This document shows, one piece after another, positions 1 through 45,956 of a stretch of 45,956 bases of DNA. Below the pieces are notes generated by a model. It searched no databases and was not told the DNA's origin. It was given only the letters and a program-made list of their open reading frames with translations. Source of the stretch: an uncultured Verrucomicrobia subdivision 3 bacterium. Lineage in GTDB: Bacteria > Verrucomicrobiota > Verrucomicrobiia > Limisphaerales > UBA11358. The stretch spans positions 1 through 45,956 of the forward strand of contig CAILDU010000027.1 in NCBI GenBank assembly GCA_903833055.1. The letters run 5' to 3'. Each line of letters opens with the position of its first letter. The stretch's first letter is position 1. Made by a program: the position numbers and the translations under genes.

Positions 1-1080
1 CTGCAAATAGTCAATCACGAACAGCTTGATGCCATGCTGTTGCGCCATGCGCCGCGCCCGCGCCCGCAACTGCAAAATGGAAAGTCCCGCCGTGTCGTCA
101 ATGAACAGTTTTGATCCCGACAACCGCCCCGCCGCACTCGTCAATTTGGGGAAATCCGTTTCAATCATGAATCCTTCGCGGATGTTTCGCAGATTCACCC
201 GCGCCAGCGAACACATCATGCGCAAAATGAGCGATTGCGAACTCATTTCCAGACTGAATACGCCCACCGGCAATTTCAGTTCCACCGCCACATGTTCCGC
301 GATATTCATCGCCAGCGAGGTTTTGCCCATCGAAGGCCGCGCCGCGATAACAATCATTTCACCGCCGTGCAAACCGTCCGTCATCTTGTCCAAATCTGGA
401 AAGCCGGTTGAAATTCCGCCAAGCTGACCTTGCCGCGCGTGATAATTTTCAATCGTCGCAATCGCGCCATTCACCAGCGTGTTGATTGACTGCATGCCAA
501 CCTGCTCGCGCGACTCGTTGACGTGCAAAATTTCTTTCTCAACTTCATCCAGCAATTCTTCCACGTTGCCCTCGTAATCATAAACTTTTCCGACCACGCC
601 GGAACACGTTGCGATGAGTTTACGCAAAAGATACTTTTCGCGGACGATGTCGAGGTAGTAACTCAAGTTCGCCGCGCTCGGCACCGCGTCCTGCAACTGG
701 CTCAAATACGCAATCCCGCCAACCTGTTCCAACAACTGTCGATCCTTCAAATGTTGCTGCACCGTGATGAGATCAATCGCGTCCCGCGTGTTGAACATTT
801 CCGCCAGCGTCTCGTAAATCGTCTGGTGCCGCAGATCGTAAAAAGCCGACTTGCCATCGTCCTTCAATTTTTCGATGCACTCGCCGATGCACTGGTTGGG
901 ATCCAGCAGCGCGCAACCGAGCACGCCCATTTCGGCTTCGTTGGAATGTGGCGGCAGACGGTCAAGTGTGGGCATGGCGGAAGACGAACGGCGCTCGCCT
1001 TTTTGACGGCGCGATTTTTTGAAATCAGCACCCGTGTCGGCAGAACCACCGGACAACGGGTCGGAAACGGAATCAATCAT
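1..1080 (-). CDS. dnaB: Replicative DNA helicase DnaB (partial, C-terminus runs off window start)
   Basis: Own reverse translation from ATG at 1080: MIDSVSDPLSGG...LPPHSNEAEMGVLGCALLD...STGFPDLDKMTDGLHGGEMIVIAARPSMGKTSLAMNIAEHVA...LFVIDYLQ. Walker A (ARPSMGKTS) and DnaB N-domain. Absent from the ORF track because it has no stop in the window. Confidence 0.96.
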   Translation of the reverse strand, partial: MIDSVSDPLSGGSADTGADFKKSRRQKGERRSSSAMPTLDRLPPHSNEAEMGVLGCALLDPNQCIGECIEKLKDDGKSAFYDLRHQTIYETLAEMFNTRDAIDLITVQQHLKDRQLLEQVGGIAYLSQLQDAVPSAANLSYYLDIVREKYLLRKLIATCSGVVGKVYDYEGNVEELLDEVEKEILHVNESREQVGMQSINTLVNGAIATIENYHARQGQLGGISTGFPDLDKMTDGLHGGEMIVIAARPSMGKTSLAMNIAEHVAVELKLPVGVFSLEMSSQSLILRMMCSLARVNLRNIREGFMIETDFPKLTSAAGRLSGSKLFIDDTAGLSILQLRARARRMAQQHGIKLFVIDYLQ

Positions 1081-1243
1081 GGCGTATAGAATCGCCGTTG
1101 GAAAACGTTTGCAGCAAGCGAAACTTGTTCGACTTCTTCACAAAGTTATTCGCCGATGAAGGTTTAAGTTTTTGTCTTTTAATTTTGAGTTGCGGAGCAA
1201 AACAACTTAAAACTTAACACTCAAAATTAAAAACTTGAACTGA

Positions 1244-2503
1244 ATGAATCGCAAACCCTCCATGCTCGTGGTCTTTCTCACGGTCTTCATCGACCTCATC
1301 GGCTTCGGAATCGTCGTGCCGCTCGTGCCGATGTTCAGCCGCCACTACGGCGCGAGCGGCTGGATGATTGGCGTCATCATTGCCTCGTTCTCGGCGATGC
1401 AATTCATCTTCTCGCCCATCTGGGGCAAACTTTCTGACCGTCACGGTCGTCGCCCGATTTTGCTCATCAGCACGGCGGGTGCGGCGCTGTCGTATGTGCT
1501 GTTCGCCGTCGGTTCAGGATTTGAAAATCATTCGCTCGCGCTCGGCGCATTGCTCGTTTCACGCCTATTCGCGGGCGCGTGCGGCGGCAATATCACCGTC
1601 GCGCAAGCCTACATCGCCGACATCACGCCGCCGGAAAATCGTTCAAAACGGATGGGACTTATCGGCATGGCGTTCGGCCTCGGATTTATTTTCGGCCCCG
1701 CCATCAGCGGCGTTGCGCTAAAATTCGGCGGTGCGACCGCGCCCGGTTGGACGGCGGCAGCGCTGTGCGCGGCAAACTTTCTCCTCGCCTATTTTATTCT
1801 CGTCGAAAGCTGGAAGCCCGGCACCGCGCCGGTCACGAACCGTCCGCGTTTTGCGCAATGGAGCCACACGCTTATGCAGCCAAAAATCGGTCTGCTGATT
1901 TTAATTTTCTTTCTCGCCACGTTCGCTTTCAGTTGTTTTGAAAGCACCTTGCCATTGCTCATCAACGACAATTTTAATCTTGGCCTCGCCGTAGATGTCG
2001 CTAATCCAGCTACCACCGTCATCTATTTATTTATTTTTTGTGGCTTAATTTCCGCTTTCGTTCAAGGCGGCATGATTGGTCGTCTGGTAAAAATGTTCGG
2101 TGAACCAAAACTGATTTGCATCAGCCTTGTCATGACCGGCGCGAGTCTCGTGCTGCTGCCGCTCATCCACGGCGACGGTGTATTGAAATGGTCGGCAGTT
2201 TTGCATCTCACGGATAAACCGTGGATTGCCATGCTCGGCGCGCTGGTCCTGCTCTCGCTTGGTTCCAGCCTGTCGCGCGCGCCGTTGTTCGGATTGCTCT
2301 CCAACCTCACGCCCGCGACCGAGCAGGGCGCAACCATCGGCGTCGCGCAAAGCGCAGGCGCACTCGCGCGCATCGTCGGCCCGATTTTTGCCGCGACACT
2401 TTACGGCTTGAACGATGCCACCCGCGCGCTGCCATATTTAATCTGCGGCGGCATCGCCATCCTCGCCGGACTGCTGACCGTGCGCCGTCTGCTGGCAAAA
2501 TAA
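1244..2503 (+). CDS. MFS transporter, TetA/DHA1-like drug efflux family
   Basis: 419 aa, multiple TM segments, MFS signature GKLSDRHGRRPILL after TM2. Confidence 0.88.
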   Translation: MNRKPSMLVVFLTVFIDLIGFGIVVPLVPMFSRHYGASGWMIGVIIASFSAMQFIFSPIWGKLSDRHGRRPILLISTAGAALSYVLFAVGSGFENHSLALGALLVSRLFAGACGGNITVAQAYIADITPPENRSKRMGLIGMAFGLGFIFGPAISGVALKFGGATAPGWTAAALCAANFLLAYFILVESWKPGTAPVTNRPRFAQWSHTLMQPKIGLLILIFFLATFAFSCFESTLPLLINDNFNLGLAVDVANPATTVIYLFIFCGLISAFVQGGMIGRLVKMFGEPKLICISLVMTGASLVLLPLIHGDGVLKWSAVLHLTDKPWIAMLGALVLLSLGSSLSRAPLFGLLSNLTPATEQGATIGVAQSAGALARIVGPIFAATLYGLNDATRALPYLICGGIAILAGLLTVRRLLAK

Positions 2504-2543
2504 AAATTGGCCGCGAAATTTCTTTCGCAGCCATTCGTTTTCA

Positions 2544-2595
2544 AAAAAGAGCGGCGGACTGGCATTCACACCCGGAGTTTTTGCCAGCCCGCCGC
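2544..2595 (-). terminator. Rho-independent terminator of the EF-hand gene
   Basis: Stem GCGGCGG-A-CTGGCA (2553-2566) / TGCCAG-C-CCGCCGC (2582-2595), followed on the minus strand by TCTTTTTTG. Confidence 0.6.
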
Positions 2596-2622
2596 CTTGC
2601 CGTTCACACGAACGGAAGTTCT

Positions 2623-3036
2623 TCAGTTGCCACCCGGCGGCGGCCCCGACGGAGGCGTGTTGCCACCATCTTCACCGGGCGGAGGACCGGGCGGACGATT
2701 ATTATCGCCAGCAGCTTGACCGCCCTGACCACCACCACGTTGCGGACGCGGCCCCATGAATTCATCCCGCGTCAACTTGCCGTCGCCATTTTTATCCAGC
2801 GCCTTCAACGCCGTGCTGGCATTGGCGATTTCATCCGCATCAATCACGCCATCTCCATTTTTATCCAGCGCCTTGATGATCGCCGGCATCGGCGGACGAC
2901 CGCCCATCCGCTGGCCACCGTCGCCCGCGCCACCATCCGGTGGCCCGCCCGGCGATTGGTTGTTGTCCTGTGCATTGACCGCCAGCGCCAAAGCGCTGAT
3001 GGCCGCCATCACTGCCACTGTCATTTTTGTTTTCAT
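2623..3036 (-). CDS. Secreted EF-hand domain protein with Pro/Gly-rich C-terminal tail
   Basis: Signal peptide MKTKMTVAVMAAISALALAVNAQ; two EF-hand loops DKNGDGVIDADE and DKNGDGKLTRDE; tail NNRPPGPPPGEDGGNTPPSGPPPGGN. Confidence 0.88.
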   Translation of the reverse strand: MKTKMTVAVMAAISALALAVNAQDNNQSPGGPPDGGAGDGGQRMGGRPPMPAIIKALDKNGDGVIDADEIANASTALKALDKNGDGKLTRDEFMGPRPQRGGGQGGQAAGDNNRPPGPPPGEDGGNTPPSGPPPGGN

Positions 3037-3076
3037 AGTTCGTTTTGTTTTGTTGTTTTTTTTAGGTGCAAATTTT

Positions 3077-3484
3077 TTAGGCGTGCGCCAGCAAATCCAT
3101 TTTCACTCCCGCCTCGGCCAAAACCGCGCGCAGCGTCTCTATCGGAAACGGCTTGTTCAGCAAACCGCAAAATCCTGCGTGCCGCGCCGCCGCCGCCGTG
3201 AAAAATCCGCTGCCCGTCGCCAGAATAATTTTCTGCGCCGGCGCGAGTGTCAGCATCCGGCGGCAAAGCTCCACACCGTCCATGCCCGGCATTTCAAAAT
3301 CTGTGATGACCACTTCGTATTTCTCCGGCGCATCGGCGAACGCCGCCAGCGCGGTCTGCGGCGAATTGAACCGTTCAATTTCCGCGTCCGTCAGATTTTC
3401 CACCAGCGCCGACATCAACTCCAAAACGTCCGCGTTATCGTCCACCAGCATCCAATGTTTAGTCGCATCAAAAATATTTTTCAT
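3077..3484 (-). CDS. Stand-alone response regulator receiver domain protein
   Basis: MLVDDNADVLELM..., VVITDFEMPGMDGVELC phospho-acceptor region, ILATGSG, LLNKPF; no output domain (135 aa). Confidence 0.88.
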   Translation of the reverse strand: MKNIFDATKHWMLVDDNADVLELMSALVENLTDAEIERFNSPQTALAAFADAPEKYEVVITDFEMPGMDGVELCRRMLTLAPAQKIILATGSGFFTAAAARHAGFCGLLNKPFPIETLRAVLAEAGVKMDLLAHA

Positions 3485-3600
3485 AACGATTCGGTTTTAT
3501 TTTTTGCAAACCACGCGCACCGCGAACGTTACCAACTTCCAACTGGCAATTGTGATTTGTTTCGTCGTGCGACTGGCTACACTTTTCATGCTGTCAATCT

Positions 3601-3631
3601 ACCTGAAGTAACCTTAAGGAATCGTTAAGGT
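3601..3631 (-). promoter_or_regulatory. Candidate OmpR/PmrA-type direct-repeat operator upstream of the receiver/EF-hand unit
   Basis: Minus-strand sequence ACCTTAACGATTCCTTAAGGTTACTTCAGGT: half-sites CTTAACGATTC, CTTAAGGTTAC, TTCAGGT about 11 bp apart. Confidence 0.5.
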
Positions 3632-3646
3632 GAAAAGATTTTGAAA

Positions 3647-5428
3647 TTATTTTCCAACCGAAGAAAACTGCGCGTCCGTCAACGTTTTGAGAAAAGCCAC
3701 CAGCGCGCGCTTGTCCGATTCCGTCAACGGCACGCCGCCATCGGGATGCTTGGCGAGATTTGGATCCAACGTCGCACTGCGCGGAATGCCCGTGGAATAA
3801 TGGCGAATCACATCTTCCAACGTGCGAAAACGCCCGTCGTGCATATACGGCGCGGTGAGTTCCACATTCCGCAATGACGGCACGGAAAACTTTCCACGGT
3901 CGCTCGCTTTACCGGTGACTTTCTCGCGGCCAACATCTTTTAGTGCTCCGTCCGAACCATTATTTGCAAAGCTTTGGCTCTGAAATAATGGTCCACCGTG
4001 GCAATGAAAACAGTCCGCGCCAAACTGCCCGCGACGCGGATCGTATTCCGTGGAAAACAATTCAAACCCGCGCTGCTCCTCCGCCGTGAATTTTTCCTCG
4101 CCGCGCAAAACGCGGTCGAACTTCGCGTTGAACGAAGTCAGCGTGAGCAGATAATTTTCCAGCGCGAGCGAGATTTTTTCCGCCGTAATTTCCGGCGCGC
4201 CGAACGCGGCGGTGAAAATGGCGGGATAGTCCGTTTCCGCTTTCCGCTTTCCGCTTTCCGCTTTTTCATTTTGTAATTTCGCCACCAGATTCGTCAGCGT
4301 CTGGTGCATCTCAATCGGATTTTGAATCGGCTGCAAAACTTGTTCCCGCAAACTTTTCGCGCGGCCATCCCAGAAAAATTCCTTCTGCCACGCGAGATTA
4401 AACAGCGGCATGGAATTGCGCGTTCCAAATTCACCTTCCGCGCCGCGCGCCGTGCGGCGTCCATCCGAAAACGCTTTTTCTGGCGCATGGCAGTCGGCAC
4501 ACGATTGCGCGTTATTGATGGAAAGTTGTTTATCGAAGAAAAGTTTTCTCCCAAGTTCAACGCGTTCGACAGTGAGCGGATTGTCGCGCGGCAGATCGGG
4601 AATTGGAAACGTTGCGCTCATCTGGAATTGATACGGCGTAAATTTTTCCGGCAAATAAAGCGGCTTCGGATGTGCGACGGCAATTTCTGCATCAGTCAGC
4701 GAAGTGATTTTGTGGACGCGAAACGCACCCGCAAGATTGACGACGAGCGCGGCGGAAATTGGATCGCCGTCGCGCGAGTGCGTGGACGAACCGTCTTTGC
4801 CAAACGAAAGTGGACGCGGTGCGTTCAGTAAAGTTGCCAGATCAAAATCCATTTCAATCTTGGTTTCATTGGTGATTTGCAGCGGCGCAGCAAGTGTGAT
4901 GCACGTGGCGTTGGTGTCGCGCGCGAGGTGATACGCCCAGCCATCCATCTCGCCATTCGCGTTGCGCCACAAACCTTCGAGCGCGAGAAAAATAAACCCG
5001 CCCTGCCAGCTCCAATGCAATCCGTTGAGATTTGGATTCAGCGGATGGATTGCGGGAAATTTTGCGATGTCCGCGTGATTTAGGTTTGTGTTCAGCCCGA
5101 CGAGAAAGCGCACGGAACAAAATTCGCCCGCCGGAATTTGGTCGAGCCAGATGGAATTGCGGTTCGCATCAAAGTCCAGCCACGCGACGGAGTTGGAAAT
5201 TTCCAGCCACGAGCCGTCGTTGCGTTGCAGTGCAAAATCGCTGACAAGATAACTGACGCGCGTAATGGAAAAAGTTTCGCCCGCCGAAGTCTGGTAGCGG
5301 AAGGAAGCGGGCTGCAAATTTTCGCCGGAAACTTTCGGCGTGATTTCAATTTGCAACGTGGCGGCAGACGCCAAATTAAAACCGTAAAAAATGACGAGAC
5401 AAAAAATAATTTTCCGCGCCAGTTTCAT
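3647..5428 (-). CDS. Fusion protein: N-terminal MbnP-like domain plus C-terminal di-heme cytochrome c peroxidase (MauG/MbnH-like)
   Basis: ATG at 5428 (overlaps upstream TGA as ATGA) gives MKLARKIIFCLVIFYGFNLASAA signal peptide. MbnP-like segment ITRVSYLVSDFAL...GLHWSWQGGFIFLALEG. Peroxidase segment with two CxxCH haem sites (CADCH, CFHCH) and TAPYMHDGRFRTLEDVIRHY. Confidence 0.88.
   Translation of the reverse strand: MKLARKIIFCLVIFYGFNLASAATLQIEITPKVSGENLQPASFRYQTSAGETFSITRVSYLVSDFALQRNDGSWLEISNSVAWLDFDANRNSIWLDQIPAGEFCSVRFLVGLNTNLNHADIAKFPAIHPLNPNLNGLHWSWQGGFIFLALEGLWRNANGEMDGWAYHLARDTNATCITLAAPLQITNETKIEMDFDLATLLNAPRPLSFGKDGSSTHSRDGDPISAALVVNLAGAFRVHKITSLTDAEIAVAHPKPLYLPEKFTPYQFQMSATFPIPDLPRDNPLTVERVELGRKLFFDKQLSINNAQSCADCHAPEKAFSDGRRTARGAEGEFGTRNSMPLFNLAWQKEFFWDGRAKSLREQVLQPIQNPIEMHQTLTNLVAKLQNEKAESGKRKAETDYPAIFTAAFGAPEITAEKISLALENYLLTLTSFNAKFDRVLRGEEKFTAEEQRGFELFSTEYDPRRGQFGADCFHCHGGPLFQSQSFANNGSDGALKDVGREKVTGKASDRGKFSVPSLRNVELTAPYMHDGRFRTLEDVIRHYSTGIPRSATLDPNLAKHPDGGVPLTESDKRALVAFLKTLTDAQFSSVGK
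4234..4261. repeat. Perfect 4x TTTCCGC heptamer repeat inside the mbnP-mauG fusion gene
   Basis: TTTCCGC TTTCCGC TTTCCGC TTTCCGC; encodes part of EKAESGKRKAETDY on the minus strand. Confidence 0.95.
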
Positions 5429-6717
5429 TTTGAATCGTAGCCGCCGTTGCCGGAATTCCAAGTGAGCGTGGTGGTTTTCATTGCCGTTTTTACAGGCGCA
5501 ATTGGATGCGCGAGAAAGTTCGTTGTCACCGGTTCAAAGATGCCGCGAACAAGTTGACCATTCGGATAACCGTGAAAGCGCCGACCCATGTTGTAAGGAT
5601 AAATGGGTTTGCCATCCGCATCAATCGTCGTGAAGTAGGCGAACGTGCCGTGCGGGAATTCCGGTGTGACGCACCAGCGACCGTTGAATTCGTCGAGGTC
5701 GAAATCTTTGCCGAAAGTTTTTCCACGGTCGCTGAGAAACGCATAATCCTCAATGTAATGGCCGAGCGGATAATTTTCGCTGACGTTCGGGCCGGTCTCA
5801 AAAGTTTGCAGCGCGGCGGAACGATTTTGTTCGCGCGCTTCCCAAGTGGGTAACGTGTGACGGCCAGTTTGCGCGAGATTGTCCGCGCCGTTTTGTCCGT
5901 CGCGTAATACGAAACCGGAAATCATCCGGCGGATTCCGCTGGCGGGATTGGTTGGATTGGAAAAACCAAACGGGCCGTAAATTGGATAGCCGTCCTGCAT
6001 CCAGCCGAGAATCGGCGAATGTTTTTGCGGCGCGCTGGAACTTTCGCGATACGTTTTTGTCGCGGCGTCAAAATCAACGTGGTCGCCGAGCAAATAACGC
6101 AGCGCGATGGGCTCGACGTGATAGTGGTAAGTGCCCCGATTTTGCTGGTGCGCGAGCGCGGCGTCGAATGTGCGGCCTTCGTTCACGAGCGCGTCGCGAT
6201 TCCAAATGCGGTCGCCCTGGCCGATGCCGGTGCGCGGGCTGGCGTCCTGATTATTTTGGTGCGAGTAAGAAAACGAATCGCAAGCATCAAACATCCGCAC
6301 GCCGTCCACGAACATTCCGATTTCGCCGAGACGATTAAAATTATTTCCGGTCTGAATTTTTGGATGGCGCGGAATCGCAAAAATAAAATGCTGGTCGGTG
6401 GGCAGATTGGGAAACCAGCCGTTCTGCCACGGCCCCATCGTTTGGCTGGCGAGGCCGGTGCTGCGGACGTAAATCCAATTGGTTGAAGAAACAATTTCTT
6501 GAACGCCACAATACGCTGGCTGCGATTGGTTATTTCGTCCGTTGCTCCAAGTTGTTTCAGTCGTGCCGGAATTTTTCTCCGCTGGCGTGCGGTAGATTTG
6601 CGCGAACTTGCCGGAGTCCAGCGTGAACCACGAAGTAATTTGTGGGTCGGCAAAAGCATTCGCCGTCAACGCGCAGAAAATTGTGACAGTGGAAATAATT
6701 TTCATGGAACGAATCAC
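5425..6717 (-). CDS. YHYH domain-containing secreted protein (paralog 2); start may be ATG at 6705
   Basis: Signal peptide MKIISTVTIFCALTANAFA; motif GTYHYHVEPIALRYLLGDHVDFD; HSPILGWMQDGYPIYGPFG; GRWCVTPEFPHGTFAYFTTIDADGKPIYPYNMG. Confidence 0.88.
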   Translation of the reverse strand: MIRSMKIISTVTIFCALTANAFADPQITSWFTLDSGKFAQIYRTPAEKNSGTTETTWSNGRNNQSQPAYCGVQEIVSSTNWIYVRSTGLASQTMGPWQNGWFPNLPTDQHFIFAIPRHPKIQTGNNFNRLGEIGMFVDGVRMFDACDSFSYSHQNNQDASPRTGIGQGDRIWNRDALVNEGRTFDAALAHQQNRGTYHYHVEPIALRYLLGDHVDFDAATKTYRESSSAPQKHSPILGWMQDGYPIYGPFGFSNPTNPASGIRRMISGFVLRDGQNGADNLAQTGRHTLPTWEAREQNRSAALQTFETGPNVSENYPLGHYIEDYAFLSDRGKTFGKDFDLDEFNGRWCVTPEFPHGTFAYFTTIDADGKPIYPYNMGRRFHGYPNGQLVRGIFEPVTTNFLAHPIAPVKTAMKTTTLTWNSGNGGYDSK

Positions 6718-8519
6718 GGGTTGATCGTCAAGGCGCTGCTGAACGTGAACGGCGGTGGACCATTCTGGAAAGTGACTACGACGGTTTGCGTGCCGGTGGT
6801 GGCGTTCGCCGGAATCGTGAAGTTTGCTACCACCGTGCCTTGGGTGGTGTAGGAGGTGCTCGTGGCCGTGAGCGTTCCCAACGTGACGCTGGTGATGGGG
6901 TCGGTGGTCGGCGGCGAGGGCGGAGTGCCGGGGAGCGTAATGTTCAAGGTAATGTTAGTGCCGGAACCGCGACTGACCACGCCACTGCCCGGAACCGCAA
7001 AAGTCGCGCCGCTGCCGCCGCCGCCGCCGCTGCTCGTGTAACCGCCGGTTCCGGGTGAATCGTAAGTGGCCAAGGCTGTTTCCGCGACGCGGTAGAAACG
7101 GTATTTGTCCGTGGGATTATTTGTGTAGCTCGCGGCGTTCAGCACGGCGGAAACGGTTGTTGAATTCGTTATCCATGTTGTCAGGTTCGTTGTGGACAAA
7201 ACCAAGTAAGTGCCGCCTTCAATCGCGCTCCAACTTAAAGTGACGGTGCCGTTTTTCGCCGTGGGCGAATTGAGCGACGGCACGGCGTTCGGGCCGCCGA
7301 AGTAGTTGGTGACGACGCTTTCCGTGATGCTGGTGGTGCTCGCACCGGTGGGATTGCCGTAGTATTGAAAGCCGATGTTGTAAGGAAATAACGGTGTGCC
7401 GTTGGAGGAAATCGCGGTGAAGTAAGCGTAAGTGCCACCGGGAAATTCTGGCGTGACGCACCAGCGGCCATTGTATTCGTCGAGGTCAAAGGTGTTCGTG
7501 CCTTGCGTGTAGCCGAGATCGCCGAGGTAATCGTTGTCTTCCATGTAGTGACCGAGCGGATAGGTCGTGCTGACGGCGGGACCGGCGAGGATGTTGGAGG
7601 CGACGCCATACATCCGCACCGCCCATTGCGGCAAATAACTGCGACCCACGCTGGTGAGATTTTGCGAGCCAAATTGGCCGTTGCGCAAAACGTAGCCGGG
7701 CACCATCAGGCGAATACCGCTCGCGGCGTTGTTGGAAATGGAATAACCATACGGCCCGTAGATGGGATAACCATCCGCCACCCAGCCGATGATGGGCGAA
7801 TGTTTCGTCGGCGTGCTGGCGGATTCAGTGTAAGCCTTGTTGGTCAGATTAAAATCCACATGGTCGCCAAGAAAATAGCGGAGCGCGGGCGGGTTGGCGT
7901 GGTAATGATACTGGCCGCTGCCGGGCTGATGCGCGTTTGCCGGATCGAACGTCACGCCTTCATTCACATAGGCATCGCGATTCCAGTAACCGGAATTACC
8001 CGTGCTATTGACCTCGGCGGTGCCGTTCCAATATTGCGCGTCCCAACTATTGAACATCGTCACGCCGTCCACGAAGTAACCGATACTGCCGCCTTTGTTC
8101 TGCGTTTTGCTGACAGGCACGGTGGGGTAGCGCGGAATTTTGTAGAGCACATGCTGGTTCGTCGGCCAGCCGGGAAAAGCCGTGGTGTGTGCCGCGTTCA
8201 GATACCACGGCCCCATCACATGACTGCCCAAACCGGAGCTGCGCAGGTAAACCCAGTTACTCGACGAATACACTTCCTGCACGCCGCAATAAGCTGGCGT
8301 CGACTGCGTCTGCGAGCCGTTGCTCCACGTCGTCAACGCCGTGCCGGCGGTCTTCATCGCGTTGTTGGTGTAGATGCGCGCGTATTGGCTGGAATAAGTC
8401 GTGAACCACGAATTCGTGCGCGGGTCGGCAGCCTGCGCGACGGTTGCGAGCGCAAAAATAATTCCCGTCAGCGCGGCGGTGAAGTTCAATTTTCGTTGGG
8501 TGTGAATTTGAGTTTTCAT
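6714..8519 (-). CDS. YHYH domain-containing secreted protein (paralog 1) with extra C-terminal beta-rich region
   Basis: QYHYHANPPALRYFLGDHVDFN, HSPIIGWVADGYPIYGPYGY, GRWCVTPEFPGGTYAYFTAISSNGTPLFPYNIG; Thr/Gly-rich C-terminal extension. Confidence 0.88.
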   Translation of the reverse strand: MKTQIHTQRKLNFTAALTGIIFALATVAQAADPRTNSWFTTYSSQYARIYTNNAMKTAGTALTTWSNGSQTQSTPAYCGVQEVYSSSNWVYLRSSGLGSHVMGPWYLNAAHTTAFPGWPTNQHVLYKIPRYPTVPVSKTQNKGGSIGYFVDGVTMFNSWDAQYWNGTAEVNSTGNSGYWNRDAYVNEGVTFDPANAHQPGSGQYHYHANPPALRYFLGDHVDFNLTNKAYTESASTPTKHSPIIGWVADGYPIYGPYGYSISNNAASGIRLMVPGYVLRNGQFGSQNLTSVGRSYLPQWAVRMYGVASNILAGPAVSTTYPLGHYMEDNDYLGDLGYTQGTNTFDLDEYNGRWCVTPEFPGGTYAYFTAISSNGTPLFPYNIGFQYYGNPTGASTTSITESVVTNYFGGPNAVPSLNSPTAKNGTVTLSWSAIEGGTYLVLSTTNLTTWITNSTTVSAVLNAASYTNNPTDKYRFYRVAETALATYDSPGTGGYTSSGGGGGSGATFAVPGSGVVSRGSGTNITLNITLPGTPPSPPTTDPITSVTLGTLTATSTSYTTQGTVVANFTIPANATTGTQTVVVTFQNGPPPFTFSSALTINP

Positions 8520-8537
8520 GACGCGACTCTACGCGAA

Positions 8538-8630
8538 CGAACCTTAAGCGAACGTGAAGCGTGAAATTTTTGCACAGGCTGCGCAATTATTTTCTTCATC
8601 TCGCCTTAAGGTTGCTTCTGCGAACGTGAC
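8538..8630. promoter_or_regulatory. Divergent intergenic region with two CTTAAGG-type direct-repeat elements
   Basis: Minus strand around 8540-8560: CTTCACGTTCG CTTAAGGTTCG (11-bp repeat). Plus strand 8602-8630: CGCCTTAAGGTTGCTTCTGCGAACGTGAC. GCGAACGTGA present in both. Confidence 0.5.
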
Positions 8631-8671
8631 GACCGTGCGCGGCTGTGTTAAACATTTCCGCGCACACGAAC

Positions 8672-9322
8672 ATGAGAATTCTCATCGTTGAAGACGAACC
8701 CGATTTGCTCGCGAGCCTCGCGCAGGCGTTGCGCGAGGAAGGTTACGCCGTGGACACCGCCGACAATGGCGACGACGGACTTTTCAACGCCGAAGGCACG
8801 GACTACGACGCAATAATTTTAGACGTGATGTTGCCCGGCATTGACGGCTGGGAAATTCTCAAGCGCCTCCGCAAAACTAAAAAAACGCCCGTGCTCATGC
8901 TCACCGCGCGCGACCAGACGCGCGACCGCGTGAAAGGCCTAGACACCGGCGCGGACGATTACGTCGTCAAACCGTTTGACCTCGAAGAAGTTTTCGCGCG
9001 CCTCCGCGCCATCATCCGCCGCAGCGCGAATAAAACCACGAACTTAATTGAAATTGGCGACGTAAAAATCGACACCGCCGCGCGCAATATTTTTCTCAAG
9101 GACAAGCCAGTGGAAATCACCGCGCGCGAATATGCGCTCGTAGAATTTCTCGCGCTACATCGCGGCGAAGTGGTCACGCGCACGCAGCTTTACGAGCATC
9201 TTTTCGACGAAAACGAAAGTTCGCTTTCAAATCTTTTGGACGTTCATGTTTCCAACGTCCGCAAAAAATTGGGCGCAGAATTCATCGCCACCCGGCGCGG
9301 CCACGGCTATTGCATCGAATGA
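8672..9322 (+). CDS. OmpR-family response regulator (CusR/CopR-like)
   Basis: MRILIVEDEPDLLASLAQALREEGYAVDTADNGDDGL...DAIILDVMLPGIDGWEILKRLR...VKPFDLEEVFARLRAIIRR; winged-helix C-terminus with LDVHVSNVRKKLG. Confidence 0.92.
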   Translation: MRILIVEDEPDLLASLAQALREEGYAVDTADNGDDGLFNAEGTDYDAIILDVMLPGIDGWEILKRLRKTKKTPVLMLTARDQTRDRVKGLDTGADDYVVKPFDLEEVFARLRAIIRRSANKTTNLIEIGDVKIDTAARNIFLKDKPVEITAREYALVEFLALHRGEVVTRTQLYEHLFDENESSLSNLLDVHVSNVRKKLGAEFIATRRGHGYCIE

Positions 9323-10839
9323 AAATTTTCAAATCCATCAAGTGGCGATTGCAAATCTGGTATGGCCTGATTCTCGTCGTCGTGCTCGCGGGCTTCGGCA
9401 TCACCGCGTATCAACTGGAGCGCAACCGCCAGTTCCGCCAGGTTGACGACGAACTGCACAGGCGTTTTGGTGTTCTGGCAAATGCGCTCCATCGTCCGCC
9501 GCCGCGTCGGCAGGACGCGGATCAACAGTCGTTCGACCGTCCGCCGCCCGACCAACTTTCTAACGATGGACCGCCGGGAAGAAGTTTCCGCCAGCCAACT
9601 GAATTTCATCTGCCGGAGCAGGACGCGCATTTTTTTGATGCCAGCGATCCGAATAATTTTTATTTCACAATTATTACGCGTGATGGCAGGGAACTTGGTG
9701 GTTCGACCAATCAGCCCACCCCAATTGGCGAACCGGCTCAAGAAACGAGTTCATATTCGCATCCCGTTAATCATGTTGACCAAGCGTTCTCTGTATCCAA
9801 ATTTAACGGGAATTTTCCCAAGCCGAATAAGGTCACCAGTTTTGGAAATCATCGGGAAACTGTGGAGATGCTGCCATCGGGAGAAATAATTGTGGTTGGT
9901 TGTTCCATTGCGCCGGAATTTAAAGAGCTTCAGCGCACGGCTGTGAATCTAACGGCGATTGGCAGTTTAATTTTAGTCGTCGGTCTCGTCGGCGGCTGGT
10001 GGCTGGTTTCGCGCGCCATCAAACCCATCAATGAAATCAGCGCGACGGCAGTGAAAATTTCCGCCGGCGATTTGTCGCAGCGCATCAACGTCGCCGAGGC
10101 GGAAAGCGAACTCGGCCAGCTCGCCGCCGTTTTGAATTCCACCTTCGCGCGCCTCGAATCCGCGTTCGCGCAGCAGAAACAATTTGCCTCCGACGCGGCG
10201 CATGAATTACGCACGCCAGTTTCAGTAATCCTCACGCAAACGCAAACGTCGCTGAACCGCGAGCGCGACGCTGCGAGCTACAAACAAACCGTCGAAGCCT
10301 GCCAGCGCGCGGCGCAGCGGATGCGGAAATTAATCGAGTCGCTGCTCGCGCTCGCGCGGTTCGACGCCGGTCAGGAAATTCTGAAACGCCAGCAGTTTGA
10401 TTTTTCAAAAACGATTTCCGATTGCGCGGAACTCGTGTCGCCGCTCTCGGACGAGCGCGGTGTGAAAATTTCCATTGAAGCTGAACCCGTTGAAATCATT
10501 GGCGATTCCGAGCGGCTCGCGCAGGTTGTTACGAATCTTTTGACGAACGCAATTCAATACAACAATCCCGATGGCGAAGTGCGCGTAAAGCTAGAATCGC
10601 AAAATGGTTTGGCCGTTTTGACCGTGGCAGACACGGGGCAGGGGATTGCCGCCGAAAATCTGCCGCAAGTTTTCGGCAGATTTTTCCGCGCTGATTCGTC
10701 ACGCACCGGCGCGGGAAATTCTGGTCTTGGCCTTGCGATTACCAAAGCGATTGTCGAGGCGCACGGCGGGACGATTGAAGTGGCGAGTGAAGAAAATGCG
10801 GGAACAACTTTCACCGTGCGGTTGCCAATCTCCGCGTAG
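9319..10839 (+). CDS. Sensor histidine kinase (HAMP, HisKA, HATPase_c); ATGA overlap with the response regulator
   Basis: TM helix, periplasmic Pro-rich domain, second TM, H-box DAAHELRTPVSVILTQTQ, N-box VVTNLLTNAIQYN, G-boxes DTGQGI and GNSGLGLAITK. Confidence 0.92.
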   Translation: MKIFKSIKWRLQIWYGLILVVVLAGFGITAYQLERNRQFRQVDDELHRRFGVLANALHRPPPRRQDADQQSFDRPPPDQLSNDGPPGRSFRQPTEFHLPEQDAHFFDASDPNNFYFTIITRDGRELGGSTNQPTPIGEPAQETSSYSHPVNHVDQAFSVSKFNGNFPKPNKVTSFGNHRETVEMLPSGEIIVVGCSIAPEFKELQRTAVNLTAIGSLILVVGLVGGWWLVSRAIKPINEISATAVKISAGDLSQRINVAEAESELGQLAAVLNSTFARLESAFAQQKQFASDAAHELRTPVSVILTQTQTSLNRERDAASYKQTVEACQRAAQRMRKLIESLLALARFDAGQEILKRQQFDFSKTISDCAELVSPLSDERGVKISIEAEPVEIIGDSERLAQVVTNLLTNAIQYNNPDGEVRVKLESQNGLAVLTVADTGQGIAAENLPQVFGRFFRADSSRTGAGNSGLGLAITKAIVEAHGGTIEVASEENAGTTFTVRLPISA

Positions 10840-10841
10840 CA

Positions 10842-10892
10842 GCTTTCGGTAGAAAGCCGCCATCAAAATGCGGCGGTCTGCCGACACGCCGC
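10842..10892. repeat. Two consecutive palindromic (REP-like) hairpins between convergent genes
   Basis: GCTTTC-GGTA-GAAAGC (10842-10857) and GCGGCGGTC-TGCC-GAC(A)CGCCGC (10870-10892). Confidence 0.6.
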
Positions 10893-10898
10893 TACAAA

Positions 10899-12062
10899 TC
10901 AACGTAAAAACATTTCCGCCGCTAAATCGGCAAAGCGCAAACCTTGATGCGTTAATTGAAATTTTTCTGCGTCGCGTGTTGCCCAGCCGCGTTCAGCGAG
11001 TTGGTTCATTTCGGAATCCCACTCGTTGCGTAAATCAAAATCCGTTGTGCCTTTGAAATCGGCGAACGGCCAGCCGGCGTTCATTCGCAAACCGAACGCG
11101 GCGATTTCTCCGGCGCGGCGCAGCGGCGGAAGTTCTTCGCTGGATTCAATCGCGCGTTTGCCTTTTTCCAACTGGTCGCAGTAGAGCGGCGTGTTCGACC
11201 AATTTTTGGTGCGAATGCCACGAACGTAGCCGGTCGCGCTCGGCCCGAGTCCGTAAAAATTTCCACCGCGCCAGTAGTTCACGTTGTGTTTGCAGGCGCG
11301 TGCGGGAATTTTTTCAGCGCTCAATTCGCCGCGCGCAAAGTTCGCAATTTCGTATTGGTGAAATCCGCCGTTGGTTGCGGCTGAAATGAGTTCTTCATAC
11401 ATTTCGCACGCAAGATTTTCGTCCACAGAAAATTCGCCGGCCTTGAGTTGTTCGTAGAGCGGCGTGTCGTCTTCGTAAATGACTTCGTAGCTGGAAAGAT
11501 GTTCGCTCTGCATCGCCATCGTCTCGTTCAAAGTCGCGCGCCAGATTTCCATCGTCTGCGTGGGAATGGCGAACATCAAATCCAGATTTATATTTTCAAA
11601 ACCGGCGGCGCGCAAAATGTCGAAGGATTTAAAAACCTGTTCGCGCGAATGAATTCGTCCAAGGCGGTCGAGTAATTTTTCATCGAGCGATTGCACGCCC
11701 ATCGAAATGCGGTTCACGCCGAAATCGCGGAGTAATTTGGATTTGTCCGCCGAAACGGTGGCGGGATTGCTCTCGACGGTGAATTCTTCTGCGCCGAGCA
11801 GATTGAGTTTTTCCATCGCACGCAAAATGGTTTCCCACTGGCGCAGGTTCAAAAGTGACGGTGTGCCGCCGCCGAAGAAAATAGTTTTTGGTTTCAAGTC
11901 GTGCGCGACAATTTCCAGTTCGCGGACGAGCGCGTTGACGTAGCGGTTGATGAGTTCGCCGCTGGAAGCTTCGGAATAGAAAGCGCAGTAGTCGCATTTC
12001 TGCGCGCAAAATGGGACGTGAACGTAGAGGCTCGTGACGGGTGCGGGTGACAATTCCAACAT
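10899..12062 (-). CDS. hemW: HemW-like radical SAM protein (coproporphyrinogen III oxidase-like family)
   Basis: SLYVHVPFCAQKCDYCAFYSE (CxxxCxxC radical SAM motif), FFGGGTPSLL, GVQSLDEKLLDRLGRIH, HNVNYWRGGNFYGLGPSATGY. Confidence 0.92.
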   Translation of the reverse strand: MLELSPAPVTSLYVHVPFCAQKCDYCAFYSEASSGELINRYVNALVRELEIVAHDLKPKTIFFGGGTPSLLNLRQWETILRAMEKLNLLGAEEFTVESNPATVSADKSKLLRDFGVNRISMGVQSLDEKLLDRLGRIHSREQVFKSFDILRAAGFENINLDLMFAIPTQTMEIWRATLNETMAMQSEHLSSYEVIYEDDTPLYEQLKAGEFSVDENLACEMYEELISAATNGGFHQYEIANFARGELSAEKIPARACKHNVNYWRGGNFYGLGPSATGYVRGIRTKNWSNTPLYCDQLEKGKRAIESSEELPPLRRAGEIAAFGLRMNAGWPFADFKGTTDFDLRNEWDSEMNQLAERGWATRDAEKFQLTHQGLRFADLAAEMFLR

Positions 12063-12113
12063 GGCTTCAGGTTAGCGAAGCCATTGGCGGACGTGAATGA
12101 AATTCGCCGGCGT

Positions 12114-12323
12114 TCAGGCCGGATTGGCGCGTTGGACGTTCCCGGCTTTAAGTCCTTTTTCACCCGGCAGAATCTCAAAGGTGACCGTTTCGCCTTCGTT
12201 CAAGGTTTTATACCCGGAACCGATGATGGAGGTGTGATGCACGAACACGTCTTGTCCCGCGTCATCGGCGATGAAGCCAAACCCCTTTTTGTTGTCGAAC
12301 CATTTTACTTTGCCACTGGCCAT
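12114..12323 (-). CDS. Cold-shock domain protein
   Basis: MASGKVKWFDNKKGFGFIADDAGQDVFVHHTSI: RNP1/RNP2 motifs of the CspA family. Confidence 0.95.
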   Translation of the reverse strand: MASGKVKWFDNKKGFGFIADDAGQDVFVHHTSIIGSGYKTLNEGETVTFEILPGEKGLKAGNVQRANPA

Positions 12324-12349
12324 AACTACTCCTGATTTGCGAGGCCGTA

Positions 12350-12388
12350 GAAAAATGAAACGGACGTGGCTGGTTCAGCCGCGTCCGT
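12350..12388 (-). terminator. Rho-independent terminator downstream of the receiver-like gene
   Basis: Minus strand ACGGACGCGGCTG-AAC-CAGCCACGTCCGT followed by TTCATTTTTC. Confidence 0.7.
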
Positions 12389-12476
12389 GAAACATCACTT
12401 TTCCCAAATAATCATGCCTCGGTGTTGTGCCGCGACTATGAAATTAATCCATGCTTCCGTCAAGGGAAAGTTATGC

Positions 12477-12848
12477 CTAGTCCACATGGAGCGCCTGCTC
12501 CAAAATTTGCGACAGGTGACCGGTGAGCGCACTTTCGGTCACGGCCAGATTGGCACCAGATTCCTGTCCGGCGGTTAGTAAGTCGGGAGCATTATCCGGC
12601 GCAAATCCAACGATCGGCACATGGCTGGTTGCTTCATCAGCTTTGATTTTTTTTATGGCCGCGGTGACATCGCCCTTGGCATCAAGATCGGCGAAAACAA
12701 GTAACGGCATTTCGCGCTGAACCGTGGCGGCGAGCCGTGCGGCATTATCAAGTGCGAGCACGCGATAATTCAAATCCTGCAGCCGGTTCACCAACTGGCT
12801 ACCGGGCATGAGGCGTTCGTAGAAAAAAATCGCGAGCGGTTGCGGCAT
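12477..12848 (-). CDS. Receiver-like (possibly degenerate) response regulator domain protein
   Basis: 123 aa with alternating alpha/beta pattern, LLVFADLDAKGDV at the phosphoacceptor-like strand, IKADEATSHVPIVGFAP. Confidence 0.5.
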   Translation of the reverse strand: MPQPLAIFFYERLMPGSQLVNRLQDLNYRVLALDNAARLAATVQREMPLLVFADLDAKGDVTAAIKKIKADEATSHVPIVGFAPDNAPDLLTAGQESGANLAVTESALTGHLSQILEQALHVD

Positions 12849-12861
12849 AATTGCCCGATGT

Positions 12862-14346
12862 TCAGGGCAAATCCGTTGCGCCCATCAGGAAACGATCGCA
12901 TTCGCGTGCCGCGCCGCGACCTTCGTTGAACGCCCACACCACGAGGCTCTGTCCGCGACGACAATCGCCAGCGGCAAAAACTTTCGGGATGTTCGTCGTG
13001 TATTTTTCAAATTCGGCTTTCGCGTTCGAGCGCGCGTCGCGTTCGATGCCGAGCGATTCGAGCAACGGCTGTTCCGGTCCAAGAAAACCCATCGCGAGCA
13101 AAACGAGTTGCGCGGGCAAAACTTTTTCCGTGCCGGGAATATTTTTGGGAACGAATTGGCCTTTGTCGTTCTTCGTCCACTCGACTTGCACGGTGTGAAC
13201 GGCTTTGACCTGACCATTCGCGTCGGCTTCAAATTTGGTTGCGGTCGTTAAATAAATGCGCGGGTCAGCGCCGAATTTAGCAGCAGCTTCTTCCTGGCCG
13301 TAATCCATCTTGTAAGTCTTCGGCCATTCCGGCCACGGATTATCCTTGGCGCGATCAAGCGGCGGCTTGGGCAAAATTTCCACCTGCACGAGCGACTTGC
13401 AACCGTGCCGAATGGACGTGCCAACGCAATCTGTTCCCGTATCGCCGCCGCCGATGACGACCACATCATTGCCATCCGCATCAATGAAACCGCCGTTTTT
13501 GTGCGCGTCCAAAACGGCCTTCGTGTTCGCCGTGAGAAAATCCATTGCGAAATGAATGCCTTTCAACTGACGACCTTCAATCGGCAAATCGCGCGGCTTC
13601 GTTGCGCCGGTCGCGAGAATCACCGCATCAAAATCTTTTAACAATTTTTCCGCCGGAAGATTTTTTCCAATCTCGGTGTTGCAGACAAATTTCACGCCCT
13701 CTTTTTCCAGCAATGCGAGACGGCGCAGCACGACTTCTTTTTTGTCGAGCTTCATGTTGGGAATGCCATACATCAGCAAACCGCCCGGACGATCCGCTCG
13801 TTCGAACACCGTGACTTCGTGACCAGCCTTGTTCAACTGCGCGGCAGCAGAAAGCCCCGCCGGGCCGGAGCCAACAACGGCAACCTTTTTGCCTGTGCGT
13901 TTCTTCGGCGGTTCGGCGGTGACCCAGCCATTTTCCCAGCCGTGATCAATGATGCTGACCTCAATATTTTTAATGGTGACGGCAGGTTCCTTCATGCCGA
14001 GCACGCACGAACCTTCGCACGGTGCAGGACAAACGCGGCCGGTGAATTCCGGAAAATTATTCGTCTTGTGCAGGCGATCCAACGCCTCGCGCCAGAGTCC
14101 GCGATAAACCAAATCGTTCCATTCTGGAATGAGATTATGAATCGGACAGCCGCTCGCCATGCCGCTGACGAGCTGGCCGGTGTGGCAGAACGGAATGCCG
14201 CAATCCATGCAGCGCGCGCCCTGTTTTTTGAGGTCGGCCTCGCTCTGGTGCAGGTGAATTTCCGACCAGTCCGCGATGCGCGTGAGCGGTGAGCGGTCGG
14301 CGGGCAGTTCGCGTTGGAACTCTAAAAATCCGGTAGGTTTTCCCAT
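12862..14346 (-). CDS. gltD: Glutamate synthase small subunit
   Basis: [15 protein letters not shown]..., [67 protein letters not shown]. Confidence 0.96.
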
Positions 14347-14384
14347 CTTGTTTTAGGTTTTAATTCTAAATTATTTCGGTGCGT

Positions 14385-17300
14385 TCAGTGTCCGCCTTTA
14401 ACATTTTCCTCGAATGCCGCCATGATGGCGTCGTCGCCGCTCAAGCCTTGCGACTGCACTTTTTTGAGCGAAATCAAAACGCGCTTGTAATCCTGCGGCA
14501 TGACTTTGACAAATTTCGGAATAAAATTTTTCCAGTCGCCGAGAACTTTCGCGGCGCGTTCGCTGTGCGTCAACGTCTGATGCCGCTGGATTAATTTCCA
14601 GACTTCCTCGATTTCGTCCACGTCTTCCAGTTTTTCGAGGCCGACGAGTTCCATATTACAGCGCGTCGCAAAATCTCCAGCTTCGTCCAAAACGTAAGCC
14701 ACGCCGCCGCTCATGCCGGCGGCGAAGTTGCGTCCGCTCTTGCCGAGAATTACCACGCGTCCGCCGGTCATGTATTCGCAGCCGTGATCGCCCACGCCTT
14801 CGACGACCGCGTTGACGCCGGAGTTGCGGACGCCGAAGCGTTCGCCCGCCATGCCGCGCACAAAAATCTCACCCGCCGTCGCGCCGTAAAGCGCCACGTT
14901 GCCGATGATGATATTTTCCTCGGCGGCAAAGGTTGAACCTTTCGGCGGATACACAATCAGTTTTCCGCCGCTCAAGCCTTTGCCAAAATAATCATTCGCG
15001 TCGCCTTCGAGTTCGTGCGTCATTCCCTTCGGCATGAACGCGCCAAAACTTTGACCCGCGCTGCCGTTGAATTTCAAAAGCACCGTGTCTTCCGGCAAGC
15101 CATTTGGTCCGTGTTTCTTGGTGATTTCGCTGCCGACAATCGTGCCGACGACGCGATCTACATTCTTGATGGACAACTCGGCGCGAACTTTTTCGCCGCG
15201 TTCAATCGCCGGTTTGCAGATGGCGAGCAGCTTCGTCACGTCCAGAGATTTTTCCAAACCATGATCCTGATCTTGCGAGCGGAAACGGCCGACTTCCGCG
15301 CCCATGTCGGGGCGATGCAAAATCGGCGAGATGTCAATGCCGCTGGCTTTCCAATGCTCGATGGCTTTCCACGGAATTAATTTATCCGTGCGGCCAACCA
15401 TGTCTTCCAGTTTTTTGAAACCGAGTTTCGCCATGATTTCGCGCAGTTCCATCGCGATGAAGCGCATGAAATTCACGACATGTTCCGGCTCGCCGGTGAA
15501 GCGTTTCCGCAAACGCGGGTCTTGCGTGGCGACGCCGACGGGGCAGGTGTTCAAATGACAAACGCGCATCATGATGCAACCCATCACGACGAGCGGCGCG
15601 GTGGCAAAACCAAATTCTTCCGCGCCGAGCAACGCGGCAATCGCCACGTCGCGGCCGGTTTTCAATTGTCCGTCCGCCTCGACGTAAATGCGGCTGCGAA
15701 GATTGTTCAACACGAGCGTCTGGTGCGTTTCCGCCAGACCGAGTTCCCACGGACCGCCCGCGTGTTTGATGGACGAGAGCGGCGAAGCGCCCGTGCCGCC
15801 GTCGTGACCGGAAATTAAAACGACATCCGCGTGTGCTTTCGCGACGCCGGCGGCAACCGTGCCGACGCCGACTTCGGCGACGAGCTTAACGCTGATGCGC
15901 GCATTGCGATTTGAATTTTTCAAATCGTGAATCAACTCCGCCAAATCTTCGATGGAGTAAATGTCATGGTGCGGCGGTGGCGAAATCAGACCGACGCCAG
16001 CCGTCGTGCCGCGTGTTTTGGCGATGGGCGGATAAACTTTTTTGCCGGGCAATTCGCCGCCTTCGCCGGGTTTCGCGCCCTGCGACAACTTGATTTGCAG
16101 CTCGTTTGCGTGGACAAGATAATTGCTCGTGACGCCGAAACGTCCACTGGCGACCTGCTTGATGGCGGAATTTTTCGAGTCGCCGTTCGCTTCCAAAACG
16201 TAGCGTGCTGGATCTTCGCCGCCTTCGCCGGTGTTGGATTTTCCGCCGAGGCGGTTCATCGCGACGGCGAGCGTTTCGTGCGCTTCCTTGGAAATAGAAC
16301 CGTAGCTCATCGCGCCGGTTTTGAAGCGTTTGACGATGCTTTCAACCGATTCAACTTCCTCAATCGGAATCGCCGTTTCGGTAAATTTGAAATCGAGCAA
16401 GCCGCGCAAAGTGCAAAGTGTTTTCGCGCGGTCATTGATGATGTCCGCGTATTCGCGATAAATTTTTTCGCTGCCGAGGCGGCACGCGGTCTGCAATTTG
16501 TGAATCGTCTGCGGATTGAACAGATGCTGCTCGCCGCCGTCGCGCCATTGGTATTGGCCGCCGGCGTCGAGTTCCGTGTTGACCGATTCGCGCGGGAACG
16601 CGCGCGCATGACGCGCGAGCGCTTCTTCGCCGATGACTTCCAAACCGATGCCTTGAATGCGCGACGGCGTCCAAGTGAAATACTTATCCACAACTTCACT
16701 GTTGATGCCAATGGCTTCAAAGATTTGCGCGCCGTGATAACTTTGAATCGTCGAGATGCCCATCTTGGCCATCGTTTTGACGACGCCTTTGACCGCGGCT
16801 TTGATGAATTTTTTGACGGCAACTTTGTGATCGGTTTCCGCCAAAAGTTTTTCGCGCATCAAATCCGCGATGGTCTCGTAAGCGAGATATGGATTGATGG
16901 CCGTGCAGCCGTAGCCGATCAAAACGGAGAAATGATGCACCTCGCGCGGTTCGCCGGATTCGAGAATCAAACCGATTTTCGTGCGCGTGCCGCTGCGAAT
17001 CAAATGATGATGCAAACCGGAAACCGCGAGCAACGCGGGAATCGGTGCGAGCGTGGCGCTGACGCCACGGTCGGAAAGAATCACGACATTCGCGCCGTCA
17101 ACAATGGCTTTGTCCGCCGCGTGAAAAACTTTTTCCAGCGCCGCCGCGAGACCTTTCGCGCCGTCGGCGACCTTGAACAGAATCGGCAGCGTGACAGTTT
17201 TGAAACCGGGACGATTGATGTGGCGTAGCTTTTCCAATTCCTCATTCGTGAGAATTGGATAGTGCATCTTCACGAGCCGTCCGCTTTCGGGCGTCGGCTC

Positions 17301-18992
17301 CAAAAGGTTGCCTTCGCCGCCAACCATGATTTCCGTCGAAGTAATAATTTCTTCGCGGATGGGATCAATCGGCGGATTTGTGACCTGCGCGAACAGTTGC
17401 TTGAAATAATTGTAAAGCAACTGCGGCTTCTGCGACAAAACCGCGAGCGGCGTGTCCGTGCCCATCGAGCCGAGCGGCTGAATGCCATCGCGTGCCATCG
17501 GGCCGACGATGAAACGCAAATCTTCAAACGTGTAACCGAACGCCTGCTGCCGTTGCAAAATGGACGTGTGATCGTCTTCGTGGACGTTCGGTGGTTCCGG
17601 CAAATTTTTGAGCAGGACGTGATTTTCTTCCAGCCATTTTCCATACGGCTGTGCGCTGGAATATTTTTTCTTCAGTTCCTCGTCCGCGATGATGCGGCCT
17701 TCTTCGAGGCTCACCAAAAACATTTTGCCCGGCTGCAAACGCCCTTTGACCGCGATGCGTTCCGGCGCGACCGGCAGCACGCCCGCTTCCGACGCCATAA
17801 TAACTACGTCGTCTTTCGTGACGTAATAACGCGACGGGCGCAGACCGTTGCGGTCGAGGCACGCGCCGATAAATTTTCCGTCCGTGAACGCCATCGAGGC
17901 CGGGCCGTCCCACGGTTCCATGAGGCAGGAATGAAATTCGTAAAATGCGCGGCGCTCGGCGTCCATGCTCTCGTGATTTTCCCACGGCTCGGGAATCATC
18001 ATCATCATCGCGTGCGGCAAATCGCGTCCGGCGAGCGTGAGCAGTTCCACGCAATTATCAAACTGTGCCGAGTCGCTGCCGTCGGTGTTGATGACCGGTA
18101 GAATTTTTTTCAGGTCGTCGCCGAAAATTTTGCTGGTGAACAACGCCTGCCGCGCTTTCATCCAATTCACGTTGCCGCGCAGCGTATTGATTTCGCCGTT
18201 GTGCGCAATGCAGCGGTTCGGGTGCGCGCGATCCCAGCTTGGAAAAGTGTTCGTGGAAAAACGCGAATGGACGAGCGCGATGGCCGTGGTCACGGCGGGA
18301 TTCCGCAGATCGTCGTAATACTTTTCCACCTGCTCGGACATCAACATGCCTTTGTAGGTCAAGGTGCGCGCCGACAAACTGGAAACATAAAACCATTTGC
18401 CACCGGCAAGTTTGTTGCCGTAACGAATCGTTTGTTCCGCAACTTTGCGGATGACGTAAAGTTTTCTTTCAAACGCCGCTTCGTCTTTGATCGCTGCACC
18501 GCGTCCGACAAAAACCTGCGCCATGAACGGCTCGGCGGACACCGCCGTTTTGCCGAGCGAAGAATTATTCACCGGCACATCGCGCCAGCCGAGCAATGTC
18601 TGACCTTCGGCGGAAATGATTTTGGCGAATTCATTTTTTATCGCTTCACGTTCGGCGGGATTCGGTGGCAGGAACATTTGGCCGACGCCGTATTCACCGA
18701 CCGCCGGAAGTTTGAAACCGAGGCGCGCGGCTTCGGTCACAAAAAAATCGTGCGGCACTTGAATTAAAATTCCCGCGCCGTCGCCGGTGTTCGGTTCGCA
18801 GCCGACCGCGCCGCGATGATCGAGGTTGACGAGAATTTGGAGCGCGTCGCTGACCAGTTGGTGCGACTTCTTGCCCTTCATGTTGACGACGAAGCCCAGC
18901 CCGCACGCATCGTGCTCGAACTGCGGATCGTAAAGTCCTTGTTTCAGCGGTGCGCCCAAGCGCACGTCGCCAGTCTCATTAGCTTTCGGCAT
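14385..18992 (-). CDS. gltB: Glutamate synthase large subunit
   Basis: 1535 aa; [17 protein letters not shown] (Ntn amidotransferase Cys), [73 protein letters not shown]. Confidence 0.98.
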
Positions 18993-19003
18993 TTTTTTCA
19001 GGT

Positions 19004-19030
19004 GAACGCGGAATGAATAAGTCCGCGTTC
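19004..19030. promoter_or_regulatory. Perfect 9-bp stem hairpin immediately upstream of gltB
   Basis: GAACGCGGA-ATGAATAAG-TCCGCGTTC, about 11 bp from the gltB start codon. Confidence 0.5.
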
Positions 19031-19314
19031 CTTTATTTTTTACTTAAAATAATCTGCGACGCAATAAATGTTTTCAAAATAAATGGGATTTCGCGCATTA
19101 GAATTCAAAGTTTTCCTTGTGTCAGTATTAGTGAGTTTTTTTATGCTGGCCAGAATCGGTTGAAGGCCGTGTCCACAAGTTTGCAAAATTTGTCCCGCAT
19201 TGAGGCTGGCAACCGTTGGCAGGCAAATCTTTTTCTCGTTAGCTGGAGAATTATGATTTGGACGAATGGCTTTAAAATTGCTTTTATTCCACCAAGAAAG
19301 TGGATTCATAAATA

Positions 19315-19692
19315 ATGAAAACAAGCATCCAGACCGCTCGCGCAGGTTTCACTCTGGTTGAAATTATGATTGTTGTTGCCATCATCGGATTGCTGGCGGC
19401 GATAGCTATTCCTAATTTACTAAAGGCGCGCGCAACTTCGCAGGCCAATGGCTGCATCAATAATCTTCGCAAGCTTGACGACGCGGCCAATCAGTTCGCC
19501 GTGGAGCGCGGCAAGCGCACGGGCGATCCCATTACTTATCCCGACGACTTGACGCCTTACATCAAGCTCAACAAGGCTGGCAGCATTCCGCCGTGTCCGG
19601 TTGGAGGCGTTTATTATCAAGACGCTACCGTCGGCTCAATCCCGACCTGTTCGCTCGGCACGACGGTCAAGCCGGCGCATGTTCTGCCGTAA
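19315..19692 (+). CDS. Type IV pilin/type II secretion pseudopilin-like protein
   Basis: Prepilin N-methylation motif ARAGFTLVEIMIVVAIIGLLAAIAIPNLLKAR. Confidence 0.88.
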   Translation: MKTSIQTARAGFTLVEIMIVVAIIGLLAAIAIPNLLKARATSQANGCINNLRKLDDAANQFAVERGKRTGDPITYPDDLTPYIKLNKAGSIPPCPVGGVYYQDATVGSIPTCSLGTTVKPAHVLP

Positions 19693-19789
19693 AAATTTTC
19701 GGCGTGTATTTCGCCGTGAATTATTCTGTCACAGTTCTTCCGGTAAACGCGTTTTACACCGGGCGCGGTTTTGATATATTGACCGCCTT

Positions 19790-20878
19790 GTGATTTCCGA
19801 AAAGCGTCAGCGCGTCGTTTGTGGCATGAGCGGAGGAGTTGATTCCTCGGCGACGGCGGCGCTTTTGATTGAGCAGGGCTACGACGTCATCGGTATCACG
19901 CTCAAACTCTGGCCGCAGGATTGCGTGAACCGCGCCGAGGACAAATGCTGCGGTCCGCAAGCCGTCACCGACGCGCGTTCGGTCTGCGACAAGCTCGACG
20001 TGCCATATTATCTCGTGGACGAATCGGCGGATTTTCAGAAACACGTCATCCAATATTTCGCCGATGAATACAAGGCCGGCCGCACGCCGAACCCGTGCGT
20101 GATGTGCAATCAGAATTTGAAGTTCGGCAGATTGATTGACCGCGCGGATCAACTCGGCGCGGATTTTATTGCGACGGGACATTTTGCGCGCGTGGAAAAA
20201 AGCGCGGATGGTTCGCGGCTTTTGCTCAAGCGCGGCAAAGATTCGCGCAAGGATCAAAGTTATTTTCTCTTCTCGCTCCGGCAAGATCAGTTGGCGCGAA
20301 TTATTTTTCCGCTCGGCGAAAAAACGAAAAGCGACACGCGCGAGGTGGCGCGGCATTGCAATCTCAAGACGGCGGAAAAGGAAGAGAGCATGGAAATCTG
20401 TTTCGTGCCGGACAATAATTACGGCGGCTTTCTTCAGTCGGCGAACCTCGTGCAGAAGCATCGCGGCGACATTGTGGATGTTCACGGCCATGTGCTCGGC
20501 CAGCACGACGGCATAGAATTTTACACCATCGGCCAGCGCAAAGGGCTTGGTATTACTACGCCAAAGCCAGTCTACGTCGTGGAGCTGGATGCGGAAAATA
20601 ATCGCGTGATGGTGGGCGATGAATCCGCGCTCGACCGTGATGAATTTATTGCCGACCGCTGCAACTGGCATCCGTTTGAGAAACTCACCGCGCCAATCGA
20701 AGTGACGGCGAAGATTCGTTACAACCATCCGGGTGCGGCGGCAACCGTGACGCCGCTGGAAAATAATCGGGTGAAAGTAAAACTGCACACGCCGCAACGC
20801 GCGATCACGCCCGGTCAGGCGGCGGTATTTTATCAGGACGATTTGGTGGTCGGCGGCGGTTGGATAACCACGCGTTGA
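19790..20878 (+). CDS. mnmA: tRNA-specific 2-thiouridylase MnmA (GTG start)
   Basis: VVCGMSGGVDSSATAALLIEQGYDVIGITLKLW (PP-loop), TPNPCVMCNQNLKFG, ATGHFAR, GQRKGLG. Confidence 0.96.
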   Translation: MISEKRQRVVCGMSGGVDSSATAALLIEQGYDVIGITLKLWPQDCVNRAEDKCCGPQAVTDARSVCDKLDVPYYLVDESADFQKHVIQYFADEYKAGRTPNPCVMCNQNLKFGRLIDRADQLGADFIATGHFARVEKSADGSRLLLKRGKDSRKDQSYFLFSLRQDQLARIIFPLGEKTKSDTREVARHCNLKTAEKEESMEICFVPDNNYGGFLQSANLVQKHRGDIVDVHGHVLGQHDGIEFYTIGQRKGLGITTPKPVYVVELDAENNRVMVGDESALDRDEFIADRCNWHPFEKLTAPIEVTAKIRYNHPGAAATVTPLENNRVKVKLHTPQRAITPGQAAVFYQDDLVVGGGWITTR

Positions 20879-20895
20879 TTATTGCAACGCGTTCA

Positions 20896-22923
20896 TCAGT
20901 GCGGCTGGGCGGCTTCGTGATTTTTAATTTCGTTACGAATGGATTCAGCAAGCGTGCTATTGCCTTGCTGCGTGGCGAGTGACAGCGCTTGTTGCAGATG
21001 AGATAGAGCTTCCGCTGGTTTTCCTTCGGCATCCAATGCGATACCGAGACGATAATGCGCTTCGGCAAAATCTGGTTTTAGTTGGAGCGCGGCTGCATAA
21101 AGCTGACTGGCTTCGTCCCACTTTTTTTGCGTGGCAAGCGCAACGCCGGAAATGTAACGCGTGTCGGCGGCATCGAGTTGGCTGTGCATGGCGCGTTCGT
21201 AATGGCTGCGCGCCTCGTCCCATTTTCCTTCGCGGGCGAGCGTCAATCCCCAATCATAATCGGCTTCGGGATAATCTGGTCGGTATCGTAATGCCTGTTC
21301 AAAATGGCGGATGGCATCGTCGTTTTTTCCTTCGTTGGCAAGGGCATCGCCGAGGCTGTAATGGGCATCGGCGGAGCGCGGGCTAATTTGCAATGCCTGC
21401 TCGAAACAAGCGATAGCTTTTTCGTGCTGATTTTGATTGACGCAGGCGACGCCGAGATTTCTCCAAGCGTCGGAGTAATCGGGTCTTAATTGAATTGTCT
21501 GTTGAAATTGCGCGGCAGCTTCCGGCCAATTTTGTAGGTCGGCGAATGCTTCGCCGAGAGTGGTGTGAGCGTAGGAGTTGGTCGGGTTGCAGGCGAGGCT
21601 GCGAGTCCAAAGGGTAACGCTGTTTTTCCAGTAGCTGGTTTGAATGTGTGCACAGACGGCCAGCACGATCAGGAACATTGCCGCAGCGAAGGCAACGATG
21701 CTTCGCCGACAGCGGCAGAATGATAAAAATCCACCCGCGCCCCAAGCCAGCAGAATGGCCAAGCCGATTTGCGGCAGGTAAGTATAACGATCCGCGCGCG
21801 CGTTGTGCGTCAACTGCATCAGGTCAACGGTCGGTAGCAGCATGCCCAAATACCAAAGCCAACCCACTGCCAAATATGGACGCTTTTTAAAAGCGAATAG
21901 CGCGCCCAGCGTGACGGTAGATAAAATTAAAATCGCAATAATATTTTTGCTGAAGGTCGGGTTCATGCTCGAATCCGTGTAGGCTACGGTCAATCCTACC
22001 GGCCAAATCATGTGTCCCAGATAATCCACATAAGTTTGCAGAGCGTTGCCGATGCGCCAGGTGACGGTGAGATTTTGCGTCAGGGAGACCACTTCATGTT
22101 GCGTCATCACGGTGACGATGCAAAAGACTGCGCTCAAAAAAAAGAACGGAGTTTTTTCAAGCACCAGACCAAGCCACGCTTTGCGCGAGTGTCGGGAGAT
22201 GAATAAATTCTCTGCCGGCAGACGTCGTAGCGGCCAAGCATCCAGCAGCAGCAGGACAAACGGCAAGGTCACAATCATAGATTTGGCAAGCAGCCCAAAA
22301 GTAAAAAAAACCAACGCCAAAAAATACCAGCGCGTCCAGCCAAATCGAAACCGGGCGGCGTCAAGGTTTTTTACTGATGCTGCCCAATGTTTGGCCCAAG
22401 CCCACAGCGTCAGCATAAAAAACAAGCCGCTCAAAACATCCTTGCGTTCCACCACCCACGCCACCGATTCCACCCTTAGCGGATGGATGGCAAACAAGGC
22501 CGCCACAAACGCCGGACGCCAAAACGCTTTGGTGAATTTTCGCAGCACAAGGAAAAGCACGATGGCCGTTGCAGCATGAAGCAGGACATTTGTCAGGTGA
22601 TGGCCGCCGGCATGAGAACCATAAAGTTGCCAGTCGAGTTGGTGTGACAAATCGGTTAGTGGATACCAGGCTTCAAAACTTCCACGGGTGAAATCGCAAA
22701 CCACACCTTGCCATGTCAGCCCTTGGGTGATGAGGGGATTTTTATAAATGCAGATCGAGTCATCGTAGTTGACGAATTCAAAATGAATGGTCTGGCCGAA
22801 AACCGTCCAGACCAGCGCGGCGAGCAAAAGGCAAACCAGACCCGTCAACCAACTGGGCGTTAGTTGCCCGTGTGAATGAATTAAATTATCACGGCTGGGA
22901 AATTCGTTGGCTGATGATTTCAA
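20896..22923 (-). CDS. Multi-TM protein with C-terminal TPR repeats (TMTC-like/O-mannosyltransferase-like)
   Basis: FVNYDDSICIYKNPLITQGLTW, FAIHPLRVESVAWVVERKDVLSGLFFMLTLWAW, then at least six TPR units (e.g. PDYSDAWRNLGVACVNQNQHEKAIACFEQALQISP). Confidence 0.8.
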   Translation of the reverse strand: MKSSANEFPSRDNLIHSHGQLTPSWLTGLVCLLLAALVWTVFGQTIHFEFVNYDDSICIYKNPLITQGLTWQGVVCDFTRGSFEAWYPLTDLSHQLDWQLYGSHAGGHHLTNVLLHAATAIVLFLVLRKFTKAFWRPAFVAALFAIHPLRVESVAWVVERKDVLSGLFFMLTLWAWAKHWAASVKNLDAARFRFGWTRWYFLALVFFTFGLLAKSMIVTLPFVLLLLDAWPLRRLPAENLFISRHSRKAWLGLVLEKTPFFFLSAVFCIVTVMTQHEVVSLTQNLTVTWRIGNALQTYVDYLGHMIWPVGLTVAYTDSSMNPTFSKNIIAILILSTVTLGALFAFKKRPYLAVGWLWYLGMLLPTVDLMQLTHNARADRYTYLPQIGLAILLAWGAGGFLSFCRCRRSIVAFAAAMFLIVLAVCAHIQTSYWKNSVTLWTRSLACNPTNSYAHTTLGEAFADLQNWPEAAAQFQQTIQLRPDYSDAWRNLGVACVNQNQHEKAIACFEQALQISPRSADAHYSLGDALANEGKNDDAIRHFEQALRYRPDYPEADYDWGLTLAREGKWDEARSHYERAMHSQLDAADTRYISGVALATQKKWDEASQLYAAALQLKPDFAEAHYRLGIALDAEGKPAEALSHLQQALSLATQQGNSTLAESIRNEIKNHEAAQPH

Positions 22924-23084
22924 CGCGGGAGATTTTGCGGCGGCGTATTAGCGCGTCAAGTGTGTTTTCACTGGTGAATAGATTCGGCTTGCGCGGGGCA
23001 GGGTGGTTGTTACGATTTTGTCACGTTCATCCGCCAAGTCCGGCGGGTTTTCTTTTTTAACCGGCGGCAATTTATTTTTTACCT

Positions 23085-24029
23085 GTGAAAATTTTCAGCG
23101 GCACTGCAAATCTACCTCTGGCCAACGCCATCTGTAAATCCATCGGTGTGCCACTCGGCAACTGCACCATCTCGCCGTTTCCCGATGGCGAGACGTTTGT
23201 GAAAATCGAGGAGAATGTGCGCGGTGAAGATATATTTATCATCCAGCCGACCTCACCGCCGACCAATCATAATCTGATGGAAATGTTCATCATGATGGAT
23301 GCGTTGCGCCGCGCGAGTGCGAAGCGCATTACGGCAGTGATGCCGTTTTACGGTTACGCGCGGCAAGATCGCAAAGACCAACCGCGTGTTCCAATCACGG
23401 CGAAGCTCGTTGCCAATTTGCTCGTGGCTGCGGGCGCGAATCGCGTGCTGACGATGGATTTGCACGCGCAACAGATCCAGGGATTTTTTGATATTCCCGT
23501 GGATCATCTTTATGCCGCGCCGGTGATGTATGATTATTTGAAGAAGAAAAATTTGACGAACCTGGTTGTGGTCAGTCCCGATGCGGGCGGCATCAAAATG
23601 GCGCACGCATATTCGCAGACGATGGAAGCGGAACTCGCCATCGTCGCCAAGCGTCGCAAGAGCGCGACGGAAGTCGAAAGCATGGCGGTCATCGGCGAAA
23701 TCGAGGGCAAAAATGTTTTGCTCGTGGACGATTTGACGGAGACGGCGGGCACGTTGACTTCGGCGGCGGCAATTCTCAAAACCAAGGGCGCAAAAAACAT
23801 CATGGCCTGCGTTTCCCACGCGCTATTGAACGACACGGGTATCGAAAGATTACGTAATTCTGCCATTGACGAATTAATAACAACTGATACAGTCCAACGC
23901 CCTGCGATTGACGGTGTAAAGATAACTACGTTGTCGGTAGCGGGACTTTTGGGCGAAGCCATCAAACGGATTCATACAAATTCGTCGGTGAACTCGCTCT
24001 TTGAATTTAAGGGCGGACGCACCAGTTAA
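23085..24029 (+). CDS. prs: Ribose-phosphate pyrophosphokinase (GTG start)
   Basis: KIFSGTANLPLA..., FPDGETFVKIEENVRGEDIFIIQ, MPFYGYARQDRKDQPRVPITAKLVANLL, VVVSPDAGGIKMA, VLLVDDLTETAGTL. Confidence 0.96.
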   Translation: MKIFSGTANLPLANAICKSIGVPLGNCTISPFPDGETFVKIEENVRGEDIFIIQPTSPPTNHNLMEMFIMMDALRRASAKRITAVMPFYGYARQDRKDQPRVPITAKLVANLLVAAGANRVLTMDLHAQQIQGFFDIPVDHLYAAPVMYDYLKKKNLTNLVVVSPDAGGIKMAHAYSQTMEAELAIVAKRRKSATEVESMAVIGEIEGKNVLLVDDLTETAGTLTSAAAILKTKGAKNIMACVSHALLNDTGIERLRNSAIDELITTDTVQRPAIDGVKITTLSVAGLLGEAIKRIHTNSSVNSLFEFKGGRTS

Positions 24030-24062
24030 GCGTCGCCAAAAAATAATTTACAATTTTATAAA

Positions 24063-24797
24063 ATGAAATCAGTCGCCTTAAAAGCCTATCCGCGTTCCCA
24101 AGTGCAACGCGCCGAAGTCACCAAACTCCGTCGCGCCGGTCGCGTGCCTGCCACCATTTATGGTCGTCAGGCTGCGCCGCAAAACCTCGAAGTCGTCTCG
24201 AAAGAGATTGCCGACTTGCTGAACCATTCAGCTTCCGAAAATTTGCTCGTGGATTTGACCGTCGAGAAGGATGCGCGCTCCAAGCGCCTCGCGCTCGTGC
24301 AGGAAGTCCAGCACCATCCGTTGACCGGCAAAGTCGTGCACGTTGATTTTCACGAAGTCGCCGAGACCGAGAAGGTTACCGTCTCCGTCCCCGTTGAAAC
24401 CGTTGGCGAACCCGCTGGCGTTAAAAATGGCGGCGGCACGTTGGAACACATTTTGCACAAGTTGAAAGTGCGTTGCCTCCCGAAAAATTTGCCGGAGCAA
24501 ATCACGCTGGACGTGAGCGCGCTGGAAATCGGCAAGTCCATTCACATCGCTGACATCGTTCCGCCCGCTGGCGTGGAAATCATGGGTGAGAAATCCCGCA
24601 CCGTGGTGGCTGTTGCCGCGCCGCGCGCTGAGGAAGAAGTTGTCGCGACCACCGCCGCTGCTGGCGATGTCGAAATGACGAAAGAGAAAAAAGCGGACGG
24701 CACTGAAGGCGCTGCTCCCGCTGCCAAGGGCGACGCGAAAGCGGCTCCGGCGGGCGACAAAAAAGCCGAGGCCAAGCCCGAAGCGAAGAAGAAATAA
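24063..24797 (+). CDS. rplY: 50S ribosomal protein L25/general stress protein Ctc
   Basis: LRRAGRVPATIYG, HPLTGKVVHVDFHEV, SIHIADI; low-complexity Ala/Lys C-terminal tail. Confidence 0.92.
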   Translation: MKSVALKAYPRSQVQRAEVTKLRRAGRVPATIYGRQAAPQNLEVVSKEIADLLNHSASENLLVDLTVEKDARSKRLALVQEVQHHPLTGKVVHVDFHEVAETEKVTVSVPVETVGEPAGVKNGGGTLEHILHKLKVRCLPKNLPEQITLDVSALEIGKSIHIADIVPPAGVEIMGEKSRTVVAVAAPRAEEEVVATTAAAGDVEMTKEKKADGTEGAAPAAKGDAKAAPAGDKKAEAKPEAKKK

Positions 24798-24827
24798 TTT
24801 ACGCGGCGCAAGCCGCTTCGCCCGCGC

Positions 24828-25427
24828 GTGGAAAACATTTTTCTCATCGTGGGCTTGGGAAATCCGGGCGCGGAATACGCCAAGACCCGCCACAATGCCG
24901 GTTTTTTGCTGGTCGAGAAATTGGCGGAGCAGTGGCAGTCGAATTGGACGAACGAACGTAAGTTTATTTCGCGCGTGGCGAAAGCCGAGCGCAACAGCCA
25001 GAAAGTTTTGCTGTGCGAGCCGCAGACGTTCATGAATTTGAGCGGCGAATCGGTCGGGGCATTGGTAAATTATTACCAGTTGCCGTTGGGAAAAATTTTA
25101 GTGGCCGTGGACGATGCGGATTTGCCGTTTGGCGAAATCCGGTTGCGAAAAAGCGGCAGCAGCGGCGGGCATCATGGATTGGAATCCATTGAGCAACATC
25201 TGGCATCGCGCGAGTTTGCGAGATTGCGGATTGGAATTGGTCGCAAAGATAGTTCGCGACAGATTGCCGATTACGTTCTCGGAAAATTTGAGGCGGGCGA
25301 TAGCGAGTTGCTAAAAAAAGTTTTGGAACGGGCGGCGAATCAGGTTGAAACCTGGCTGGCGTCTGGAATCGAAAAGGCGATGAGCCAATTTAACGGAGTC
25401 GTGGACTCCACAAACGAAGAAAAATGA
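24828..25427 (+). CDS. pth: Peptidyl-tRNA hydrolase (GTG start)
   Basis: IVGLGNPGAEYAKTRHNAGFLLVEKLA, PQTFMNLSGESV, VAVDDADLPFGEIRLRKSGSSGGHHGLESI. Confidence 0.96.
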   Translation: MENIFLIVGLGNPGAEYAKTRHNAGFLLVEKLAEQWQSNWTNERKFISRVAKAERNSQKVLLCEPQTFMNLSGESVGALVNYYQLPLGKILVAVDDADLPFGEIRLRKSGSSGGHHGLESIEQHLASREFARLRIGIGRKDSSRQIADYVLGKFEAGDSELLKKVLERAANQVETWLASGIEKAMSQFNGVVDSTNEEK

Positions 25428-25729
25428 AAAAATACGAAGGTCTGTTCATCCTGAACTTGAACGGCAAAGAAGAAGGCGTCAAAGACGCCCTCGACAAAAT
25501 TTCCACCGACATCACCGCCGTGGGCGGCAAGATCGAAACGGTGCAGAAGATGGAAAAGAAGGCTTTTTCCCGCATTGCCGACAAGCGCCACAGCGCCGGT
25601 TTCTACGCGAACGTCATTTTTGATGCGACACCCGCCGCGATTGCGCAGTTGCATAAAAAATTCTCGCTGAACGAGGATGTTTTCCGCGTGCTGTTCACGA
25701 TTGCGCCCGCGCCGAAAGCCGCGAAATAA
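25424..25729 (+). CDS. rpsF: 30S ribosomal protein S6
   Basis: MKKYEGLFILN..., 101 aa, start codon overlaps the pth stop; gene order pth-rpsF-ssb-rplI. Confidence 0.88.
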   Translation: MKKYEGLFILNLNGKEEGVKDALDKISTDITAVGGKIETVQKMEKKAFSRIADKRHSAGFYANVIFDATPAAIAQLHKKFSLNEDVFRVLFTIAPAPKAAK

Positions 25730-25744
25730 TTCGCGCCGATTTTT

Positions 25745-26212
25745 ATGGCCAGCTTCAACAAAGTAATCCTGATGGGCAACCTGACGCGCGATCCCGAATT
25801 GCGCTACACGCCCAAAGGCACGGCCATCGCGAAAATTGGCCTCGCGGTCAATCGCGTTTGGACGAATGAAGCGGGCGAAAAAAAGGAAGAAGTGACTTTT
25901 GTTGATGTCGATGTTTTTGGCCGCACGGCAGAAAACGTCGGTCAATATATGCGTAAAGGCCGTCCGATTATGGTTGAAGGCCGGCTCAAGCTCGACCAGT
26001 GGGACGACAAAGCGACTGGCGCAAAACGCAGCAAACTCGGCGTAATTGCCGAGACCGTTCAATTTCTCGGCAGCGCGCCCGGCAGTGAAGGTAGCGCGCC
26101 TGCTGCTCCTTCCGCTCCGCGTGCCGCTCGTCCGGCTGCTGCGCCCAGCGCGCCCGCTGCTGAACCCGTCGAAGGTGACGGCCCGCCCGAAAGTGACGAC
26201 GTTCCGTTCTGA
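25745..26212 (+). CDS. ssb: Single-stranded DNA-binding protein
   Basis: MASFNKVILMGNLTRDPELRYTPKGTAIAKIGLAVNR; C-terminal tip ESDDVPF. Confidence 0.96.
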   Translation: MASFNKVILMGNLTRDPELRYTPKGTAIAKIGLAVNRVWTNEAGEKKEEVTFVDVDVFGRTAENVGQYMRKGRPIMVEGRLKLDQWDDKATGAKRSKLGVIAETVQFLGSAPGSEGSAPAAPSAPRAARPAAAPSAPAAEPVEGDGPPESDDVPF

Positions 26213-26244
26213 TTTTTTAACTCCGCAACCAAATTATTTTTTGT

Positions 26245-26853
26245 ATGGCAAAAACTGAAGTTATCCTCACGCAACACATCATCGGTCTCGGTGGTGAATC
26301 TGACAACGTCCGCGTCGCCGCCGGTTACGCGCGCAATTATCTTTTTCCGCAGCGCCTCGCCGTGCCGGTCACGTCGGCGAACAAGCGCCAGTTGGAAGCG
26401 CTCAAGCAGAAGCGCGCCGAACGCGAAGCGCATGAGTTCAACCACATGACCGATCTCGCCAAGGCGCTCCAGAAATTGGTCTGCGTCGTCAAGGTCAAGA
26501 CCGGCGAAGACGGCAAGCTGTTCGGCTCCGTTACCAGCGGCACGATTGCGGACGAACTCAAGCACCAGTTCGACATCGCGCTCGACAAGAAAAAAATCAA
26601 GCTCGAAAGCGCCATTCGTGCTATCGGTGAGTTTGAAGTGGAACTCGCTTTGCACGCGGAAGTCAAAGGCACGTTGAAAGTGCGCGTCGAAAGCACCACG
26701 CCCATCGTCGCGGCGACCGCTGCAACGGAAGTGGAAAAGCCCCGCACCGAAAAACGCGGTCATCGCGGCGATATTGTTGCTCCGACGGAAGCCGAGCTGA
26801 AAGCCAAGGCTGAAAAGAAGCCCAAGGCCGAGAAGAAGGCGAAGGCTGAATAA
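26245..26853 (+). CDS. rplI: 50S ribosomal protein L9 with extended Lys/Ala tail
   Basis: EVILTQHIIGLGGESDNVRVAAGYARNYLFPQRLAVP; KLFGSVTSGTIADEL. Confidence 0.94.
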   Translation: MAKTEVILTQHIIGLGGESDNVRVAAGYARNYLFPQRLAVPVTSANKRQLEALKQKRAEREAHEFNHMTDLAKALQKLVCVVKVKTGEDGKLFGSVTSGTIADELKHQFDIALDKKKIKLESAIRAIGEFEVELALHAEVKGTLKVRVESTTPIVAATAATEVEKPRTEKRGHRGDIVAPTEAELKAKAEKKPKAEKKAKAE

Positions 26854-26869
26854 ATTTTGTAGTCTCACG

Positions 26870-26900
26870 AAAGCCACGGAAAAATTTCCGTGGCTTTTTA
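26870..26900 (+). terminator. Rho-independent terminator after rplI
   Basis: AAAGCCACGGAAA/TTTCCGTGGCTTT stem followed by a T tract. Confidence 0.85.
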
Positions 26901-26990
26901 ATTTTCCACCGGCGCGGCAAGTTGGATTGGGCGGTGATAAATCTTGCCATCTGGCGGTGATTCCTTAAATTGTCCGACCGTTTTTTAATT

Positions 26991-27326
26991 ATGCAACTCA
27001 ACTCGTTCCCTTCTATTTTGGCGCAGGCGGCTCCTGCCGCCGGCCAGCCGCAAAACCCTGTCATGGCGTTTCTGCCGATGATTTTGCTGGTCGTGGTTTT
27101 CTATTTTATCCTCATTCGCCCGCAGCAGAAGCGCGCGAAGGAATTGCGGAAGTTGCTCGAATCGCTCAAGTCCGGTGACGAAGTTGTGACTGCTGCCGGC
27201 ATCGTTGGCACGGTCATCACGGTCAAGGATAGAACCGTGACGCTGCGCTCCGGCGACGCGAAATTTGAAGTCACCAAAGCTTCCGTCAGCGAAATCATTG
27301 CCGACACCAACGTGGTCAAAGTGTAA
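26991..27326 (+). CDS. yajC: Preprotein translocase subunit YajC
   Basis: FLPMILLVVVFYFILIRPQQKRAKELRKLLESLKSGDEVVTAAGIVGTV. ORF track start 26970; ATG at 26991 preferred. Confidence 0.94.
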   Translation: MQLNSFPSILAQAAPAAGQPQNPVMAFLPMILLVVVFYFILIRPQQKRAKELRKLLESLKSGDEVVTAAGIVGTVITVKDRTVTLRSGDAKFEVTKASVSEIIADTNVVKV

Positions 27327-27332
27327 TTTGTC

Positions 27333-29852
27333 ATGAACAAAAATAATAACTTCGGTCGTTTACTGCTCGTCATCGGTATTATCGTCTGGTCGCTGTTTGA
27401 AATTTATCCGCCGGCGTCGCGTGACTTGGCGAAGGAATTTGCCAGCCGCGCGGTGAAGCCGGATGCCTCGTTCAACGATATCGTGGCGCAAGCTGCGGCT
27501 TTGCAAAAAGCGGGCACGAATGAATTCGCCGCGCTCCAACTCGCGACCGGCACGAACGAGTTGCAGAAATACTTTCCGTTCATCGCCGCGCAAAATCAGG
27601 TTCACCCGAATCTGTTTATTTTGAATCGTCTCCAGCGCGACGCGGCGGGCAAAATTAAATTGGGTTTGGATTTGCAGGGTGGCACGTCGTTCCTCGTCGA
27701 GATGGACACGACCAAACTCGCGAACACGAACGAGACTAGCAGCGCGCTGTCGCAGGCTATCGAAGTGTTGCGCAAACGTATTGATCGTTTCGGCGTGGCG
27801 GAGCCGGTAATCCAATCGGCGGGCGGCAATCGCATTCTCATTCAGCTGCCCGGTCTCTCGCAGTCCGACAAGGACAGTGCGCGCCAGCAAATCCAGAAGA
27901 CGGCGTTTTTGGAATTTCGCATGGTGAATGACAGCAGCGACGAAATCATCAAGAACGGCGAGCCGATTCCGTATGGCTACGAATTACTGAAGCACGTCGA
28001 CCAACAGGCTGACGGCACAACGCGGCTCGAACAATTCATCGTCAAAAAGAAACCGGAGAACGGTCTTTACGGCGACATCATCAAGAGTGCGATGGTCATC
28101 CGTGGCAATCTAGGTGAACCGCAAATTGACTTCTCGCTCTCCGATGAAGGCGCGAAAAAATTTGGCGACGTGACGCGTGAAAATGTCGGTCATCGTCTCG
28201 CCATCGTCCTCGACGGTGAACTTTATTCCGCGCCGAACATCCAAAGCCCGATTGAAACCGGCAACGGCCAGATTACCGGCAGCTACACGATTCAACAGGC
28301 GATGGAACTCGCGAACGTGTTACAGAATCCGTTGAAAGCGCCGCTAAAAATTGTTTACACCAGCGACGTCGCCGCCACGCTCGGCGCGGATTCCATTCGC
28401 AGCGGCATCAAAGCTTCCATCTACGGCGTCATCTTCGTTTCGTTGTTCATGCTGTGTTATTACTGGATTGCCGGTATCGCCGCGAACGTCGCGCTCTTCA
28501 CGAACATAATTATTTTGCTCGGCGTGATGTGCTCCATCGGCACGACGTTTACTCTGCCCGGCATCGCGGGCGCGGTGCTCACGGTCGGTATGGCGGTGGA
28601 CGCGAACGTGCTGATTTACGAACGCATCCGCGAAGAACTCGCGAAGGGCAAATCCCTGCGCGGCGCGATTGACGCCGGTTACGCCCGCGCGTTCGGAACG
28701 ATTTTCGATTCGCACGTCACCACGTTAATTTCGTCCATCATTTTGATTTTCATGGGCACGGGCGAAATCAAAGGCTTCGGTGTGACGCTCACCATCGGCG
28801 TGGCCGCAAGTTTGTTTACCGCGCTCGTCGTGACGCGATTGATTTTCAACTTCATGGTTGACCGGAACATCATCAAATCACTTTGGATGATGCACATCAT
28901 CAAGAGTTCCAACGTGGACTTCATGAAGATCGGCAAACCGCTCGCGCTCGCCACCACCGTGTTTGTCGTGGCGTCATTGGGCTTCGGCGGTTACAACGCA
29001 TCCAATGGCAAGAAACTTTTTGGCGTGGATTTTGTTGGCGGCGACAGCACGACTTACAGCTTCACACAAAAATTGGACGAACAACAAATTCGCGCCGCGC
29101 TCGCCACCGTGAACGAGAAGGACGCGCAGATTCAATACCAAAAAGACGTTGGCGCGGGCACAGAAACGCTCCGCCTCACGACCTCCAGCGGCTCGATTGA
29201 AAAAGTTCAGACCGCGCTCGCTACGTTGCCGTCGGCGCATTACACGTTGCTCGGCAGCCAACAAGTCGGCGCAACGCTTGGCAAAGAAATTCAGCAGACG
29301 GCCATCGTTGCCTCCTTGTTGTCGCTGTTTGGCATCTTGGTTTACGTCGCGTTCCGCTACGAATTTTCCTTTGCCGTCGCCGCCGTCGCGGCCGTGTTGC
29401 ACGACGTGCTGTTTGCGATTGGCGCGTATTGCGTCGCCAACGCCGTGTCCGGTCGCCAGTTCAACGCCACCGTCGTCGCGGCGATTTTGACCATCATCGG
29501 TTTCTCCATCAACGACAAGATTGTTATCTTCGATCGTATCCGGGAACAACTGAAACTCGGCGTGCGCGGCTCGTTCAAAGACATCATCAATATGTCGCTC
29601 AACCAAACGTTGAGCCGCACCATCATCACCAGCGGCACAGTGTTTTTGGCGACGCTCTCGCTGTTCATCTTCGGCGGCGGCGTCATCAACGACTTCGCGT
29701 TCACGTTCCTCGTCGGCATCATCGTCGGCACTTACTCGTCCATCTACATCGCGAGCGTCATCGTGTTGTGGTGGCACAAAGGCGAACGCCCCAACATCGG
29801 CGCGTCTGAAGTGACGGTGCAAAATGCCAACACGACGGCGGCAAAGCCGTAA
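27333..29852 (+). CDS. secDF: Fused protein translocase SecD-SecF
   Basis: GLDLQGGTSFLVEMD, MAVDANVLIYERIREELAKGKSLRGAIDAGYARAFGTIFDSHVTTLIS (SecD) and FSINDKIVIFDRIREQLK...NQTLSRTIITSGTVFLATLSLFIFGG (SecF) in one ORF. Confidence 0.96.
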   Translation: MNKNNNFGRLLLVIGIIVWSLFEIYPPASRDLAKEFASRAVKPDASFNDIVAQAAALQKAGTNEFAALQLATGTNELQKYFPFIAAQNQVHPNLFILNRLQRDAAGKIKLGLDLQGGTSFLVEMDTTKLANTNETSSALSQAIEVLRKRIDRFGVAEPVIQSAGGNRILIQLPGLSQSDKDSARQQIQKTAFLEFRMVNDSSDEIIKNGEPIPYGYELLKHVDQQADGTTRLEQFIVKKKPENGLYGDIIKSAMVIRGNLGEPQIDFSLSDEGAKKFGDVTRENVGHRLAIVLDGELYSAPNIQSPIETGNGQITGSYTIQQAMELANVLQNPLKAPLKIVYTSDVAATLGADSIRSGIKASIYGVIFVSLFMLCYYWIAGIAANVALFTNIIILLGVMCSIGTTFTLPGIAGAVLTVGMAVDANVLIYERIREELAKGKSLRGAIDAGYARAFGTIFDSHVTTLISSIILIFMGTGEIKGFGVTLTIGVAASLFTALVVTRLIFNFMVDRNIIKSLWMMHIIKSSNVDFMKIGKPLALATTVFVVASLGFGGYNASNGKKLFGVDFVGGDSTTYSFTQKLDEQQIRAALATVNEKDAQIQYQKDVGAGTETLRLTTSSGSIEKVQTALATLPSAHYTLLGSQQVGATLGKEIQQTAIVASLLSLFGILVYVAFRYEFSFAVAAVAAVLHDVLFAIGAYCVANAVSGRQFNATVVAAILTIIGFSINDKIVIFDRIREQLKLGVRGSFKDIINMSLNQTLSRTIITSGTVFLATLSLFIFGGGVINDFAFTFLVGIIVGTYSSIYIASVIVLWWHKGERPNIGASEVTVQNANTTAAKP

Positions 29853-29874
29853 AAAGTATTAACTCGTGATCTTG

Positions 29875-29910
29875 AATCGTCGCATCGGCCACGGTGCGAC
29901 GATTTTTTTT
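29875..29910 (+). terminator. Rho-independent terminator after secDF
   Basis: AATCGTCGCA...TGCGACGATT followed by TTTTTTT. Confidence 0.85.
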
Positions 29911-29961
29911 GGCGCGATTGCGTTTGCAGTCCGCGCGTAAATTGTAAATCGTAAACCGCAA

Positions 29962-30918
29962 ATGACTGTCATTACACCTTGGCACTGGGCGGGTTTCATC
30001 CTGTTCGTCATTGTCTGCATCGCCGTGGACATGGGCGCATTCAGCAAACGCGCCCGCGCCGTCACCTTTCGCGCCGCGCTCGTCTGGAGCGCAGTTTGGT
30101 TTACGCTCGCAATGTTGTTCGCCGCGTTGCTCGTGCCGATGCGCGGACACGAAGAAGCCACGGAATTCGTCACCGGCTACCTGATTGAACTTTCGCTCTC
30201 GCTCGACAATATCCTCGTCATCGCGCTCATCTTTACCGCGTTCAAAGTCCCGCCGGAATTTCAAAAACGTGTGCTGGTCTGGGGCATTCTCGGCGCGCTT
30301 GTCATGCGCGGCGTGATGATTGGTGTCGGCGCGGCACTCGTGCAAAACTTTAGCTGGGTGCTTTATATCTTCGGCGTTTTTCTTATCGTCACCGGCGTAA
30401 AAATGTTGGGCGCCAAAAAAGAAGCCATCGAACCGGAGAAAAATCCCGTCATTCGCTTCGCGCGAAAAATCTTTCCCATTTCACCAACCATGGAAGGTCA
30501 GCACTTCACCACCCGAATCAATGGCCGTTTCGCCCTCACGCCGCTCGCGCTCGTTTTGATTCTGGTTGAGACAACCGATTTGATTTTTGCCGTAGATTCC
30601 GTGCCCGCCGTATTTGCCGTCACGCAAAAAGCCTTCATCGTTTTCACCTCGAATGTCTTTGCGATTCTCGGCCTGCGCTCGCTGTATTTCCTGCTCGCTG
30701 GCGCGATTGGATTGTTCCGTTACCTCACCGCCGGTCTGTCGCTCGTGCTCGTTTTCGTCGGCGCAAAAATGCTTCTCGACCCACATGACCACGAAGCGCA
30801 ATGGTTTCAAATTAAAATCCCGACCGTCACCTCGCTGCTCGTTGTCGCCGCAATTTTGTCCATCGCCATCGCGCTCTCCATCACCGCCGCACGGCGTGAA
30901 AAATCCGCTGCCAAATGA
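29962..30918 (+). CDS. TerC family integral membrane protein
   Basis: YLIELSLSLDNILVIALIF, VLVWGILGALVMRGVMIGVGAALVQNFSWVLYIFGVFLIVTGVKML, VETTDLIFAVDSVPAVFAVTQKAFIVFTSNVFAILGLRSLYFLL. Confidence 0.93.
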   Translation: MTVITPWHWAGFILFVIVCIAVDMGAFSKRARAVTFRAALVWSAVWFTLAMLFAALLVPMRGHEEATEFVTGYLIELSLSLDNILVIALIFTAFKVPPEFQKRVLVWGILGALVMRGVMIGVGAALVQNFSWVLYIFGVFLIVTGVKMLGAKKEAIEPEKNPVIRFARKIFPISPTMEGQHFTTRINGRFALTPLALVLILVETTDLIFAVDSVPAVFAVTQKAFIVFTSNVFAILGLRSLYFLLAGAIGLFRYLTAGLSLVLVFVGAKMLLDPHDHEAQWFQIKIPTVTSLLVVAAILSIAIALSITAARREKSAAK

Positions 30919-32690
30919 AATTTCGATGGACGATTGCGCCGTCGCAACCGCTCCTCGCGGAACCGCTCGCGGCGCAGTTAAAAATTTCCCCGCTCCTCGC
31001 GCAGTGTTTGCTTAATCGCGGATTGAGCGAACCGGAAGTAATTGGAAAATTTCTCGCGCCGCGTCTCAAAAATCTCGCCGATCCATTTCTGCTGCCGAAC
31101 ATGAACGCCGCCGTCGAGCGTTTGTTGCTGGCGCACGAACGCGACGAACCGCTGGTCATATTTGGCGATTATGACGTGGACGGCGTGACGTCAACCACGC
31201 TGTTGCTGGAAGTTTTACGAAAACTCGGCTGGCGCGTGGACGCGTATTTGCCGCATCGCATGGACGAAGGCTACGGCTTGAGCCGCGACGGCGTAGAAAA
31301 TTGCCTCAAGAAATTCCCCGTAAAATTATTGCTCGCCGTGGACTGCGGCTCGACTGCGGTTGAAACAATTGCCTGGCTGCGCGGGCAAAATGTGGATGTC
31401 ATCGTCCTCGACCACCATCAAGTTTCTAATCCGCCACCCGCAGCCGTCGCGCTGGTAAATCCGCAGCTTTCGGCAAGTGACGAGTGGCGAGTGGCGAGTG
31501 ACGAGAAAACTGCCCCGCTTGTCACTCGCCACTCATCACTCATCACTCGCTTCACCGAACTCTGTTCCGCCGGACTGGCGTTCAAACTGGCGCACGCCAT
31601 TTTGAAACGCGGACGCGAAACGGGTTTGCCCGGCGCGGCGGAGTTTGATTTGAAATCGCTTTTGGATTTGGTCGCGCTCGGCACGATTGCGGATTTGGTT
31701 CCGCTCATTGGCGAAAACCGAATCCTTGTCACTGCCGGTTTGGAAAAACTGAACACGACGCAACGCGCCGGAATTGTGGTGTTGAAAGAAGTCGCGCAGT
31801 CGCCGGAAAAACTTGGGACGCACGATGTGGGTTTCCAACTCGCACCGCGATTGAATGCTTCAGGCCGATTGGAAACGGCGGAAGAATCGTTGCATTTGTT
31901 GCTCGCGGAAAATTTGGACGAGGCGCTGCCACTTGCGCAAAATCTCGATGCGCGGAATCGCGAGCGCCAGAAAATTGAGCGCGGCATCAGCGATGCGGCT
32001 GGCGGCATCGTGCGCTCGAAGTTTGATGGAGAAAAAGATTTTGTCATCGTCGAGGGACAATTGCTCTGGCACATCGGCGTCGTTGGAATTGTGGCGTCGC
32101 GCGTGCTGGCGGAATTTTATCGCCCGACAATTATTCTCGGTGGTGATGCGGAAACGTGGCGCGGATCGGGTCGCAGCATCGCGGGATTTGATTTGGCGGC
32201 GGCGTTGCGCGAGTGCGACGATTTACTCATCAAGCACGGCGGCCACGCGATGGCGGCGGGCCTGACGATTGCGCCGGACAAGGTGGATTTGTTCCGCGCG
32301 CGCCTGAACGAAATTGCGCGGCGCACGTTGAAGGTGGAAGATTTGCAGCCGCCATTGCGCTTGGATGCAGAAGTTGTGTTGAACGAAATCACCTTGGATT
32401 CATTGGCGGAATTGGAACAGTTGAAGCCGATGGGGCAGGGGAATCCGGCGTTGCAATTTTGCGCGCGCAATCTCACGCAGAAAAAACCGCCGCTGCGAAT
32501 GGGCGCGACAAAGCAGCACGTCAAGCTGTGGGTGACGGACGGCGCGGTGACGCACGAGGCGGTCTGGTGGAACGCGGGCGCGTTGCCGGATGGAAAATTT
32601 GATCTGGCATTTGCGCCAAGCGTGAACGAGTTCAACGGTCGGACGACGGTGCAATTAAAGGTGTTAGATTGGCGCTCGGCGACTAGTTGA
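30915..32690 (+). CDS. recJ: Single-stranded-DNA-specific exonuclease RecJ
   Basis: VIFGDYDVDGVTSTTLLLEVL (DHH motif I), PHRMDEGYGLS, VDCGSTAVE, VIVLDHHQ, HGGHAMAAGLTI; ATGA overlap with the terC-like gene. Confidence 0.95.
   Translation: MKFRWTIAPSQPLLAEPLAAQLKISPLLAQCLLNRGLSEPEVIGKFLAPRLKNLADPFLLPNMNAAVERLLLAHERDEPLVIFGDYDVDGVTSTTLLLEVLRKLGWRVDAYLPHRMDEGYGLSRDGVENCLKKFPVKLLLAVDCGSTAVETIAWLRGQNVDVIVLDHHQVSNPPPAAVALVNPQLSASDEWRVASDEKTAPLVTRHSSLITRFTELCSAGLAFKLAHAILKRGRETGLPGAAEFDLKSLLDLVALGTIADLVPLIGENRILVTAGLEKLNTTQRAGIVVLKEVAQSPEKLGTHDVGFQLAPRLNASGRLETAEESLHLLLAENLDEALPLAQNLDARNRERQKIERGISDAAGGIVRSKFDGEKDFVIVEGQLLWHIGVVGIVASRVLAEFYRPTIILGGDAETWRGSGRSIAGFDLAAALRECDDLLIKHGGHAMAAGLTIAPDKVDLFRARLNEIARRTLKVEDLQPPLRLDAEVVLNEITLDSLAELEQLKPMGQGNPALQFCARNLTQKKPPLRMGATKQHVKLWVTDGAVTHEAVWWNAGALPDGKFDLAFAPSVNEFNGRTTVQLKVLDWRSATS
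31476..31550. repeat. Heptamer-based inverted repeat embedded in recJ
   Basis: AGTGACGAGTGGCGAGTGGCGAGTGACGAG ... GTCACTCGCCACTCATCACTCATCACTCGC; in frame, encoding ASDEWRVASDEKTAPLVTRHSSLITR. Confidence 0.92.
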
Positions 32691-32856
32691 AAAGGGCTTG
32701 CCAGAATCGGGTTTCTGGCTAGAATCGGCTTCGTCTGTAAGATAATTTGACCTTTCGAGCATGGTGAATCTTCAAGTGAACTTGGTTCAGTGATGATTTG
32801 AAACCCGGTAGTCGGGAACAGACGAAAACGGTTAGTATCGAGCAACAAATCATTAA

Positions 32857-33246
32857 ATGAGCACGAAATTGTTTGTGGGAAATCTTTCCTTCAACACCAC
32901 GGAAAACGACCTGCAGGACGCGTTTGCGGCCCACGGTCAAGTCGTCGAAGCCACCCTCATGATGGACCGGATGACCGGCCGTTCACGCGGGTTTGCGTTT
33001 GTCACTTACTCCACGCCCGAAGAAGCCCAGAAGGCGATCGAGGCGATGAATGGCGCACAAGTTGATGGTCGCGCGTTGACGGTCAACGTCGCCCGTCCGA
33101 AAGAAGAACGTCCCCCCGGCGGTGGCGGTCGTGATCGCGGTCCGCGTCGCGAAGGCGGCGGCGGTTATGGCGGCGGCGGCGGTGGTGGTGGATACGGTGG
33201 TGGCGGCAGCCGTGGCGGCGGCGGTGGTGGTCGTGACCGTTATTAA
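32857..33246 (+). CDS. RRM-domain RNA-binding protein with Gly-rich C-terminus
   Basis: KLFVGNLSFNTTENDLQDAF (RNP2), RGFAFVTY (RNP1), then GGGGYGGGGGGGGYGGGG tail. Confidence 0.94.
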   Translation: MSTKLFVGNLSFNTTENDLQDAFAAHGQVVEATLMMDRMTGRSRGFAFVTYSTPEEAQKAIEAMNGAQVDGRALTVNVARPKEERPPGGGGRDRGPRREGGGGYGGGGGGGGYGGGGSRGGGGGGRDRY

Positions 33247-33265
33247 TTTACCAAAATAATCATTG

Positions 33266-33306
33266 GCTTGGGCAGCATCGTAAAAAGTGTTGCCCAAGCT
33301 TTTTTG
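33266..33306 (+). terminator. Rho-independent terminator after the RRM gene
   Basis: GCTTGGGCA...TGCCCAAGC followed by TTTTTT. Confidence 0.85.
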
Positions 33307-33319
33307 CTAGAAAAGTTCA

Positions 33320-33532
33320 ATGGAAGAGCACATTGAAGTTGAAGGAAAAATCCTGACGGTTCTCGCCGGAACGATGTTCCGCGTCGAACTCGACAACAAG
33401 CATCAGGTGCTGGCGACCATTTCCGGCAAGATGCGGAAACGCTTCGTGCGCCTCACTTCCGGCGATCGCGTGAAGATGGAAATGTCGCCTTACGACTTAA
33501 ACAAGGCGCGCATCGTCTGGCGAATTGGTTGA
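33320..33532 (+). CDS. infA: Translation initiation factor IF-1
   Basis: [64 protein letters not shown]. Confidence 0.95.
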
Positions 33533-33614
33533 AGGTTTAAAGTTGAAGGTTGCAAGTTTCCTTCTGCGGTGGTCGAATTACAACCTGCAACTTTCAACTT
33601 TCAACCTGCAACTC
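33527..33614. repeat. Heptamer tandem repeats in large inverted repeat between infA and ispD
   Basis: GGTTGAA GGTTTAA AGTTGAA GGTTGCA AGTTTCC ... ACAACCT GCAACTT TCAACTT TCAACCT GCAACTC. Confidence 0.92.
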
Positions 33615-33616
33615 AA

Positions 33617-34294
33617 ATGACTTCCGCAATCATTGTCGCCGCCGGCAAAGGCACGCGCATGGGCGCGAACATTGACAAACTCTGGCTCGAAGTCGCCGGT
33701 CGTCCCGTCATCGCGCACACTTGGAAACAATTCAACGATGCAAGTTGCGTGGACGAAATCATTTTAGTCGTGCGCGACGGGATGCAATCGCACTTCACGG
33801 AACTCGCGCAGAAATTTCATTTTCAAAAACCATTTCGCCTCGTCGTTGGTGGCGCGGAGCGACAAGACTCGGTTTGGAATGGACTCGCCGCCGTTTCACC
33901 AAAAACGGAAATTGTCGCCATTCAAGATGCGGCGCGGCCTTGCACGAGTGCGGATTTAATTGCGGCTACAATTGCTGCTGCGCGCGAAACCGGCGCCGCC
34001 GTCGCCGCGCAGCCGGTGACGGATACGATTAAAGAAACGGCGGACGGCAAAATTATTTCGCGCACCGTTGACCGCTCGAAACTGTGGTCGGTGCAGACGC
34101 CGCAGACATTTCGCGTGGAAGTCATTCGCCGCGCCATTTCTGCGGCGCGCGAAAAAAATCTCATTCTCACCGATGACACGGCGGCGTGCGAACTCATCGG
34201 CCAGCCGGTTCAACTCGTGAAAGCCGCGACGCCGAATCCCAAAGTCACCGTGCCGGCGGACTTGCCGTTCATCGAAAATCTGCTGCGGTCTTAA
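33617..34294 (+). CDS. ispD: 2-C-methyl-D-erythritol 4-phosphate cytidylyltransferase
   Basis: TSAIIVAAGKGTRMGANIDKLWLEVAGRPVIAHTW, VVGGAERQDSVWNGL, IQDAARP, LTDDTAACE. Confidence 0.95.
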   Translation: MTSAIIVAAGKGTRMGANIDKLWLEVAGRPVIAHTWKQFNDASCVDEIILVVRDGMQSHFTELAQKFHFQKPFRLVVGGAERQDSVWNGLAAVSPKTEIVAIQDAARPCTSADLIAATIAAARETGAAVAAQPVTDTIKETADGKIISRTVDRSKLWSVQTPQTFRVEVIRRAISAAREKNLILTDDTAACELIGQPVQLVKAATPNPKVTVPADLPFIENLLRS

Positions 34295-34348
34295 TTGGCA
34301 GGTTCAAAGGATTTGTGTCTTGGTGTCTTCGTGGTAAATTTCTGCGCG

Positions 34349-35662
34349 ATGAAGCGACGTTTTATTTTTGGACTGGTCGTGGTGATGCTCCTGCTCAATT
34401 TGGCATTGGGCGCGAAGATTTATCTTTCCGCCGCGCAAGCCGCCACGGACGCCGATAATCCGCAGGTAAATCTGGCGTTGTTCAATGACGCCATTCAAAA
34501 AATCCGTAATGAATACGTGGACGGAACCAATCTGACGTATCAGCAACTCGTTTATGCCTCGCTCAAAGGCGCGGTCGGCAAGCTCGATCCGCACAGTGAA
34601 TTTCTCGACGCTGATTCGTTCCAACAATTGCAGGACGATACCGAAGGTCAATTCGGCGGACTTGGTCTGGTGGTCGCGTTGCGCGACGGGCGCATCACTG
34701 TCATCGCGCCGATGGAAGACACGCCCGGATCGCGCGCGGGAATTTTGAGTGGCGATTACATCACGCAGGTCGAAGGACAAAGTGTGGAAGGGCAACCGCT
34801 GGCAGATGTCGTCAAGTTGTTGCGCGGCGAACCCGGTTCGCCTGTCACGCTCACCGTTGCGCGTCCGTCCACCGGCGAGAAGAAAAATTATACTTTGCAG
34901 CGCGCCATCATCCAGATGCAGATGGTCAAGGACATCAATGGCAAACAGGAATTTCCGGTGGACAATAATAAAATTGGCTACGTGCGCCTCACCCAATTCG
35001 GCGACAAGACGGCGGACGATTTGGAAATGGCGTTGAACAAATTAAAATCGCAAGGCGTGAAAGGATTGGTTTTGGATTTGCGCTGGAATCCGGGCGGGCT
35101 GCTTGATCAAGCCGTGGCCGTTTGCCAGAAATTTTTGCCACGCAACCAACTCGTCGTTTCCACCGAAGGTCGTCGTGTGCTGGAAAAATATTTTGCCGAA
35201 GGCAGCGGTGATGAATTGAAAAATATTCCCATCGTGGTGCTGGTTAATCTTGGCAGCGCGAGTGCGGCGGAAATTGTCACCGGCTGTTTGCAAGATTTGC
35301 ATCGCGCCGTTGTGCTGGGAGAAAAAACGTTTGGCAAAGGTTCCGTGCAAACCATTTTTCCGCTCGATGACGGCTCGGCGTTGAAGTTGACCGTGGCGCA
35401 TTATTACACACCCAGTCACAAGATTATTCATCAGCGCGGGATTACGCCGGACGTTCTTGTGCCGTTGAGCGATGCCGAGGAAGCCGCGCTGCTCCTCAAA
35501 CGCACGCCGGGCGGACTCGACGGAATTCCTTCGGGAACGCGCGCCCACGTTGATAAAATTCACGACGAGCAACTGGAACGCGCTGAGGATTTGCTAAAAG
35601 GTTTGCTGCTTTACGACCAAATTTCGGGCGGTGCTTCGTTGAAAAAAGTTGCGGCCAAATAA
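34349..35662 (+). CDS. S41 family carboxyl-terminal processing peptidase
   Basis: PHSEFLDADSFQQLQDDTEGQFGGLG, PDZ domain, LVLDLRWNPGGLLDQAV, VVLVNLGSASAAEIVTGCLQD, GEKTFGKGSVQT. Confidence 0.94.
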   Translation: MKRRFIFGLVVVMLLLNLALGAKIYLSAAQAATDADNPQVNLALFNDAIQKIRNEYVDGTNLTYQQLVYASLKGAVGKLDPHSEFLDADSFQQLQDDTEGQFGGLGLVVALRDGRITVIAPMEDTPGSRAGILSGDYITQVEGQSVEGQPLADVVKLLRGEPGSPVTLTVARPSTGEKKNYTLQRAIIQMQMVKDINGKQEFPVDNNKIGYVRLTQFGDKTADDLEMALNKLKSQGVKGLVLDLRWNPGGLLDQAVAVCQKFLPRNQLVVSTEGRRVLEKYFAEGSGDELKNIPIVVLVNLGSASAAEIVTGCLQDLHRAVVLGEKTFGKGSVQTIFPLDDGSALKLTVAHYYTPSHKIIHQRGITPDVLVPLSDAEEAALLLKRTPGGLDGIPSGTRAHVDKIHDEQLERAEDLLKGLLLYDQISGGASLKKVAAK

Positions 35663-35666
35663 CCAC

Positions 35667-36692
35667 ATGACGATTCTCGCGCTTGAAACTTCCTGCGACG
35701 AAACCAGCGTGGCCGTCGTGCGCGATGGAAAAATTCTTTCCAACGTGGTTGCGTCACAGATTGAGTTACACGCGGAATACGGCGGTGTCGTGCCTGAACT
35801 CGCGGCGCGCGAGCATCTAAAAAATCTTTTGCCGGTCGCGCAATCGGCGTTGCGCGAAGCGGAAATTTCCATCGCGCAAGTTGACGCGATTGCTGCGACG
35901 CAGGGACCAGGTTTACCGAATGCTTTACTCGTTGGTTTGAAGGCCGCGCAGGCGGCGGCGTTCGCGCTGAACAAGCCGTTCATCGGTGTCAACCATCACG
36001 AGGCGCATTTGTATTCGCCGTGGATTTCCGGTGAAACGCTGACGGCGGATTTTTCAAAATTTCAACCGAATGTTTCGCTCATCGTCAGCGGCGGACACAC
36101 GTTACTCGTGCTGGTGAAATCAGAATTAAATCATCGCGTGTTGGGCGGAACGATTGACGACGCGGCGGGCGAATGTTTTGACAAAACCGGCAAGCTCATG
36201 GGGCTGCCGTATCCCGCCGGGCCGGTGATTGACAAACTGGCGGAGCAGGGGAATCCGACTGCGTTTGCTTTTCCGCGTCCGCTGTTGCACGACGCGAATG
36301 ACGATTTCAGCTTTAGCGGTTTGAAAACTTCCGTGCGTTATTTTATCCGCGACCATCCGGCGCTGCTCGAAGATCGGAAACAGGTTTGTGATTTGTGCGC
36401 CAGCGTGCAGGCGGCGATTATCGAAGTGCTGGTGAAGAAAACCATCCGTGCGGCGAAGCGCGAAAATGTCCGTTGCGTGACGGCTTCCGGCGGCGTGACG
36501 TGCAATCGCGCTTTGCGTTTGGAATTGGAAAAAGCGTGTGCTAAAAACGGCTTCACGTTGCGGCTCGCGGAAAAATCTCTTTGCACGGACAACGCGGCGA
36601 TGATTGGGATTCTGGCCGAAAGAAAATTATTGGCGCACGTTCCGCTGCCGTTGCTGGACGAGGAAATCAAACCGGGTTGGGCGCTGGCGTAA
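35667..36692 (+). CDS. tsaD: tRNA N6-adenosine threonylcarbamoyltransferase TsaD
   Basis: MTILALETSCDETSVAVVRDGKILSNVVASQ, GVNHHEAHLYSPW, VSGGHTLLVLV, VTASGGVTCNRALR. Confidence 0.96.
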   Translation: MTILALETSCDETSVAVVRDGKILSNVVASQIELHAEYGGVVPELAAREHLKNLLPVAQSALREAEISIAQVDAIAATQGPGLPNALLVGLKAAQAAAFALNKPFIGVNHHEAHLYSPWISGETLTADFSKFQPNVSLIVSGGHTLLVLVKSELNHRVLGGTIDDAAGECFDKTGKLMGLPYPAGPVIDKLAEQGNPTAFAFPRPLLHDANDDFSFSGLKTSVRYFIRDHPALLEDRKQVCDLCASVQAAIIEVLVKKTIRAAKRENVRCVTASGGVTCNRALRLELEKACAKNGFTLRLAEKSLCTDNAAMIGILAERKLLAHVPLPLLDEEIKPGWALA

Positions 36693-36776
36693 GTGAAATT
36701 GCGGCAAAATTAAATCAGTTCTTCCATCATTCGCGTGTAGGAAATTCTTTACTCTTTTTTCCCAAATTCGCAAAGT

Positions 36777-38768
36777 ATGCGCGTGTTAATTGAGAGTGAT
36801 TCACGGGTCAAACCGATTGCGACCGCGCCGGACGCCACGATGCCAGACGAATTTATTTCCAAGTTTCAGGCCGCGTTAAAACGGTCGCAGGATTTCCTTT
36901 TGTCGGAGCAAAAACCGGAAGGTTTTTGGGTCGGCGAACTCATGGTGGATTCCACGCTCGTTTCCGACACGGTCGCGTATCACCATTGGAATGGCAAAGT
37001 GGATCCGGAATGGCAGCGCAAGGCGGTCAATCACATCTTCTCGATGCAATTGCCGGACGGCGGTTGGAATATTTACCACGGCGGACCGTCGGAAGTGAAC
37101 GCCACCATCAAGGCGTATCTCGCACTCAAACTCGCCGGCGTGCCGGTGAAAGATCCGCGCATGTTGAAAGCGCGTGAAGTGGCGCTGCACTTCGGCGGCG
37201 TGCCACGCATGAATACCTTTTCGAAATTGTATCTCGCGTTGATTGGTTTGTTTCCGTGGGAATATGTGCCGACGATTCCGTGCGAGGTGCTGCTCATCGG
37301 CAAATGGTTCCACGTGAATTTCTGGGACATGAGCAACTGGTCGCGCGGGATGCTCGTGCCGTTGGCCATCATCAATCATTACAAACCGACGCACGCAGTC
37401 AACGTGACGCTTGACGAACTTTATCCTGAAGGTATTCACGAACGCGACCTCGCGCTCGCGCCCGACCCAGAACGGATTTCGCTACGGAATTTTTTCCTAT
37501 GGTTGGATCGCTTGCATAAACTTGCCGAATGGTTTGTGGAACACGGCTTACATCCGTTCCGCAAAACTGCCTTGAAACGTTGTGAAGCGTGGATGCTCGA
37601 ACGCTTCGAAGGCAGCGACGGACTCGCCGCAATTTTCCCAGCGATGCTTAATTCGCTCATCGCGCTCAAGGCGCTGGGTTATCCAGATGACCATCCGCAA
37701 GTTGTTCGCGCCGCGCATGAGTTGAAGAAACTCGAGCATGAAGAAAAAGATTCCGTCCGCATCGAACCGTGCTTTTCACCGGTGTGGGACACGGCCATCG
37801 TCGCAATTTGTCTGCGCGAATCCGGCGTTCCCGAAAATCATCCGGCGATGAAAAAATGCGCCGAGTGGCTGATGGAAAAAGAGATCCGTTTTGCCGGTGA
37901 CTGGATTCATAAAAACCCCGCGGAAGTCGAACCGAGCGGTTGGGTGTTTGAATACAACAACAAGTGGAACCCTGACGTGGACGACACCGCGATGGTGTTG
38001 CTCGCGTTGCGTTTGATTGCCACGGACAATCCGGCGAAGCGCGACGAATGTTTCAAGCGTGGTCTGAAATGGATGATGACTTTCCAGTGCAAAGACGGCG
38101 GCTGGGCGGCGTTCGACAAAGATTGCACAAAGAACATTTTGGAAAAAGTTCCGTTCGCCGATCACAACGCGATGCTCGACCCCGAATGCGCCGATATCAC
38201 CGCGCGCATTCTCGAATTGCTCGGCTACGAAGGCTGGAGCGACGGACATCATCAGGTGAAAGACGCGCTCGCCTACGTCAAAGAGCAGCAGGAAGAAGAC
38301 GGCTCGTGGTATGGCCGCTGGGGTGTGAATTACATTTACGGAACGTGGCAGGTGCTACGCGGCATGCGCGCGATGAACTTGAACATGAATGAAGACTGGC
38401 TGCAGCGCGGCAAGGCTTGGCTCGAAAGTGTTCAGCGCGACGACGGTGGTTGGGGCGAACGCTGCAACACCTACGACGATCCCGTTTTCAAGGGGCAGGG
38501 GCCGAGCACCGCGTCGCAAACCGCTTGGGCCGTCATGGGTTTGTGCGCGTTTGACGATCCCGAAAATCCCGTGCTCAAGCGCGGCATTGAGTATCTCGCG
38601 CGCACGCAAAATGCCGACGGCTCGTGGACGGAAGCCGAGACCACCGGCACCGGTTTCCCGAAAGTGTTCTATCTGAAATACGATATGTATCGCAACGCGT
38701 GGCCGCTGCTGGCGCTGGGAACTTACAAGCAGATTTGCGAACGCGCGGCGGCAAAGAAAAGTATTTAG
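36777..38768 (+). CDS. shc: Squalene-hopene cyclase (true start possibly ATG 36840)
   Basis: DVDDTAMVLLALR (DxDD catalytic motif), multiple QW motifs (QCKDGGWAAFD, QEEDGSWYGRWGVNYIYGTW, QRDDGGWGERC, QNADGSWTE). Confidence 0.94.
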   Translation: MRVLIESDSRVKPIATAPDATMPDEFISKFQAALKRSQDFLLSEQKPEGFWVGELMVDSTLVSDTVAYHHWNGKVDPEWQRKAVNHIFSMQLPDGGWNIYHGGPSEVNATIKAYLALKLAGVPVKDPRMLKAREVALHFGGVPRMNTFSKLYLALIGLFPWEYVPTIPCEVLLIGKWFHVNFWDMSNWSRGMLVPLAIINHYKPTHAVNVTLDELYPEGIHERDLALAPDPERISLRNFFLWLDRLHKLAEWFVEHGLHPFRKTALKRCEAWMLERFEGSDGLAAIFPAMLNSLIALKALGYPDDHPQVVRAAHELKKLEHEEKDSVRIEPCFSPVWDTAIVAICLRESGVPENHPAMKKCAEWLMEKEIRFAGDWIHKNPAEVEPSGWVFEYNNKWNPDVDDTAMVLLALRLIATDNPAKRDECFKRGLKWMMTFQCKDGGWAAFDKDCTKNILEKVPFADHNAMLDPECADITARILELLGYEGWSDGHHQVKDALAYVKEQQEEDGSWYGRWGVNYIYGTWQVLRGMRAMNLNMNEDWLQRGKAWLESVQRDDGGWGERCNTYDDPVFKGQGPSTASQTAWAVMGLCAFDDPENPVLKRGIEYLARTQNADGSWTEAETTGTGFPKVFYLKYDMYRNAWPLLALGTYKQICERAAAKKSI

Positions 38769-38872
38769 TCAGCTACTGGCAAGTTGCGTTCGGGAGTCCG
38801 CGACCGCTTCCCATTGATGCGTCGAAGGAGCTTTGCCGTCCGCAGTTTTAACCCGCCGCCTCGCGACCACAA

Positions 38873-39019
38873 CTTTTGGACTACTGACCTGAACCTTGGT
38901 GTCCGCCGGTTCAACTTTCGGACACGCGGGTTCAACCTTGGGCTTGCCAACCTCAACTCTGGAACCCAAAACCTCAACTTGGGGACACAAAAGTTGAACT
39001 TTTGAACGCGGAACTTGAA
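38873..39019. repeat. Degenerate 21-bp tandem array, seven units
   Basis: Seven consecutive 21-mers, each ending in (C/G)AA: cttttggactactgacctgaa / ccttggtgtccgccggttcaa / ctttcggacacgcgggttcaa / ccttgggcttgccaacctcaa / ctctggaacccaaaacctcaa / cttggggacacaaaagttgaa / cttttgaacgcggaacttgaa. Confidence 0.9.
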
Positions 39020-39202
39020 TTTGGAACCGCCAAAATCCGTCAGTTGCCAATAAAACTCAACTTTTTGTCAAAAAACGGTTGGTTTGGGCGATTCAGATGG
39101 AGTTGGCTGGTTGCGATAGGGGTTGCTGCTTCCTGCCGGTCAGGTCGAAGGCTGGACGGTTGCGGCAACCGAAACCAACACAACCTTAAACAAGCAAAAA
39201 AC

Positions 39203-39601
39203 ATGAGGATCAACATTCCTGGGAATCCCGATGATTTGATTACGCTGGCCAAGGCGATTCTGGCCCAGCACACCAAGCTCGGGGCGACCAGTCCGCTCAA
39301 CGGCATCAATGGCATTGCCGGTTTTGGGGCGCAGGTGACCTCCGCTGATACCAGTAATCAGCAGACCGCTACGCTCTACGAACAGGCCAAGACCGCCACC
39401 GAAGCCCGCGACAATGCCCTCGGTTCTGACCTCACCACGCCCGGTTACGTCCGCTACTTTGTAGCGGCCGCCCGCGACGTGCTGGCCGGCCAGAACAAAG
39501 GCAGCGAACACAAGCTCAGCGAATGGGGCTTTGAAGTCATCGCCTCCGCCGCTGCGACCCCCGCCGCGAAAGCTGCGGCCAAGGTCAAGCCGGCGAGTTA
39601 A
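39203..39601 (+). CDS. Conserved-looking hypothetical protein (132 aa)
   Basis: MRINIPGNPDDLITLAKAILAQHTKLGATSPLNGINGIAGFGAQ...; ATG at 39203 preferred over ORF-track start 39002, which begins inside repeat sequence. Confidence 0.7.
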   Translation: MRINIPGNPDDLITLAKAILAQHTKLGATSPLNGINGIAGFGAQVTSADTSNQQTATLYEQAKTATEARDNALGSDLTTPGYVRYFVAAARDVLAGQNKGSEHKLSEWGFEVIASAAATPAAKAAAKVKPAS

Positions 39602-39629
39602 GCCAAAGGTAAAAATCGTTAGCAATCAC

Positions 39630-39665
39630 GAACGGAACGGCGCAAGCTGTTCCGTTCATTTTTGG
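39630..39665 (+). terminator. Rho-independent terminator
   Basis: GAACGGAACgGCGCAAGCtGTTCCGTTC followed by ATTTTT. Confidence 0.8.
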
Positions 39666-39791
39666 GGTTAAAAAAATTAAACACTACTAAAATGACACAC
39701 AACAAAAGTCAGCCAACACCAACCTCCGCGTGGAATTTCAATTGCCGGCTTACCGCGTTATGAAGTAACGTGGCATTCATCTTCGGGGCAT

Positions 39792-39812
39792 AAACAAAAA
39801 ACAAAAAACAAA
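39792..39812. repeat. 3x AAACAAA heptamer repeat in the leader of the PEGA lipoprotein gene
   Basis: AAACAAAAAACAAAAAACAAA directly before AGCATG. Confidence 0.85.
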
Positions 39813-39815
39813 AGC

Positions 39816-40433
39816 ATGAAAACACTGGTTAAATTATTAAGCGTAGCGTCGATGGGAATAGCATTGGTATTATTTACAGGATGCGCCTCCATTGTATCTG
39901 GTCGCCATCAGGTAGTGACTTTTACCTCCTCACCAGACAACGCGCAGGTAACTGTGGATGGCAGACCGATTGGCAAAACTCCCATCAGCGCCCAACTGGA
40001 TAGAAAGAGCAAAGATCAAGTTGTGACAATCGAAAAAGAGGGCTATAAGCCAACAACATTCCAGCTTAAATCCACGGTTAACGGCTGGTTTTTCGGCAAT
40101 CTCGTTTTCGGTGGACTTTTCGGGATGAGCACCGACAGTTCGACTGGAGCTTTGTATGCCTACTCGCAAGATATGTTTAACTTTGCGCTAACCCCGCAAG
40201 ATGCCAGCACACTTCCCGCTTCATCGGAAGTGAAGACGTTTGTGATTACCAATTACAAAAGCATCACGGAAGAATTGAATACGAAGCCAGACCAATATCT
40301 GAAGGCGCTGTTTACCCTGTTGAAAGTGAAGCCGGAGCAAGAAGCAGATTTCACCAAAAAAATCAAAATGCTGGCCGACGAAAACAAGGACATCGTTGGT
40401 TTTGCTGACAAAGTTGCTGCGTTGACGCCGTAA
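39816..40433 (+). CDS. PEGA-domain lipoprotein
   Basis: Lipobox LFTGCAS; VTFTSSPDNAQVTVDGRPIGKTPISAQLDRKSKDQVVTIEKEGYKP is a PEGA-type repeat. Confidence 0.85.
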   Translation: MKTLVKLLSVASMGIALVLFTGCASIVSGRHQVVTFTSSPDNAQVTVDGRPIGKTPISAQLDRKSKDQVVTIEKEGYKPTTFQLKSTVNGWFFGNLVFGGLFGMSTDSSTGALYAYSQDMFNFALTPQDASTLPASSEVKTFVITNYKSITEELNTKPDQYLKALFTLLKVKPEQEADFTKKIKMLADENKDIVGFADKVAALTP

Positions 40434-40445
40434 TAATTCTTTGAC

Positions 40446-42344
40446 GTGTTAAATCACAGGGCATACAGGCATTTTTTGTCTGTATGCCTTTTTCTTTGTC
40501 TGCAAACATCTGGTTGGGCGGCGACCAATAGTATTGATGGTTGGATTGACAAAGCCATCACCCTCGGATTGGATAAATCAAGGACGTGGCAAGTGTTGGG
40601 TCATTACAAACCGCACGGTGACGGTTGGAAAAGTTTGGTCAACGATACCAATTTCTTTCTCGCACCAGCCGGAAATATAAATCCAAAAGCAGAACTCGTA
40701 GCCACGATTCGTGCCTGGCTCGACACAAATACGGTGGGGCAATCCGTTGATTGTGCCTGCCGTTTCCCAGCTAGAATCTACTGGTTGAAAAGTGCCTTGA
40801 ACGTTCCTGCTAGTCAGATTCCTGATTCAACCTGCAAAAATAATTCTGATTTAATGCGGCGCATTGCTCCGCATGAAGCGGTTTTGGTATTTCCGGGCGC
40901 GGCGTTCAAGGGCATGGGTGCAATGTTTGGGCATACCTTGATTCGTTTTGATGCCGAGGACAAAAGACCACTCATTTCCTATTCAGTCAGTTATGCCGCC
41001 TTGGCCGGAAGCGAAAATCTTTTCAGTTATATTTGGAAAGGTTTGTCGGGTGGATTTAATGGATACTACGCATTAGCGCCTTACTACCAAAAGTTGCACG
41101 AATACCGAGATATGGAAGAACGGGATGTTTGGGAATACCCGCTCAACTTAAATCCCGACGAGGTGAACATGATGGTGCTGCATTCCATCGAACTACAAAA
41201 CATTTCCACAAAGTATTATTTTCTGGATGAGAATTGCGCGTTGAATCTGCTTTTCATCATTGAGGCCGGACGTCCTTCGTTACAGTTGGTTGAACATTAT
41301 TGGAACCAACCAGAATTTTGGGTCATTCCTTCCGACACCGTTTTACTCCTCTGGCACGAAGGCATTCTTAACCAGCCGGAATTTGAGGCTTCGCTATCCC
41401 GCCAAATTGACTTTTATGCACAACATTATCGCCAGCCCATCGTTGAAGAAGCCAAACGGCTGGCAAATTCAAAAGAACCAAATGCGATTACAAACGTGGC
41501 TGGATTGAACCGTGACGAAATGGAAGTCGCCCGCGAACTGGCGGCAAAAATCGTTCAATACCAGTTTTCAAAATTGGAGATGCGACAGGAAGTATTTGAG
41601 GATAAATACAAGGCGCTGATTCGAGGCAATGAAGCGCGTTTGCCAAAAACGATTCCGCCCGCTACACCGCCGCAAGCCGGACATCCCTCCGAGCGGGTTG
41701 ATGCAGCGTTTGGATTCCTTAAAACTAGTCCGTTTTTGGAATTGGGCTGGCGACCAGCCTATCATGATTGGAATGATCCGCCCCAAGGTTATCCCGAAAA
41801 CGGCACACTCAATGTGTTGAATTCCCAAGCTCGTTATTATCCTGAGCAAAATCAGGTAAAAATTCAGCAAATCCAAATCATCGAGGCTAGTTCCTTGAGT
41901 CCTGGTAACGCCATCAAGCCGCAAATGGCCTGGTCGTTCGGCACAGGTGTATCACAGACCTATCTGCGGGATTACAACCAACACCTTTTGTATTATGCCG
42001 AAGGAGGAGCTGGAAAGTCTTATCAAGTTCAAAACGCCGGAATTATTTATTGGTTGATGAAAGGCTCGCTGCTCGCAGGTTCCGGTTTGGATAGCAGTGT
42101 TGATATTGGCCCGCAAGCGGAAGTAGGTTTTTCCCGCGCTTTGGGTTCAAGTTGGCAAATTAATCTGTCTGGAACGGCTGGCTATTATGGCATCAGTGAA
42201 AAAGGGTTTCTGGAGCAAGGAAAGTTTTCTCTAATCAAATTTATCTCGGCCAGAAATGCTGTGTCATTGAATGCGAGCGTGTCAGGAGTAAGTTGCGAGC
42301 GCGGAATACCAGAAGTGCTTATTTGTTGGCAGCATTATTTCTAG
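40446..42344 (+). CDS. DUF4105 domain outer-envelope protein (GTG start)
   Basis: Signal peptide; GAAFKGMGAMFGHTLIRFD, NLFSYIWKGLSGGFNGYYALAPYYQKLHEYRDMEERDVWEYPLNL, YFLDENCALNLLFIIEAGRP; C-terminal beta-barrel-like region. Confidence 0.82.
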   Translation: MLNHRAYRHFLSVCLFLCLQTSGWAATNSIDGWIDKAITLGLDKSRTWQVLGHYKPHGDGWKSLVNDTNFFLAPAGNINPKAELVATIRAWLDTNTVGQSVDCACRFPARIYWLKSALNVPASQIPDSTCKNNSDLMRRIAPHEAVLVFPGAAFKGMGAMFGHTLIRFDAEDKRPLISYSVSYAALAGSENLFSYIWKGLSGGFNGYYALAPYYQKLHEYRDMEERDVWEYPLNLNPDEVNMMVLHSIELQNISTKYYFLDENCALNLLFIIEAGRPSLQLVEHYWNQPEFWVIPSDTVLLLWHEGILNQPEFEASLSRQIDFYAQHYRQPIVEEAKRLANSKEPNAITNVAGLNRDEMEVARELAAKIVQYQFSKLEMRQEVFEDKYKALIRGNEARLPKTIPPATPPQAGHPSERVDAAFGFLKTSPFLELGWRPAYHDWNDPPQGYPENGTLNVLNSQARYYPEQNQVKIQQIQIIEASSLSPGNAIKPQMAWSFGTGVSQTYLRDYNQHLLYYAEGGAGKSYQVQNAGIIYWLMKGSLLAGSGLDSSVDIGPQAEVGFSRALGSSWQINLSGTAGYYGISEKGFLEQGKFSLIKFISARNAVSLNASVSGVSCERGIPEVLICWQHYF

Positions 42345-42378
42345 CCACACCAGAAGACAATCAGTATTTTTTGGAGCG

Positions 42379-42600
42379 TTGAATATTTCCAATCTTCTAA
42401 AAATTGGTGCAGCCGTTTCTGCTCTTGCATTGACTGGTTGCGATACCATTGTTGATAGTGCGGATTACTTGCATAATTCTCTGATTCAAAATGTAGATCC
42501 ACAATGGCGCGGAGGATCTGTAACTAATTATACAACGGTCGTCATCGTGACAAACGTGGTTGTCGTGACCAATATGGATCACACGCTGACACCCCACTAA
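42379..42600 (+). CDS. Small lipoprotein (73 aa, TTG start)
   Basis: MNISNLLKIGAAVSALALTGCDTIVDSADYL: lipobox ALTGC; adjacent to DUF4105 gene. Confidence 0.6.
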   Translation: MNISNLLKIGAAVSALALTGCDTIVDSADYLHNSLIQNVDPQWRGGSVTNYTTVVIVTNVVVVTNMDHTLTPH

Positions 42601-42687
42601 ATAGAATTATATTTTTCTAACATTGTTTTGAAAAATCTTTTACCAAATCACTTTAGCCGTAAGCTTTCATCCTTAACTTGATTACTC

Positions 42688-43800
42688 ATGGGCTGGCTGC
42701 ATAAAAAAATCATCCGTCCGCTGCTCTTCCGGCAGGACTCGGAAGTCGCGCACAACAAGGCGGTGAACATGCTCGCGCGCGTGAGCCGCAATTCGCTGGC
42801 GCTGGGCGCGGTGAAATCCATTTACGGTTCGCCGGAGTTGCCGACGGAAGTTTTTGGTCTGAAGTTTCCCAACCCCGTCGGCCTCGCGGCGGGCATGGAC
42901 AAACACGCAGCGGCCGTGCCCGGTTGGTCGGCGCTCGGTTTTGGTTTTTGCGAACTCGGCGGTGTGACGTGGCACGCGCAGCCCGGCAATCCCAAACCGC
43001 GCATGTTTCGGGCGATTCCCGATGAGGCGGTCATCAACCGCATGGGTTTTAATAATTCCGGTGCGGAAGCCGTGGCGCAAAAATTGACGGAATGGAAGAA
43101 CTCCGGTCGCTGGCCGTCGCATCCCGTTGGCATCAATCTGGGGAAATCGAAAATCACGCCGCTGGAATCGGCGGCGGAAGATTACGCCAATTCTTTTCGC
43201 GCGTTGCGCGACCTCGCGGATTTTTTTGTCGTCAATGTGAGTTCACCGAACACGCCCAACCTGCGGCAGTTGCAGGATAAAGCGGCGTTGGACGAAATCT
43301 TTGCGGCGATTCAGGAACAAAACGGAAGCCAGAATTCAGAAGCCAGAATTCAGAAGCCAATTCTCGTTAAGGTTGCGCCAGATTTAACTTTTGAAGCACT
43401 GGACGAGATTCTCGAACTCGTTGCGCCGCGCAACATCGCGGGGATTGTCGCGACGAATACGACCATTGCGCGTCCGCCAACGACGGACGCGAAGCTCCAA
43501 AAAATTTACGCGGAGACCGGCGGTTTGAGCGGACGCCCGTTGCGCGCGCGCAGCACGGAAGTGGTTCGCCATCTTTACAAACAGACGCAGGGCAAATTGC
43601 CCATCATCGGTGTCGGCGGAATTTTTGATGCGGACGATGCTTGGGAAAAAATCACGGCGGGCGCGTCGCTCGTGCAAGTTTACACGGGCATGGTTTACGA
43701 AGGGCCGGGCCTCGCGCGAAAGATTAATGCCGGCTTGCGTGAGCGCTTGGAAATCGCCGGCTTGAAACAATTATCGGATGCCGTTGGGTTGGCGCATTGA
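42688..43800 (+). CDS. pyrD: Dihydroorotate dehydrogenase (quinone), class 2
   Basis: FPNPVGLAAGMDKHAAAVPGWSALGFGFCELGGVTWHAQPGNPKPRMFR, NRMGFNN, VNVSSPNTPNLRQLQ, IGVGGIFDADDAWEKITAGASLVQVYTGMVYEGP. Confidence 0.96.
   Translation: MGWLHKKIIRPLLFRQDSEVAHNKAVNMLARVSRNSLALGAVKSIYGSPELPTEVFGLKFPNPVGLAAGMDKHAAAVPGWSALGFGFCELGGVTWHAQPGNPKPRMFRAIPDEAVINRMGFNNSGAEAVAQKLTEWKNSGRWPSHPVGINLGKSKITPLESAAEDYANSFRALRDLADFFVVNVSSPNTPNLRQLQDKAALDEIFAAIQEQNGSQNSEARIQKPILVKVAPDLTFEALDEILELVAPRNIAGIVATNTTIARPPTTDAKLQKIYAETGGLSGRPLRARSTEVVRHLYKQTQGKLPIIGVGGIFDADDAWEKITAGASLVQVYTGMVYEGPGLARKINAGLRERLEIAGLKQLSDAVGLAH
43325..43359. repeat. Alternating perfect heptamers inside pyrD
   Basis: GAAGCCA GAATTCA GAAGCCA GAATTCA GAAGCCA; encodes GSQNSEARIQKP. 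Confidence 0.95.
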
Positions 43801-43803
43801 ATT

Positions 43804-44160
43804 ATGTTCGAGCACCACACCAAGCCGCTGCTGCCGCGCAAAGTTTATTACCGACGGCTCGCGCGTCACGCGGCGCTGGGCTTGGCGGTCATTGTTGTTT
43901 CGCTCGGCATCGGCATGGCGGGTTATCACGTCTTTGAAAAGTTACCGTGGGTGGATGCGTTTGTGAATGCCGCCATGATTCTTTCCGGCATGGGGCCGGT
44001 GGCGACGTTGCAAACGAACGGCGGCAAAATTTTCGCCGGTTGCTATGCGCTGTTCAGCGGGCTTACGTTGATTGCCATTTTGGGAATTATCTTTGCGCCG
44101 GTCGTCCATCGCGCGTTGCACAAATTCCATCTGGAAGACGAAGGTCGCGCTCGGAAGTAA
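43804..44160 (+). CDS. Two-TM membrane protein, ion-channel-pore-like architecture (hypothetical)
   Basis: TM1 AALGLAVIVVSLGIGMAGYHVFE; re-entrant-like WVDAFVNAAMILSGMGPV; TM2 GCYALFSGLTLIAILGIIFAPVVHRALHKFH. Confidence 0.6.
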   Translation: MFEHHTKPLLPRKVYYRRLARHAALGLAVIVVSLGIGMAGYHVFEKLPWVDAFVNAAMILSGMGPVATLQTNGGKIFAGCYALFSGLTLIAILGIIFAPVVHRALHKFHLEDEGRARK

Positions 44161-44211
44161 TTTTTTTCCTGACAACTGCCGATTCTCCGCCAAACTAACC
44201 GCTCTATTATT

Positions 44212-44643
44212 ATGCAAGCCACCCGTATTTTACCCGACCTGCAATGTTCCTTGATGTGCGAAGAAGTTCGCCAGGAAGTGAACGGCAACCTCTTTCTCAT
44301 CGGCGTCGTCAACGTCGTCCGCCTGCCGCAACTGCCCATCGTCGCGGGACGCATCTGCATTTTTAACCGCTGGGCGGCGGGCATCGGCGCGTTCAACGAA
44401 ACCGTCCGCCTCATCGCGCCGGACCAGACGACGGTCATCAGCAAGAGCGAATTAAAATTTGAACTGCGCGATCCCGCGTTGAGCGCGACGAACGTCACCT
44501 TCTTCGGTCAGGTTAAATTCGAAGTCGCCGGCACTTACTATATGGAAGTGCTCGTGGATGACGTGATGAAATTGCGTTATCCCGTGCCGGTCGTCCACGC
44601 GCCGATGCCGGGGCAGCCCACGCCAGCGGAAAAACAAGGCTGA
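44212..44643 (+). CDS. Hypothetical protein (possibly DUF6941-like)
   Basis: 143 aa; CSLMCEEVRQEVNGNLFLIGVVNVVRLPQLPIVAGRICIFNRW. Confidence 0.55.
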   Translation: MQATRILPDLQCSLMCEEVRQEVNGNLFLIGVVNVVRLPQLPIVAGRICIFNRWAAGIGAFNETVRLIAPDQTTVISKSELKFELRDPALSATNVTFFGQVKFEVAGTYYMEVLVDDVMKLRYPVPVVHAPMPGQPTPAEKQG

Positions 44644-44805
44644 ACCACGGCTGGCCTCGGCCGCTGCAACTTCCGAATTAAAACCGGCGTTGCGTTCTTG
44701 TCCCGCCACGTTGCTGCGCCCGAGGACGGGCGCACTCCGGCGATGGCCATGCCCCCGTCTCTAATCTGTGTTTCATCTGTGCCCATCTGTGGCTAGAATC
44801 TGCTC

Positions 44806-45612
44806 GTGAGCGCGTTCAGCGAACCGACTTTTGCCTGGGAACCCATCACGCCGCGCGGCGTGGCGGCGTTCGCGCGCGCGTCCTTCGAGCGGCTCTTCAT
44901 CGTCCAATCCATCTTCGCGCTCATCGCTACTGCGTCCGTCGTGTGGCTACTCTCTGACGGAATTTTCCCCGTCATTGACGACGCGATTGATCAGTTGCCC
45001 GACGTCGGCTACATTCACGGCGGCAAACTTGATTGGCGCGACGACTCGCCGGTGATGCTCGCCGAAGGAAAAGTTTTCGCCATCAGTGTGGACGTGGAAC
45101 ACGGTGGCGCGCTGCGGTCGCCTGCCGATTTTCAATTGGAATTTGGCCGCGACTCCATCGTCATCTACTCGCTCTTCGGCGCTGGTGAAGTTCCGTATCC
45201 CACCGGCTATCTCCTCGCCGCGAATCGCGCGGACGCGCGACCGGCATGGGGCGCGTGGTCACCGAACCTCCTTGGCCTCGTCGCCATCGGCACGTTTTTT
45301 GGATTGATGCTCACTTGGACGTTGCTCGCCACGATTTATTTCTTTCCCGTTTGGCTGCTCTGTTTTTTTGCGAACCGCGATTTGAATTTCCGCGCCAGTT
45401 GGAAGCTCGCCGCCGCCGCGCTTATGCCCGGTGCGCTGGTGATGTCGCTCGCGCTCGTGTTTTACGAATGCGGCGGGTTTGACTTCGTGCAACTCTGCTT
45501 CGCCTTTGGGATGCACTTCGTCATCGGGTGGATTTACCTTTTCGTCAGCCCGCTGTTCTTGAACCGCGTCTTGCCGGCGGATAAAAAGAATCCGTTTCAG
45601 CCTGCCCCCTGA
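44806..45612 (+). CDS. Hypothetical multi-TM protein (GTG start)
   Basis: 268 aa with five or so predicted hydrophobic segments and a central soluble region. Confidence 0.65.
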   Translation: MSAFSEPTFAWEPITPRGVAAFARASFERLFIVQSIFALIATASVVWLLSDGIFPVIDDAIDQLPDVGYIHGGKLDWRDDSPVMLAEGKVFAISVDVEHGGALRSPADFQLEFGRDSIVIYSLFGAGEVPYPTGYLLAANRADARPAWGAWSPNLLGLVAIGTFFGLMLTWTLLATIYFFPVWLLCFFANRDLNFRASWKLAAAALMPGALVMSLALVFYECGGFDFVQLCFAFGMHFVIGWIYLFVSPLFLNRVLPADKKNPFQPAP

Positions 45613-45635
45613 ATAAAACCCATCCGCGCGGTCAC

Positions 45636-45908
45636 AACTCCCGTTGATGGCGTGATAACTCCCGTTGCCGCTGCCGCAACTCGCATTGACGGCGTGATAA
45701 CTGCAATGCGAGTTATGACAACTGCAATGCGCAATGCCATAACTCCAATGCGAAACGCGACAACTCCAACGTGAGTTGTTCCATCTGCAATGCGCAATGC
45801 TCCAACTGCAATGCGAAACGTCATATCTCCAATGCGAAATGCTCCATCTCCAATGCGAAACGTGATAACTCCAATGCGAGTTGTTACAACTCCAATGCGC
45901 AAAATGGC
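45636..45908. repeat. 21-bp tandem array, 13 consecutive units
   Basis: Thirteen 21-mers in perfect register, most matching A(A/T)CTSCAATGCG + 9 variable bases, e.g. aactccaatgcgaaacgcgac, atctccaatgcgaaatgctcc, aactccaatgcgagttgttac. Confidence 0.95.
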
Positions 45909-45956
45909 GTCGCGCAGGCCAAAAACCTCAAAAACCGTGGCTTTTGCCCGAACCGA

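Follow-up and report, generated by a model that had tools for sequence, protein, structure and literature searches.

The locus considered here raises the question of whether a single gene of an uncultured verrucomicrobial bacterium encodes both a copper protein of the MbnP type and the di-haem enzyme that modifies it and, if so, what such a protein may do. The chemistry of the MbnH–MbnP couple, in which Trp is converted to kynurenine, depends on an encounter between two proteins that is difficult to investigate. In a naturally fused protein, the stoichiometry is fixed and the partners are tethered, so that electron transfer from haem to Trp and the role of kynurenine in copper binding become testable with one gene. 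The window, i.e. the whole stretch of 45,956 nucleotides that was analysed, was examined together with related loci from other genomes.

Domain layout and predicted fold

The original prediction described one uninterrupted reading frame, and its coordinates were exact; the strand, which had not been given, is the minus strand (Table 1). The frame is free of internal stops, which do occur on the plus strand of the same interval. The Pfam family PF20243 matches residues 24–203 with 113.1 bits (curated cut-off, 27; E = 2e-32), and PF03150 (CCP_MauG) matches residues 288–446 with 183 bits (E = 5e-54). The intervening region varies in length, the spacing between D222 and P280, both fixed in the alignment, being 47–70 residues across the fusions.

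Table 1. Features of the fusion locus (positions in the window; aa, residues of the fusion protein)
Feature	Position	Strand	Remarks
Stand-alone response-regulator receiver protein	3077..3484	minus	downstream of second box
Second box, AACCTTAAGGAATCGTTAAGG	3610..3630	plus	between fusion end and receiver gene
MbnP-MbnH fusion gene	3647..5428	minus	593 aa, ATG start
Predicted Sec signal peptide	5360..5428	minus	aa 1-23, MKLARKIIFCLVIFYGFNLASAA; direct reading of sequence
MbnP domain (PF20243)	4820..5359	minus	aa 24-203; folded N-domain reaches about aa 245
WSW motif	5006..5014	minus	aa 139-141; W139 (5012-5014), predicted kynurenine site
His167, candidate Cu ligand	4928..4930	minus	aligned with His of MbnP HxGST motif
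His217, candidate second Cu ligand	4778..4780	minus	putative; aligned with Met of MbnP GCMS motif
Interdomain linker	4604..4696	minus	about aa 245-275; pLDDT drops to about 63 at aa 251-260 (AlphaFold2)
Di-haem MbnH/MauG-type domain	3665..4591	minus	aa 280-588; TIGR04039 and 6e1c matches
First haem c site, CADCH	4487..4501	minus	aa 310-314; Cys/Cys/His invariant
Second haem c site, CFHCH	3998..4012	minus	aa 473-477; Cys/Cys/His invariant
Tyr544, predicted axial ligand of six-coordinate haem	3797..3799	minus	alignment of 45 fusions
YHYH protein 1 (PF14240)	5425..6717	minus	stop overlaps fusion ATG (ATGA)
YHYH protein 2 (PF14240)	6714..8519	minus	4-base overlap with YHYH 1 (GTGA)
Direct-repeat box, AACCTTAAGCGAACGTGAAGC	8540..8560	plus	divergent promoter region; candidate response-regulator site
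Divergent response regulator	8645..9322	plus	nearest cztR/silR/copR heavy-metal family, 225 bits; cut-off of 279 not reached
Sensor histidine kinase	9310..10839	plus	nearest cztS/silS/copS, 289 bits; cut-off of 292.6 not reached

The full chain, modelled with AlphaFold2 from an 81-row alignment, reached a mean pLDDT of 91.8 and a pTM of 0.88. The best PDB match of this model is 6e1c (MbnH; MauG-like protein associated with copper homeostasis), which is also the best PDB match by sequence for the enzyme domain. Among NCBIfam families, the enzyme half is matched best by TIGR04039, the MbnH family di-heme enzyme (234.4 bits; cut-off of 362.9 not reached), and the score of the fusion against the tryptophan tryptophylquinone (TTQ) MauG family is 174 bits, compared with a cut-off of 444. 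The earlier assignment of the two-CxxCH half to the MbnH/MauG type is backed by both the family and the structural match.

The N-terminal domain, modelled alone by AlphaFold2 (pLDDT 97.1), gave significant Foldseek matches exclusively to six chains of 7l6g, the MbnP of Methylosinus trichosporium (E = 2e-9 to 1e-8, TM 0.60–0.66), with the next match at E = 0.016. A profile of N-terminal domains likewise reached 7l6g_A (E = 5e-7) and paired WSW with the WNW of that protein; profile and fold searches were required, as a single-sequence PDB search with the domain returned matches at the level of chance. The description of the N-terminus as MbnP-type holds with respect to the Pfam profile and the predicted fold, but does not extend to the MbnP equivalog. 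The TIGR04052 (MbnP_like_WxW) score of the N-terminal half is 36.8 bits, under the equivalog cut-off of 140, and the four-Cys pattern of MbnP (GSTGC...C, GCMS...C) was not found in the fusion upon alignment to bona fide MbnPs. Judged by its sequence, the fusion is outside the MbnP equivalog family, from which it differs in score, in Cys pattern and in a Met-to-His replacement that is considered below.

Distribution and origin of the fused architecture

The fusion is not a one-off but the standard architecture in the Verrucomicrobiota genomes sampled. The same fusion occurs in approximately 45 distinct verrucomicrobial proteins, and both domains are present in all 45 that were aligned. PF20243 was detected in 22 of 388 genomes of the Verrucomicrobiota sample, nearly always in frames of at least 578 aa, which carry both domains except at one frame-shifted locus (G108) and one broken locus (G121). 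The Bacteroidota sample (a phylum search around G390; the search around G389 gave identical genomes) contained PF20243 in 78 of 297 genomes, with a longest frame of 517 aa that encodes MbnP without the enzyme, the latter being encoded by the next frame. Separate, overlapping mbnP and mbnH genes were found in the Sumerlaeota group (3/40 genomes). In the sampled genomes, intact MbnP domains thus share a chain with the enzyme in Verrucomicrobiota, whereas those of Bacteroidota and Sumerlaeota are proteins of their own; the pairs of the latter two phyla belong to the same families but, unlike the fusion, were found in all cases inspected to consist of two (sometimes three) separate frames.

In Bacteroidota, in Sumerlaeota and at bona fide MbnP/MbnH loci, mbnP and mbnH stand side by side as separate genes, and the order P–H is common to the fusion and to the MbnP/MbnH pair of Methylosinus trichosporium. 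This arrangement would favour the view that the single frame arose from two neighbouring genes through an assembly or sequencing error. Such an artefact, or chance, is ruled out by an independent metagenome-assembled genome (MAG; locus L028) that encodes the fusion at 90 % identity and by the approximately 45 distinct fusions, several of which are located in single-contig genomes.

In a tree of the enzyme domain, 46 fusions group with three Sumerlaeota enzymes (91 % SH-aLRT), with two label changes needed, and a single origin of the fusion is compatible with the starred branches. The Sumerlaeota loci also possess the YHYH gene and the two-component pair in divergent orientation, as would fit the fusion of genes in a pre-existing YHYH–mbnP–mbnH operon. 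We infer that the direction was from separate to fused genes, with transfer or splitting as alternatives.

Three records from the genome searches deserve separate mention. Locus L137 (3228–7043; G121, from another class of Verrucomicrobiota) contains a YHYH gene and a truncated MbnP domain, followed approximately 2.5 kb further on by a di-haem domain with stops, and is probably a decayed or interrupted copy. The genome of locus L090, whose record bears the title Phycisphaerales bacterium MAG05, was placed among Bacteroidota by the genome search; the title is probably wrong, and the record carries no information on Planctomycetota. In plasmid records (L108–L112), the gene following mbnP is annotated as the ‘methanobactin export MATE transporter MbnM’, but it encodes a protein that resembles MbnH and carries two CxxCH motifs, so the public annotation is in error.

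Conserved residues and the predicted copper site

Four residues of the N-terminal domain, namely W139, H167, H217 and D222, are invariant in the 45 aligned fusions, and W139 and G111 are the only residues invariant across 67 N-terminal domains, of which 29 are from separate Bacteroidota or Sumerlaeota proteins. W141 is replaced by Pro in two fusions (HWDP and HWSP), both of which retain W139. In MbnP, the kynurenine reportedly arises from the first Trp of WxW, a published result that is matched by the invariance of W139 and by the two fusions devoid of W141. The modified residue is likely to be Trp139, the first W of WSW (within GLHWSWQGGFIFLALEG, residues 136–152), rather than both Trp residues. 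Of the two Trp residues originally put forward as modification sites, the first, which is aligned with the MbnP WxW, remains a candidate, and the second probably does not.

The copper site of MbnP is described as consisting of one His, one Met and a solvent molecule, with a kynurenine nearby. In an alignment that includes bona fide MbnPs (Methylocystis, Ideonella, Paracoccus and Trichormus plasmids), the HLGST His falls at H167 and the GCMS Met at H217. The invariant MbnP His is matched by His167, but the position of the GCMS Met is occupied by His217, so copper binding by the fusion may differ from that by MbnP. Such a Met-to-His exchange suggests a His/His/Kyn copper site resembling that of MopE and CorA, which is composed of two His residues, kynurenine and water (PMC3912023). 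The MopE/SACCP and CorA/CorB systems resemble the fusion in this predicted set of ligands (PMC3912023) and combine a kynurenine Cu(I) site with a gene for a di-haem enzyme; in contrast to the fusion, they consist of separate proteins of methanotrophs. MopE and CorA have no marked sequence similarity to MbnP (PMC3621798).

The invariant residues of the enzyme domain in the 45 fusions comprise both CxxCH motifs, W347, W353, Q363, E373 and Y544. Tyr544 is aligned with the axial Met of MacA and with the Tyr of MbnH; ligation of haem by Tyr and His has been described for MauG and BthA (PMC6405878). As to the predicted haem ligand, a comparison for which the original prediction had already called, the fusion thus agrees with MbnH rather than with the bacterial peroxidases, in which the residue is Met. 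W347 is aligned with an aromatic residue of the MbnHs and may possibly act as an electron-hopping relay.

These positions also bear on the possibility that the protein is an ordinary periplasmic peroxidase resembling bacterial cytochrome c peroxidases (bCcPs), which would detoxify H2O2 and use the MbnP domain for structure or copper sensing. The enzyme domain does fall within the bCcP/MauG superfamily and retains FWDGRA, as in bCcPs. However, the axial Met of bCcPs is replaced by Tyr544 in 45 of 45 fusions, the best match by sequence and fold is MbnH and not a peroxidase, and the conserved Trp and His residues of the MbnP domain would be left unexplained; we consider this function very unlikely.

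Genomic context and proposed function

The reading that we regard as fairly probable is that the fusion is an exported, self-modifying copper protein that converts its own Trp to kynurenine and supplies or buffers copper for its neighbours. The di-haem domain, with a second haem ligated by His and Tyr as in MauG and MbnH, would react with peroxide or O2 to reach a high-valent state, in which it would convert Trp139 in the fused MbnP domain into kynurenine by oxidation. This step might proceed within one chain or across a homodimer, intramolecular oxidation and action in trans being equally possible. The modified domain would then bind one Cu(I) through His167, His217 and a solvent molecule, with Kyn139 nearby, and extracytoplasmic copper could be supplied to, or buffered for, the YHYH proteins or, in other species, copper radical oxidases resembling galactose oxidase.

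The copper context is suggested by galactose-oxidase-like neighbours, described below, and by the divergent two-component pair of heavy-metal type. Among 50 flanks of fusion loci, which are of unequal length and include a few duplicated loci, 15 contain YHYH genes, 12 a galactose-oxidase-like neighbour and 13 a related two-component gene. The galactose-oxidase-like gene directly follows the fusion (L007, L011, L016, L018–L020, L025, L037, L038, L042, L045 and L050). The product from L038 matches galactose oxidase (9g8h) with E = 1e-98, and the four aligned oxidase members retain the cysteine of HDMFC/HDLFC, the tyrosine of RWY, the YHS pair and the histidine of TH, which we take to be the copper and cofactor ligands of galactose oxidase. 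Several of these oxidases are 1,500–1,700 aa or longer and include lectin, PKD or PA14 domains, and some carry part of a di-haem peroxidase at the C-terminus. The examined flanks of the separate Bacteroidota pairs contained neither a YHYH nor a galactose-oxidase-like gene.

In the window, the two YHYH genes precede the fusion gene, and the stop/start overlap indicates that YHYH 1 and the fusion are probably translationally coupled. An operon of YHYH, MbnP and MbnH genes is conserved in two phyla (5425–8519 on the minus strand, upstream of the fusion, and loci L054, L139 and L140), which makes the YHYH proteins candidates for a role in copper handling and provides a first functional lead for them. 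No solved structural relative of the YHYH proteins (PF14240) was found, nor did the literature searched yield a paper linking ‘YHYH domain’ to copper. A more far-reaching proposal, namely that a self-maturing kynurenine copper protein, substrate and enzyme in one chain with a His/His/Kyn site, serves specifically to provide copper to secreted copper radical oxidases and to YHYH proteins, the latter then being uncharacterised copper proteins themselves, is put forward only tentatively.

The same context could be taken to mean that the fused MbnH-type enzyme acts on another protein, such as a YHYH protein of the operon, with the MbnP domain serving as a docking module or copper donor. The upstream YHYH genes and the fusion gene form a series of overlapping genes, YHYH genes recur beside fusions and beside a separate Sumerlaeota pair, and MauG modifies a foreign substrate. 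MauG is comparable to the fusion as a di-haem enzyme with His/Tyr-ligated haem that oxidizes Trp in a protein substrate; the difference is that this substrate is a subunit of a foreign enzyme (preMADH) and the product is TTQ. However, W139 is invariant, as expected for a modified residue, and many fusions lack YHYH in the examined flank, so that YHYH cannot be the general substrate. Action on a foreign protein thus appears unlikely, and self-modification remains the preferred reading.

In the source MAG, which is 86 % complete, PF20243 and PF03150 were each detected once, in both cases in the fusion gene, though at this completeness a further gene for MbnP or MauG may be absent from the assembly. 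Its two YHYH proteins are both encoded in the fusion operon, and cytochrome c assembly proteins are present. Most related genomes with a fusion contain additional CCP_MauG proteins, so the fusion as sole partner is not a general rule. MbnB (PF05114) was not found in this 86 % complete MAG by a search that matched in two control genomes. The earlier statement that methanobactin biosynthesis genes are lacking holds for MbnB, the one family searched, and a methanobactin operon was rejected as an explanation of the locus.

Compared with MbnP/MbnH of Methylosinus trichosporium (7l6g/6e1c), the fusion has the same two domains, a WxW motif, the conserved His, the di-haem fold and Tyr at the ligand position, but it is one polypeptide instead of two, it misses both equivalog cut-offs, and methanobactin genes were not found with it. 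The components are known, and as far as the literature searched shows (older papers in the case of MbnP/MbnH), the clade-wide fused architecture and its neighbours have not been described; the domain pair may already be listed in the Pfam or InterPro architecture tables. Fused proteins in Verrucomicrobiota, accompanied by oxidases, YHYH proteins and regulators of heavy-metal type, place the MbnP family in its broad sense in a concrete context outside the methanotrophs.

Direct-repeat boxes of the CTTAAG type are located at 8540–8560, 8594–8610 and 3610–3630 and may be where the divergently encoded response regulator binds. The pattern AACCTTAAG...CGTKAAG has two matches (at 8540 and 3610) compared with 0.03 expected, an optimistic figure because the pattern was written from its two sites; similar boxes occur at corresponding places in two relatives (L028 and L141). 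A small EF-hand protein is encoded downstream of the receiver gene (2623–3036, minus strand) and also occurs near the fusion in both relatives.
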